Shown here piece by piece: positions 1 to 54,400 of a stretch of DNA of 54,400 nt. A model generated the notes under the pieces. The model saw only the letters and a list, made by a program, of their open reading frames with translations. It had not been told where the DNA came from and ran no database searches. The DNA comes from Frankiaceae bacterium (lineage in GTDB: Bacteria > Actinomycetota > Actinomycetes > JADGOV01): contig JADGOV010000008.1 of NCBI GenBank assembly GCA_017882785.1, positions 1 to 54,400 on the forward strand, read 5' to 3'. The position numbers and the translations under genes are program-made. The first letter of the stretch is position 1, and the number at the start of each line of letters is the position of its first letter.

Positions 1-1116
1 GCGCTCGTTGTCGAGACGCTACGGGCCGCTCCCGATCTGCTCGCCTTCGGAGCCGACCGGCGCTGGCTCGCCGGCGTGGAGGCGGCGGACGCGGAGTTGA
101 CCGGCGTCGCGCGGTCCGCCGGGCGGGCCGCCGGCTTGGGCGCGGGGTTGTCCGCCCTCGCCGGCGGGCTGGCGGTATGGGGTGCGCTGCTCGTCGGCAT
201 CCCGGCCGTCCGTTCGGGGGCGCTGCCGGGCATCGAGCTCGCGGTCGTCGTGCTCCTACCGATCGCCACCTGGGAGGCCGTCTCCGCGATCGCCCCCGGA
301 CTGTCCGCATGGCATCGGGTCCGGAGCTGCGCGGGACGACTCGTCGACGTACTCGAGGCGCCGTTGCCGGTGACCGAGCCGCCGTCCCCACGACGCCTTC
401 CCACCGGGTCGGGTCAGGTCCTCGCCCGCGGGCTCGCGGCACACTGGCCGGCGGCCGCCGACGCACCGGGGGCCGAGCTTCCGCGGGGGGTAGCCGGGGT
501 CGATCTCGACCTGACCCCCGGACGGCGGGTGGCCGTTGTCGGGCGCACCGGCGCCGGCAAGACGACGCTGGTGGCAGCGCTCCTGCGTTTCGTCGACCTC
601 GACGCGGGTCGCTATCTGCTCGACGGCGGGGACGCGCTGGCCAGCTCGTCGGAGGAGGTACGGAGCCGGCTCGGGCACGTCGCGGGGGGAGCCCACATCT
701 TCGACTCCACGGTGCGCGAGAACCTGCGGCTGGCCCGCCCCGACGCCACCGACGACGAGCTGTGGGCGGCCTTGCGCGGCGCCCGACTGGAGCCGTGGGT
801 CGCCAGCCTGCCGGAGGGCCTGGACACCGAGGTCGGCGAGGGGGGGGCGCGGATGTCCGGCGGCGAGCGGACCCGCCTTGCCCTCGGCCGGGCATTGCTC
901 GCCCGCAGACCGGTCCTGCTGCTCGACGAGCCCACCCTCGGGGTCGACGGGGCGACGGCCGACGCGCTGACGGCGGACCTGCTCACCAGCTGCGACGACC
1001 GTGCGGTGCTTCTGGTGACGCACCGTTTCGCTGACCTTGCACAGGTTGACGAGGTCGTGGTGCTCGACGACGGTCACGTCATCCGACGCGGGGCCGCTGT
1101 CCCCGGCGGGACCTAG
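1..1116 (+). CDS. cydC: CydC-like ABC exporter subunit, C-terminal part (5' end outside window)
   Basis: This is the C-terminal part of an ABC exporter half-subunit, most like CydC of the CydDC thiol exporter that supports cytochrome bd assembly. Frame 1 is open from base 1, so the true start lies upstream of the window; GTG at 76 is only an internal codon. The visible part begins with the end of the membrane domain. The ATPase domain follows, with Walker A GRTGAGKTT (541-567), signature MSGGERTRLALGRALL, Walker B VLLLDEPT and H-loop VTHR. At the Q-loop the sequence reads VAGGAHIF, where this family has a glutamine (VAQ or VPQ), so that residue is missing. The TAG stop interlocks with the truB stop on the other strand through a shared CTAG, which leaves no room for a terminator. 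CydC is preferred over another exporter because of the short domain spacing and the FDSTVRENL segment. CydD would lie to the left. Confidence 0.7.
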   Translation, partial: ALVVETLRAAPDLLAFGADRRWLAGVEAADAELTGVARSAGRAAGLGAGLSALAGGLAVWGALLVGIPAVRSGALPGIELAVVVLLPIATWEAVSAIAPGLSAWHRVRSCAGRLVDVLEAPLPVTEPPSPRRLPTGSGQVLARGLAAHWPAAADAPGAELPRGVAGVDLDLTPGRRVAVVGRTGAGKTTLVAALLRFVDLDAGRYLLDGGDALASSSEEVRSRLGHVAGGAHIFDSTVRENLRLARPDATDDELWAALRGARLEPWVASLPEGLDTEVGEGGARMSGGERTRLALGRALLARRPVLLLDEPTLGVDGATADALTADLLTSCDDRAVLLVTHRFADLAQVDEVVVLDDGHVIRRGAAVPGGT

Positions 1117-2033
1117 GTCGGGGAAAAGACACAGACCGGCCACGCCGTCGCGCCCCGGTCCTTGACAAGCGCTAGCACGGCGCCATCCGGGCCGAAGACC
1201 CCCACCGGTCCCCCGCCCCGTCCTCCCCGCTCGCCGACCGCCGGCAGCGGCCGCCCGTGCAGCACGCCGCGGGCCTGCTCGGCATCCACGTCGCGCCGCG
1301 GGAACGCGACGGCGACCGCGTCCGCGAGGCTGAGAACCACCAACCGGTCGGCGAGCTGGTCCAGGGTTCGCGCGGCCGCGACACCGAAGGGGCCGACCCG
1401 GGTGCGCCGCAGCGCCGCCAGGTGTCCCCCGACGCCCAGGTCCGCGCCCAGGTCCCGGGCGAGGGACCGGACATAGGTCCCGGCAGAACACACGACCCGT
1501 ACGTCGAGGTCGTTCCCGCGTGCGTCGAGCAGGGCGAACTCCGACACCAGCACACGCCGGGACTCCAGGGTCAGCGGCTCCCCGGCCCGGGCGGCCGCGT
1601 ACGCCCGGCGACCCGACACCTTGATCGCGCTGTAGCTGGGCGGAACCTGGTCGATCTCCCCGGTCAGTCGGCGCATCGCGGTCACCGCCGCCGGCATCGA
1701 CCACGTGACCCGTGCGCGCTCGGGCCCGGCGGCGACGAGCGGCTCACCCTCGGCATCGTCGGTTGTGGTCGCGGCACCCAGTCTGATGGTGCCCAGATAC
1801 TCCTTGGTCTCGTGCGTGAGGTGCCCGAGGAGGCGGGTGGCCCGCCCGAGGCCGAGCACCAGCACGCCGGTGGCCATGGGGTCCAGCGTCCCGGCGTGAC
1901 CGACTCGACGGGTGCCGGCGAGCCTACGAACCCGCGCGACCACGTCGTGCGACGTCCATCCCGCCGGCTTGTCCACGACCACGAGGCCCTCCACGACCGG
2001 GCCGTCTGCGGAGGCCGCGCCCTCGCCGGTCAC
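1113..2033 (-). CDS. truB: tRNA pseudouridine(55) synthase TruB
   Basis: TruB isomerises uridine 55 in the T loop of tRNAs to pseudouridine. The 306-residue protein opens with VVVDKPAGWTSHDVV and carries the catalytic motif GTLDPMATGVL, with the nucleophilic aspartate near residue 51. It continues with the TruB core (KVSGRRAYAAARAGE) and a C-terminal PUA-like region. The GTG start at 2033 is preceded by GGAG about ten bases upstream, and lies seven bases after the nrnA stop. It is therefore the last gene of the nusA-infB-rbfA-nrnA-truB string. Its stop shares CTAG with the convergent cydC-like gene. Length and motifs are normal for the family, so the assignment is secure. Confidence 0.96.
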   Translation of the reverse strand: MTGEGAASADGPVVEGLVVVDKPAGWTSHDVVARVRRLAGTRRVGHAGTLDPMATGVLVLGLGRATRLLGHLTHETKEYLGTIRLGAATTTDDAEGEPLVAAGPERARVTWSMPAAVTAMRRLTGEIDQVPPSYSAIKVSGRRAYAAARAGEPLTLESRRVLVSEFALLDARGNDLDVRVVCSAGTYVRSLARDLGADLGVGGHLAALRRTRVGPFGVAAARTLDQLADRLVVLSLADAVAVAFPRRDVDAEQARGVLHGRPLPAVGERGGRGGGPVGVFGPDGAVLALVKDRGATAWPVCVFSPT

Positions 2034-2040
2034 GGCTGGC

Positions 2041-3105
2041 TCACTCCGGCAGGTGCGGGGCGACCGCCAGTAACGCGCGCAGCGCGTTCATCGTGTCCTC
2101 GACGCAGACCGTCGAGGTGAAGCCCGCAGCGAAGCGGTGCCCACCGCCACCGAGCTGGGCACAGACCGCGCTCACGTCGATCCGACCCTTCGACCGCATC
2201 GAGACCTTGACGGTCCTGTCCGCGTCGCCCTTGCAGACAACGGCGACCTCGGCCGCGTCCGCGGTACGGATCACGTCGATGAAGCCTTCGATCTCCGGCA
2301 TGGTCAGCCCGTGGCGGTCGAGCTCGTCGCGGTTCGTCCACGTCCAGACCAACCCCAGCCCACCCGCCGCGTCGGTCTCGATTGCCGCCCGGTCGAGGGC
2401 TCTGCCGAGCAAGCGCAGGTAGCTGAAGGGGTTGGTGTCCCAGATCTGTCGAGAGAGCACGTCGTGGCGGATGCCACAAGCCAGCAGCCGCCCGGCGAGC
2501 TCGTGCACGGCCGGCGTGGTCGAGGCGTACTTGAACGAACCCGTGTCGGTGGTCAATCCGGTGTAGAGGCAGGTGGCGATCTCCGCGTCCAGGGTCACGC
2601 CGAGGCGACGGAGCAGTTCGTCGATGAGCACCGCTGTTGCCGCGGCGGCCGGGTCGATCAGGTGATGGGTGCCGAAGCCGTCACCGACCACGTGGTGATC
2701 GATCACGAGCACGGTCCGGGCGCCGTCGAGCGCGCGCGCCAGCTCACCCAACCGTTCGGGGCTGCTCGTGTCCAGCGTGATCAGCAGGTCGGGCGCGACC
2801 GGGAACTCCTCGGGCGGGACCAGCACCTCGCGACCCGGCAGCATCCGGTAGGTCGGCGGCAGCTGGACCCCGCCGCCCCAGCTGCCCACGACGTTCTTGC
2901 CAGATCGTCGCAGGGCAATTCCCAACCCCAGCATCGACCCGAGCGCGTCGCCGTCTGGATGCAGGTGACACAGCAGCGCGATGGGATCGGATGTGTCGAG
3001 CGCGGAGAGCGCGCTCTCCCACTGCGTCTCGGGCAGGCTCGTGGCCGGACCGGCCTGCGGACGACGACCGTTGCCTCTCGTCCTGACCCTGGCGGGGACG
3101 GTCAC
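2041..3105 (-). CDS. nrnA: DHH/DHHA1 phosphoesterase, NrnA-like oligoribonuclease/pAp phosphatase
   Basis: This is a DHH-family phosphoesterase of the NrnA type. Such enzymes degrade nano-RNAs and dephosphorylate 3'-phosphoadenosine 5'-phosphate. Motifs appear in order: CHLHPDGDALGS (about residues 46-57), DTSSPERLG (112-120), the namesake DHH (136-138), TGLTTDTGSFK in mid-protein and the DHHA1 signature GGGGHRFAAG (about 319-328). All metal-binding aspartates and histidines that I can identify are present. The GTG start overlaps the rbfA stop as GTGA, which implies translational coupling. Its place between rbfA and truB is the usual actinobacterial arrangement. Which substrate is physiological here cannot be read from sequence. 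pAp removal would fit a sulfate-assimilating organism, and a sulfate importer is encoded in this window. Confidence 0.9.
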   Translation of the reverse strand: MTVPARVRTRGNGRRPQAGPATSLPETQWESALSALDTSDPIALLCHLHPDGDALGSMLGLGIALRRSGKNVVGSWGGGVQLPPTYRMLPGREVLVPPEEFPVAPDLLITLDTSSPERLGELARALDGARTVLVIDHHVVGDGFGTHHLIDPAAAATAVLIDELLRRLGVTLDAEIATCLYTGLTTDTGSFKYASTTPAVHELAGRLLACGIRHDVLSRQIWDTNPFSYLRLLGRALDRAAIETDAAGGLGLVWTWTNRDELDRHGLTMPEIEGFIDVIRTADAAEVAVVCKGDADRTVKVSMRSKGRIDVSAVCAQLGGGGHRFAAGFTSTVCVEDTMNALRALLAVAPHLPE

Positions 3106-3596
3106 GGCGCGGTCACGGAATTCTCATCACGGTCATCGCCCTCGAGATCGTCCTCGAGATCGTCCTGGTCCTCGCCGGTGCGGGCCGGCCGGTACGGGTC
3201 GGCGTCGCCGGCGGGACGAGCGCCCTCCGCGCTGCGGTGCACCTCCGCGTCGGCAGCCTGAGCCCGGGCCAGCAGGTCATCGATCACCCGGACGTGGTCC
3301 GGCACGACGTCGGCGACAAAGGTGACCGTCGGGGTGAACTTGATTCCGGTCTGTCGCCCCACCTCGGAGCGGATAACCCCGGTGGCGCTGCGGAGCGCGA
3401 TGGCGGTGTTCTGGCGCGCCGTGTCGTCGCCGTAGACCGTGTAGTAGACGGTGGCGTCGCGCAGATCAGGGGTGATCCGAGCATCGGTCACGGTGATGAA
3501 GCCGAGGCGGGGATCCTTCACCTGACGCTCCAGCACGTCGGCGACGATCTCGTGGATCAGGTCTGCAAGACGCCGGGCCCGGGCTGCATCGCTCAC
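3102..3596 (-). CDS. rbfA: Ribosome-binding factor RbfA
   Basis: RbfA is a small KH-fold protein that binds the immature 30S subunit and helps 16S rRNA 5'-end maturation. The 164-residue product shows the RbfA hallmarks RRLADLIHEIVADVLERQ near the N terminus and RLGFITVTDARITPDLRDA, with the single KH-like domain ending near residue 115. The last ~45 residues form a tail ending in a strongly acidic stretch rich in Asp and Glu, which is common in actinobacteria but long here. The GTG start overlaps the DUF503 stop by four bases and the stop overlaps the nrnA start in the same way. The gene thus sits in a tightly coupled series behind infB. Confidence 0.95.
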   Translation of the reverse strand: MSDAARARRLADLIHEIVADVLERQVKDPRLGFITVTDARITPDLRDATVYYTVYGDDTARQNTAIALRSATGVIRSEVGRQTGIKFTPTVTFVADVVPDHVRVIDDLLARAQAADAEVHRSAEGARPAGDADPYRPARTGEDQDDLEDDLEGDDRDENSVTAP

Positions 3597-3889
3597 CCGT
3601 CCTCCTCTCCCATCAGCCGTCGGTGCGCCGACAGCAGTTCTATCTCAGGCCGGGCCGCAACCAGTCGCTCACACCCGTCCAGGACATCGCGGCATCGGCC
3701 CGCATCGGCGGCGACGACCGACACGGCGAGAAGTCCGCGGCGGTGCAGATCAAGATGCCCCACCTCCGCCGCGGAAACCCCATACCGACGCGTCAACTCG
3801 GCCAGAATCGGGCGAACGACGCCGCGCTTGGCTTTGCGCGAGTGCACGTCCCCGAGCAGCACGTCGAACGCCAGTGTGCCGGTGAACAT
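3593..3889 (-). CDS. DUF503 family protein (YlxP-like)
   Basis: This 98-residue protein belongs to the DUF503/YlxP family, recognised from the opening MFTGTLAFDVLLGDVHSRKA and the core KRGVVRPILAELTRRYGVSAAEVG. Members sit almost invariably between infB and rbfA, as here. The biochemical role is not established; the context suggests ribosome or translation-related work. The length is normal and no catalytic residues are evident. It starts with ATG 26 bases after the infB stop and overlaps rbfA by four bases (GTGA). Confidence 0.9.
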   Translation of the reverse strand: MFTGTLAFDVLLGDVHSRKAKRGVVRPILAELTRRYGVSAAEVGHLDLHRRGLLAVSVVAADAGRCRDVLDGCERLVAARPEIELLSAHRRLMGEEDG

Positions 3890-3915
3890 CGCCGCCCCGC
3901 CCTACTGTCGAGTTG

Positions 3916-6897
3916 CTACGATCGCGGCTTCTCCCGGAGCTCGAAGGTCTCCACGACGTCGTCGACTTTGATGTCGTTGAACGAGCCTAGGCCGATGCCG
4001 CACTCGTAACCTTCCAGCACCTCGCGGACGTCGTCCTTGAATCGCCTGAGCGAGTCGACGGTGAGATTGTCGGCCACGACCGCGCCATCACGGATCAAGC
4101 GAGCCTTGGAATTACGCACGATGGAGCCGGACCGGACGAGCGAGCCAGCGACGTTACCGATCCGCGGCACGCGGAAGACCTCGCGGACCTCAGCCGTGCC
4201 CAACTGGACCTCTTCGTACTCCGGCTTGAGCATCCCCTTGAGCGCGGCCTCGACCTCGTCGATCGCCTGGTAGATCACCGAGTAGTACCGGACATCGACC
4301 TTCTCGCGCTCGGCGAGCTCACGCGCCTTGCCCTCGGGCCGGACGTTGAAGCCGATGACGACCGCGTCCGAGGCCTTGGCCAGGTTGATGTCGTTCTCGG
4401 TGACCGCACCCACGCCGCGGCCGATGATCCGCAGGCCGACCTCGCCCTCCTCGCCGACGTCGATCTGCACCAGGGCGTCCTCGAGGGCCTCCACCGAGCC
4501 GGAACCGTCACCCTTGAGGATGAGGTTGAGCTCGTTGAGCTCGCCCTGCTTGATCCGCTCGAGCACATCCTCCAGCGTCATCCGGCCGCGGCTCTTCGCC
4601 AGCTCGGCGTAGCGCTCCCGGGCCTGCCGCTGCTCGGCGATCTGCCGGGCCACCCGGTCCTCCGGCACGACAAGGAGGTTGTCGCCGGCCCCGGGCACGC
4701 TGGTGAAGCCGAGCACCTGGACCGGCCGCGACGGCCCGGCCTCGGTCACCGGCTTCCCCTTCTCATCCAGCATCGCCCGGACCCGGCCGAATGCCTCACC
4801 GGCCACGATCGAGTCGGAAACGTGCAGCGTGCCGCGCTGGATGAGCACCGTCGCAACCGGCCCGCGGCCGCGGTCGAGGTGGGCCTCGATCGCCACCCCT
4901 TCCGCGTGCCGACCGGCGTTGGCCCGCAGGTCGAGCGAGGCGTCCGCGGTCAGCACGACGGCTTCCAGCAGGGCGTCCAAGCCGAGCCGCGCCTTCGCCG
5001 AGACGTCGACGAACATCGTGTCACCGCCGTACTCCTCGGCGACGAGCCCGAACTCGGTCAACTGCTGACGGACCTTGGCCGGGTTGGCGTCCTCCTTGTC
5101 GACCTTGTTCACCGCGACAACAATCGGCACGTGCGCCGCCTGGGCGTGGTTAAGCGCCTCGATGGTCTGCGGCATCACACCGTCGTCGGCGGCCACCACC
5201 AGGATCACGATGTCCGTCACCTGAGCGCCGCGGGCCCGCATGGCCGTGAACGCCTCGTGACCGGGGGTGTCCACGAAGGTGATCGTGCGCTCGGTGCCGT
5301 CGACCTCCGTGCGCACCTGGTAGGCGCCGATCTGTTGGGTGATCCCGCCCGCCTCGCCACGGACGACGTCCGTTGAGCGGATGGCGTCCAGCAGCTTCGT
5401 CTTGCCGTGGTCGACGTGACCCATCACGGTCACGACAGGCGGACGGACGACAAGGGTGGTCTCGTCCTCCTCCTCGGCATCGAACTCGAGGTCGAACCGG
5501 GCCAGCAGCTCGGCGTCCTCTTCCTCCGGGGTGACGATGCGGACTTCCCAGCCGAGTTCGGTGCCCAGCAGCTGCAACGTCTCTTCCGGGCAGGACTGGG
5601 TAGCGGTGACCATCTCACCGAGCTGGGTGAAGACCACCTGGACCAGGGAGGCCGGATTTGCCGAGATCTTGTCCGCGAAATCAGCGAGCGACGCGCCCCG
5701 GGGCAACCGGATCATAGCGCCGTTGCCACGGGGAATCTGCACGCCGCCGATGGATGGCGCCTGCATGTTGTCGTACTCCTGGCGGCGCTGCTTCTTGGAT
5801 TTCCGGGCCCGTCCAGGACGTCCGCCGGGGCGACCGAACGCGCCGGCGGTGCCGCCGCCGCGACCACGGCCGCCCGCGCCGGGACGACCTCCACCACCCG
5901 GCGGACCACCGGGTCGGCCGGCACCAGCGCCACCGCCCGGCCCGCCGCCAGCGCGGGTGCCGATACCGCCGCCGGCGCCGGGACGACCGGTTCCAGCACC
6001 GGGCCGTCCGGCGCTGCCGCCCATGCCGGGGCGGCCGGCGCCTGGGCGGCCCGCACCGCCGGGAGCGCCTGGCCGGCCCGCACTGGGCGCGCCGGCCCGG
6101 GGGGCGAACATGCCGGGGTTGGGTCGGGGAATGCCAGGGGCGCCGGTCCCGTCCGCGGACGGCGTTGCGGCGCTGGGATCAGCCGGCCGAGGCTCCGGAC
6201 GCGCCGAGCCCATCCCAGAGCTACTGGAGGCGAAGGGGTTGTTGCCGGGGCGCGGGCCGGCCGCTGCAGGTCGCGGCGCGTTCGGGCGCGGCGGGGAGCC
6301 GCGACCGGGCGGAGCCGGGCTGACCGTTCCGCCGCGCGTATCGCCGGGGCGCACGCCTGGCACCGCGCGGGCAGCCGCCGGTAGACCGGGGGCGGCGGTC
6401 GGGGTCGCACGTGCAGGGCCGGGCCGCGGAGCCCCGGAGGGCGCGGGTCGCGACGGCACTGCAGGTCCCGGTCGCAGCGACGCCGCAGCGGCCGGTGCCA
6501 TCGGCGCCGTCGTGGGGGGTGCGCTCACAGCGGGTGCCGTCGTGGCGGGCGCTCCCGGCGACGTCCCGGTGTCGGCGCGCTCCGGTGGCTCCACCGGTGT
6601 GGAGGGGCCCGGGGTGACACCCGCCGCCCGGCCCGGCTGAGGCCTGGGCGGTCCTGGCTGTGGACGGGCAGCGCCCGCACCGTTGCCGGCGGGAGCCACG
6701 ACCGGAGCGCCATTGCCGGCTGTCGGCGAGGTCGCCGCACCAGCCGGGAACGCTTCCTTCAACTTGCGCACGACCGGCGCCTCGATGGTGGACGACGCGG
6801 ACCGAACGAATTCGCCGAGCTCATTGAGCTTGGCAAGGACTACCTTGCTCTCGACGCCGAACTCTTTGGCGAGTTCATAGACGCGAACCTTGGCCAC
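3916..6897 (-). CDS. infB: Translation initiation factor IF-2
   Basis: IF-2 is the GTPase that delivers initiator fMet-tRNA to the 30S subunit and promotes subunit joining. The 993-residue protein starts with the IF2-N module ([18 protein letters not shown]). A very long low-complexity stretch rich in Pro, Gly, Ala and Arg follows to about residue 365, typical of actinobacterial IF-2. The G domain has GHVDHGKT (near residue 493), [20 protein letters not shown] (near 541) and NKVDK (near 596), then domains II to IV. The GTG start at 6897 is preceded by AAGGAG at good spacing. YlxR lies 92 bases upstream and DUF503 follows, the standard nusA-ylxR-infB order. The Gly/Pro-rich part makes several antisense frames open by chance. 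Confidence 0.98.
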
Positions 6898-6989
6898 GAA
6901 CCACTCCTTCTCGGTCCGCGGATTCAGCCGCGCGACCGGTTACTCCAGCTGACTGGTCATCGGTACGTGCTCATCGAGCGCTCATCGCG

Positions 6990-7301
6990 TCACTCGACCT
7001 GCTTTCGTTGTCGGCATCGGATGCTGCCTTGGGATGTGCTGCTCTCGATCGCTCGTCGCACAGCGGACGCCTCCAGTGGACCCGGCAGGTGCAGGGCCCG
7101 GGAAAACGCTCGGCGGCGCTCCGCTAGGTCGAGACAACCGGTGTCGGGATGCACGTGTGCTCCCCGGCCCGGTAGGCGGCCGCGCAGATCCGGAACCAAC
7201 TCGTCCCCGACCGCGACGACACGCATCAACCCGGTTTTCGACGTCCGCGCCCGACAGCCTACGCATAGGCGCATCGGATGGGAACGGCGAGCCGCGACCA
7301 A
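6990..7301 (-). CDS. YlxR/RnpM family RNA-binding protein
   Basis: This is a small basic YlxR-family (DUF448) protein, known elsewhere as an RNA-binding modulator of RNase P. The core MRLCVGCRARTSKTGLMRVV and the GRGAHVHPDTGCLDLAERR segment with RAFSRALH are diagnostic. The start needs a choice. ATG at 7274 has no purine-rich site before it, while TTG at 7301 has GGAG nine bases upstream and adds the short basic leader MVAARRSHP; I prefer TTG. The open frame runs further up into nusA but is not supported there. The gene sits between nusA and infB, as is usual. Confidence 0.85.
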   Translation of the reverse strand: MVAARRSHPMRLCVGCRARTSKTGLMRVVAVGDELVPDLRGRLPGRGAHVHPDTGCLDLAERRRAFSRALHLPGPLEASAVRRAIESSTSQGSIRCRQRKQVE

Positions 7302-7372
7302 CTTTACTACTCCGGGCGATTCTACTACTGAGGGGTCGCTCTCGTCGCTACGGCCGAGCCCCGGACGTCCGG

Positions 7373-8467
7373 TCACGAGGCCCCGACAGGGGGCTCGCTG
7401 CTGTCCGGGGACCCCCTCCTTGCCGTGCTGGTCGTGCTGGTCCCCGTGCTGGTGCTGACTCCGTTGCTCTCCCCTGTGCTGTCCCCGGTGTCCGGCCGGA
7501 TGTCGATGCGCCATCCGGTCAGCCTGGCGGCCAGCCGGGCATTCTGACCCTCCTTGCCGATGGCCAGCGATAGTTGGTAGTCCGGAACGATCACCCGGGC
7601 GGCTTGAGCCTCCGCATCGACGACATCCACCCTGGAGACGATCGCCGGCGACAGCGCGTTGCCGACGAACACCGCGGCGTCTTCTGACCAGTCGACGATG
7701 TCCACCTTCTCGCCGTGCAGTTCGGCCACCACGGCCCGGACCCGGCTACCCATGGGGCCGATGCAGGCGCCACGGGCTCGGACGGTAGGTGCAGTGGACC
7801 GAACGGCGATCTTCGACCGATGGCCCGCCTCGCGGGCCACAGCCATGATCTCCACCGTGCCGTCGGCAATCTCCGGGACCTCCAACGCGAAGAGCCGCCG
7901 GACCAGATTGGGATGGGTCCGGGAAACAGTGATCGCCGGACCGTGCATCCCCTTGGTCACATGCAGCACGTAGCCGCGCAGCCGGGTGCCGTGCTCGTAC
8001 CGTTCGCCCGGGACCTGCTCGGCCGGCGGCAGTACGGCCTCGACGTCGCCGAGATGGACATACACCGCGCGGCGTTCCCCGGACCGGTCGGTCCGACCGT
8101 CGTGTTGCTGCACGACACCCATGACGATGTCGCCCTCGCGCCCCGCGTACTCCCCGAACGTCACGTCCTGTTCGGCCTCCCGAAGCCGCTGCAAGATGAC
8201 CTGCTTGGCGGTCGTGGCCGCGATCCGGCCAAAGCCGTTCGGCGTGTCGTCCCACTCACGCAGCGTGTTGCCCTCGGCATCGAGATCCCGAGCCCACACC
8301 CGGACCTCACCAGTGGTGCGGTCAAGTTCCAGCCGCGCCTGCGGGGCAGCCCCCTCCGTGTGCTGGTAGGCAGTGAACAGGGCAACCTCAAGCGCTTCCA
8401 CCACGGTAGGGAGGGAGATGTCTTTCTCGCGCACCAGGCTGCGCAGCGCAGTCATGTCAATATTCAT
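7373..8467 (-). CDS. nusA: Transcription termination/antitermination factor NusA
   Basis: NusA binds RNA polymerase and nascent RNA and modulates pausing, termination and antitermination. The 364-residue protein has the N-terminal polymerase-binding domain (about 1-110), an S1 domain (about 112-183), KH1 (GPMG near 237-240) and KH2 (GKEG near 304-307), and lacks the C-terminal acidic repeats, as actinobacterial NusA does. The last ~35 residues form a Ser/Thr/Gly-rich tail ([14 protein letters not shown]) that looks disordered. ATG at 8467 follows rimP by 25 bases, giving the usual rimP-nusA-ylxR-infB operon. Confidence 0.97.
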
Positions 8468-8492
8468 GCTGCTCTCATCCGGCTCATCCGGC

Positions 8493-9008
8493 TCATCCCG
8501 CCGCAGACGGGGTGGCCCTCAGCCCGTCCGTCGCCGGCTCGACAAGGCGACCGAACTCGACCTGGACGGCGCCCGGTCCGAGATCGGAGTAGGGGTAGCG
8601 CCGGTTCTGTCCGCCGATGTCGAGCTCGACAGCGTCGTCGTCGGCGGACGTCACGCGCCCGGTCACTGCAGCCGCACCGAGGATCGACACGCTGACCAAG
8701 CGACTCGTGGCCCGTCGCCAGTGTCGCGGCAACCGCAGCGGCCGATCGATGCCGGGCGAGCTCACTTCCAACAAGTACGGCGTCTCGCCCATGGCTTCGA
8801 TCTCATCCAGCGCGGCGGAGACGGAGGTGGACACCTCTGCCACGTCGTCCAGCGTCAGACCGCCGTCACGGTCCACGACGATGCGGACGACCCGCCGGCG
8901 GCCCGCCGGCGTCACGGCCAGATCCTCGAGGTCACAGCCCCGCTCACGAATCACCGGCTCCAGCAGCGCGCGCAACTGGCCTGCTGCGGCCGTCCGGTTC
9001 GCGGACAC
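8493..9008 (-). CDS. rimP: Ribosome maturation factor RimP
   Basis: RimP assists 30S subunit maturation. The 171-residue protein shows the family segments [32 protein letters not shown] and [15 protein letters not shown], covering the N-terminal alpha/beta domain and the C-terminal SH3-like domain. The GTG start at 9008 has a strong GGGAGG site five to six bases upstream. It heads the rimP-nusA-ylxR-infB-DUF503-rbfA-nrnA-truB series. A divergent lipoprotein gene starts 100 bases away, so both promoters must lie in that gap. Confidence 0.95.
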
Positions 9009-9108
9009 GGCGACCTCCCGGCGTCACTGCTTGTCCGGAGTGTAGCTGGACTATCCCGCCGCTCCCCGTATCGAATCGGGGCCAAGCTGCCTGCGCGGCC
9101 CCGGCAGC
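9009..9108. promoter_or_regulatory. Divergent promoter region rimP / DUF4439 lipoprotein gene
   Basis: These 100 bases separate two divergent genes and must carry both promoters. On the minus strand TACACT (9044 to 9039) fits an actinobacterial -10 hexamer and would give a leader of about 25 bases for rimP, but I see no good -35 match. An inverted repeat CCCCG-TATCGAAT-CGGGG (9064-9081) lies in the middle. Whether it is an operator or a weak hairpin is unknown. Confidence 0.3.
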
Positions 9109-10092
9109 GTGCAAGACTCCCCCACCGTGGTGACCCGCCGGATGCTGCTCCAGCTCCCCGGCCTGGCGATCGTGGGACTGCTGGGCGGCTGCCGAGGTTC
9201 CGGACGGCCGGCGCCGGAATCCACGACCGACCCGCAGGCCCTGGCGCGGCGGCGTGCCCGGGCCGACGAGCGGACGCTGCTGGCCGCCTACGACGCCACC
9301 GTGACCCGGCACCCCGCGCTGCGTGCGCAGCTCATCCCGCTGCGCCAGCAGCATGCCGGGCACCTCTCGGCCGTCGATGGGCAATCCCAGCCGGCACCCG
9401 CACCGTCGGCGCCGGTCATCAGTACGACCCCGGCAACGGCTGTCCTGGCCTTGGCAGCGGCCGAACGGAGGGCCGCGTCCGTCCGTCTCGCGGACTGCGT
9501 CTCCGTGGCAGCGGACTTCGCCGGGCTCCTGGCGAGCATCGGCGCGAGTGAGGCGACGCATGCGGCAGTGCTCCCAGCCCTGGCCCGGGCTGCGGCCGGC
9601 ACGTCGGCGCCGACGCCCGGCGGAGCGCACGGGGTGAGCACGCGGGTGAGCAGGACTCAGCCCGCCACCGCCGATCTGCCGGCCCTGCAGGCGGCTCTGG
9701 CCGGTGAGCACGCCGCGGTCTACGCCTACGGTGTGATCGGCGCGCACCTCGATGCCGCGGGGCAGCCGCTGGCAGCTCGCGCGCTCGGCGCGCACCTTAC
9801 AGCCCGGGACACCCTGCACGCGGCCATCGCCGCCACCGGCGGACAGCCGGTGGCCGCCGAGCCGGCGTACGTGCTGCCGTTCGTCGTCCGCACCCCACCG
9901 GCGGCGCTGCGGCTCGCGGTGCTGGTCGAAGACCGCCTGGCCGCCCTCTACCTCGCGCTCGTCACCGCCGCTGAAGATCGCCCTACCCGCGCGCTGGCCG
10001 CGGCCGCGCTGCAGACCACCGCGGTGGCCACGGCAGGCTGGCGCCAGCGTGGCCGGCTGACACCCCTCACCGAGGCGTTCCCCGGTCGTTGA
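9109..10092 (+). CDS. DUF4439 ferritin-like lipoprotein, possibly Tat-exported
   Basis: This is a predicted lipoprotein of 327 residues. Its signal region reads TRRMLLQLPGLAIVGLLGGC with the lipobox cysteine at residue 28; the paired arginines make Tat export possible. A variable region follows. From about residue 186 there is a helical ferritin-like DUF4439 domain (ALAGEHAAVYAYGVIGAHL, then LVEDRLAALYLALVTAAED). Glu and His residues are spaced in the manner of four-helix bundles, but I cannot confirm a di-iron site. The gene is divergent from rimP, and its last 26 bases overlap the convergent HAD gene. GTG at 9109 is the likely start; an alternative GTG at 9127 would shorten the n-region. 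Function unknown. Confidence 0.8.
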   Translation: MQDSPTVVTRRMLLQLPGLAIVGLLGGCRGSGRPAPESTTDPQALARRRARADERTLLAAYDATVTRHPALRAQLIPLRQQHAGHLSAVDGQSQPAPAPSAPVISTTPATAVLALAAAERRAASVRLADCVSVAADFAGLLASIGASEATHAAVLPALARAAAGTSAPTPGGAHGVSTRVSRTQPATADLPALQAALAGEHAAVYAYGVIGAHLDAAGQPLAARALGAHLTARDTLHAAIAATGGQPVAAEPAYVLPFVVRTPPAALRLAVLVEDRLAALYLALVTAAEDRPTRALAAAALQTTAVATAGWRQRGRLTPLTEAFPGR

Positions 10093-10804
10093 GCCACCCG
10101 TCGACAAGAGGGAGAAGGTCGGAGAGCCGGCTGATCCTCGCGTCGGGGCGTACGTCGTAGGCCGGCACGACCGCGTTGGGCCGCAGCACTGCCCGCATGC
10201 CCATGGCCTGCGCGCCGTAGATGTCGTCGTAGGGCCGGTCACCGACGAAGACGGCCGCCGTCGGGTCCCCGATCCGCAGCGCCGCCAAGATGGCCCGGAA
10301 GGCCGGTGCATGCGGTTTGAGCGTGGCCAGCTCGCTGGTGTAGATCCGTGCGTCGAGCAGGTCCAGCACGCCGTCGCGGGCCAGCCACGACTCGTGCCAG
10401 GCCCGGGGCCAGTGCGTGTTGGACAGCAGCCCGAGCCGCAGACCCCGCTTACGCAGGGCCCGCAGTACGGGCCCGGCCTCCGGATCGGTGACCGTGTGCG
10501 GACTCCACGCCTGCAGGTGGGCGGTGAGGGCCGCATCGTGCAGCGCGACGTCGACCGGGATGCCGGTGCTCGCCACCGCCGCCGCGACGACGTCCGCCGT
10601 CGTGCCGCTGCGACCGGTGGCCACGGCGGATTCCCACCAGGCGCGTTCGGCCGCCGCCAGCGCGTCGGCCAACTCCGGGGCCTGCTCGGGCGCCAGCACG
10701 TCGGCCGCGACCCTCCAGAGGTCGAGCAGGTCGACGTCGTGGTAGGGCGTCAGCGTGCCACCCCAGTCGAAGACCACCGCCTGGGGCGGAGTGCGGGTTG
10801 CCAT
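10067..10804 (-). CDS. HAD superfamily hydrolase
   Basis: This is a 245-residue haloacid-dehalogenase superfamily hydrolase with a helical cap. Motif I is FDWGGTLT (nucleophile Asp13), motif II LLSNT (Ser128), motif III lysine in LKPHAPAF (Lys163) and motif IV GDRPYDD (Asp189 onward). Motif I has Gly where classical phosphatases have the second Asp (DxG rather than DxD), so the general acid is missing or supplied elsewhere. DWGGTL variants of this kind occur in actinobacteria without known substrates. The gene lies 22 bases downstream of proS on the same strand and may be cotranscribed. Its 3' end overlaps the convergent DUF4439 gene. Confidence 0.85.
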   Translation of the reverse strand: MATRTPPQAVVFDWGGTLTPYHDVDLLDLWRVAADVLAPEQAPELADALAAAERAWWESAVATGRSGTTADVVAAAVASTGIPVDVALHDAALTAHLQAWSPHTVTDPEAGPVLRALRKRGLRLGLLSNTHWPRAWHESWLARDGVLDLLDARIYTSELATLKPHAPAFRAILAALRIGDPTAAVFVGDRPYDDIYGAQAMGMRAVLRPNAVVPAYDVRPDARISRLSDLLPLVDGWLNDRGTPR

Positions 10805-10826
10805 GGGGAGGGCGGCGTCGGGGGGG

Positions 10827-12536
10827 CTAGGAGGCGGCCAGCTCGCTGACCACGGTGTCGACGCGCGCCCGACGGCGCTCGCCCGTCCGCCGATCCTTGA
10901 CCTCCACCTGTCCCTCGATCAACGCCTTGCCGACGATGACAATCGTCGGCATGCCGAGCAGGTCGGCGTCGGCGAACTTCACCCCGGCCGACACCGGTCG
11001 GTCATCGAGCAGCACCCGCAGACCGGCCGCGGCCATCTTCTGTGCCAACTGCTCGGCCGCCTCCGGCTGACCGGCTCGGCCGACGGGGACGAGGTGCACA
11101 TCGAAGGGCGCGATCCCCGCCGGCCAGCACAGCCCGGCTGCGTCGGCGCTCTGCTCCGCGACGGCGGCCACCGCGCGGCTGACGCCGATGCCGTAGGAGC
11201 CCATGGTGATCCGAATGGGGTGCCCGTCGCTGCCGAGGGCGTCGAGGCCGAACGTGTCGGCGAACCGCCGACCCAGCTGGAAGATGTGTCCGATCTCGAT
11301 GCCCCGATCGACCGACAACGGAGAACCGCACCGCGGGCAGGGGTCCCCGGAGAGCACGGTGGCCACGTCGAGGTACCTCTCGACCACGAAGTCACGGCCC
11401 GCGACGACGTGGCGGGCGTGCCGGTCCGGCCGATTCGCGCCGGTCACCCACGCCGTGCCGACTGCAATCCTGGGGTCGGCGTAATACCGGAACGCCGGAC
11501 CGCTTCCGCTGGCGCCCGGCGGACCGACGTAGCCTTTGACCAGGTCCGGGCGGGCATCGAAGTCGGCCGGCTCCAGCAGGTCCACCCGAGCGGGCGCCAG
11601 CGCCGCTTCCAGCTTGCCGACGTCGACCTCACGATCGCCGGGGACGCCGACCGCGACGACCTCCCCGTCCACCTTCACGAGCAGGTTCTTCAACGTGGCG
11701 CTGGCCGGAACGCCGAGGAACGCCGCCAAGGTCTCGATCGTCGGGGTGCCAGGCGTCTCCAGCACCTCCAGCGGCGGGTGGGCCAGGGCGTCCTGGGCCG
11801 ACACGTCGGGGACGGACACCTGCACCGCTTCGACGTTCGCCGCGTAGTCACACGTCGAGCACTGCACGAAGGTGTCCTCGCCGATGGGGCACGGCGCCAG
11901 GAACTCCTCGCTAGCGCTACCGCCCATGAGACCGGACATCGCGGCGACTGTCCGGAAGTCCAGGCCGAGCCGCGTGAAGATCCGCTCGTAGGCCGACCGG
12001 TGGAGTTCATAGCTGGCCCGCAAGGCCTCGTCGTCCAGATCGAAGGAGTAGGAGTCCTTCATGACGAACTCGCGTCCACGGATCACCCCGGAGCGCGGCC
12101 GCGGCTCGTCGCGGTACTTGGTCTGCACCTGGTAGAGGATCACCGGATAGTCCCGGTAGGAGGAGTAGAGGTCCTTGACCAGCAGCGTGAACATCTCCTC
12201 GTGCGTCGGCCCGAGGAGCAGGTCGCTGCCCTTGCGGTCCCGTAGCCGGAAGAGGTCCGGCCCGTACGCCTCCCAGCGCCCGCTCGCCTCGTACACCTCG
12301 CGGGGCAGCAACGCCGGGAACAGCACCTCCTGGCCGCCGATGGCGTCCATCTCCTCGCGGACCACACGAGCCACGTTCTCGAGCACGATCTTGCCCAGCG
12401 GCAGCCAGGTGTAGATGCCCGCCGCGACCCGACGGATGTAGCCGGCGCGCACCAGCAGCTTGTGGCTGGGTACCTCGGCGTCCGCCGGGTCCTCGCGCAG
12501 GGTGCGCAGGAACAGCGCCGACATCCGGGTGATCAC
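10827..12536 (-). CDS. proS: Prolyl-tRNA synthetase (bacterial type)
   Basis: ProRS charges tRNA-Pro. The 569-residue protein is the long bacterial form with an editing (INS) domain. The N terminus [20 protein letters not shown] and the class II motifs ([20 protein letters not shown], then the [10 protein letters not shown] region) are diagnostic. The mid-protein part around [19 protein letters not shown] is the YbaK-like editing domain, and an anticodon-binding domain ends the protein. The GTG start at 12536 (MITRMS in actinobacteria) has GAGGAG eight bases upstream. The frame is open much further upstream but that part is unlike any ProRS. No T-box-like leader is visible in the 188 bases before it. 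Confidence 0.97.
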
Positions 12537-12724
12537 GACAACGGCTCCTCGTCGAGGCTCGGGCCGGTCGCGGTCGCGGCCGCCCACGTACGGCTGAACG
12601 CCGCCGAGCCTATAGAGCGCAACCGAGAGCCCGACCGGCGCGAGGTGAGCGGCGCACGTCGTACACTGCCTGATCGAGATCGGGGCGGCGAAGTCGCCGT
12701 GCCACGGCGTGGAGTGAGTCACGC

Positions 12725-13744
12725 ATGGACTTCGCTCGGCAGGAGATGCGGCGGACGATTCTGGATCCGCGGGCCGGCTTCGCGCCGGTGGAGTCGGTCT
12801 CCGAGGTGCGGTGGGACCCGCTGACCGGGCACACCGCCCGTGTGTTGCGGGATCGTGTGCCGTTGGTGCCCACGGTGGACGGCGAGCCGGCGCAGCTAGC
12901 GGCGCAGACGCGGCTCGGGTGCCCGTTCTGCCCGGAACGGGTCCGCGAGGTGACTCCCTGCTTCCCGCCGGCGCTGGTCGAGCAGGGTCGGATCGACGTC
13001 GGCGCCGCGGTGTTGTTCCCGAACCTCGTCGGCTACGCCGAACACAGCTCCGTCTGCGTCTACAGCCCCGCGTTGCACCACCTGCCGCTGGCTGCGATGA
13101 CGTCGGCGCTGGTGGCGGACAACCTCGCCGCGCAGGTCGAGTTCTGCCGGGCGGTGCAGCACCCCGGTCGGCCGGCGCCGCGGTTGGGCTCGGGCTGGGC
13201 GTCGCTGAACGCCAATCACATGCTGCCCGCGGGGAGTTCGCTCTATCACCCGCACACCCAGGGGGCGGTGGACAGCGTTCCGAGCAACGAGCAGCGGCTG
13301 CTCGCCGAGGTACCGGCAGCCCGTTTCCGGGACTACCTCGACGCGGAGCGCCAGGACGGCCGGCGGTATCTGGGCGGTAGCCCGGACGTGGAGTGGCTGG
13401 CCGCCTTCGCCCCGCGGGGGCCGGGCGAGCTGCGGGCGTTCGTGTGGCCGGCCGGCAACCCGGCGGATCTCGATCGACCGCTGGTCGACGAGTTGGGCTC
13501 GGGCATCGCCACGGCGATGAACTTCTATGCGGAACTGGGCTATTCCAGCTGCAACTGGGCGCTGTACGGGGCACCGGTGGACCGGGTGGGCTATCCACTG
13601 AACCTGCGGATGGTCCTCCGGTCGAACGTCGCGCCGCTCTACCGCTCCGACGTGACGTGGCTGGAGCGGCTCCACCACGAACTCGCCACCGACGTGCTGC
13701 CGGAGGACCTTGCCGAACGGGCGGGGGACCGCTTCAGGCGCTGA
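12725..13744 (+). CDS. HIT-superfamily hexose-1-phosphate uridylyltransferase-like (GalT-like) protein
   Basis: This 339-residue protein resembles type I galactose-1-phosphate uridylyltransferases and ADP-glucose phosphorylases of the HIT superfamily. It has a CPFC pair (residues 66-69) matching the zinc-binding cysteines, and [19 protein letters not shown] (162-180), in which HPH (175-177) corresponds to the catalytic histidine triad and the following Gln is conserved. ATG at 12725 has GGAG about ten bases upstream. No galK or galE is nearby, so a role in the Leloir pathway is not supported and the nucleotide-sugar substrate is open. It is divergent from proS and followed by a small conserved gene. 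Confidence 0.7.
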
Positions 13745-13832
13745 GCGGGTCACACCGTCGGGTGCTCGTGGCGGCCCGCGGCGGCCCGGCGGCTAGGGTC
13801 GGGCCGGGTACGCCGACGGGGAGGGGACGGCC

Positions 13833-14129
13833 GTGGTGTTCAAGGCCGTTGGGGACACGCGGCCCTATCCGGACCACGGTTTGGACGCGCGCGGCTGGTC
13901 GCGGATCCCACCCCGCCAGGTCCGGCTCGACCAGCTCGTCACCACCCGGCGCGAGCTGTACCTGGACCGGGTGCTTGCCGACGACTCGACGTTCTACGGT
14001 GACCTCTTCCCGCACGTGGTGCAGTGGAACGGCGAACTGTACCTGGAACAAGGCGTGCACCGGGCGCTGCGCTGCGCCCTGCACCAGCGGAACTCACTGC
14101 ACGCCCGGGTCCTCGACTTGACGCAGTGA
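13833..14129 (+). CDS. Small conserved actinobacterial protein, ParB/Srx-like segment
   Basis: This 98-residue protein is familiar as a conserved actinobacterial hypothetical: KAVGDTRPYPDHGLDARGW, IPPRQVRLDQLVTTRRELYL, then DSTFYGDLFPHVVQWNGELY and QGVHRALRCALHQR. The last part looks like the end of a ParB/sulfiredoxin-like fold (dGhHRxxA pattern), which is my inference. The function is unknown. The start is GTG 13833 or the next GTG at 13836, both behind a purine-rich GGGGAGGGG. It lies 88 bases after the GalT-like gene on the same strand and converges on the Rrf2 gene. Confidence 0.7.
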   Translation: MVFKAVGDTRPYPDHGLDARGWSRIPPRQVRLDQLVTTRRELYLDRVLADDSTFYGDLFPHVVQWNGELYLEQGVHRALRCALHQRNSLHARVLDLTQ

Positions 14130-14206
14130 TCGACCCCCGATCGGGCCAGCACCCCGTGCCTCGACCCCCACCGGCGCCCACACCGCAGCCTGACGGCACC
14201 CGGCCG

Positions 14207-14761
14207 CTACGCTCCCCGAGCCGCGCGCTCCCCAGCATCAGCCCCGGAATCGGCCGCAAGGTCAGCCCCGGTTCCCGTCGTGTCCCGAACCAGCGCGTCC
14301 ACGGTGAAGCCCTCGAGGACGGCGTGCAAGCCGGCACGAACGCCGAGCCACATGGCCTCCAGCCCGTCGGTGGGGGGTCGCACCCGGTTAGCTCGGCCGG
14401 TGAGTCCGCAGGCCTCCGCGAGCGGGCGGTCCACCGCGGCGATGACGTCAGCCAGCGTGATCTGCTCGGTCTGCCAGCCCAATCGGTATCCGCCGAACTG
14501 CCCGCGCAGTCCGATGACGATGCCGGCCCGGGAGAGGTCGAGCAGCACCGGATCGAGCATCCGTCGGGTCAGTCCCTGTGACCGGGCCAGCGACTCCGCG
14601 GTCTGCACCCCCGGCGCCGGGGTGCGGGCCAGACCGAGCAGCACCCGCAACGCCGCGTCGGCGCGGGGGCTGACCGCGGCCCGGGCGGTGTCGTCGTTCA
14701 GCGCGAGGCGCAGGTCAGCCGACTCGGGTTCCCTTGCCAGCGGAGCACCGGTGTCGCTCAT
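14207..14761 (-). CDS. Rrf2-family transcriptional regulator (likely sulfur control)
   Basis: This 184-residue protein is an Rrf2-type winged-helix regulator: [13 protein letters not shown], recognition-helix region [19 protein letters not shown], wing [13 protein letters not shown] and [14 protein letters not shown]. Iron-sulfur Rrf2 proteins carry three cysteines after the wing. Here only one cysteine (LAEACGLTG) is seen, so a cluster is unlikely and a CymR-like cluster-free mode is more plausible. Its ATG overlaps the cysA stop (ATGA), making it the last gene of the sulfate importer operon. It probably represses that operon in response to sulfur status, perhaps at the palindrome upstream of sbp; this is inference. 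N- and C-terminal extensions look disordered. Confidence 0.85.
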
Positions 14762-15729
14762 GCGCTGGCCACGAGCGAATCCGAGTCGGCAGACACCCGC
14801 TCCGGACGGACGTAGACCGTGCTACCCGATTGGAGGCCGAGTCTGGCAGCGGTGGTCCGGGTCACCTGAGCCCAGGTCTCCACGCCGTCGAGCAGCACCT
14901 CGACGCGCACCTCGAAGCCGAGCCGGACCACCCGCAGCACGGTCGCCGGTACGGTGTCCGGCGCCGGTTGGACGAGGACCTCCAAGTCGTGCGGGCGGAC
15001 CAGCTCGCCGCCGAGAGTCGTCACGGGGCCGAGGAAACTCATCACGAAGTCGTTCGCCGGCCGCTCGTAGAGCTCGTCGGGCCGTCCGCTCTGCTCGACC
15101 CGCCCGTTGGCCAGAACGACAATCGAGTCGGCCACCTCCATCGCCTCCTCCTGGTCGTGGGTGACGAAGACGGTGGTCACGTGCACCTCGTCGTGCAGCC
15201 GACGCAGCCAGGTCCGCAGCTCCTTGCGCACCTGCGCGTCCAGGGCACCGAACGGCTCGTCGAGGAGCAGCACCTTGGGTTCCACCGCGAGGGCCCGGGC
15301 CAGCGCCATCCGCTGGCGTTGGCCGCCGGAAAGCTGGGCGGGATAGCGGTGAGCCATGGCGTCGAGGTGTACCAACTCGAGCAGTTCGGTCACCCGGCGG
15401 CGGATCTTGTCCTTGGGCACCTTGCGGATCTCCAGGCCGAAGGCCACATTGCGGTAAACCGTCATGTGCTTGAAGGCGGCGTAGTGCTGGAAGACGAAGC
15501 CCACGTTGCGTCGCTGCGGCGACAGTCGGGTCGCCTCCTCGCCCTCGATGGTGATGGTGCCGGAATCCGCCTGCTCGAGACCCGCGATAATCCGTAGCAG
15601 TGTCGACTTCCCACCGCCGCTCGGACCGAGGAGAGCGGTCAGTGCCCCGGTCGGGATGTCCACAGACACGTCGTCGAGAGCGACGAAGTCCCCGAAGCGC
15701 TTGGTGACGTGCGCGGCATCGATTGCCAT
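14758..15729 (-). CDS. cysA: Sulfate/thiosulfate ABC transporter ATP-binding protein CysA
   Basis: CysA is the ATPase of the sulfate/thiosulfate importer. The 323-residue protein has Walker [10 protein letters not shown] (residues 35-43), a Q-loop in [20 protein letters not shown], signature [15 protein letters not shown], Walker [13 protein letters not shown] and H-loop [16 protein letters not shown]-terminal TOBE-like segment ends in [12 protein letters not shown]. Start ATG 15729 interlocks with the cysW stop (TGATG) and its stop overlaps the Rrf2 start. The open frame continues far upstream, but the part before MAIDAAHV is out-of-frame cysW sequence. Confidence 0.94.
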
Positions 15730-16562
15730 CAGGCGCTGTCCTTCGGTCGAAGAAATTTGATCAACAGGAGAATGACGACGGCCAGAAAGGCTAGCGCGAA
15801 GGAGGCCGCGTAGGCCGCTGCCTGGTCGAAGTTCTGGTAACGCTCCTCGACGAACAGGGTCAAGGTCTGGGTCTGGTCCACCAGCCGGCCGGATACGACC
15901 GCGACGGCGCCGTACTCGCCGAGCGAGCGGGCGAGGGCGAGCACCATGCCGTACGCGAGCGCCCAGCGGATCGCCGGCAGGGTGATCCGGCGGAAGGCTG
16001 CCCACGGCGAGGCACCGAGGGTCCAGGCGGCCTGCTCCTGCTCGACACCTACCTCGGCCAACACGGGGGCCACCGCCCGCACGATCAGCGGGAGCGAGAC
16101 GAACACCGTGGCCAGCACCATCCCCGGGATGGAGAAGATGATGGGGAAGCCATGGTCGGAGAACCAGCCACCGAGCGCCGTGGTGTTCCCGTAGACGAGG
16201 ACCAGCGCCAACCCGACGACGACGGGAGAGACAGCCAGCGGCAGGTCGATGAAGGCGTTGAGGACCCGCTTGCCCGGAAAGTCGTGCCGCACCAGCAGGA
16301 TGGCAACACCGACGCCGAAGACGGTGTTCAGCGCTACCGCCAGGACGGCGACGATCACAGTCACCTTGAAGGCATGCAGCGCGGAGGCGGAGGACAGCGC
16401 GGTCCACACCGGGGTGAGCCCATGGTCGAAGGTTCGCCAGCAGATCAGCAGCAGAGGCAGGACCAGCAGGAAGAACAGGTATGTGAGCGCCACCGAGCGC
16501 AACGCGACCTTCGACACGGTGGAGGCCGCGACCTTGGGCGCGGCCGAACTGAGTTCAGGCAC
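15729..16562 (-). CDS. cysW: Sulfate ABC transporter permease CysW
   Basis: CysW is one of the two membrane subunits of the sulfate importer. The 277-residue protein has about six hydrophobic segments, starting at [20 protein letters not shown] and ending at [19 protein letters not shown]. The coupling-helix motif [20 protein letters not shown] is the EAA loop that contacts CysA. The region [13 protein letters not shown] is typical of CysW/CysT. It overlaps cysT upstream by eight bases and cysA downstream by one base. Assignment as CysW rather than CysT rests on gene order and on [18 protein letters not shown]. Confidence 0.92.
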
Positions 16563-17502
16563 GACGCGCCCCCCATCGCTGCAGGACGTCCAACAGGATC
16601 AGCACGACCAACGCGATGACCAGCAGAACCGTGGACACGGCGGCCGCGCCGATGGGGTTGTCACTCTCGATCTGGCCGAAGATGCTGACCGCGGAGACCT
16701 GGGTCTTGAACGGGATGTTGCCGGAGATGAGCACAGTCGCGCCGAACTCGCTGATCGACCGGGCAAACGCGAGCGCGGTCCCGGCGGCCATCGCCGGGAT
16801 GAGGTTCGGCAGCACGATGCGACGGAAGATGGTTGCGTTGCCCGCGCCCAATGATGCGGCCGCCGATTCCATCTCCCGGTCCAGCTCCAACAGGACCGGC
16901 TGCACGGTGCGCACGACGAACGGCAACGTGACAAACAGCAGCGCCACGACGACCCCGCTCCGGGCGTAGGCCAGATTGACCCCGAGCGGGCTGCCCGGGC
17001 CGTAGAGCGCGAGGAGCACAAGACCGGCGACGATGGTCGGCAACGCGAACGGCAGGTCGATCAACATGTCGACCAGGGCCTTGCCGCGGAAGGTGTCCCG
17101 CACGAGCACCCAGGCGATGAGGGTGCCCATCACGAGGTTGACGACGGCAACGAGCAGCGAGGCGACCACCGTGAGCTTGAGCGCCGCCCAGGACTCCGGC
17201 GTCGTCACCGCCTGCCAGAAGAACGCCGGTCCCTTCTCCGTCGACTGCCAGACGACCGCCGCCAGCGGGATGAGCACGATGAGGCTGAGGTACATCGTCG
17301 TCATGCCCAGCCCGAGAGCCACCCCCGGGCCTACCCGACGGGTGCCGTCGGGCCCGCCCCGGCGCCCGCCCAGCCCGCCCAGCCGGCGCCGCCCTCGAGC
17401 GGGCGCGGCCGGAGGTGGTGGGCTGTCGAGGTCGATCCGCGCCTCCACCGACCGATCCTCGGTGGATCGGCCGGTGGCCAGCGCGCGGCTACCTGGGGTC
17501 AA
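16555..17502 (-). CDS. cysT: Sulfate ABC transporter permease CysT
   Basis: CysT (CysU) is the partner permease. The 315-residue protein carries about six transmembrane segments and an EAA loop (ESAAASLGAGNATIFRRIVL), followed by SISEFGATVLISGNIPFKTQ, a conserved CysT stretch. It has an unusual Arg/Gly/Pro-rich cytoplasmic leader of about 60 residues before the first membrane helix (MTTMYLSLIVLIPLAAVVW). The true start may therefore be further in, although the annotated start lies only six bases after the sbp stop and fits the operon. Its 3' end overlaps cysW by eight bases. Confidence 0.92.
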   Translation of the reverse strand: MTPGSRALATGRSTEDRSVEARIDLDSPPPPAAPARGRRRLGGLGGRRGGPDGTRRVGPGVALGLGMTTMYLSLIVLIPLAAVVWQSTEKGPAFFWQAVTTPESWAALKLTVVASLLVAVVNLVMGTLIAWVLVRDTFRGKALVDMLIDLPFALPTIVAGLVLLALYGPGSPLGVNLAYARSGVVVALLFVTLPFVVRTVQPVLLELDREMESAAASLGAGNATIFRRIVLPNLIPAMAAGTALAFARSISEFGATVLISGNIPFKTQVSAVSIFGQIESDNPIGAAAVSTVLLVIALVVLILLDVLQRWGARRA

Positions 17503-17508
17503 CGCAGA

Positions 17509-18522
17509 CTACTTCTTGGTGGCGACACCGAGCTTGCGCTCGACATCGGCCATCACCGAGGACTGCGGGTCGAAGAACTGCTTGGTGACCAACGTCCAGC
17601 CACCCAGGTCCTTGATCGTGAACAGCCCGGTCGGCGTCGGGAAGGCGCTGGCCGGCACGGTCCCGGCGACGACTGGCCGGTAGCCGTTGGCGGCGAACTC
17701 CTTCTGCGCCTGAGCCGAATACAGGAAGTCGACGAAGGCCTTCGCCTGCGTCGGGTGCTTGCTGGTCGACGTGGCGGCCACCGGGTTCTCGATGAGGATC
17801 GTCGAGGAAGGAACGACGTAGTCCAGCGCCTGACCCTTCTGCTGGGCGAAGATCGCTTCGTTCTCATAGGCCAGCATCGCGTCGCCCTTGCCGTTGGTGA
17901 AGGTGCCGAGCGCCTTGCGGGCGCTGTCATCCTGCACCGGCACGTTCGCGAACAGCGCCTTGAGGTAGGCCTCGCCGGCGGCCTTGTTCGTGCCCTTGGC
18001 CGAGGCCGCGCCGTAGCCGGCCATGACGTTCCAGCGCGCGCCGCCGGAGGTGAACGGGTTAGGCGTGATGACCTGTACGCCGGGTTTGGTCAAATCGGCC
18101 CAGGTCTTGATGTTCTTGGGATTGCCCTTGCGTGTGACGATCACCACGACGGAACGCGTCACCATGCCCTTGTACTGGTTCGCGTTCCAGGTGGTGGCGA
18201 CCTTGCCGGCCTTGACCAGCCGCGTCATGTCCGGCTCGAGGGAGAAGTTGACGACGTCCGCCTTCAGGCCGGCGACCACCGCGCGGCTCTGGTCGCCGGA
18301 GGCGCCGTAGGACTGGGAGAAGGTGACTCCCTTGCCGGCGGGTGTCGCCTGGAAGTCCTTGATGAGCTCCTGGTACGCGGCCTGGGGGGTGGAGTAGGCA
18401 ACGAGGGACAGCTGCACCTTCTCGCCTGAGCTGCCCGCGGTCTTGGTGTCGCTGCCGCAGCCGGTGGCCGCGAGCGCGCCGATGCCGACGAGGGCAACCA
18501 TCCCCTTGAGGTGAGTACGCAT
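17509..18522 (-). CDS. sbp: Sulfate-binding lipoprotein
   Basis: This is the substrate-binding lipoprotein of the sulfate importer. The signal peptide ends in the lipobox LAATGC (Cys22), so it is anchored to the outer face of the membrane. Conserved sulfate-binding-protein segments are YGASGDQSRAVVAGLKADVV, FSLEPDMTRLVKAG and TPNPFTSGGARWNVMAGYG. The last contains the Ser-Gly-Gly-Ala-Arg ligand loop. It is first in the sbp-cysT-cysW-cysA-rrf2 operon. ATG at 18522 has a weak purine-rich site. The upstream gap holds a palindrome that could be the operator. Confidence 0.94.
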   Translation of the reverse strand: MRTHLKGMVALVGIGALAATGCGSDTKTAGSSGEKVQLSLVAYSTPQAAYQELIKDFQATPAGKGVTFSQSYGASGDQSRAVVAGLKADVVNFSLEPDMTRLVKAGKVATTWNANQYKGMVTRSVVVIVTRKGNPKNIKTWADLTKPGVQVITPNPFTSGGARWNVMAGYGAASAKGTNKAAGEAYLKALFANVPVQDDSARKALGTFTNGKGDAMLAYENEAIFAQQKGQALDYVVPSSTILIENPVAATSTSKHPTQAKAFVDFLYSAQAQKEFAANGYRPVVAGTVPASAFPTPTGLFTIKDLGGWTLVTKQFFDPQSSVMADVERKLGVATKK

Positions 18523-18639
18523 GCCTCTGCTTTCTCTTGGCGATCACGGTGTGGGTGTCGGGGTGTCGGGGCGTCGAGGAGGCAGGGTGGCGGGGTGGCA
18601 GGCGAAAACCCCCTAACCCTCGGGGAATTGCGTCTTTCC

Positions 18640-18653
18640 CGGTATCCCTACCG
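18640..18653. promoter_or_regulatory. Candidate Rrf2 operator upstream of sbp
   Basis: Perfect inverted repeat CGGTA-TCCC-TACCG, with five-base arms and a four-base centre, about 120 bases before the sbp start. The same operon ends with an Rrf2 regulator, so autoregulation through this site is a reasonable inference. I found no second copy by eye. Confidence 0.4.
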
Positions 18654-18785
18654 ACTTGCTGGACAATGCCAGTATCGCGGCTGGATGGTCAAGCCGGATC
18701 CGCGGCAGCGACCCGAACAGAGGACATCTAATGGCCCGGAGGGCGGATGTGGCCGGCGAGTCTTCGTGAGTCTTCGTGTGCCAAG

Positions 18786-18831
18786 GGGCCAGCCCGGCAC
18801 GGAAACAGGGCTGAACCGGCCCGAAACCGGT
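18786..18831 (-). terminator. Possible terminator after the dxr-rip-ispG-GNAT operon
   Basis: Directly after the GNAT stop on the minus strand lie two nested GC-rich hairpins. One is ACCGG-CCCGAAA-CCGGT on the plus strand (18815-18831). The other is a longer imperfect pairing of GGGCCAGCCC (from 18786) with GGGCTG...GGCCC (to about 18823). There is no U tract, as is usual in actinobacteria. Confidence 0.4.
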
Positions 18832-18833
18832 CT

Positions 18834-19676
18834 CTAGAACAGCACCGAGGCGAACGTGCCGATCTCGGCGAAGCCGACCCGACTGTAGGCCCGCCGCGCC
18901 GGCTCGTTGTAGTCGTTGACGTAGAGGCTGACCACCGGCGCGACCGACTGCAGAGCGATCTGGACCACCGCGGCCATCCCGGCGATCGAGAGTCGCCGGC
19001 CGCGATAGGCCGGGTCCACCCAGACACCCTGGACCTGGCACGCCTGCGCCGTCGCCGAGCCGATCTCGGCCTTGAACAGCACCCGTCCGTCCTCGATCCG
19101 GGCGTAGGACCTGCCCGCGCCGACCAGTTCGGCGACGCGCGAGCGGTAGAGCAGCCCGCCGTCGCCACCGATCGGGGAGACCCCGACCTCCTCGGTGAAC
19201 ATGGCAACGCACGCCGGCAGCACCGCATCGACCTCGTCCGGGCGCACGGGCCGTACCGCGGGGTCGGCTGGTACCGGGGACGGTCGGGCGATGGACAGCA
19301 GCGGCTGAGAAGGACGGACGTCGCGAGCCGGTCCCCACGTCTCCCGCAAGGCGCTCCACAGCGACCGCACGGCCTCTGCCGGGCCGACGATGGACGAACA
19401 GCGCCGACCCTGGCGACGGGCCTTGTCGGCGAAGGCGCGAACGGCCTGCGTGCTGGCGCGGGTGGGTGCCAGGTTGGCGCCGGCGTGGCACAACGCCTGC
19501 AGCCGGCCATGCTCGGCGTAACCCCAGATCTCGGCACCCAGTCGCCAGGGGTCGAGCCCGGCCGCTTCGACCCGGGCCGCGATCAGGACATTGGCAACCG
19601 GGTCGGCTGCGAGCAGCGCGAGCGCTTCGGCGACGTCGGAGTCGTCGAGCACCCGCACGGGCGCGGTCCGCAGCAC
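18834..19676 (-). CDS. GNAT acetyltransferase with DUF4081 N-terminal domain
   Basis: This 280-residue protein has an N-terminal DUF4081 domain (VLDDSDVAEALALLAADPVA, WRLGAEIWGYAEHGRL) and a C-terminal GNAT fold with the acetyl-CoA loop VWVDPAYRGRRLSIAG and the strand-helix VSLYVNDYNEPARRAYSRVG. Proteins of this architecture regularly follow ispG in actinobacteria; the substrate is unknown. The frame is open well upstream into ispG. The first plausible start after the ispG stop is GTG at 19676, five bases downstream of that stop, with GGTGGG behind it. It ends the dxr-rip-ispG-GNAT operon. Confidence 0.88.
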   Translation of the reverse strand: MLRTAPVRVLDDSDVAEALALLAADPVANVLIAARVEAAGLDPWRLGAEIWGYAEHGRLQALCHAGANLAPTRASTQAVRAFADKARRQGRRCSSIVGPAEAVRSLWSALRETWGPARDVRPSQPLLSIARPSPVPADPAVRPVRPDEVDAVLPACVAMFTEEVGVSPIGGDGGLLYRSRVAELVGAGRSYARIEDGRVLFKAEIGSATAQACQVQGVWVDPAYRGRRLSIAGMAAVVQIALQSVAPVVSLYVNDYNEPARRAYSRVGFAEIGTFASVLF

Positions 19677-19681
19677 GGGTG

Positions 19682-20869
19682 TCAGCCCACCGACACCGAG
19701 GGTGGGCCGAGGCCCGGATCGGTATCGCCGTCGATCTCCATCTCGGCGGCGATCCGCTGCGCTTCGGCGATGAGGGTCTCCACGATCAGCGCCTCGGGCA
19801 CGGTCGAGATGACCTGCCCCCGGACGAAGATCTGACCCTTGCCGTTCCCGGAGGCGACCCCCAGATCGGCCTCCCGAGCCTCGCCAGGCCCGTTGACGAC
19901 GCAGCCCATGACCGCCACCCGCAACGGCACGGTCATCCCCTCCAGGCCGGCCTGCACCTTCTCCGCCAGCGTGTACACATCCACCTGCGCCCGGCCGCAC
20001 GACGGGCAGGAGACGATCTCCAACCGCCGCTGACGGAGGTTGAGCGACTCCAGGATCGCGGTGCCGACCTTGACCTCCTCCACCGGCGGGGCGGACAGGG
20101 AGACCCGAATCGTGTCACCGATGCCCTCGGCCAGCAACGCACCGAAGGCCACCGCCGACTTGACGGTGCCCTGGAAGGTGGGTCCGGCTTCGGTGACCCC
20201 CAGGTGCAGCGGATAGTCGCAACGCTGGGCAAGGAGCCGGTAGGCCGCGATCATCACCACCGGGTCGGAGTGCTTCACCGAGATCTTGATGTCCCGGAAG
20301 CCGTGCTCCTCGAACAACGAGCACTCCCAGAGCGCACTGTCCACCAGCGCTTCGGCGGTGGCCTTCCCGTACTTCGCCAGCAGCCGCTTGTCCAGAGAGC
20401 CGGCGTTGACCCCGATGCGGATGGGCACCCTGGCGGCCGCGGCAGCCCGGGCGATCTCACCGACCCGGTCGTCGAACTTTCGGATGTTCCCGGGGTTCAC
20501 CCGAACCCCGGCACACCCGGCGTCGAGGGCAGCGAAGACGTACCGGGGCTGGAAGTGGATGTCGGCGATGACCGGGATCTGGGAATGGGCCGCTATCTGC
20601 GGCAATGCCTCGGCATCATCGGTGTCCGGTACCGCCACCCGGACGATCTGGCAGCCCGCCGCGGTCAGCTCGGCGATCTGCTGCAGCGTGGCGTTCACGT
20701 CGGCGGTCTTGGTGGTGGTCATCGACTGCACGGAGACCGGCGCGTCCCCGCCGACCAGCACGCCGCCGACGGAGATCTGGCGGGTCAGGTGCCGGGTGGC
20801 CAGCGGGAGCGGCGGAAGGTCGGGCATGCCGAGGGGTACGGCGGTCACCGGGTCACGGGATCCCTTCAC
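19682..20869 (-). CDS. ispG: 4-hydroxy-3-methylbut-2-enyl diphosphate synthase IspG
   Basis: IspG (GcpE) performs the penultimate MEP-pathway step, reducing MEcPP to HMBPP with a [4Fe-4S] cluster. The 395-residue protein shows [40 protein letters not shown] and [14 protein letters not shown]. The cluster-binding cysteines are in SCPSCGR and [10 protein letters not shown]. The GTG start overlaps the site-2 protease stop (GTGA). Downstream of dxr by one gene, it forms the MEP-pathway cluster dxr-rip-ispG usual in actinobacteria. Confidence 0.97.
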
Positions 20870-22071
20870 CGGAAGGGGTTGGCGATCGGGTTGACGATAT
20901 CGGCGACGATGGCCAGCACGGACAACGCACCGAAGACCAGGATGACGACGTAGGTCAAGGGCATGAGCTTGGCGATGTCCACCCGGCCGGGATCCTGCCG
21001 CCGGAACAGTCGCGCCAACCGGGAGCGGGCCTGCTCGAAGAGCAGGACCGCGATGTGACCGCCGTCCAGAGGCAGCAGCGGCAGCAGGTTGAACACGCCG
21101 ATGAAGACGTTCAGGGCGGCGAAGAAGCCGAGGTAGACGGCGACCTGCTTGGCCTGGAACGCCTCACCACCGAGCCGGGAGGCGCCGACGACGCTCACCG
21201 GGGTGTTCGGGTCCCGGCTGCCACCGGTCACCGCGTCCCACAGCTTGGGGAGTCGACCGGGAAACTGCTTCAGCGACTCGAAGGTGCCGGTGAACAGGTT
21301 GCCGAGCAGCCGGCCGCCGCCGGCAACCGAGCCCACGACGCCCGGATACTCCCGGACCGTGCCGGGTGAGAATCCCAGCGCGCTCACGGTCACCTGCCGG
21401 TTCGGATCGGCCGTGTCCGGCCGACGGACCGCGACCAGGGTGACCGGCACTGTCAGCCGCTTGCCGTCCCGTCGCACGGTGACCTCGACCCGACCCGGCG
21501 GGTGGGCCCGTACGGCGGCGATGAGGGCGTCCACGTCACGAACCGGGCGACCGCCGAAGGCCAGCACCTCATCGCCCGCCCGCATGCCGGCCAGTCGGGC
21601 CGGCGACGGCGGGTCTCCCGCAGTGCACGCCGGTGCCGGGTTGGCCACGGTGACCACGGCGGGGGCGCACGTGGACACCTCGGCCAACTGCGGGCGGCTG
21701 GTGGGCAGTCCGACGAGAAGGGCCAGGAAGTACAGCGTCACGAAGGCCAGCAGGAAGTGGGTGATCGATCCCGCGGCCAGCACGACCAGCCGCTTGCCGG
21801 CCGGGAACCGCCAGAAGGCTCGGGCGGAATCCGCGGGAGCCACCTCCTCCAACGGCGTCATTCCGACGATCTTCACGTAGCCGCCGGCCGGGATCGCCTT
21901 GACGCCGTACTCGGTCTCCCCGCGCCGGAAGGACCACAGCGTCGGGCCGAAACCGGCGAAATACTGGGTGGCCTTCATCCCGAACGCCTTAGCCGTCAGC
22001 AGGTGACCGAACTCGTGCAGGCAGACCGCGAGGAAGATGCCGACGGCGAAGAGAATGATGCCGAGCGTCAT
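20866..22071 (-). CDS. Site-2 intramembrane metalloprotease (Rip1/RseP family)
   Basis: This is a membrane-embedded zinc protease of the RseP/Rip1 type, which cuts anti-sigma factors and other membrane proteins within the bilayer. The 401-residue form starts at ATG 22071, which interlocks with the dxr stop. HEFGH (residues 19-23) lies in the first membrane helix, a PDZ-like domain sits in mid-protein ([20 protein letters not shown]), and the third zinc ligand is in [14 protein letters not shown] final helix ends near [19 protein letters not shown]. Position between dxr and ispG is the common actinobacterial order. Which substrates it cleaves here is unknown. Confidence 0.93.
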
Positions 22072-23270
22072 CGGGCTGCGCCCTCGATGAGCGCGTCGGC
22101 CCGATGGCGGGCCCACGTTTCGGCCGACAGGACGTCCTCGACGGTGAGGGCGTTCCCGGAGCCGTCACCGCCCGGCCGTTCGGACACGACTGCCGCAACC
22201 GTGTCGAGAATGGCCGGGAAGCTGATCCGACCCCGCAGGAAGGCCTCCACCGCCTGCTCGTTGGCCGCGTTGTAGGCCGCTGGCGCGATGCCCCCCGCCT
22301 GACCGACCTCGGCGGCCAGGGCCACCGCCGGAAACGCCGTGGAGTCCATCGGCAACAGCTCCCAGCAGTGGGCCGCCGACCAGTCGATCCCCGCCGCCGC
22401 GCCGGGCACCCGATCGGGCCAGGCCATCGCCAGCGCGATCGGCAGGCGCATGTCCGGCGGCGCACACTGCGCCAGTGTGGAGCCGTCGGTGAACTCCACC
22501 ATGGAGTGCACCACTGACTGCGGGTGCACGACGACGGAGATGTCCGTGTACGGGATGCCGAAGAGCAGGTGCGCCTCGATCAGCTCGAGGCCCTTGTTGA
22601 CCAGGGTGGCCGAGTTCACGGTGACCACCGGCCCCATCGCCCACGTGGGGTGCGCCAGGGCCTCGGCCGGGGTGACGTCGACCAACTCGGCGCGGCTGCG
22701 GCCACGGAAAGGTCCACCGCTGGCTGTCAGCACCAGGCGGCTCACCTCCTCCCGGCGCCCTCCGCGCAGGCACTGGGCCAACGCGGAGTGCTCGGAGTCC
22801 ACCGGTACGAGCTGCCCCTGTGTCGCCCGGGCCGTTACCAGCGGACCCCCGACGATCAGCGACTCCTTGTTCGCCAGGGCCAGGGTGCTGCCCGTCTCCA
22901 AGGCGGCGAGCGTCGGCGCCAGCCCGATCGACCCGCTGATCCCGTTGAGGACGACATCCGAGGGCCAGGCGGCGACCTCGGTGGCCGCATCCGGTCCGGC
23001 CAGGATCTTCGGTACCGCGAACCCGCCGGTGGCGTAGCCCTGCGCCTGGGCGGCGGCGTAGAAGGCCAGCTGCAGGTCCTGGGCGGCGCTGGCCCTGGCT
23101 ATGCCCACCACTTCGACGCCGAAGGCGAGGGCCTGCTCGGCGAGCAACTCGACCCGGTCACCTCCGGCCGCGAGCGCCACGACCCGGAACCGGTCGGGAG
23201 CACGGCGGACGACCTCGAGGGCCTGGGTGCCGATCGAGCCGGTCGAACCCAGCACGACGACCTCACGCAC
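22068..23270 (-). CDS. dxr: 1-deoxy-D-xylulose 5-phosphate reductoisomerase
   Basis: DXR converts DXP to MEP using NADPH. The 400-residue protein begins with the Rossmann motif [14 protein letters not shown]. It then has [30 protein letters not shown] with the [11 protein letters not shown] metal-binding segment, and [16 protein letters not shown]. The GTG start at 23270 has GGTGAG upstream. It is the first gene of the dxr-rip-ispG-GNAT operon. The divergent gabT start is 111 bases away. In many actinobacteria dxr lies close to rlmN; here a 9 kb module separates them. Confidence 0.97.
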
Positions 23271-23381
23271 AGAAACTCACCGTGCCATTGTCGCCCACTC
23301 ACCGGGCGAGCCGTGCGCACCCGACGCTTACCCTGGCATCCGGCGCAGTCGTTCCGGCTGTCCACAGCTGAGGAGGTCGTC

Positions 23382-24725
23382 ATGGCGCGGTCCGTGCCGC
23401 AGGAGCGTCACCTGGCCACAGCGGTGCCCGGGCCCGCGTCACGAGAGCTGTCGGCGCGCCGCGCCCGGGCGATCCCCCGCGGGGTGGGCAGCACCGTGCC
23501 GGTCTTCATCGCCCAGGCCGGCGGCGGCATCCTGGAGGACGTCGACGGCAACCGGCTCATCGACTTCGGCGCGGGAATCGCCGTGGTCAACGTGGGCAAC
23601 GCCAACCCCGGCGTCATAACCGCGGTGACGGAGCAGGTGGCGCGGTTCACCCACACCTGCTTCACCGTCACCCCGTATGAGTCCTACGTCGCGGTGTGCG
23701 AGGCGCTGAACCGGCTGACCCCCGGCGACCACGCCAAGAAGTCCTTCCTCGTCAACTCCGGCGCGGAGGCCGTCGAGAACGCGGTCAAGATCGCCCGCGT
23801 GGCCACCGGTCGTCAGGCCGTAGTGACCTTCGACCACGCCTTCCACGGCCGCACGCTGCTGGCCATGTCACTGACCGCGAAGGTGGCGCCGTACAAGCTC
23901 GGCGGGCCCTTCGCCGCCGAGACCTACCGGCTGCCCTTCGCCTACCCCTACCGCTGCCCGACCGGGGGCACCGAGGAAGCGAGCTGCGCCGCCAGCTGCG
24001 CCGCGTACGTCATCGACGCCATGGACCGCACCATAGGCGCCAGCTCCATCGCCGCGGTGATCGCCGAACCGGTGCAGGGCGAGGGTGGCGTCGTCGTGCC
24101 GGCGGCGGGCTTCCTGCCGGCCGTCGCCGACTACTGCCGGCGGAACGGCATCGTCTTCATCGCCGACGAGGTGCAGAGCGGATTCGGCCGCACCGGCACC
24201 TTCTTCGCCAGCGAGCACGAAGGGCTGGTCCCCGACATCGTGACCACCGCGAAGGGCATCGCCGGCGGCCTGCCACTCGGCGGCATCACCGGTCGGGCGG
24301 ACATCATGGACGCCGCCTCCCCGGGAGGTCTGGGCGGCACCTTCGGCGGCAACCCCCTCGCCTGCGTGGCCGCCCTCGCGGCCATCGAGGACATCGAGCG
24401 CGAGGGCCTCGTCGCGCGGTCGGCGCAGATCGGCGAAGCCCTGCTCCCGCGGCTGCGGGCGATGGCCGAGACCTACGACGTGATCGGCAACGTCCGGGGT
24501 CGGGGAGCGATGGCCGCCGTCGAGCTGGTGTCCGACCGCGCGGCCAAGACGCCAGCACCGGAGATCGCCAGCAGGGTGCTGCACGCGGCGCACGAGCAGG
24601 GCCTCGTTCTGCTTCGAGCGGGCAGCTTCGACAACGTGCTGCGGATCATCCCGCCGCTGGTCATCTCCGATGCCCTGCTCGAGGAGGGGCTGACCATCCT
24701 GGACAAGGCGTTCGCGTCGCTGTAA
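23382..24725 (+). CDS. gabT: 4-aminobutyrate--2-oxoglutarate transaminase
   Basis: GabT moves the amino group of GABA to 2-oxoglutarate, giving succinate semialdehyde. The 447-residue protein is a class III PLP aminotransferase. The PLP-binding region reads FIADEVQSGFGRTG, the Schiff-base lysine is Lys291 in TTAKGIAGG, and TFGGNPLACVAA follows. The N-terminal CFTVTPYESYVAVCEALNRL and NSGAEAVENAVKIAR match GABA transaminases rather than ornithine enzymes. ATG at 23382 has a perfect AGGAGG five bases upstream, which settles the start although the frame is open for nearly 290 more codons. It is divergent from dxr and converges on the saccharopine-dehydrogenase-like gene. It would complete the putrescine-to-succinate route encoded further right. 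Confidence 0.93.
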   Translation: MARSVPQERHLATAVPGPASRELSARRARAIPRGVGSTVPVFIAQAGGGILEDVDGNRLIDFGAGIAVVNVGNANPGVITAVTEQVARFTHTCFTVTPYESYVAVCEALNRLTPGDHAKKSFLVNSGAEAVENAVKIARVATGRQAVVTFDHAFHGRTLLAMSLTAKVAPYKLGGPFAAETYRLPFAYPYRCPTGGTEEASCAASCAAYVIDAMDRTIGASSIAAVIAEPVQGEGGVVVPAAGFLPAVADYCRRNGIVFIADEVQSGFGRTGTFFASEHEGLVPDIVTTAKGIAGGLPLGGITGRADIMDAASPGGLGGTFGGNPLACVAALAAIEDIEREGLVARSAQIGEALLPRLRAMAETYDVIGNVRGRGAMAAVELVSDRAAKTPAPEIASRVLHAAHEQGLVLLRAGSFDNVLRIIPPLVISDALLEEGLTILDKAFASL

Positions 24726-24736
24726 CCGCGTCGGGC

Positions 24737-25963
24737 TCACATCTCCCGCAGCCCCCACGGCGAGCCGTACCCGTCCGCGAGCAGGTCAAGGTACGGGCCG
24801 GCCGGAAAGGCCTCGGGACCGAGAACGCCGGCACCGGACCAGGCTCCGGTCGCCAGGAGCTCCAGCCCGACCACCGGGTTGATCGCGGTCTGCCACACCA
24901 CAGCCTGGCAGCCCCAGTCCCGCATGGTCTGCTCGTTGTCCACCACGTGGTAGAGGTAGACCTCGCGGGGTCCGGTCTGCGCACCGGAGGTGGGGTCCCG
25001 GCCGATGCCCCGCACCCAGGTGCCGGCGCAGGTCTTGCCGCGCATCCGCTCCCCCAGCATGGCCGGATCCGGCAGGCAGGCCGCGACGACGTCCCGCGGC
25101 GGGACCGCTACCCCGGCCACCGGCACCGGCCGCGTCGAGTCCAGCCCGAGCTTGTGCAGCGTACGGAGTACTCCGATGAACTCCTCACCGAGCCCGTACT
25201 TGAACGTGACCCGCGAGCAGTCCACCCACCGCGGGATCAACAGGACCTCCTCGTGCTCGACGTTCACGCACTCCACCGGCCCGATACCGTCCGGAAAGTC
25301 GAAGACCTCCGGCTCGCTGAACGGCTCCGTGGTGTACCAGCCGCGGTCCCGCTGCCAGATCACCGGCGGGTTGAGGCACTCCTCGATCGTCGTCCAGATC
25401 GAGAAGGTGGGGGCGAAGTCGTAGCCGTCCACCGTGAGGCTCGCCCCGTCCCGGACCCCCACATCCGCCACCGTGGCGAACAGCTCATCGGCCGCATACC
25501 GGGCGAAGATGTCGGACAACCCCGGCTCAACCCCCAGGCCGCACAGCGCCAACCGACCGCGGTCGGCCCAGCCCTGCGCCGCGGCGAACTGCAGGTCGCC
25601 GAGCTTCACCCCGGACTGGGCGTACGGGTCGGTGGGATGAGGCTCGGAGAGGGACATGGCCATGTCGAGGTAGTCCACGGCGGCCTCCTCGGCGGCCGCG
25701 AACAGCGGTGCGACGAAACGGGGGTCACAGGCGTTGAGCAGCACGTCGGCCCTGGTCACCGCCACCAGGTCGACGACGTCGGGCACGCTGCCGGCGTCGA
25801 GCCGGACGCCGCGGTAGCGGTCGTCGTCGATGCTGTCGGCCACCCGCCGGGCGCGGGTCTCGTCGTAGTCGGCGATGACCATCTCGGTGATGAAGCCGCG
25901 GGTGGCGGCGATGCGGGCGATGGCGTTGCCGACACCGCCGGCGCCCACGAGCAGGATGCGCAT
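24737..25963 (-). CDS. Saccharopine dehydrogenase family oxidoreductase
   Basis: This 408-residue protein has an N-terminal NAD(P) Rossmann fold (ILLVGAGGVGNAIARIAA, then IADYDETRARRVAD) and a saccharopine-dehydrogenase C-terminal domain (CGLGVEPGLSDIFARYAADE). Related enzymes act on lysine- or polyamine-derived imines: saccharopine, carboxynorspermidine, lysine 6-dehydrogenase. Next to gabT and the putrescine genes a polyamine or lysine/aminoadipate role is plausible, but the substrate cannot be decided. ATG at 25963 follows GGAGGGAG at good spacing. The same frame is open to 26650 because of the broken membrane gene upstream; that extension is not part of this protein. Its stop is 11 bases from the gabT stop. 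Confidence 0.85.
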   Translation of the reverse strand: MRILLVGAGGVGNAIARIAATRGFITEMVIADYDETRARRVADSIDDDRYRGVRLDAGSVPDVVDLVAVTRADVLLNACDPRFVAPLFAAAEEAAVDYLDMAMSLSEPHPTDPYAQSGVKLGDLQFAAAQGWADRGRLALCGLGVEPGLSDIFARYAADELFATVADVGVRDGASLTVDGYDFAPTFSIWTTIEECLNPPVIWQRDRGWYTTEPFSEPEVFDFPDGIGPVECVNVEHEEVLLIPRWVDCSRVTFKYGLGEEFIGVLRTLHKLGLDSTRPVPVAGVAVPPRDVVAACLPDPAMLGERMRGKTCAGTWVRGIGRDPTSGAQTGPREVYLYHVVDNEQTMRDWGCQAVVWQTAINPVVGLELLATGAWSGAGVLGPEAFPAGPYLDLLADGYGSPWGLREM

Positions 25964-26069
25964 AGCGACTCCCTCCGGTAGGCCCTGGGCGGAGCCCCCG
26001 GAGGAGAGTCGAGTCGTCGGGCCAAAACTTGAGCCGCAGCGTGTGAGTCTGAGACTGAGCCGCAGAGTC

Positions 26070-26553
26070 CTAGCCGTCCGGCAGCGGTGCCGTGGTCCCC
26101 GGACCGCTGGTCCGGAGCTCCCGGACCAGCAGTCCGGCGAAAAGCACCATCGCTGGCACGGCGGCGGGGTCACCGCGAACCTGTGCACCCGGCCCCCGCG
26201 GCGGGCGAACCAGAAGACGGCCGCAGCCGCGACCCCCAGTACGCCCATCGCCAGGCTGTTGACGACGAGTTCCTGCGCGTGGTGGGCCACCGATGCGGCC
26301 TGACAGCCGGCGGCGTGCGGGTAGGCGTCGAGCAGGGTCCCGCACCGCTGCGGTGAGAGGATCTCCTTCGCCGGGTCGTCGGCGAGGTAGTCCTGACCGA
26401 ACAGCCGAGCCACCGGCCAGGCCAACAGGCCGGCGACTCCAGCTCGAAGAGCTGGTCCAGATACCGCTCCACCGGCGAGGACTCCACCGGCGCTGATCGC
26501 TGCGCCGACGCCTGCCGCGGCGACCGTACGGGCCAGCCGAACAGCCGCCTCAC
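26070..26553 (-). pseudogene. Broken PadR-partner membrane protein gene (two frame changes)
   Basis: Directly behind padR, and starting in a GTGA overlap with its stop, are pieces of a membrane protein in three different frames. Frame one gives SSPVERYLDQLF, which resembles the start of the permease prefix domain 1 found in PadR-partner proteins. Near 26430 the resemblance moves to a second frame: LLAWPVARLFGQDYLADDP, then YPHAAGCQAASVAHHAQELV and a helix GVLGVAAAAVFWFARRG. Near 26165 it moves to a third: AAVPAMVLFAGLLVRELRTS, ending at 26070. Most of the prefix domain is missing at the first break, so a deletion occurred there; the second looks like a one-base shift. The family assignment is from memory of similar proteins. 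A sequencing error could explain the second break but not the first. Confidence 0.65.
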
Positions 26554-26873
26554 GTCGCACCCGCCAGCACCGACTGGACGCCACGGGCGAACGACCGCCA
26601 CTGGGCACGCTTGGCCGCCAGCGCACGGTTGCCGGCCGTGGTGATCTCATACACCCGGCGGCGACGCTCTCCGCCGTCCTGCCACTGGCTCACCACCAGT
26701 CCCGTTCCCTCCAGCCGGTGCAGGGCCGGATAGACCGTCCCCTCCGGCAGGTCGAAGACCCCGTCGGAGGCGGCTCGCAACCGCGAGATCACCGCATAGC
26801 CGTGGGCCGGCCCGTCTGTCAGCACGCAGAGCAGCAGGAGGTCGAGCTGCCCCCTGGCGTGATCCTGTCTCAT
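26550..26873 (-). CDS. PadR-family transcriptional regulator
   Basis: This 107-residue protein is a typical short PadR regulator: LDLLLLCVLTDGPAHGYAVI, the wing region LPEGTVYPALHRLEGTGLVV and the C-terminal RRRRVYEITTAGNRALAAKR. PadR proteins usually repress an adjacent membrane protein or efflux gene and their own gene. Here the downstream partner is broken. An 18-base palindrome sits on the start codon (26873-26890), so the gene is probably autoregulated and the transcript may be leaderless; I see no ribosome site. ATG at 26873 is chosen from the family's usual N terminus. The gene upstream on the same strand ends 61 bases before the start. Confidence 0.93.
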   Translation of the reverse strand: MRQDHARGQLDLLLLCVLTDGPAHGYAVISRLRAASDGVFDLPEGTVYPALHRLEGTGLVVSQWQDGGERRRRVYEITTAGNRALAAKRAQWRSFARGVQSVLAGAT

Positions 26874-26890
26874 ACCTAGAAGTCTAGGTA
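26873..26890. promoter_or_regulatory. PadR operator palindrome on its own start codon
   Basis: TACCTAGA-AG-TCTAGGTA is a perfect inverted repeat with eight-base arms and a two-base centre. It begins at the first base of the padR start codon and extends upstream. It is markedly A/T-rich against its surroundings. Position and symmetry fit a dimeric PadR repressor site that would block both transcription and a leaderless start. Confidence 0.65.
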
Positions 26891-26934
26891 CAGACTGAGT
26901 GACGTGTCCACCTCCGTTCGATCCCGGCGGCCCC

Positions 26935-27588
26935 TCACCACGGGGGGTCGGGCCGGTGCTCGTCGAGCCGGCCGCCCCGACGGCAGCCGACCGAGCGGTA
27001 GGCGGCGGGCATGAACGGGTAGCTCGATCGCCAGTAGCGCACGGCGACGAGCCGCGCGGCCGCCGGTGGCGCGCCCAACAGCCTGGCCAACTCGGCGTCC
27101 CGCTGCACGGCCGCGCACTCCGCGAGCGCCTCGTCGGCAATGTTGCGCATGTGCATCGACTCATGCGCCAACACGTGCACCGCGCCGACTTCGGCCGGCG
27201 TGGGATCACGCTTGGCCGAGCGCATGTAGGCCGCGAGAGCCTGGCATTGATCACGTTTGATCAAGGTTTGGTGCTCGAGCCGACCGTCCGCGCCGTAGCG
27301 GACGAAGCCCAGTTCGGTGCCGTCGTCCAGGGCGGCGCTGCCGAGGGCCTGGCAGTGCACCGAGACCGGAATGCCGACCAGCGCCGAGGCCGCCCGGTCC
27401 AGCCGGCGCTCTTCCCGGCTGCGCAACATCCCCGGCGCCGAGGCACCGACCGTCATCGCCCCCAGCAGCACCATGCTGATCCAGGGGAAGGCCCGCCGGC
27501 GGCCAAGCTGGTCGACCCGGCGCAGCCACCAGCGCACCACGACGGCGAGCGCGCCGAGAGCAGATCCCCATGCCAGCCAATCCAGCAC
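26935..27588 (-). CDS. Putative membrane-anchored HExxH metallopeptidase of unknown function
   Basis: I do not recognise a named family. The protein (about 217 residues) has two membrane segments near the N terminus (LDWLAWGSALGALAVVV and FPWISMVLLGAMTVGASAP), separated by a short basic loop, and a soluble C-terminal domain. This domain contains VHVLAHESMHMRNIADEALAEC: the HESMH zinc-protease motif followed seven and eleven residues later by glutamates, so a gluzincin-like site is possible. Four cysteines (HCQALGS, RDQCQAL, AECAAVQ, VGCRRGG) could form disulfides if the domain is outside. Similar HE-x-x-H proteins occur in actinobacteria as hypotheticals. GTG 27588 is preferred; TTG 27594 is the alternative. 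It lies between the aldehyde dehydrogenase gene and padR. Confidence 0.65.
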   Translation of the reverse strand: MLDWLAWGSALGALAVVVRWWLRRVDQLGRRRAFPWISMVLLGAMTVGASAPGMLRSREERRLDRAASALVGIPVSVHCQALGSAALDDGTELGFVRYGADGRLEHQTLIKRDQCQALAAYMRSAKRDPTPAEVGAVHVLAHESMHMRNIADEALAECAAVQRDAELARLLGAPPAAARLVAVRYWRSSYPFMPAAYRSVGCRRGGRLDEHRPDPPW

Positions 27589-27672
27589 CGTCAAGGTCTC
27601 GGCGCATTGGCCCTGTTCCTGACTGCTCCGACTGGTGCGACGCGTACTTCTCCGCCGGCCGGGCTGCGGCCG

Positions 27673-29103
27673 TCACTGCCCGATATAGCTCATGACGTGC
27701 TTGATCCGGGTGTAGTCCTCCAGGCCGTACACCGAGAGGTCCTTGCCGTAGCCGGAGTGCTTGAAGCCGCCGTGCGGCATCTCGGCGACGATCGGAATGT
27801 GCGTGTTGATCCACACCGCACCGAAGTCAAGGTTCTTGGCCATCCGCAGCGCCCGGCCGTGGTCCCTCGTCCAGACCGAGGACGCCAGTCCGTACTGCAC
27901 GCCGTTCGCCCAGGCCAGCGCCTCCTCCTCGGAGGAGAACTGCTGCACTGTGATCACCGGACCGAAGATCTCCTGCTGCACCATCTCGTCGTCCTGGCGC
28001 AGGTCGCCGACGACCGTCGGCGCGAGGAAGTAGCCGCGGTCGCCGACCCGCTGCCCACCCGCCAGCACGCTGGCATGGGCCGGCGTGCGCTGCAGGAAGC
28101 CCTGCACCCGGGCCAACTGAGCGTCGTTGTTGAGCGGGCCGTAGTCGGCCTCGGCCTCCCCGGGTGCTCCGGTGGTCGTCGCCCGGGCCTGTTCGACCAG
28201 CGCCGCGGTGAAGTCCCCGACGATGCCCGGACCGGCCAGCACGCGGGTGGCCGCCGTGCAGTCCTGGCCGGCGTTGAAGTAGCCGGCCCCGGCGATGCCC
28301 GAGGCCGCCGCCTCGACGTCCGCATCATCGAAGACGATCACCGGAGCCTTCCCGCCGAGTTCCAGGTGCACCTTCTTGATGTCGTCGGCGGCCGCCTTCG
28401 CCACCTCCATGCCGGCCCGGACAGACCCGGTGATCGAGACCATCTGCGGGGTCGGGTGGGCCACCAGCGACCGCCCGGTGTCCCGGTCCCCGCACACCAC
28501 GTTGAACACGCCGGGCGGCAGGAACTCGGCGGCGATCTCGGCCATGAGCAGGGTGGAGACGGGTGTGGTGTCCGACGGCTTGAGCACGACGGCGTTGCCG
28601 GCGGCGAGCGCCGGCGCGAACTTCCACACCGCCATCATCATCGGGTAGTTCCACGGGGTGACCTGGGCACAGACTCCGATCGGCTCCCGACGGACGTAGG
28701 ACGTGTGGTCGGGCATGTACTCCCCGGCCGATCTGCCCTCCAGCACCCGGGCCGCGCCGGCGAAGAAACGGATCTGGTCCACCATCGGCGGGATCTCTTC
28801 CGCGGCGGTCAACGCCAGCGGTTTGCCGGTGTTCTCACTCTCCGCCGCCACCAACTCCCCGGCCCTGGCCTCGATGGCGTCGGCGATCCGGAACATGGCC
28901 AGGCTCCGGGCACTCGGGGTCGCATCCCGCCATCCCGGGAAGGCCAGGGCGGCGGCGCGCATGGCGTGGTCGACGTCGGCCTGTCCGGAGACAGGCGCAG
29001 CGGCGAACGCCTCGCCGGTGGACGGATTGATCAGCTCGGCGGTGCGGCCGTCCTCGGCCTCGGCGTAGGAGCCGTTGATGAAGTTCTGCAGGGTGCGGGA
29101 CAT
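27673..29103 (-). CDS. Gamma-aminobutyraldehyde dehydrogenase
   Basis: This NAD-dependent aldehyde dehydrogenase (476 residues) most resembles aminobutyraldehyde dehydrogenases (PatD/Prr), which oxidise 4-aminobutanal from putrescine to GABA. The fold is intact: [20 protein letters not shown] and [12 protein letters not shown] for cofactor binding, Glu248 in LELGG, the nucleophile Cys282 in [10 protein letters not shown], and the C-terminal [20 protein letters not shown], a segment typical of this subgroup. ATG at 29103 has AGGAG seven bases upstream. It is divergent from the Lrp-type regulator and the aminotransferase. Together these could take putrescine to GABA, which GabT would then consume. 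Confidence 0.88.
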
Positions 29104-29161
29104 GGACGATCTCCTAGCGGTGTCGAGGACCGGCTGGGCCGTGCGGGCCCGTCTACCATGA

Positions 29162-29228
29162 GATTCGCAGAAGGATCACCGGCTCGACAAGCGATTCCGC
29201 ATACTGTTACCTAGGATTCGACGGAATC
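29162..29228. promoter_or_regulatory. Divergent control region with three phased GATTC motifs
   Basis: The gap between the divergent aldehyde dehydrogenase and Lrp genes holds GATTCG (29162), GATTCC (29193) and GATTCG (29215). Their spacings of 31 and 22 bases are close to three and two helical turns. The last is part of a perfect inverted repeat GATTC-GACG-GAATC (29215-29228). Candidate promoter elements for the plus strand are TCGACA (29184-29189) and TTACCT (29207-29212), 17 bases apart. Lrp proteins bind phased arrays, so this is a plausible autoregulatory site. Confidence 0.4.
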
Positions 29229-29238
29229 AGGAGGTTCG

Positions 29239-29718
29239 ATGACGCGCCACGCCGGCGAGGCAAGCACCCCCGCCGTTCTCGATGCGGTGTCCAAGCAGAT
29301 CATCGAACAGTTGCAGGAGGACGGGCGGCGGTCCTATGCAGCCATCGCCAAGGCCGTGGGGCTCTCCGAGGCTGCGGTCCGCCAGCGGGTGGCGCGCCTG
29401 ACCGAATCCGGGGTCATGCAGATCGTCGCCGTCACCGACCCGATGACCCTGGGCTTCGCCCGACAGGCCCTGGTGGGGCTCAAGGTCGAGGGCGACCTGT
29501 CGATGGTCGCCGAGAAGCTGGCCGCAGTCCCCGAGATCGACTACGTGGTCATCACCGCCGGCTCGTTCGACATCGTCGTGGAGTGCGTGGCCGAGGACGA
29601 CGCCCACCTGCTGCGGCTGCTCAACGACGCCATTCGCGCCGTACCGGGGGTGCGGACCACCGAGACGCTTGTCTACCTCAAGCTCGCCAAACAGACCTAC
29701 ACCTGGGGAACACGATGA
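29239..29718 (+). CDS. Lrp/AsnC-family transcriptional regulator
   Basis: This 159-residue protein is a standard Lrp/AsnC regulator. The N-terminal winged helix reads QIIEQLQEDGRRSYAAIAKA and VGLSEAAVRQRVARLTESGV. The C-terminal RAM ligand domain runs from FARQALVGLKVEGDLSMVAE to TETLVYLKLAKQTYTWG. ATG at 29239 follows CAGGAGG. Its stop overlaps the aminotransferase start (ATGA), and the aldehyde dehydrogenase gene is divergent. It very likely controls both sides of the cluster in response to a polyamine, amino acid or pathway intermediate; the ligand is not deducible. Confidence 0.94.
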   Translation: MTRHAGEASTPAVLDAVSKQIIEQLQEDGRRSYAAIAKAVGLSEAAVRQRVARLTESGVMQIVAVTDPMTLGFARQALVGLKVEGDLSMVAEKLAAVPEIDYVVITAGSFDIVVECVAEDDAHLLRLLNDAIRAVPGVRTTETLVYLKLAKQTYTWGTR

Positions 29719-31115
29719 CCACCACACCGCAAGACGTCACCGAGGTCGCCGAGTACGACGATCTGCAGCAGAAGGCGCAGCGCCACCTGTGGATGCACTT
29801 CAGCCGGATGTCGGCCTACGACCGGACGCATGACATCCCGGTGATCACCCGCGGTGACGGGGTGTACGTCTATGACCAGCGCGGCCGCCGGTACCTGGAC
29901 GGACTGTCCGGACTTTTCGTCTCCCAGCTCGGCCACAACCGCCAGGAACTGGCGGATGCCGGGGCCAAGCAGGCCAGCGAGCTGGCGTACTTCCCACTCT
30001 GGTCCTACGCCCACCCGCGCGCTGTGGAGTTGGCCGACCGGCTCGCCGGGCTCGCTCCGGGCAACCTCAACCGGGTGTTCTTCACCACCGGCGGCTCGGA
30101 GGCGGTCGAATCCGCCTGGAAGCTGGCCCGGCAGTACTTCCGATCCATCGGACAGCCCGAACGATACAAGGTGATCAGTCGGGACATCGCCTACCACGGC
30201 GCCACGATGGGGGCGTTGTCGATCACCGGACTGGCCGCGATCAAAGGCATGTTCGAGCCGCTCGTGCCCGGCTCGATCCGGGTGCCCAACACGAACTTCT
30301 ACCGCGCCCCCGAGCATGGCGACTCCGCGGAGGCGTTCGGCGTCTGGGCGTCGGAGGAGATCGAGCGGGCTCTGCTCCGGGAGGGGCCCGAGTCGGTGGC
30401 GGCGGTGTATCTGGAGCCGGTGCAGAACGCCGGCGGCTGCTTCCCGCCCCCGCCCGGCTACTTCCAGCGGGTCCGGGAGATCTGCGACCGTTACGGCGTA
30501 CTGCTCGTCAGCGACGAGGTGATCTGCGCCTTCGGGCGGCTCGGGTACTACTTCGGTGCCCAGCGCTACGGCTACCAGCCCGACATCATCACTGTCGCGA
30601 AGGGGATGACCAGCGGCTACGCGCCGATCGGCGCGATGATCGTCGGTGACCACCTGATCGAGCCGTTCCTGCAGGGCACCACCACGTTCCTGCACGGCAT
30701 CACCTTCGCCGGGCACCCGGTGTCGTGCGCCGTTGCCCTGGCCAACCTCGACGTCTTCGAGCGGGAGCAGATCCTGCCACACGTCCGGGCGAACGAAGGG
30801 GCGTTCCGGGCCACCCTGGAGAAGCTCAACGACCTGCCGATCGTCGGCGAGGTCCGCGGCGACGGGTACTTCTACGGCATCGAGTTGGTCAAGGACAAGG
30901 TAACCAAGGCCACCTTCGACGATGACGAAGCCGAGCGCCTGCTACGCGGGTTCCTCTCCGGGGCGCTGTTCGAGGCGGGTCTGATCTGCCGGGCCGACGA
31001 CCGCGGCGACCCGGTCATCCAACTCGCGCCGCCACTGATCTGCGGCCAACCCGAATTCGACTACATCGAGCAGGTGCTGCGCTCGGTACTCAGCGAGGCG
31101 TGGGGGCGGCTGTAG
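29715..31115 (+). CDS. Class III aminotransferase, probably putrescine (or other diamine/omega-amino acid) transaminase
   Basis: This 466-residue PLP enzyme is a class III omega-aminotransferase. Features are FFTTGGSEAVESAWKLARQY, YHGATMGALSITGL, YLEPVQNAGGCFPPPPGYF, the PLP aspartate in LLVSDEVICAFGRLG, and the lysine Lys296 in TVAKGMTSGYAPIGA. Members of this group act on putrescine, beta-alanine or taurine. The partnership with aminobutyraldehyde dehydrogenase and GabT favours putrescine and 2-oxoglutarate or pyruvate. ATG at 29715 overlaps the lrp stop. The last 16 bases overlap the next gene. A beta-alanine transaminase cannot be excluded from sequence alone. Confidence 0.85.
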   Translation: MTTTPQDVTEVAEYDDLQQKAQRHLWMHFSRMSAYDRTHDIPVITRGDGVYVYDQRGRRYLDGLSGLFVSQLGHNRQELADAGAKQASELAYFPLWSYAHPRAVELADRLAGLAPGNLNRVFFTTGGSEAVESAWKLARQYFRSIGQPERYKVISRDIAYHGATMGALSITGLAAIKGMFEPLVPGSIRVPNTNFYRAPEHGDSAEAFGVWASEEIERALLREGPESVAAVYLEPVQNAGGCFPPPPGYFQRVREICDRYGVLLVSDEVICAFGRLGYYFGAQRYGYQPDIITVAKGMTSGYAPIGAMIVGDHLIEPFLQGTTTFLHGITFAGHPVSCAVALANLDVFEREQILPHVRANEGAFRATLEKLNDLPIVGEVRGDGYFYGIELVKDKVTKATFDDDEAERLLRGFLSGALFEAGLICRADDRGDPVIQLAPPLICGQPEFDYIEQVLRSVLSEAWGRL

Positions 31116-32524
31116 CGGGCACTCGGGGCACACGGCACACCCGGCCCTACCGGGACCTGTCGTTGTGGTGGGACGGGGTCACCCAGCCCGCGTCGGACGC
31201 TACGCCGCTCCAGGGTGACATCGAGGCCGACGTCTGCATCGTCGGGGCGGGCTTCACCGGCCTGTGGACGGCGTACTCCCTGGCCCGGTCGGACCCCACA
31301 CTGCGGATCGTCGTCGTGGAGGCCGAGGTTGCCGGCTTCGGCGCCTCGGGACGCAACGGCGGGTGGTGTTCGGCCCTGTTCCCGACCTCCTGGCGCACGA
31401 TCGCCGAGCGGTGCGGCGACCCGGCGACCCGCGCGTTTGCCGCCGCGCTGCGGGACACCGTCGACGAGGTCGGCCGGTTCTGCGCCGCCGAGGGCGTCGA
31501 CGCCTCCTACGTCAAGGGCGGGACTCTGACGCTGGCCCGGTCGGCGGCCCAGCAGGTCCGGATGCTTCGCAGTGTGGAGCAGGCGGCCCGCTGGGATCCG
31601 GACGCACGGTGGCTCGGTGCGCGGGAGGCGCTCACAAGGGTTGCCGCCACCGGTGTGCGCGGCGCCGCGTACACCCCGCACTGCGCCGCGCTGCACCCCG
31701 CGCGCCTCGTGCGCGGACTCGCCGAGGCCACAGCCCGCCGCGGCGTTCGCATCTACGACCACACGCCCGCGCTGCGCCTGACCCCGGGCCGACCTGGCGT
31801 GCCCGCCCGGGTTGCCACGACGCGGGGCACCGTCCGGGCCGACGTCGTCGTGCGCGCCACCGAGGGCTTCACGCCGCGGCTTGCCGGGCTGCGACGCGCG
31901 CTGCTGCCCGTCTACTCGCTGATGATCGCCACTGAGCCGCTGCCCGAGTCCTGGTGGCAGCAGCTCGGTTGGCGGGACCGGTGCACTCTGACCGACGGCC
32001 GGCACCTGCTCATCTACGCACAACGCACCGCCGACAGCCGGATCGCCTTCGGCGGCCGGGGAGCGCCCTACCACCTCCGCTCCGCCGTCCGACCCGTCTA
32101 TGACCGCGAACCCGCGGTGTTCGACCAGCTCCGCCACGCGCTCGTCGATCTCTTCCCGGTCACCCGCGATGCGGCCATCACCCACCGCTGGGGAGGGCCG
32201 CTTGGTGTGCCGCGGGACTGGATGCCCTCCGTCGGGCTGGACCGAGCGAGCGGGCTGGCCTGGGCCGGCGGCTACGTCGGGGACGGCGTGGCGGCCGCCA
32301 ACCTCGCCGGCCGTACGCTGGCCGACCTCATCCTGGGCCGGGACACCGCGCTGGTCGGCCTGCCCTGGGTCGGGCACCGCTCGCCGCGATGGGAACCGGA
32401 ACCGCTGCGCTGGCTCGGGGCCAACGGCATGCGCGCCCTGATCGCCTCGGCGGACCGGGCCGAGGCCTGCACCGGTCGACCGGCCCGCCGGGCAGCGTGG
32501 GTGCAGAGCCTGATCGGGCATTGA
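31100..32524 (+). CDS. FAD-dependent oxidoreductase, DAO/PuuB-like
   Basis: This 474-residue flavoprotein belongs to the DAO family. It has an N-terminal DLSLWWDGV segment and the dinucleotide-binding motif VGAGFTGLWTAYSL (about residues 48-61), then EAEVAGFGASGRNGGWC and a C-terminal VGDGVAAANLAGRTLADLIL. It resembles gamma-glutamylputrescine oxidase (PuuB) and similar amine oxidases. No PuuA-like glutamine synthetase is in the window, so free or glutamylated amine substrates are both possible. The GTG start at 31100 lies inside the aminotransferase gene with a 16-base overlap; no later start codon fits before the FAD motif. It is the last gene of the lrp-led operon and converges on rlmN. 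Confidence 0.85.
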   Translation: MGAAVAGTRGTRHTRPYRDLSLWWDGVTQPASDATPLQGDIEADVCIVGAGFTGLWTAYSLARSDPTLRIVVVEAEVAGFGASGRNGGWCSALFPTSWRTIAERCGDPATRAFAAALRDTVDEVGRFCAAEGVDASYVKGGTLTLARSAAQQVRMLRSVEQAARWDPDARWLGAREALTRVAATGVRGAAYTPHCAALHPARLVRGLAEATARRGVRIYDHTPALRLTPGRPGVPARVATTRGTVRADVVVRATEGFTPRLAGLRRALLPVYSLMIATEPLPESWWQQLGWRDRCTLTDGRHLLIYAQRTADSRIAFGGRGAPYHLRSAVRPVYDREPAVFDQLRHALVDLFPVTRDAAITHRWGGPLGVPRDWMPSVGLDRASGLAWAGGYVGDGVAAANLAGRTLADLILGRDTALVGLPWVGHRSPRWEPEPLRWLGANGMRALIASADRAEACTGRPARRAAWVQSLIGH

Positions 32525-32555
32525 GCCTGATCCCGGCCGGCTGCTCGGGGCTGGC

Positions 32556-33665
32556 TCAGCCGCTGGCGGCGAGCTGGCCGCAGGCCCCGTCGATCTCCCG
32601 GCCACGGGTGTCCCGGACGGTCGCGGCAACCCCGTACGAGCGGAGTATCCGGAGGAACGCGCGCTCGTCGCCCGGCCGGCTCGCGGTCCACGCGCTGCCG
32701 GGTGTCGGATTGAGCGGGATGAGGTTGACGTGCGCCAGCCGACCGCGCAGGAGCGCGCCGAGCCGGTGGGCTCGGTCCGGCTGGTCGTTGACATCGCGCA
32801 TCATCGCGTATTCGACGCTGACCCGTCGACCGGTCCTTCCGGCGTAGCGCCACGCTGCCGCGAGCACCTCGCCCACCGGCCAGCGGGTGTTCACCGGGAC
32901 CAGTGTGTCGCGCAACTCGTCATCGGGGGCGTGCAGCGAAACAGCCAGCGTGACCTGCAGACCCTCCTCGGCGAGCCGATCCATGGCCGGCACGAGGCCG
33001 ACGGTGGAGACGGTGATGGCGCGTTGAGCCAGGCCGAGGCCTGATGGCGCCGGGTCGGTGAGCCGGCGGAGCGCTGAGAGGACCGCCCGGTAGTTCGCGA
33101 GCGGCTCACCCATGCCCATGAAGACCACATTGCTGACCCGCAAGGGTCCGCCCGGTCCGCCGGTCAATTCGCCGCTCCGGAGTGCCCGCGCGCCGGCGAC
33201 GACCTGCTCGACGATCTCGGCGCTGGACAGGTTGCGGGTCAGGCCGGCCTGTCCGGTGGCGCAGAACGGGCATCCCATGCCACAGCCCGCCTGACTCGAC
33301 ACGCACACCGTCACCCGATCGGGATAGCGCATCAGGACGCTCTCGATCCGGGTGCCGTCCAGCGCCCGCCACAGCGTCTTGCGGGTCCACCCGTCGTCTG
33401 TCGTGAGCTGCCGCACGGGAGCCATCAACGGGGGCAGCAACGCCGCCGCCAGCGCGCCGCGGGCGTGGGCGGGCACGTCGGTCAACGCCGCCGAGTCATC
33501 GACCAACCGGGCGAAGTAGGCCCGGGCCAGCTGATCGGCACGGTAACCCGGCTGCCCCAACGCAATCACCGCTGCCCGCCGCTCCGTCGGCGACAGGTCG
33601 GCGAGGTGGCGCGGCGGCTTGCCACCGCGCCCCACGAGCAGGGGAGTCGGCTCAGGAGTCGGCAC
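32556..33665 (-). CDS. rlmN: 23S rRNA (adenine2503-C2)/tRNA methyltransferase RlmN
   Basis: RlmN is the radical-SAM enzyme that methylates C2 of A2503 in 23S rRNA and A37 in some tRNAs. The 369-residue protein has the cluster motif CGMGCPFC (Cys128, Cys132, Cys135), then [11 protein letters not shown] and [16 protein letters not shown]-terminal cysteine in [11 protein letters not shown] corresponds to the one that forms the covalent RNA intermediate. It follows cdsA by six bases in the pyrH-frr-cdsA-rlmN series. Its end lies 31 bases from the convergent flavoprotein gene, where the accessory module begins. Confidence 0.97.
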
Positions 33666-33671
33666 CGGAGA

Positions 33672-34556
33672 TCAGCCCGGCGGGGCGAACAACAGCAGGA
33701 GGGTCAGGCTCACCAGCGCTGCCGGGAGCAGGGAGTCCGCACGGTCCATCACGCCGCCGTGGCCCGGCAGCAGGGTGCCCATGTCCTTGACCGACAGCCG
33801 GCGCTTGAGCCACGACTCGCCCAGGTCGCCCAGGGTGGCGGCGACGGCCACGGCGAGACCGAAGACCACGCCCTGCCAGACGGACGTGTGGAACAAGCCC
33901 GTCAGCAGCAGTACCGCCGCGAGGGTACTGGCGGCCAGCGAGCCCGCGAAGCCCTCCCAGGTCTTCTTCGGACTGATCCGCGGAGCCATCAGGTGCTTGC
34001 CGAACAGCACCCCCACGGCGTACGCCCCGACGTCACTGCACACCGTGGTCGCGGCGTAGGTCAGGACGCGGCGCGCGCCGTCGTCCGGGCGGGCAAGCAG
34101 TACGACGCATCCCGCGAGCATGGGGACATACGCGGTCACCGCCACAATCGCCGCCACGTCCCGACCGACGCCGTGGCGGCGAACCGTCAGAACGACCAGC
34201 GAGGTGCCAGCCATGGTGGCGATCCCGCCGGTGAGCAGGCCGCTTGCCCCCAACGTCCAGGCCAACACCTGCACCGCGACACCACCGGCTGCCAGCGGCA
34301 GGAACGGGGCAACGATGCCCTTCGACCGCAGCGCCACACTGAGTTCGTAGAGACCCAGCACGACGGCGACGGCGACCAGCCCGACGAAGAGCACCCGGGC
34401 CGTGTAGAGCGTGACGAGCGCGACCCCGCCGAGGCCGAGCCCGACGGCCACCGCGGCGGGCAGGTTGCGACCAGCTCGCCCGGGGGCGCCGCCGGACTCC
34501 TTACCCGGCGCCACGGACGCTGCCGGAGTCCGGGGGCCGATGCGCACGCCGGTCAT
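33672..34556 (-). CDS. cdsA: Phosphatidate cytidylyltransferase
   Basis: CdsA makes CDP-diacylglycerol from phosphatidate and CTP at the membrane. The 294-residue protein has about eight hydrophobic segments after a polar N terminus. The family signature lies near the C-terminal end ([20 protein letters not shown], then [10 protein letters not shown]), preceded by [15 protein letters not shown]. The start overlaps the frr stop (ATGA), so the two are translationally coupled. The gene order frr-cdsA-rlmN is standard in actinobacteria. Confidence 0.96.
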
Positions 34557-35110
34557 ACCTCCAACAGCTCGGACTCTTTGCTCCGAAGCAGGTCGTCGAC
34601 CAGGGCGACGTATCGCGAGGTGGTCTCCTCCAGCTCCTTCTCTGCCCGGCGGACATCGTCCTCCCCGACGTCGCCGTCCTTGACCAGCTTGTCCAGGCTG
34701 GTCTTGGCGTGTCGCCGCACGCTGCGGATGGAGATCCGCGCATCCTCCGCCTTCGTATGCGCCAACTTGATCATCTCACGCCGGCGCTCCTCGGTGAGCT
34801 GCGGGAACACGACCCGGATGATGGTGCCGTCGTTGGTGGGATTGACGCCGAGGTCGCTGTCCCGGATGGCCCGCTCGACGGCCGCCAGCGTGCTCTTGTC
34901 GTACGGGGTGACGATCGCCATCCGCGGCTCGGGCAGGTGGAAGGAGGCCAACTGGTTGACCGGGGTCTTCGTGCCGTAGTAGTCGACCAGCACCTTGGCG
35001 AACATCGAAGGGTTCGCCCGCCCGGTTCGGATGATCGCGAGGTCGTCCTTGGCCACCACCACGGCCTTCTCCATCTTCTCCTCGCCCTCGAGGAGGGTGT
35101 CGTCAATCAT
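34553..35110 (-). CDS. frr: Ribosome recycling factor
   Basis: RRF, with EF-G, splits the post-termination ribosome. The 185-residue protein is of normal length and shows [59 protein letters not shown] and the helical C-terminal part [23 protein letters not shown] at 35110 is 12 bases downstream of the pyrH stop, and its own stop overlaps cdsA. Assignment is secure. Confidence 0.98.
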
Positions 35111-35122
35111 GCGCGCTCCCGG

Positions 35123-35941
<819 letters not shown>

Positions 35942-36034
35942 TTAGGTGGGTCACGCGGCGCAAAGTGTCCTGCGGCGATGCAGCTGCTGTGCTGCGAGTG
36001 TGCCGCACGACGACCTCGTTCCGCTGCCCCTTGC

Positions 36035-36074
36035 GCTGACGATGGGCGCTGACGATGGGGCCCGGACGATGGGC
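36035..36074. repeat. Three tandem copies of a GACGATGGG unit
   Basis: GCTGACGATGGGC, GCTGACGATGGGG and CCGGACGATGGGC follow one another with spacings of 13 and 14 bases, between the tsf stop and the pyrH promoter region. No gene covers them. Role unknown. Confidence 0.6.
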
Positions 36075-36085
36075 GCGGACCTCCC

Positions 36086-36700
36086 TCAGCCCTGGCCGAC
36101 CTTGTAGCGGGCGAACCGACGTACCGCGATCTTCTCACCGAGCCGGGCGGCAGCATCGTCGAGGAGCGCAGAGATTGTCAGCTTGCCGTCCTTGACCCAG
36201 ACCTGCTCCAGCAGGCAGACAGCCTTGTAGTAGCCTTGTATCCGGCCTTCGACGATCCTGCCCAGCGCCGCCTCCGGCTTGCCGTCCTCCCGCGCCGCGG
36301 CCTCGTAGATCCTCCGCTCGGCCTCGATGACCTCGTTCGGCACGTCCTCCTTGGTGAGGTAGAGCGGGTCCGTGGAGGCGATGTGCAGCGCCAACTCTCG
36401 GGCCAGCTCCTGGAAGGCCTCGTTCTTGGCCACGAAGTCGGTCTCGCAGTTGACTTCGACGAGGACGCCGACCGTGGGTGGCAGGTCGCGCGCAGTGCGA
36501 TGCAGGTAGGCGTGGACAAGGCCGTTCTCGGCGGTGCGAACCCCCCGCTTGGCGACGCCGGCCAACCCCTTCTCGCGCAGGTACGCGGTCGCTTTGTCCA
36601 TGTCGCCGCCGTGGTCGACCAGCGCCTTCTTGACGTCGGACATGCCGGCGCCGGTGAGCTCGCGGAGCTTCTTGATGTCCGCTACGGAAACGTCTGCCAT
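36086..36700 (-). CDS. tsf: Elongation factor Ts (short form)
   Basis: EF-Ts exchanges GDP on EF-Tu. The N-terminal UBA-like module (DIKKLRELTGAGMSDVKKAL) and the core VNCETDFVAKNEAFQELARE identify it. At 204 residues it is about 70 shorter than the ~275-residue EF-Ts of Streptomyces or mycobacteria. After the UBA module it goes straight from RTAENGLV to HAYLHRTARDLPPTVGVLVE, so one of the two core subdomains is absent; the C terminus RRFARYKVG is intact. Short EF-Ts forms are known elsewhere, for example in Thermus. ATG at 36700 is the family start, 53 bases after the rpsB stop. The open frame before it is not coding. Confidence 0.95.
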   Translation of the reverse strand: MADVSVADIKKLRELTGAGMSDVKKALVDHGGDMDKATAYLREKGLAGVAKRGVRTAENGLVHAYLHRTARDLPPTVGVLVEVNCETDFVAKNEAFQELARELALHIASTDPLYLTKEDVPNEVIEAERRIYEAAAREDGKPEAALGRIVEGRIQGYYKAVCLLEQVWVKDGKLTISALLDDAAARLGEKIAVRRFARYKVGQG

Positions 36701-36753
36701 GACTCGTTCTAACTCGCTATCTCGTCTCGCGGTGGGCGGTGGGACACAACTGA

Positions 36754-37767
36754 TCAAGCCTGCGGCTCCTCGCCGGTCTGCTCCGCGACCGGCCCTGTGG
36801 TGGGATCCCCAGGCGGCGGAACTGGCGGAGCGGCCGCGTCGGCAGCGGCGGGAATCTCAGTGCCGTCAACAGCGTCGGTGGCGGTTGCCGTGACAGCGGC
36901 GTCAGCCGCGTTGGCAGTGACGGCCGCGTCAGCCTCGTCGGCTGGCTCGGTGGTGGTCGCCGCTTCGGCTTCCGCGGTGTCCGGCTGAGCCGCCGTGCCC
37001 TGCAGGAGCTCGCGCTCCCAGTCGGCGAGCGGCTCGTCCGTCGCCAGTTCGCTGCCGTCCTCACCGCGGCCGGCACCGGCCCGAGCCATCAGCCCCTCGG
37101 CCGCGGCGTCAGCCACGACTCGGGTCAGCAGAGCGACGCTGCGGATCGCGTCGTCGTTGCCGGGGATGGGGTAGTCGACCTCGTCCGGGTCGCAGTTCGT
37201 GTCCAGGATCGCCACCACCGGAATGCCCAGCTTGCGGGCTTCGCCGACGGCGATGTGCTCCTTCTTCGTGTCCACGATCCAGATGGCGCTGGGCACTCGA
37301 GTCATGTCTCGGATGCCGCCCAGGGTGCGGTCGAGCTTCTGCCGCTCCCGCTGCAGCGTCAGCCGCTCCTTCTTCGTGCGGACCGTGTCGCCACCGGTCA
37401 GCTCGATCTGCTCCAGTTCCTTCAGCCGCTGGAGCCGGTGGTAGATGGTGGCGAAGTTCGTCAGCATGCCGCCCAGCCACCGCTCGTTGACGTACGGCAT
37501 GCCGACTCTGGTGGCCTGCTCGCGGATGGCTTCCTGCCCCTGCTTTTTCGTGCCGACGAACAGGATGGTGCCGCCATGGGCCACGGTCTCCCGGACGAAC
37601 TCGAACGCCCGGTCGATGGACGACAGCGACTGCTGAAGATCGATCATGTAGATGCCGTTGCGCTCAGTCAGGATGAAGCGGCGCATCTTCGGATTCCACC
37701 GGCGGGTCTGGTGGCCGAAGTGCACGCCGTTTTCCAACAGCTGGCGCAGGGTGACGACGGTAGCCAT
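36754..37767 (-). CDS. rpsB: 30S ribosomal protein S2 with extended C-terminal tail
   Basis: S2 is recognised from [60 protein letters not shown] and [20 protein letters not shown]. The S2 fold ends near residue 240; a further ~95 residues form an Ala/Thr/Glu/Pro-rich tail ([19 protein letters not shown], then [15 protein letters not shown]). This brings the protein to 337 residues, longer than most S2. Actinobacterial S2 often has such a tail, but this is at the long end. ATG at 37767 has GAGAGG upstream; the open frame beyond it into the leader is rejected. It leads the rpsB-tsf pair. Confidence 0.97.
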
Positions 37768-38154
37768 CGTCGGCCTCTCTTTCGGGCGCGCGTCGCCGCG
37801 CACAACTCGGTTGTCGCAGGCACCGGGCGGCGCCTGCCCTGACGCCCTCGCCGACACCCACCCGGGCAAGTTCGCTCGGGACCGAGGGCGCCGGCCCGCC
37901 CGTGTCGGGCGGTCGGAGGGCGTGCGAAGTCGACCCGGGACCCGGATCGCTGCTGCCAGCTTAGCGCCTGCGGCACCCGGCGGCCCCGGCCGTGCCGGAG
38001 TGCTGTGCGGGTGCCGCGCGGGTTGCCGTGCAGTGTTTGGCCGGCGGCGTTGTCCGGCGGTTTTTCCCCAGCGGCACCGCCGGCGCGCCCAGCCGTCCAC
38101 AGCCATCGGTTGCACTGCCCCCCGGCTGACACCGCCCCGGTCAGGCTGGTTCCC
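37768..38154. other. rpsB leader and promoter gap
   Basis: About 390 bases between divergent rpsB and the M23-like gene. On the rpsB side, TAAGCT (minus strand, 37963 to 37958) is a possible -10, which would imply a ~190-base leader, but no -35 is clear. The leader is GC-rich and holds a small perfect hairpin ACAAC-TCG-GTTGT (37802-37814). A ribosomal-protein autoregulatory leader is possible; I do not recognise a described motif. No gene is supported here. Confidence 0.4.
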
Positions 38155-38901
38155 ATGCCGTTCCGCCCGACCCGACAGTGGCTGGCTCGACTCGTCGTGC
38201 CCGCAGGATTGCTCCTCGTCCTCACCATCGCCGGATTGCCGGCGACGGCGCCGGCAGCCTCAGGGATCCCGCCGGCGACCCGAGAGGCACCGGTGTGGAG
38301 GTGGCCGCTCCCGGGTGTCCCGCCGGTCTTTCGCCGGTTCGGACCTCCACCGACGCCCTACAGCTCAGGGCATCGCGGGGTCGATCTGGGGGCCTCGATC
38401 GGGACTCCGGTGCTGGCCGCCGGAGCCGGCGTCGTCAGCTTCGCGGCGGTCCTGGCCGGTCGTGGGGTCCTCACAGTGGTGCATGCTGGCGGGCTGCGCA
38501 CGACATACGAGCCGGTCGTCACGGCGATGCGGGTCGGCCGGGTGGTCCGCCCGGGAGAGCAGGTCGGCTGGCTCGGGGCTCCGACCGCGCACTGCGGGGT
38601 GGGCGTCTCCTGCTTGCACTGGGGACTCCTGCGCGGTTCCCAGTACCTTGATCCACTGTCGCTGCTCGGTGGTGCGGCTGTGCGGCTCTATCCACGGACA
38701 GGCGCGGCGCTCATCCGAAGCGCCCCTGATGAGGGCCTCGCGGCCGTGCAGTCGCACACCGCGACCGGCGGGACGACCACGGCCGGCCCGACACATCCCG
38801 CAGGCGGCTCGGGGACGGCCGGCGGCCGTCCTGGGGCCGCCGGGGCAGCAGCCGCGCTGGCGACGGTCACCGCGATGACCATGGTGCTGCGCCGCCGATG
38901 A
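38155..38901 (+). CDS. M23/LytM-like secreted peptidase, possibly degenerate
   Basis: This 248-residue protein has a signal peptide or anchor ([20 protein letters not shown]) and an M23/LytM domain. The first zinc pair is in GHRGVDLG (His73, Asp77), followed by [20 protein letters not shown] and a histidine in VVHAGG. The usual HxH motif reads CLHWG (Cys153-x-His155): the zinc-ligand position is kept while the first, catalytic histidine is Cys. Many actinobacterial M23-like proteins share CLHWG, so this group may be catalytically altered. A Gly/Ala/Thr-rich tail ends in a hydrophobic stretch plus RRR, which could anchor the C terminus. ATG 38155 is chosen from the signal peptide. Divergent from rpsB. 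Confidence 0.82.
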
Positions 38902-38960
38902 GGCTGGCCGGCCGCCCCCCACCAGCCGCGGCCAGCCGACCGCAGCGCCGCGCTGCCTCG

Positions 38961-40127
38961 TCAATCGTTGAGACGACCCCAGTTCGCCGCGATGGTTGCC
39001 GTCGCTTTGGCGACCTGAGCCGGGGTGAGAAACACCGGAGACGTATGCAGCGCGGGCAGTGCGTCCCAGTAAGCGCGGTCGATCGTGCCAGCCCTTCGCA
39101 TCGCATCGGCCCGGGCCGGGCGGACATAGCTGCGGAGGAGCAGATTCTGACCCACGTCGGAGAAGACGAACTCCGCCCAGAGCCGGGCGGCGGCGGGATG
39201 CGGGGCGTTCTTGTTGACCGCTTGCGCGTGGTACAGCCCGACCGCGGCTTTCGGGACGACGACCTGCCAGCCTGCGCTGCCCTGGGACCGTCGGGCGTGC
39301 TGCACGTTGTTGTAGTCCCAGTCGATCACCACGGGGCTCTGACCTGGCAAGACCGTAGAGGCCGCCGCGGGGCTGGCGTTGCCGGCCCTCTTCAGATCGG
39401 CGAAGAACTGCACACCAGCGGTGATGTCGTCGGCCGTTCCGCCACTGTCCAAGGCCGCCATGATCGTGCCGTACAGCCCGGCGCCGCTCCGCCGTGGATC
39501 GCCGTGGAGCGCGACAGCGCCGTGGAATCGTGGCCCCAGCAGGTCCGCGACACTCCTCGGCCGGGGCACCCGCGCGGGGTCGTAGCCGATGGAGGCGAAC
39601 CCCGCGTACGCGCCGGCGAACGCGCCGCCGGCATCTTTGATGGCATCCGGGATGTCTCCCCAGTTGGTCACTTTGTAGGGGGCGAGCAGTGCCGTGTTCG
39701 CCAGGGCTACGGCAGGGTCCAGGTCGAACACGTCCGGGGCAGCGGCGCCGCCCCGCAACTGCCGAGCAGCGCGGATCTCCTCCACGCTGGAAGCGCCGGG
39801 CTGATCCTGACTGACGGCGATGCCGTACGTCGCGGTGAAGGCCTCCATCAGCTGGCCGTAGTTGGCCCAGTCCGTCGGCAGGCCGATGACGCACAGGCGG
39901 CCCTCCTTCTTCGCGGCGGCGATCAGTTTCGGCAAGCCTCCGAGCTCCGCGGCATAGCTCACGGTGGCCGCAGTGAGGGTCGCGGGGTTGGCCCGCACCG
40001 ACTTCTTCGCCGACGCGCCGCCGCATGCTGCGGACAGGGCGAGCGCGGCGAACGCCGGCAGCACCGCGAGCCGCATCCCGAGTCGCCTGGGCAGCCGGCG
40101 ACGGAGGTGAGCGGCGGCGGGCGGCAC
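38961..40127 (-). CDS. ABC transporter substrate-binding lipoprotein (family 1), orphan
   Basis: This 388-residue protein is an extracellular solute-binding protein with a lipoprotein signal (RLAVLPAFAALALSAAC). Mature-region segments such as KEGRLCVIGLPTDWANYGQL, PDVFDLDPAVALANTALLAP and GQSPVVIDWDYNNVQ fit the group that includes iron, thiamine and polyamine binders. No permease or ATPase is next to it, so the ligand is unknown. GTG at 40127 is the longest start; ATG at 40076 (MRLAVLPAF) would give a more usual signal peptide. It converges on the M23-like gene and follows a second lipoprotein gene. Confidence 0.8.
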   Translation of the reverse strand: MPPAAAHLRRRLPRRLGMRLAVLPAFAALALSAACGGASAKKSVRANPATLTAATVSYAAELGGLPKLIAAAKKEGRLCVIGLPTDWANYGQLMEAFTATYGIAVSQDQPGASSVEEIRAARQLRGGAAAPDVFDLDPAVALANTALLAPYKVTNWGDIPDAIKDAGGAFAGAYAGFASIGYDPARVPRPRSVADLLGPRFHGAVALHGDPRRSGAGLYGTIMAALDSGGTADDITAGVQFFADLKRAGNASPAAASTVLPGQSPVVIDWDYNNVQHARRSQGSAGWQVVVPKAAVGLYHAQAVNKNAPHPAAARLWAEFVFSDVGQNLLLRSYVRPARADAMRRAGTIDRAYWDALPALHTSPVFLTPAQVAKATATIAANWGRLND

Positions 40128-40288
40128 GATTCCTTCAATCCGAGGGCACCAACGGGAGTCGAAGCGCCCCCTGGTTGCGGACCGTACAACACCGCTCGTC
40201 CCGATTCGGGGACGCCCGCGACCAGTGCCGAGGACGTGTCGGCACCCACGGCGGCGAGCGCTCGGCGTACCAGTGAGGAAAAGACTCG

Positions 40289-40768
40289 CTAGACCACGGA
40301 GGAGAAGCTGTCTCCTTTGAGCACCGCGAGCACCGCCTTACGGACGGCGGGGCAGTTCCGCTCCGTCTCCGCATCAAGGCTGGAGGAGCGGGCCGGCCGC
40401 TGGTTTGGGTGCTTCTCGACCCAGGCCGAGAGTCCGATCGCGAGCTGGGCCAGCGCGCCTACTGGCGAACCGACTGCGCGCAGTCGCGGCAGATCGCGTC
40501 CCAGATATCCACAGAGCGTGCTGGCCGCCGCCGCCTCGGTGGCGGTCCCCTCCCCCTCCCCACCACTCTTTGCCGTCGGCGGCGTCCGCGGTGGTGCGGT
40601 CGTCGGCTCGGCAGTCGGCGTGCTGGGCGGGCCGTTCCCGGCCGAGGAGGAGGCCGACGCGCTCGGGCCGCCTGCGGTGCTGTTGCCCTTGCCACCGCAG
40701 CCGGCGGCCAACGCCAGCACGGCCGTCACCAGCACCGCCAGGACGACAGCGAGCGAGGCACGCCTCAT
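40289..40768 (-). CDS. Predicted lipoprotein of unknown function
   Basis: The 159-residue product has a signal peptide (RRASLAVVLAVLVTAVLAL) with lipobox LAAGC. A Ser/Thr/Pro-rich linker follows, then a small C-terminal region with two cysteines (TLCGYLGRDLPRLRAVG and ETERNCPAVRKAVLAVLKG) that could be disulfide-linked. I do not recognise a domain. ATG at 40768 has a strong AGGGAGGGG behind it and is preferred over the TTG seven codons upstream. It lies between whiG and the solute-binding lipoprotein on the same strand. Confidence 0.7.
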   Translation of the reverse strand: MRRASLAVVLAVLVTAVLALAAGCGGKGNSTAGGPSASASSSAGNGPPSTPTAEPTTAPPRTPPTAKSGGEGEGTATEAAAASTLCGYLGRDLPRLRAVGSPVGALAQLAIGLSAWVEKHPNQRPARSSSLDAETERNCPAVRKAVLAVLKGDSFSSVV

Positions 40769-40904
40769 GCCCGGCCCCTCCCTTCGCAAGGAGTTGGCAG
40801 CCTAGCCGAGAGGGAGCAGTCCACCCATGTCGGCTACGTCGGACTCATTCATGGACAATCGACCCAACAGTGGTCTCATATGGGGAAAGGCCGCAGTGAG
40901 GTGG

Positions 40905-41789
40905 CTACTCGTGCGAATCGGAGAGCTTGGCGCGCAGTTGTAGGACCGCCTTGGTGTGCATCTGACAGATGCGGGACTCGGTCACTCCGAGAACTTGGCC
41001 GATCTCGGCCAGGGTCAGGCTCTCGTAGTAATACAGCGTGACCACGATCTTCTCCCGCTCGGCCAGCGTATTGATGGCCTTGGCCAGGAGGTACTTCGTC
41101 TCCTCCGACTCGAACGTGGCCACCGGGTCTTCTGCCTTGGTGTCCTCGAGGGTGTCCACCAAGGCGAGGCGGTCACTGCGGTCACCTCCGACGTTGAGCA
41201 ACTCGTCCAGGGCAACGACGTTGACGAAGGAAACCTGGGCGAAGATCGCTCGCAGGTCCTCCGTCGTGATACCGAGCTCCGCAGCCACCTCCGGTTCACC
41301 CGGCGTCCGCCGTAGCCGGGCCTCGAGGGTGGCGTAGGCACGTTCCACCTCACGAGCCTTGAAACGGACCGATCTCGGGATCCAGTCAATCGAGCGCAAC
41401 TCATCGATGATGGCGCCCTTGATCCGGCTTATTGCGTAGGTTTCGAACTTGATGGACCGGGTTATGTCAAACTTGGTGATGGCGTCCATCAGGCCGAAGA
41501 TTCCATAAGAAACAAGGTCTGATTGCTCGATGTTCGGGGGCAGACCGACCCCGACCCGACCGGCGACGTACTTCACCAACGGTGAGTAGTGCAAGATGAG
41601 CCGCTCACGCAGCGCGGGATCCTCGGTCTCCTTGTAGGACCGCCAGAGCTCCTGCAATGCCAGATCCACGTCCGCCCGCGGCTTCATCGTGGGGTAGTCG
41701 TTTGCGGTCGCGGTCGACACATCGCTCCCCCCGGAGACGGCAAACGCACCCGAAGCCGAGCCGTCAGGCTCGGAGGTGGGCACGCTCAT
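40905..41789 (-). CDS. whiG: RNA polymerase sigma factor, WhiG/FliA family
   Basis: This 294-residue sigma-70 family factor is of the FliA/WhiG type. Region 2 starts at [20 protein letters not shown] and contains [18 protein letters not shown]. Region 3 includes [20 protein letters not shown]. Region 4 ends with [20 protein letters not shown] and [12 protein letters not shown]. In Streptomyces WhiG drives early sporulation genes and in motile actinomycetes the homologue drives flagellar genes; no target is in this window. The first ~40 residues are a variable leader. ATG at 41789 has GAGG nine bases upstream; the open frame beyond is rejected. An inverted repeat lies in its promoter region. 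Confidence 0.93.
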
Positions 41790-42038
41790 GAGTTCGGCCT
41801 CAGCTGTAGGCGGTGACACCGGTGTGGAACTCTGTGCTTGATAGCGTAGCGTCACCGAGCAGTTCCTGAACGCTACTCTCAGTCCCCGTGCCGGCAAGGA
41901 CGGTCCTGGCCGCGCGGCCGGCCAGTAAGCTGATTCGTGCCCGTCGCCCCTATGGGGATTCTCGCTGGGCTCGGTCAGAGTCACAGGCCCCGGCAGGCCT
42001 GCAGATCTGGGCGGCCGGAATGGCCGGTCTGGCCTCGT

Positions 42039-42080
42039 CCCGAAACGGTCATCCCGAAGTGGTCGGCCCGAAATGGTACG
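42039..42080. repeat. Three 14-base direct repeats, CCCGAAnnGGTnnn
   Basis: CCCGAAACGGTCAT, CCCGAAGTGGTCGG and CCCGAAATGGTACG follow each other with an exact 14-base period. They are noncoding and lie between the dprA-side hairpin and the whiG promoter. Iteron-like operator sites or chance are both possible. Confidence 0.6.
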
Positions 42081-42085
42081 GAATG

Positions 42086-42119
42086 CACGAAGCCGCCCAC
42101 GAGTGTAGGCGGCTTCGTG
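42086..42119 (-). terminator. Strong hairpin terminator downstream of dprA
   Basis: CACGAAGCCGCC and GGCGGCTTCGTG form a perfect 12-bp stem around a ten-base loop. It lies about 120 bases past the dprA stop and well upstream of whiG. No U run follows, as is common for actinobacterial terminators; being symmetric it could act on either strand. Confidence 0.6.
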
Positions 42120-42241
42120 TCGGGCGGGGACTAGCTATTCCACTGATACCGGGTGTCACTACGCTCGTCACACGACTCCTTATGAACAATCGGGGCAATC
42201 GCGATGCAACGCCCATTCGGCCGAGCCGCGAACAGACTGCC

Positions 42242-43426
42242 TCAGGACGGCCGCGGCCGGGTCGCGCCCTGCCCAGAGGCCGAGCAGAGCCGATAGGCCG
42301 AGGACAGTCGCCAGCCCGCGTCGTCGCGGACGACCAGGCCGAGCCCCACGAGTTGGGCGAGTCCACCGGTGGCGCGGCGGGGCTCGATTCCCGCCGCCAC
42401 GGCAATCCGGACTGTCGCGAGCGGGGTCTCCACGGGCACCGCGTCGAGCAGGCGGCGGAGCTCAGGTGGGAGTCCGTCACCCAGCCGGGGCACGGCACGT
42501 GACGGAGCCGGTACTACGGATCCCAGGGGCCTGACCGTTTCCAGGATGTGCTCCACCGACGTCACGAGCACCGCGTTGCGCTCGCGGAGAAGGACGTGGC
42601 ATCCTCGGGAGAGAGCTGACGTCACCGGCCCGGGTACGGCCATCACCGGCTTGGAGAGCCGGTCTGCATGCCCCGCGGTGTTGAGGGCGCCACTGCGCAG
42701 CGCGGCCTCCACGACCACCGTGCCCATGGCCATCGCGGCGATCAAGCGGTTGCGGACCAGGAACCGGTGCCGCATCGCGGGTGCGCCGGGAGGTGCCTCG
42801 CTGACCACGACACCGTAGTTCCGTGCTTGGTCCAGCAGCCCGGCGTGGCCGCGGGGGTAAGCCACATCGGCCCCACAAGCCAACACCACGACCGTGGGCT
42901 TGGCCATGAGCAGGGCACCGCGGTGGGCCGCGCCGTCGATTCCGTAGGCTCCGCCGGAGACCACGCAGACGCCGGCATCGGCCAAGCCGACAGCGAGATC
43001 ACCGGCGACTCTGGTGCCGTACGCGGTAGCCGCCCGGGCACCGACCACGGCCACCCCCCGGGCGGCCAGAGCACTCAGATCGCCGCCACCGCGGGCCCAC
43101 AAAGCGAACGGCGCGGGTTGGTCCAGGTGGTCCAAGTCGGCCAGCCCGACCGGCCACTCCGGGTCAGCGGGACACACGAGACGTCCACCGAGGCGGTCGA
43201 AGCGCGCGAGATCGGACTCGGGGTCCGCCTCCCGAGCCCGCGGCAGCAGGCCGGAGAGCCGGCCGCCGGGATAGCGACCGTCGCCCCGGCGCAGGGAGGC
43301 CCAGGCGCCCACTACCCCCTCTTCGGCCACTAACAGCCGCAGCGCCGCATCGTCGGGTTCGCCCACCCGGGACAGGGCGGCTCGGGCGAGCCGTTCTGCA
43401 CGCACGCCCTGTGTCTGATCACTCAC
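42242..43426 (-). CDS. dprA: DNA-processing protein DprA
   Basis: DprA (Smf) binds incoming single-stranded DNA and loads RecA during transformation. The 394-residue protein has the Rossmann-like core VAVVGARAATAYGTRVAGDL, GVCVVSGGAYGIDGAAHRGA, VVLACGADVAYPRGHAGLLD, FLVRNRLIAAMAMGTVVVEA and SGALNTAGHADRLSKPVMAV, and a C-terminal winged-helix-like region. The GTG start at 43426 overlaps the comM stop (GTGA). The order yraN-comM-dprA-whiG is conserved in actinobacteria, mostly without proof of natural competence. The frame remains open upstream inside comM and that part is rejected. Confidence 0.94.
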   Translation of the reverse strand: MSDQTQGVRAERLARAALSRVGEPDDAALRLLVAEEGVVGAWASLRRGDGRYPGGRLSGLLPRAREADPESDLARFDRLGGRLVCPADPEWPVGLADLDHLDQPAPFALWARGGGDLSALAARGVAVVGARAATAYGTRVAGDLAVGLADAGVCVVSGGAYGIDGAAHRGALLMAKPTVVVLACGADVAYPRGHAGLLDQARNYGVVVSEAPPGAPAMRHRFLVRNRLIAAMAMGTVVVEAALRSGALNTAGHADRLSKPVMAVPGPVTSALSRGCHVLLRERNAVLVTSVEHILETVRPLGSVVPAPSRAVPRLGDGLPPELRRLLDAVPVETPLATVRIAVAAGIEPRRATGGLAQLVGLGLVVRDDAGWRLSSAYRLCSASGQGATRPRPS

Positions 43427-44943
43427 GCCGTCTCCCCCAGACGCAGTCCGACGGCGGCCTGCACCTCCGGTACCCCGGGGCGGGTGCGACCCGCGCAGAA
43501 AGCCAGCGTCCAGGCCACCCGCAGGGTGCGGTCCAAGCCGCGCGGGCTCAACGCCCCCCGCCGGAGCGCAGGCTCCAACACCGCTGATGTGCCCCCGGCC
43601 GGCGCGAACGCGGCCCGCAGGTCGCGGCCGGGGATCTCGGAGGGCAGCGTCCACGGCCGCCCCGCGAAGACCTCGGCGGCGATGGCGCGGGCGCATTCCA
43701 CCCGGCCGGCGACCACCGTGCTGGACTCGGTGAAGGGGCGCTCGGCGAGCAGGTCCTCTCGGCTGGGCGGAGCAAGGGAGACGACAAGGTCGATGCGGTC
43801 GAGCAGTGGCCCGGACAGCCGGTTCGCGTAGCGCCGCCGCCCTTCCGGTGTGCACTCGCAGACCTCGGCAGCTTTGGCGCACGGACATGGATTGGCGGCG
43901 AGCACCAGGGTGAACCGGGCTGGGTAGCGGACGGTACCTCCGGACCGTGACAGGTACACCTCACCGCTCTCCAACGGCTGGCGCAGGGCGTCCAGACAAC
44001 CGCTGGCGAACTCGGGAGCCTCGTCGAGAAACAGCACCCCGCGATGTGCCATGGACGCCGCACCGGGTTTGGCCAGCCCGCTGCCGCCACCGATCAGTGC
44101 CGGCACGGTGGCGGTGTGGTGCGGAGCGGCATACGGCGGCGTGGTGATCAGCGGCTGGTCCGGTCGGAGGGCACCGGCCACCGAGTGCACCGCTGTGACC
44201 TCCAGCGCGGCCCGCGGCTGCAGAGCCGGCAGCAGGCCCGGGAGCCGTTCGGCCAGCAGAGTCTTGCCGACCCCGGGTGGCCCCTTGAGGAAGAGGTGAT
44301 GGCCGCCCGCGGCGGCGATCTCCAGCGCCCAGCGCGCCTCCAGCTGGCCGACCACGTCCGCGAGGTCAGGCCGATTCGCCGCGTGGGGCGGGTCGACCGC
44401 CACCTCGGGTACGGCGGCGTCGGCCGGCGGCTCCCCACAGAGCTGCGCGATGAGGCCGCGCAGCGTGTCAACCGCGCAGATGGCCAGTCCCGGCACCAGC
44501 GATGCCTCTCGGGCATTGCCCACCGGCACGATCACGCGCTCGATGCCACCGGCCGCGGCGGCCAGGACGGCCGGCAGTGTCCCGCTCACGGGGCGCACCC
44601 GCCCGTCGAGCCCGAGTTCGCCCAGCAGGACCGTGCCACCGAGCGCGTCTCCGGGGATGGCTCCGGCCGCGGTCAGCACCGCAGTCGCGATGGCCAGGTC
44701 GAAGCCGCTTCCCCGCTTGGGACGCCACGCCGGTGAGAGCCCGACGGTGATCCGCCGCGCCGGCCAGCCCTGGCCGCTGTTGACCACGGCTGCCCGGATC
44801 CGGTCCCGAGCCTCGTGCAGAGTGGCGTCCGGCAGGCCGATCAAGGTCATCCCCGGCAACCCGGCAGCCAGGTCGGCCTCGACCTCGACGAGGTACCCGT
44901 CGACGCCGAGCAACGCCACGGACAACGTCGTGGCGAGGACCAT
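43423..44943 (-). CDS. comM: YifB/ComM family Mg-chelatase-like AAA+ ATPase
   Basis: ComM/YifB is a hexameric AAA+ helicase that helps branch migration during integration of foreign DNA. The 506-residue protein has an N-terminal Lon-like domain (EVEADLAAGLPGMTLIGLPD, then SGQGWPARRITVGLSPAWRP) and the ATPase module with Walker A GPPGVGKT, Walker B GVLFLDEAPEF and sensor region FTLVLAANPCPCAK. A zinc-finger-like cysteine set is seen in NPCPCAKAAEVCECTPEGRR. The Mg-chelatase C-terminal domain ends the protein. ATG at 44943 shares one base with the yraN stop. Confidence 0.95.
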   Translation of the reverse strand: MVLATTLSVALLGVDGYLVEVEADLAAGLPGMTLIGLPDATLHEARDRIRAAVVNSGQGWPARRITVGLSPAWRPKRGSGFDLAIATAVLTAAGAIPGDALGGTVLLGELGLDGRVRPVSGTLPAVLAAAAGGIERVIVPVGNAREASLVPGLAICAVDTLRGLIAQLCGEPPADAAVPEVAVDPPHAANRPDLADVVGQLEARWALEIAAAGGHHLFLKGPPGVGKTLLAERLPGLLPALQPRAALEVTAVHSVAGALRPDQPLITTPPYAAPHHTATVPALIGGGSGLAKPGAASMAHRGVLFLDEAPEFASGCLDALRQPLESGEVYLSRSGGTVRYPARFTLVLAANPCPCAKAAEVCECTPEGRRRYANRLSGPLLDRIDLVVSLAPPSREDLLAERPFTESSTVVAGRVECARAIAAEVFAGRPWTLPSEIPGRDLRAAFAPAGGTSAVLEPALRRGALSPRGLDRTLRVAWTLAFCAGRTRPGVPEVQAAVGLRLGETA

Positions 44944-45299
44944 CAGAACGCCCCACGGAGGTGCTCGACGGCCGCCTGCCCGCGCGACTGCGCCACCACG
45001 CTGATCACGTCGAAGCGCAGCGGCCGGTACGGGCTACCCTGATCGGCCAGCCAGCGCAGACCGAGGGCCCGCAGCCGGCGCACCTTGGCTGGGGTGACGG
45101 CCTCGACCGGCGGCCCGAAGTCAAGGCCGCGCCGGGTCTTGACCTCGCAGATGACGACGACGCCGCCCTCCCGGGCGACGATGTCGATCTCACCCTCCCG
45201 ACAGCGCCAGTTGCGGTCGAGCACGGTCAGCCCGACCGATTGCAGGTAACGGGCCGCCACCCGCTCCCCGTAGCGCCCGACCGCGTCCTTGGCTCTCAT
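44943..45299 (-). CDS. yraN: UPF0102 family protein YraN
   Basis: YraN proteins are small predicted nucleases with a Holliday-junction-resolvase-like fold. The 118-residue product shows GRYGERVAARYLQSVGLTVL and NWRCREGEIDIVAREGGVVV, then ICEVKTRRGLDFGPP. These give the Glu, Asp and Glu-x-Lys residues of the PD-(D/E)xK active site. The gene leads the yraN-comM-dprA string, and ATG 45299 fits. A 475-base gap separates it from DUF2469, so a promoter should lie just upstream, but I cannot fix one. Confidence 0.92.
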   Translation of the reverse strand: MRAKDAVGRYGERVAARYLQSVGLTVLDRNWRCREGEIDIVAREGGVVVICEVKTRRGLDFGPPVEAVTPAKVRRLRALGLRWLADQGSPYRPLRFDVISVVAQSRGQAAVEHLRGAF

Positions 45300-45685
45300 G
45301 CGGCCAGCCTGGGGTCAGCGGGACGGGTCAGGCCTTGGTCAGTCGAGCAGTGTGGATAGCGCTGAGCGCCCGCTCGTCGGGACTGTGCGCAACCCGGTCA
45401 GCGTCGGGTGTCGACCTCGCCGTCGGGCTCGCCCGGCGGGGCCGAGGGGTGGCCCGCACTCCGGAGACGGCGTCACTGGCCTCCGATGTCCCACTCGCGG
45501 CCTGCCCGGAGGGCCCGATCGTCGTCCGCGACGCCACCAGCCGGAGCAGGACTCGGCGCCGCGCTGCGCCGCGCCCGCCGAGGGATTCTGCGGATCCGCG
45601 CTGCCGACGGTCCCCGGCCATTCCCGTAGGTCATGCTCCCGGGCATCCCGCGAGGGCTGGACATCCTCCGTCGACGGCTGGTTGC

Positions 45686-45707
45686 GGGCGGGCGGGCGGG
45701 CGGGCGG
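45686..45707 (+). repeat. (GGGC)5 tetranucleotide run, potential G-quadruplex
   Basis: Five GGG tracts separated by single C bases (GGGC x5, then GG). This is an ideal one-base-loop G-quadruplex sequence on the plus strand, in noncoding DNA; the minus strand would be i-motif-like. The RNA of the minus-strand genes would carry the C-rich version. Confidence 0.6.
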
Positions 45708-45739
45708 AGCGCAGGGCGCGGCCCGGTCCGCTACGGAGG

Positions 45740-45765
45740 GTGGGCCGTCCCCTCCGGGGGCCCAT
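45740..45765 (-). terminator. Possible terminator after DUF2469
   Basis: TGGGCC (45741-45746) pairs with GGCCCA (45759-45764), with an inner CCCC-TCC-GGGG alternative. It starts ten bases past the DUF2469 stop on the minus strand. No U tract. It would end the rplS-lepB-rnhB-DUF2469 transcript. Confidence 0.35.
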
Positions 45766-45774
45766 CCCCCATGT

Positions 45775-46113
45775 TCAGCTGGGGAAGCCGGGGCGGTCGT
45801 GAGGTAGCTCCAACTCGCTCTTGGCAAGTTCCTCGACATTGACGTCCTTGAAGGTCAGCACCCGGACGTTCTTCACGAAGCGCGCCGGCCGGTACATGTC
45901 CCACACCCAGGCATCGGCCATGGTCAACTCGAAGAACACCTCACCCCCGGCGTCGCCGCCGACGGTCCGCACCTGCAGGTCGACGGTGTTCGTCAGATAG
46001 AAACGGCGCTCGGTCTCCACTACGTAGCTGAACAGCCCCACGACGTCGCGGTACTCCCGGTAGAGCTGTAGCTCCATGTCCGTCTCGTACTTCTCCAGGT
46101 CCTCCGCACTCAT
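45775..46113 (-). CDS. DUF2469 family protein
   Basis: This 112-residue protein belongs to the actinobacterial DUF2469 family, recognised from SAEDLEKYETDMELQLYREY, RDVVGLFSYVVETERRFYLT and ADAWVWDMYRPARFVKNVRV, then LTFKDVNVEEL. Its function is unknown. It nearly always follows rnhB. The ATG overlaps the rnhB stop by four bases. Length is normal and no catalytic motif is evident. Confidence 0.93.
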   Translation of the reverse strand: MSAEDLEKYETDMELQLYREYRDVVGLFSYVVETERRFYLTNTVDLQVRTVGGDAGGEVFFELTMADAWVWDMYRPARFVKNVRVLTFKDVNVEELAKSELELPHDRPGFPS

Positions 46114-46961
46114 CCTGGCTGACCCATCTCGCGAGCCGCCTGGAACTCCTGATCAGATGTGCCGCCGGGGGGGTCGAGCCGAGCACTCATCGGGCCATTG
46201 TTCCCCACCCGGGCCACATTGACGTAGGAGAACCGATGCTCGGAGCAGGGTCCGTATCGCGTCAGGGCAGCAGCATGCTCCGGCGTCACGTACCCCTTGT
46301 GGGCGGCGAAATCGTATCCGGGATGCCTCTCGTGCAACTCGACCATGAGACGGTCCCGCGTCACCTTGGCAACCACCGAAGCCGCAGCCACACAGGCCGC
46401 GACCCGGTCACCCTTCCACACGGCAAGTCCGGGCACGCCCAGCCCGCGCACCGGAAACCCGTCGGTCAACACGTACGCAGGCTCGGGCGCCAGGGTGGCG
46501 AGGGCCCGGCGCAGCCCCTCGACGTTGCAGACATGAAGCCCGCGGCAGTCCACCTCCTGAGGCTGGATCACCACGACAGTCCAGGCCAGAGCGCGGTCCA
46601 GCACCCGTCGGTACACGGTGTCCCGAGCGGTCGGGGTGAGCAGCTTGGAATCCGCCAGCCCCGGCACCTGACCGCGTCGCCCAGCCGGCAAGGCCACTGC
46701 GGCACAGACCAACGGCCCGGCGCAGGCACCCCGACCCGCCTCGTCGGCACCGGCCACCGGGGCAAAACCGTGTCGGGCCAGCGCCCGCTCGTACCCCCAC
46801 AGCCCCGCGTCGCGGCGAACCGTCGACCCCCGGGGGACTGGCACGGGGCTCGACGCGACGGGTAGACCGACCACCGAAGGGGACGGCTCTGGCGGCGCTG
46901 ATGTGGGCGCTGATGTGGGCGCTGAAGTGGGCGCTGAAGTGGGCATGGCGGAGAACGGCAT
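46110..46961 (-). CDS. rnhB: Ribonuclease HII with repetitive N-terminal extension
   Basis: RNase HII removes ribonucleotides from DNA. The catalytic core starts at VRRDAGLWGYERALARHGFA and carries GADEAGRGACAGPLV (first Asp-Glu) and DSKLL. It continues to AASVVAKVTRDRLMVELHER, with the remaining acidic residues, and HKGYVTPEHAAAL. Before the core lie about 60 extra residues with four TSAP tandem repeats encoded by 12-bp units (46895-46942). Start choice is uncertain. ATG 46961, 19 bases after the lepB stop, includes the repeats; ATG 46946 and internal GTG codons are alternatives, none with a strong ribosome site. If a later GTG is used the repeats are untranslated leader. Confidence 0.9.
   Translation of the reverse strand: MPFSAMPTSAPTSAPTSAPTSAPPEPSPSVVGLPVASSPVPVPRGSTVRRDAGLWGYERALARHGFAPVAGADEAGRGACAGPLVCAAVALPAGRRGQVPGLADSKLLTPTARDTVYRRVLDRALAWTVVVIQPQEVDCRGLHVCNVEGLRRALATLAPEPAYVLTDGFPVRGLGVPGLAVWKGDRVAACVAAASVVAKVTRDRLMVELHERHPGYDFAAHKGYVTPEHAAALTRYGPCSEHRFSYVNVARVGNNGPMSARLDPPGGTSDQEFQAAREMGQPG
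46895..46942. repeat. Four 12-bp tandem repeats at the 5' end of rnhB
   Basis: Four contiguous units GCGCTGATGTGG / GCGCTGAAGTGG (two of each). In the rnhB frame they read as a TSAP tetrapeptide repeated four times. Such arrays can change copy number by slippage without breaking the frame. Confidence 0.8.
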
Positions 46962-46980
46962 CGACGTGCAGCCTACGACG

Positions 46981-47877
46981 TCACTTCCGACCCCGGCCGG
47001 GTGGAGCAGGCACAGCAGCCAGCGCAGGCGCAGCAGGCAGCGGGCCGGCTGCATTCTTCTTCGCCGGCTTGCGCAGACCGGGCTGGGAAAAGGTCTCCGG
47101 AATCGGCAGAGTGCCAATGCGGGACAACGGCCACACCCGGACGAACGCGCGGCCGATGACGTGACTCTCGGCGATGGTGCCGCCGCCGGGGTCGCCGATG
47201 TGCGCTCGGGAGTCCGCCGAGAAGGCCCGGTGGTCGCCCATCACCCACAGCCTGCCCTTCGGGACCGTCACTGGTCCGAACCGGGCGTGGTCGTCCTGGT
47301 AGACATAGGGCTCGTTGAGCGGCACACCGTTGACCGTGACCCGACCCTTGGCGTCGCAGCACTGGACGACATCACCAGGGGTGCCGATCACGCGCTTGAT
47401 GAAGTCCTCTTCCCCCGGCGGGGCGACGCCCACCGCGCTGCTCACCGAACGGAGCACCCGCAGCAGCAGGTTGCTCGGCTGACTGACCGTCACCTCGGGC
47501 GTCCAGGAGTCCACGCCGTTGAAGACGACGATCTCGCCGCGCCGGATGTCGTGGAACCGTGGCACCAGCTTGTTGACCAACACCCGGTCTCCACTGCAGC
47601 CGGGACATCCGTGCAGGGTCTTCTCCATCGAGCCGGAGGGGATGAAGAAGGCCTGGACGAGGAATGCCTTGATCAGCATGGCCAGCCCCAGCGCGACGAT
47701 GACGAGCACCGGAAGCTCGCGCCAGAAGGAGCCGCCCTTCTTGCCGGTGGCCTTCCGCCGTTTCCCGGCCCGGGGGTCGTCACCTTGAGCGCCACCCTGA
47801 GCACTGCCCTGGGCGCTGGAGCCATCGGGCGGCTCCTCGGCATCGGCCACGATCAGCGGTTCGTCACCCGAGACCAC
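46981..47877 (-). CDS. lepB: Signal peptidase I
   Basis: LepB removes signal peptides on the outer side of the membrane. The 298-residue protein has a charged, Gly/Gln-rich cytoplasmic leader and one membrane helix (ELPVLVIVALGLAMLIKAFL). The catalytic Ser83 is in IPSGSMEKTL, the general-base Lys161 in DFIKRVIGTPGDVV, and box E in GRLWVMGDHRAFSADSR. CPGC near residues 91-94 and the CC in VVQCCDAKG could give disulfides. A Pro/Ala-rich basic tail ends the protein. GTG at 47877 begins six bases after the rplS stop. Order rplS-lepB-rnhB is conserved in actinobacteria. Confidence 0.95.
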   Translation of the reverse strand: MVSGDEPLIVADAEEPPDGSSAQGSAQGGAQGDDPRAGKRRKATGKKGGSFWRELPVLVIVALGLAMLIKAFLVQAFFIPSGSMEKTLHGCPGCSGDRVLVNKLVPRFHDIRRGEIVVFNGVDSWTPEVTVSQPSNLLLRVLRSVSSAVGVAPPGEEDFIKRVIGTPGDVVQCCDAKGRVTVNGVPLNEPYVYQDDHARFGPVTVPKGRLWVMGDHRAFSADSRAHIGDPGGGTIAESHVIGRAFVRVWPLSRIGTLPIPETFSQPGLRKPAKKNAAGPLPAAPALAAVPAPPGRGRK

Positions 47878-47883
47878 GTCGGC

Positions 47884-48243
47884 TCAGCGGGCTGCCGTCG
47901 GCTGCCGCTTCTCCTTGATCTTGGCGGCCTTCCCGCGGAGATCCCGCAGGTAGTACAGCTTGGCCCGTCGAACGTCACCGCGGGTGACCACCTCTATCCG
48001 ACTGATGATCGGGGTGTGGACCGGAAAGGTGCGCTCGACGCCCACCCCGAAGCTGACCTTCCGCACGGTGAATGTCTCGCGAATCCCCCCGTTCTGCCGG
48101 CGTATGACGACGCCTTGAAAGATCTGCACGCGCTCCCGGTTGCCCTCCACCACCCGGACATGGACCTTGAGCGTGTCCCCCGGCCGGAAGTCCGGGATGT
48201 CAGAGCGCAGGGACGCGGCGTCGAGGCTGTCCAGGGTGTGCAT
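47884..48243 (-). CDS. rplS: 50S ribosomal protein L19
   Basis: L19 sits at the 30S-50S interface. The 119-residue protein is of normal length: [60 protein letters not shown] and [23 protein letters not shown] at 48243 is 112 bases downstream of the trmD stop; that gap looks structured and may carry a promoter or leader control. lepB follows after six bases. Confidence 0.98.
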
Positions 48244-48355
48244 GCTCAGTCGCTTCCTCTACGGCAGCATGGCTACGTGCCCGCACGCCGGGTGGTTGGT
48301 CTCGAAGGTGATGCAGCGGGCGCGCCCGTCGCGGTTGGGCGCACGCGTCAGCCTT
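48244..48355 (-). promoter_or_regulatory. Structured leader between trmD and rplS
   Basis: The 112 bases before rplS contain a perfect 12-base palindrome CGGGCGCGCCCG (48317-48328) and a small hairpin CCCG-CACGC-CGGG (48280-48292). Either a local promoter with leader control by a ribosomal protein, or an attenuating structure after trmD, would explain the gap in an otherwise tight operon. I do not recognise a described L19 leader. Confidence 0.3.
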
Positions 48356-49093
48356 CTACTGTGCCACACCGGGGAAGGTGGGGGGTAACTTGCCGGTGAG
48401 CAGGTCGGGTCGCCGTTCGGCCGTCCGCCGTTCCGCCTGCTCCCTCTTCCACCGCGCGATGGCCGCATGGTCCCCTGACCGCAGCACCTCGGGGACCGCT
48501 CGACCGCGCCACACGGCAGGCCGGGTATAGACCGGTCCCTCCACCAACGCGCCGCCGCCGCCGACACTGAAGGAGTCCTCCGCGATCGAAGCTGGGTTGC
48601 CCACCACGCCCGGCAGCAGTCTGGTGATCGCCTCCAGCATGACCAGCGTAGCCACCTCGCCACCGGCCAGGACGTAGTCACCCACTGACACCTCCGTGAC
48701 TGGCATAAGCGTCGCGGCGTCCTCGACGACCCTGGCGTCGATCCCTTCGTAGCGGCCGCAGGCGAAGACCAGCCACGGCTCGGTGGCCAGGTCACGGGCA
48801 AGCGACTGGGTGAACGGCTGCCCGCTCGGGGTAGGCACGAGCAGGCAGGGCGGGTCCCCGGTCGCCCGCGCCAGCAGCGCATCCAGCGCGGCGCCCCAAG
48901 GCTCAGGACGGAGCACCATGCCCGGACCGCCGCCGAAGGGAACGCCATCGACCGTCCGGCGCGGGTCGCTGGTCCACGTACGCAGGTCGTGCACGTCGAT
49001 GGTGGCCAGCCCCTGAGCCCGCGCCCGTCCGAGCAACGACACGTCCAGTGGCGCGAAGTACTCCGGGAAGAGGGAGATGATGTCGATCTGCAC
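48356..49093 (-). CDS. trmD: tRNA (guanine37-N1)-methyltransferase TrmD
   Basis: TrmD methylates G37 next to the anticodon. The 245-residue SPOUT enzyme shows [40 protein letters not shown], and the trefoil-knot SAM site in [37 protein letters not shown] and [17 protein letters not shown]. The GTG start at 49093 replaces the longer open frame, since family members begin at the IDIIS stretch. It follows rimM by 22 bases. Normal in all respects. Confidence 0.97.
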
Positions 49094-49115
49094 GACGGCT
49101 CGCTGCTCGGGCGGA

Positions 49116-49625
49116 CTACAGCTCGAGCAGACCGGCTGGCGGATCGAGCAGCACTCGGCCAGCTGACAGGTCCACCTTCGGCACGATCGCGGCCACGAAC
49201 GGTACCAGGACCTCGGCCCCGCCCGGGCGGCGAATAGCGAGCAGATCAGCACCCGGCGGGTGCACCACGGCGGTGACCTCGCCCAAGTCCAGGCCGGCGA
49301 CGGTGACGGCACGCAGGCCGATCAGGTCGTGATCCCAGAACTCCTCAGGGTCATCCAGCGGCGGTGACGTGGCACTGTCCACCGCGAGCACGACACCCCG
49401 AAGGGACTCGGCGGCCGTGCGGTCCGACACTTCGTCGAAGCGGACCAGCAGCCGCCCGTTCTGCTCCCGGACGGCGTCGATCCGCAGGGGCCCGCGCTCC
49501 GGCGGCGACGTGCGCAGGACCAATCCTGGCACGTACCGCCACTCCGGGACATCGGTGAGAACCTCAACCGTCACCTCGCCCTTCAACCCGTGCGGTCGGC
49601 CGATCCGGCCGACCACGAGTTGCAC
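49116..49625 (-). CDS. rimM: Ribosome maturation factor RimM
   Basis: RimM helps assemble the 30S head around S19. The 169-residue protein shows the N-terminal barrel [20 protein letters not shown] and the PRC-barrel part [20 protein letters not shown], followed by [20 protein letters not shown] and [23 protein letters not shown] at 49625 starts 11 bases after the KH gene stop. Gene order rpsP-khpA-rimM-trmD is standard. Confidence 0.97.
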
Positions 49626-49636
49626 GGCCGGTGCAG

Positions 49637-49870
49637 TCAGCGGTCGACGTCGACGAAGTCGACGCGCACCTGCCGGCCGCCGATCCCGGCTATCACCGTA
49701 CGCATGGCCCGGGCAGTGCGACCGCCTCTGCCAATCACCTTGCCGAGGTCGTCGGGATGCACCCGGACCTCCAACACGCGACCACGTCGCAGTTGCCGGT
49801 CGGCAACCGAGACGTCGTCCGGATGCTCGACGATGCCCCGCACGAGGTGCTCGAGAGCCTCCTCGAGCAC
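49637..49870 (-). CDS. khpA: KH-domain RNA-binding protein KhpA
   Basis: This 77-residue protein is a single KH domain: LEEALEHLVRGIVEHPDDVS and [20 protein letters not shown], with the GxxG loop GRGG, ending in VRVDFVDVDR. KhpA proteins bind RNA, usually with a KhpB partner, and influence small RNAs and cell-wall control in other Gram-positives. The GTG start follows the rpsP TAG stop with no gap (TAGGTG), so translation is probably coupled. rimM follows after 11 bases. Confidence 0.93.
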   Translation of the reverse strand: MLEEALEHLVRGIVEHPDDVSVADRQLRRGRVLEVRVHPDDLGKVIGRGGRTARAMRTVIAGIGGRQVRVDFVDVDR

Positions 49871-50485
49871 CTAGCCCCCCGACGTCTCGTCGGTGCCGGC
49901 CGTGGCTGGCTCCGGGGCCGGGTCCGTGGCTGGCTCCGCCGCGCCCTCGGTGACAGTCTCCACCGACGCGGGCGGAGTGGGCGGGGCTGATTCCGTGGCA
50001 GATTCCGTGGCAGACTCCGGCGCAGATTCCGTGGCGGGTTCGGGGGCCGCACCGGGGGCGGATGCGGGGGGGGTACCGCCAGGGTCGTCCGGCCGCTTGG
50101 CCCGCTTCCGTGGCGTGGTCGCACCGGCCGTCGCCTCCGCGGCAGCCAGGCCCTCGCGAGCGGCCGCCTCGAACACGGCCTTGCGATCCGCTCGGGGTGC
50201 CCGCACCTTCATGGGCTCCGGGGCCGGCTCGCCGCGAAACCGCTGCCAGTCCCCCGTGACCCGCAGGATCGCCGCGACAGCCTCAGTGGGCTGGGCGCCG
50301 ACGCCCAACCAGTACAAGGCACGCTCGGAGTTGATCTCGATGAAGGAGGGGTCCTCCTTCGGGTGGTACTTGCCGATCGTCTCGATCGCGCGCCCGTCTC
50401 GGCGGGTGCGCGCGTCAGCGATGACAACGCGGTAGTAGGGCGCGCGCATCTTGCCCATTCGCATCAGTTTGATCTTAACGGCCAC
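49871..50485 (-). CDS. rpsP: 30S ribosomal protein S16 with long repetitive tail
   Basis: S16 is identified by [40 protein letters not shown] and [20 protein letters not shown]. The family core needs about 80-110 residues. Here about 90 more form an Ala/Pro/Glu/Thr/Ser tail with ATES/APES repeats encoded by 12-bp units (49989-50036). At 204 residues it is among the longer S16 proteins; actinobacteria often have some tail. GTG at 50485 is the family start; the open frame before it is rejected. The 194 bases upstream, after ffh, should hold its promoter; I see only a weak CACAAT at 50628-50623. Confidence 0.96.
49989..50036. repeat. Four 12-bp tandem repeats in the rpsP tail
   Basis: Four contiguous units of the type GATTCCGTGGCA (plus strand), the third diverged. 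In rpsP they encode ATES-like tetrapeptides. Same period and copy number as the rnhB repeat but unrelated in sequence. Confidence 0.8.
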
Positions 50486-50671
50486 TGAGGGTTGCGCTCC
50501 AGGTCTCGGCACGGGAGAGGCGCTCGAGCAGCCGGTGGGGACCAGCTGCCGACGACTCGGCGGGCACACTGCGATCGGAAGAGGGCCGGAACGCAACGTG
50601 ACTCAACTGGCCATTGTGCCAGACGGATCCGGATGCCCCCAGGATCCACATGCCCACAGGACGGAGTGCGC

Positions 50672-50692
50672 CCCGCCGGTCAACTCGGCGGG
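50672..50692 (-). terminator. Possible hairpin over the ffh stop codon
   Basis: CCCGCCG and CGGCGGG (plus strand, 50672-50692) form a 7-bp stem with a seven-base loop that includes the ffh TGA. It could weakly terminate or protect the 3' end before the rpsP promoter. No U tract. Confidence 0.3.
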
Positions 50693-52215
50693 AACCGGAA
50701 CGTCGACAGGTCGGGCAGGGTCACGCCCTTGGGAAGGACGGGAGGCAAGGGGTTCGGCGCGTTCGGCAGGTTCGCCGGCGGCTGGCCGGCTGGCGCGCCC
50801 CGCGCGGGCAGCGATGGCCGGCCGCCGGAGCGCGCCTGCTTGCCCTTCTTCCCCTTCCCCTTGGTCCCCTTGGCAGGCTTCCGCGAGCGCCCGCCGCCCG
50901 GCATCCCGGGAAAGTTTCCCGCCATCGACTTCATCATCTTGCGGGCCTCGAAGAAGCGATCCACCAATCCGTTCACCTCGGTCACCGTGACCCCGGAACC
51001 GTTGGCGATCCGCAACCGGCGGGTACCGTTGATGATCTTCGGGTTGTCCCGCTCACCAGGTGTCATCGACCGGATGATGGCTGTGATGCGGTCCAGGTCC
51101 CGGTCGTCGATCTGGGAGATCTGTTCCTTCACCTGACCCATCCCGGGCAGCATGCCCAGGAGGTTGGAGATCGGCCCCATCTTGCGGATGGCCATCATCT
51201 GGTCGAGGAAGTCCTCGAGGGTGAAGTCGTCGCCGCTGAGCACCTTGGCGGCCATGGCCTCGGCCTGGTCGGCCTCGAAGGCTTGCTCGGCCTGTTCGAT
51301 GAGCGTCAACACGTCGCCCATGCCAAGGATCCGCGACGCCATCCGCTCCGGATGGAAGACGTCGAAGTCGGCCAGTTTCTCCCCGGTCGAGGCGAACATT
51401 ATGGGCTGCCCGGTGACCTCCCGAACCGACAGCGCCGCCCCGCCGCGGGCGTCGCCGTCCAGCTTGGTGAGCACGACACCGCTGAAGCCGACGCCGTCGA
51501 GGAATGCCAGCGCCGTGGTGACCGCGTCCTGACCGATCATGGCGTCTACCACGAAGAGTGTCTCGTCGGGCTGCACCGCGTCCCGGATCCTGGCCGCCTG
51601 AGCCATCATCTCGGCGTCGATGCCGAGCCGCCCGGCGGTGTCCACCACGACGATGTCGTGTCCGAGCCGCCGGGCGTGGTCCAACGACGCCCGGGCGACC
51701 GCGACGGGGTCCCCGACACCGCTACCCGGCTCGGGCGCGAACACGTCCACCCCGGCCTGGCCGGCCACGATGGTCAACTGCTGCACGGCGTTGGGCCGCT
51801 GCAGGTCGGCCGCTACCAGCAGCGGCGAATGCCGCTGGGTGCGCAGCCAACGGCCGAGCTTGCCGGCCAGCGTGGTCTTACCGGAACCTTGCAGGCCGGC
51901 CAGCAGGATGACGGTGGGCGGCTGCTTGGCGAGGCGGAGGGTCGCGGTGTCGCCGCCCAGGATGCCGACAAGCTCGTCCCTGACGATCTTGATGATCTGC
52001 TGGGCGGGGTTGAGCGCCTGGGACACCTCCACGCCGCGGGCCCGCTCCTTGAGCCGGCCGATGAATGCCTTGACAACAGGCAGCGCGACATCTGCTTCGA
52101 GCAGCGCGATGCGAATCTCGCGGGCGGTGGCGTCGATGTCGGCGTCGGAGAGCCGACCCTTGCCACGCAGGCTTCGAAAGACCGACTCGAGCCGGTCAGA
52201 GAGGGCGTCGAACAC
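50680..52215 (-). CDS. ffh: Signal recognition particle protein Ffh
   Basis: Ffh (SRP54) binds signal sequences and 4.5S RNA and targets ribosomes to FtsY. The 511-residue protein has the N domain, the G domain with GLQGSGKTT (107-115), DLQRPNAVQQL, VVVDTAGRLGIDAEMM and LTKLDGDARGGAALS, and the methionine-rich M domain (FLDQMMAIRKMGPISNLLGM onward, with MMKSMAGNFPGMPGG). A basic Lys/Gly stretch (KGTKGKGKKGKQ) and a Pro-rich tail of about 50 residues follow. It starts nine bases after the glnD stop, so the two are probably cotranscribed. Confidence 0.97.
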   Translation of the reverse strand: MFDALSDRLESVFRSLRGKGRLSDADIDATAREIRIALLEADVALPVVKAFIGRLKERARGVEVSQALNPAQQIIKIVRDELVGILGGDTATLRLAKQPPTVILLAGLQGSGKTTLAGKLGRWLRTQRHSPLLVAADLQRPNAVQQLTIVAGQAGVDVFAPEPGSGVGDPVAVARASLDHARRLGHDIVVVDTAGRLGIDAEMMAQAARIRDAVQPDETLFVVDAMIGQDAVTTALAFLDGVGFSGVVLTKLDGDARGGAALSVREVTGQPIMFASTGEKLADFDVFHPERMASRILGMGDVLTLIEQAEQAFEADQAEAMAAKVLSGDDFTLEDFLDQMMAIRKMGPISNLLGMLPGMGQVKEQISQIDDRDLDRITAIIRSMTPGERDNPKIINGTRRLRIANGSGVTVTEVNGLVDRFFEARKMMKSMAGNFPGMPGGGRSRKPAKGTKGKGKKGKQARSGGRPSLPARGAPAGQPPANLPNAPNPLPPVLPKGVTLPDLSTFRFPPS

Positions 52216-52224
52216 GGCGCCAGG

Positions 52225-54400
52225 CTAGTCGGAGTCCGCGCCGACGGCGCGCGGTACGCCCGCCGGCCGGTCATCGGACATCCCGGCCGCTGCCGTCTCT
52301 ACTCCGTGCACCGCCGCCAACACGGCGGCCACCACCGCCGCTCTCAGCACCGGGTCGGCCAACGGCTGTCCGCGGTAGGTGACGTAGAAGGCGTCCACCG
52401 CCTCGGCGCCCAAGGTGGCGACCAGTGCGGAGCGGACGTCGAGGCCGCAGCCGGCCAGGGCGGCCGTCAGGCGGTAGAGCAGGCCGACACGGTCGTGGGC
52501 CCGAACATCGACCACCGTGGCGCCTGTGGCGGCTCCGTCGATCAGCCGGACGTCCGGCGGCGCGACCGGCAGCCGGCTCGGCGGGTAGGCCAACTCCCGC
52601 TCCCGCAGCCGTCGGGCGATGTCGATGCCGCCGTCCAAGGCACGGCGCAGGTCATCGGTGAGTCGCTCGCCGGGAGGCGGGGCGCGGAAGCCTGGATCGA
52701 CCGAGAAGGTCGTGGCAGCCATGTCACCCAACGTGTGCGCGGTGGCGGACCGGACATTGAGCCGGTTGAGGGCCAGCACCCCGGCGGCCGCGCTGAACAA
52801 CCCGGTCTGGTTCGGGGCGGCGACCGTGACGGTCAGCAGCGGCCCCGGCGCCGTGGTCACCGCCAGGACTCCCCGCCGGGCCAGGACGCGAGCGGACAAC
52901 GGCGCTCCGCCCGGCGCCGCGGGCGGTTCACCGGCGAGCAGCCGCCGGGTGCGGGAGGCCAGGTCGGCGACCAGCCCCGCCTTCCACTCCGTCCAGACGC
53001 CGGGGCCGGTGGCTCGGGCGTCGGCTTCGGTCAGGGCCTGCAGCAGGTCCAGGGTTTCGGCGTTGCCGACCCGGTCGGCGACCATGCGGGCGGTGGCCGG
53101 ATCGTCGAGATCCCGGCGGGTGGCGGTGTCGACGAGGAGGAGGTGGTAGCGGGTGAGGCGGCACAGCGTGGCCACGTCCTCGGGCGGCAGGCCCAGTCGC
53201 GGTGCCACCGCAGCCACCCCGATCGCCCCGGCCTCGGAATGATCTCCAGGACGACCCTTGCCCAGGTCGTGCAGCAGGGCGGCCAAGAGCAGCAGGTCCG
53301 GCCGCACCACCTTTCGGGTCAGCGCCGCGGCCTGGGCCGCGGCCTCGACAAGGTGGCGGTCGACGGTGAAGCGGTGGACGGCGTTGTGCTGCGGCCGGCA
53401 GCGCACCGAGGCCCACTCCGGCAGCAGCCGGACCATCATCCCGGCCTGGTCCAAGGTCTCGATCACCGGCACCGCGGCCGGACCGGAGCCGAGCAGCGTG
53501 ATCAGTGCGGCCCTGGCCGCCGGCGACCAGGGCTCGGGGAGGGGGCCGGATTCGGCGGCCAGCCGGGTGACGGTGTGCTCGGCCAGCGGCAGTCCGGCTT
53601 CGGCCGCCGCTGCGGCTGCTCGCAGCACCAGGGTCGGGTCGGCATTCGGGTCCGCGTCCCGGGCCAGCATCACTTCCCCACCCTGCTCGACCACGCCGGC
53701 GGTGAGCGGCCGGCGGGTCGGCGGTCGGCTCCGGCGCCGTGCCCGGGTCGGCGGCGCGACCCAGTCCCCGACGCGGCGCCAGACGTGGTCGGCCGCGTGG
53801 GAGATGGTCCGGCCGGCCGCCGATACGGCGGTGAGCAGTTCGTCGGCCTCGGTCATCCGCAACGCCGCGGCCACCGCCTCCTGGTCCTGGAGCAGGAGGC
53901 GGTCCGAGCCACGCCCGCTGGAGCGGTGCAACTCGCCCCGCACGTCGAGCAGCAGCTCGTACGCCGAGCGAACGGAGCCACTGGGCGGGTCGATGACCCA
54001 CGCGGCCGCGGCCGCGTACATCGCCTGCACGTCCCGCAGCCCGCCGGCCGCCTCCCGCAGATCCGGCTCGAGCAGGAAGGCGAGCTGACCCCAGCGCTCC
54101 GCCCGCGCCCGCACCGCCGTCAGCATCTCGCGGAGACGCTGCGGCGCCCGCCGCCGCCAGTCCTCGCGGGCACCCTGCACGAGTTCGGAGGTGAGTTGAG
54201 GGTCACCGGCGATGTGCCGTGCGTCGAGGAGGCCCAGCGCCGCCTTGAGATCCTCGGCGGCGACCACCCGGGCCTCCGTGACCGTACGCACCGCGTGGTC
54301 AAGACCGACCCCGGAGTCCCACAGCGGGTACCAGAGGGCGTCCGCGACGGCGGCGAGGTCCGTGACGGCCCCGTTGTGGAGCAGGAGGAGGTCGAGATCG
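52225..54400 (-). CDS. glnD: Bifunctional PII uridylyltransferase/uridylyl-removing enzyme GlnD (5' end outside window)
   Basis: GlnD senses glutamine and modifies PII nitrogen-signalling proteins; in actinobacteria it often adenylylates GlnK instead. The frame is open to the window edge, where DLDLLLLH gives the DxD of the nucleotidyltransferase site, followed by LWYPLWDSGVGLDHAVRT. So the start lies outside, and GTG 54291 is internal. Then come the GlnD-UR region (LEPDLREAAGGLRDVQAMYA), an HD domain (LLLAALLHDLGKGRPGDHSE) and two ACT domains (VAAPNQTGLFSAAAGVLALN and VRAHDRVGLLYRLTAALAG). All key residues that I can see are present. amtB-glnK would be expected to the right. Confidence 0.95.
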   Translation of the reverse strand, partial: DLDLLLLHNGAVTDLAAVADALWYPLWDSGVGLDHAVRTVTEARVVAAEDLKAALGLLDARHIAGDPQLTSELVQGAREDWRRRAPQRLREMLTAVRARAERWGQLAFLLEPDLREAAGGLRDVQAMYAAAAAWVIDPPSGSVRSAYELLLDVRGELHRSSGRGSDRLLLQDQEAVAAALRMTEADELLTAVSAAGRTISHAADHVWRRVGDWVAPPTRARRRSRPPTRRPLTAGVVEQGGEVMLARDADPNADPTLVLRAAAAAAEAGLPLAEHTVTRLAAESGPLPEPWSPAARAALITLLGSGPAAVPVIETLDQAGMMVRLLPEWASVRCRPQHNAVHRFTVDRHLVEAAAQAAALTRKVVRPDLLLLAALLHDLGKGRPGDHSEAGAIGVAAVAPRLGLPPEDVATLCRLTRYHLLLVDTATRRDLDDPATARMVADRVGNAETLDLLQALTEADARATGPGVWTEWKAGLVADLASRTRRLLAGEPPAAPGGAPLSARVLARRGVLAVTTAPGPLLTVTVAAPNQTGLFSAAAGVLALNRLNVRSATAHTLGDMAATTFSVDPGFRAPPPGERLTDDLRRALDGGIDIARRLRERELAYPPSRLPVAPPDVRLIDGAATGATVVDVRAHDRVGLLYRLTAALAGCGLDVRSALVATLGAEAVDAFYVTYRGQPLADPVLRAAVVAAVLAAVHGVETAAAGMSDDRPAGVPRAVGADSD

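Follow-up and report, generated by a model that had tools for sequence, protein, structure and literature searches.

A conserved actinomycete family of membrane-anchored HExxH proteins and its probable link, by way of a WhiG/FliA-type promoter, to type IV pili

Introduction

What might a small membrane protein with a zinc-peptidase motif do when it has no named relatives and no informative neighbours? The question is raised by a gene on the minus strand (26935..27588) of a 54,400-nucleotide stretch of a Frankiaceae bacterium contig (JADGOV010000008.1), referred to in its entirety as the window. Its open reading frame encodes 217 residues from a GTG codon, which fits the length of most homologues; an alternative TTG start would give a reading frame of 26935-27594. 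The protein contains AHESMHMRNIADEALAEC, in which HESMH occupies residues 142-146 (27151..27165, minus strand). An earlier note had drawn attention to this motif and to a glutamate seven or eleven residues further on, and both are present as E153 (27130..27132, minus) and E157 (27118..27120, minus), in the arrangement HESMH-x6-E-x3-E-C. Four conserved cysteines (C79, C115, C158 and C202) complete the set of residues discussed below.

The same note placed the gene between a catabolic dehydrogenase and padR, with no obvious link to either. The flanks are as described, with an aldehyde dehydrogenase gene upstream and padR downstream, both named from the translations of their reading frames, and in the loci of homologues neither is conserved as a neighbour of the family gene. 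The statement that no link is apparent thus holds for the immediate neighbours, but it missed a connection to type IV pili, fibres that the cell extends from its surface and can retract, which runs through a promoter of the WhiG/FliA type. Separately, a perfect inverted repeat (TACCTAGA-AG-TCTAGGTA) at 26873-26890 overlaps the apparent start of padR and is likely a padR autoregulatory operator.

Results

The HExxH membrane protein is a real, conserved family. It was found in 29 of 393 genomes of the class, the source genome included; this count is the 30 matching genomes minus one (L031) whose match reads, from its sequence, as a CorA-like false positive and was dropped from the family. A search of 396 genomes across the phylum gave 9 with a match, of which three were distant, and degenerate patterns derived from alignment A2 identified 16 loci in named records, about half of which were contigs already covered by the 393-genome search. 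The carriers found by pattern were uncultured Frankiales, Frankiaceae, Acidothermaceae, other actinomycetes and Cellulomonas alba. Plasmids gave no match, and a scan of genome contigs with the single protein as query found nothing.

Conservation was examined in an alignment (A1) of 28 sequences, from which one homologue with an in-frame TAG (L008) was excluded; a C-terminal fragment devoid of HExxH (L146) was also dropped. C79, C115, H142, E143, H146, E153, E157 and C202 are invariant in A1; 90% or more of its members also share G149 and C158, and L018 has tryptophan at position 158. The earlier note had named wide loss of the histidines among homologues as grounds for abandoning a zinc-peptidase reading, and no such loss was seen, since HExxH is retained together with the first glutamate (+7) in all 43 distinct motif segments. 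At +11 the other glutamate occurs in 42 of the 43, the exception being the distant relative L145, which has asparagine there. Because E153 is constant and E157 is replaced in L145, E153 is indicated as the third ligand of a predicted zinc site, in which H142 and H146 would be the other ligands and E143 the general base, with E157 as a second-shell residue of the E-x3-E helix. At +3 from the second histidine every motif segment has a glycine except that of the window protein, which has N149. The same motif also occurs in longer proteins of four distant relatives (L142, L143, L144 and L145), among which L144 is a lipoprotein-like secreted form and L142 and L145 share one genome.

That the protein belongs to no named family was borne out: it matched no Pfam or NCBIfam family above the curated cut-off, and a sequence search of the PDB was likewise without a match. 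None of 20 relatives scanned singly against Pfam exceeded a curated cut-off, and when all 28 members were used in profile scans the E-values were weak throughout. DUF5860, suggested by a match of L030, is not named as a relative, as it gave four sub-threshold matches in 50 genomes, one of which was the L030 gene itself. Matches to AurF, DUF4131, PrgI and acylphosphatase were set aside because they were weak or limited to the membrane helices. DUF3810 (PF12725), which has an HExxHxxGxxxE-like motif, produced weak profile matches over the HExxH region of L023 and L024 (best E 0.18, far below the cut-off), and we treat it as a lead rather than as evidence of membership. Among the matches listed in literature searches on actinobacterial type IV pili, WhiG and metalloproteases, no title or beginning of an abstract described the family. 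The motif may mark out a family of peptidases that neither Pfam nor NCBIfam contains.

The two N-terminal helices proposed earlier are found both in the full-length AlphaFold2 model (mean pLDDT 93.1, pTM 0.84), which places helices at residues 2-22 and 36-71 ahead of a folded domain, and in the hydropathy profile. The first membrane helix corresponds to residues 2-22 (27523..27585, minus) and the second, within the longer predicted helix, to residues 36-56 (27421..27483, minus), preceded by a loop rich in lysine and arginine. In all 28 members this loop has two or more K/R and no more than two D/E. By the positive-inside rule, K/R-rich loops sit on the inner side of the membrane; the loop is therefore placed inside and the domain outside, in agreement with the external location that the earlier note had suggested. 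Such a placement would fit the four conserved cysteines, which occupy near-invariant positions and probably form disulfides.

Modelled alone, the domain (residues 53-217; 26938..27432, minus) was again predicted with confidence (pLDDT 93.0, pTM 0.90). HExxH lies on a helix of residues 131-147 and E153 opens the next, 153-161, so that the model, as far as its helix assignment goes, gives no indication of the histidines and the glutamate being far apart, an arrangement which the earlier note had raised as an objection to its own proposal. The profile search and structure prediction recommended there led, respectively, to no named family and to a model whose structural neighbours are mostly gluzincins. 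Foldseek returned no match to the model at E 0.001. In a structural second look with VIA-align 2, rows 1-20 were zinc peptidases or peptidase-like entries, mostly gluzincins, led by the M1 enzyme 3cia (Z 7.1, rmsd 3.0, 120 aligned) and including BepA (6sar; Z 6.4, rmsd 3.9, 120 aligned), abylysin (4jiu; Z 5.5, rmsd 3.6, 93 aligned) and selecase (4qhj; Z 5.5, rmsd 4.3, 101 aligned), every Z being below 8, a range for which the tool warns that an arrangement may simply be a common one. ERAP2, DPP III, aminopeptidase N, IRAP, ERAP1 and an M61 entry (Z 4.8) were also among the top rows, as were 3o0y and 3iuk, two uncharacterised entries that we take to be peptidase-like; the first unrelated structure stood at rank 21 (Z 4.6). 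A gluzincin-like fold of the external domain is thus well supported by the models, if not proven, at Z values that all fall below 8, and the conserved catalytic residues and nearest structures are consistent with the compatibility with a zinc peptidase that was claimed from the motif.

The connection to type IV pili emerged upstream of the gene. In most homologues GCCGAT stands 14-15 nt ahead of the start codon; of 37 non-identical homologues, 24 have it in the preceding 100 nt, compared with 589 of 7400 random windows (8.0%). The consensus of the family sites, CTCAAG-N15-GCCGAT, is of the sigma-28 class (FliA/WhiG), to which WhiG is assigned in a study of Rubrobacter (PMC8325347). A promoter of the TAAA / GCCGATAA class, as the WhiG/FliA regulon requires, is accordingly found at the level of the family, the copy in the window being weak when taken alone.

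A matrix built from 26 family sites, applied to the sequence upstream of pilM, reached at least 14 bits in 15 of the 20 genomes that carry the family and in 4 of the 5 that lack it, against 2.96% of 2500 controls; five of 30 PilM loci had been dropped for want of a readable start motif, and L067, at a contig edge, was scored as a miss here and omitted from the reverse test. To avoid circularity, the matrix for that reverse test was built from 24 pilM sites only. With it, 26 of 37 homologues scored at least 8 bits (11 fell below), versus 5.5% of 3700 controls; a score of at least 12 bits was reached by 15 of the 37 and by 0.9% of controls.

The candidate WhiG/sigma-28-type promoter of the window gene lies at 27597..27622 (minus strand), with TCAGG at 27618-27622 and GCCGAGA at 27597-27603, 15 nt before the GTG codon and in the same position as in the homologues. 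It is degenerate, both in GCCGAGA and in a spacer shorter by one base, and its 5.3 bits under the pilM-trained model, a score reached by 13% of control windows, are not significant alone. The promoter claim is strong for the family, but weak for the window copy, where position and kinship are what it rests on.

Searching nine genomes with the strict pattern CTCAAG-N15-GCCGAT yielded 27 sites, spread over eight of them, and none with reversed-pattern controls. Twelve of these sites precede pilus genes (pilM 5, recognised by start and profile; PilT-family ATPases 5, recognised by TIGR01420; prepilin-like genes 2), four precede GGDEF/EAL genes and three roadblock genes, with one NIT-HAMP gene and seven others making up the remainder. 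The source genome had no strict CTCAAG-N15-GCCGAT site; strict promoter patterns were absent from the window and numbered 9 sites in the source genome versus 4 for the control. The roadblock/LC7 proteins concerned (L191, L195 and L204) have the strict WhiG-type promoter in common with pilus genes, a sharing which hints that they could be a pilus partner resembling MglB. The targets of the strict sites match what has been published for WhiG in Rubrobacter, whose regulon includes type IV pili as well as c-di-GMP enzymes (PMC8325347).

A FliA/WhiG-type sigma factor gene is present in the window itself (40905..41984, minus; profile match 40920-41600, TIGR02479, 275.5 bits against a cut-off of 189.6), next to a gene named dprA from its translation. 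A flagellar role, which the sigma-28-type promoter had brought to mind, was rejected, as the source genome is without a Flagellin_N match; the sigma gene of such a genome more likely serves pili or development. PilM and PilT are both present in the source genome. Across a sample of 50 genomes, the 21 negatives of which were the first listed non-matching genomes of the class plus G245 and were unmatched, Fisher tests that ignore relatedness associated the family with PilT (29/29 family-positive versus 9/21 negative genomes, p 2.4e-6), with a WhiG/FliA sigma factor at E <= 1e-45 (27/29 versus 12/21, p 0.0044) and, weakly, with PilM (21/29 versus 9/21, p 0.045). At one locus (L014, G119:C183), a second FliA-like sigma gene (161 bits, below the cut-off) immediately precedes the family gene, in the same orientation.

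Gene order added little to this picture. No conserved neighbourhood was found across clades and no conserved neighbour was a pilus gene; neighbours differ by clade, with topoisomerase-like genes in one and DegV-like and comEA/comEC-like genes in another.

Discussion

We consider it probable, with some reserve, that the protein is an external, membrane-tethered zinc endopeptidase belonging to a WhiG/FliA regulon that also takes in the genes for type IV pili and for c-di-GMP enzymes. This reading builds on the conservation of the family, the confident prediction of its fold, the type of promoter in its homologues and its co-occurrence with PilT, all of which were observed. The catalytic domain would stand outside the cell membrane, tethered by the membrane helices, with zinc presumably held by the two histidines of HExxH and by E153, while E143 would serve catalysis as general base and E157 would back the site from the second shell. 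In the source organism as in its relatives, the gene would be expressed under a WhiG/FliA-type sigma factor along with the pilus and c-di-GMP genes, and the peptidase could then trim, release or clear pilus or surface proteins during pilus production, a choice of substrate that is a guess.

The protein could instead be a general zinc peptidase of envelope housekeeping which, like BepA or HtpX, degrades misassembled exported proteins and shares the WhiG promoter only through the secretion load of pilus making. The presence of BepA among the nearest structures (Z 6.4) and neighbours that vary by clade, as would be expected of a stand-alone gene, both agree with such a role. A narrow spread (29 of 393 genomes of the class) and, among the tested genomes, confinement to PilT carriers (29/29) argue against it, and we regard it as unlikely. 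Somewhat less likely still is a metal-binding protein that is not a peptidase, for example a zinc sensor or chaperone that has retained the zincin site: a shared fold shows no function and catalysis here is a prediction, but all 43 segments retain E143 as well as the ligands, and a site that only bound metal would have no need of this general base. That the enzyme serves DNA uptake and not pilus motility, working in competence alongside ComEA/ComEC and the pilus, is suggested by the loci of one genus in which the gene adjoins and diverges from a ComEA/ComEC-like pair named by sequence inspection (L021, L023 and L024, with a matching stretch in L027); we give this little credence, as the arrangement is confined to that genus and the promoter motif there lies on the side of the family gene. 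Finally, a di-iron, ferritin-like oxygenase related to AurF is hardly credible, its weak profile matches over the HExxH region, seen in two of the 28 members with an E of 0.002 at best, scoring 17.8 bits against a curated cut-off of 29.6 and the model having strands besides helices and zinc peptidases as its structural neighbours.

If the protein is a membrane-tethered zinc endopeptidase, its site would resemble two known groups without coinciding with either. The gluzincins that superpose best (M1 aminopeptidases, DPP III of M49, BepA of M48 and the minigluzincins abylysin and selecase) likewise carry HExxH on one helix and the glutamate on the next, but the family differs in being anchored by two membrane helices, in having no sequence similarity to them that we could find, and in a gap of only six residues from HExxH to the glutamate, which is less than in the familiar gluzincins. 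The metzincin motif, HExxHxxGxxH, turns at its glycine, a position that the family glycine at +3 matches in all motif segments but that of the window protein. In metzincins the third ligand is a histidine or aspartate at +6, whereas that of the family would be a glutamate at +7, and metzincins appeared only low in the structural list (MMP-11, 1hv5, Z 2.5). One could go further and propose a new peptidase family whose compact site, HExxHxxGxxxExxxEC, combines a turn of the metzincin type with the glutamate helix of gluzincins, and which acts as a c-di-GMP/WhiG-controlled surface sheddase of actinomycetes, freeing cells from surfaces by cleaving adhesins or type IV pilins; this extended version is speculative and, as a whole, improbable. 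Elsewhere, such a surface-release role is filled by LapG.

Two published systems are instructive here. In the RsiG-(c-di-GMP)-WhiG regulon of Rubrobacter, WhiG-type promoters precede type IV pilus and GGDEF/EAL genes, as they do here, but no such peptidase is named in the accessible portion of that report (PMC8325347). In Clostridioides difficile, the c-di-GMP-controlled metalloprotease PPEP-1 can free cells from surfaces and pili are also under c-di-GMP control (PMC11477304). PPEP-1 thus resembles the proposed role of the family as a metalloprotease acting outside the cell, but it is secreted, of a different family and controlled by a riboswitch, so that the parallel is one of analogy only (PMC11477304).

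In summary, our results extend the WhiG-pilus link, published for Rubrobacter, to many other actinomycetes, and they offer a concrete prediction that specifies the promoter and the presumed catalytic residues, with a named strain, Cellulomonas alba MW4 (L046), that carries the gene. The type IV pili of Gram-positive actinomycetes have received little attention, and an external peptidase dedicated to them within their sigma-factor regulon would, if true, be a new component of these systems.
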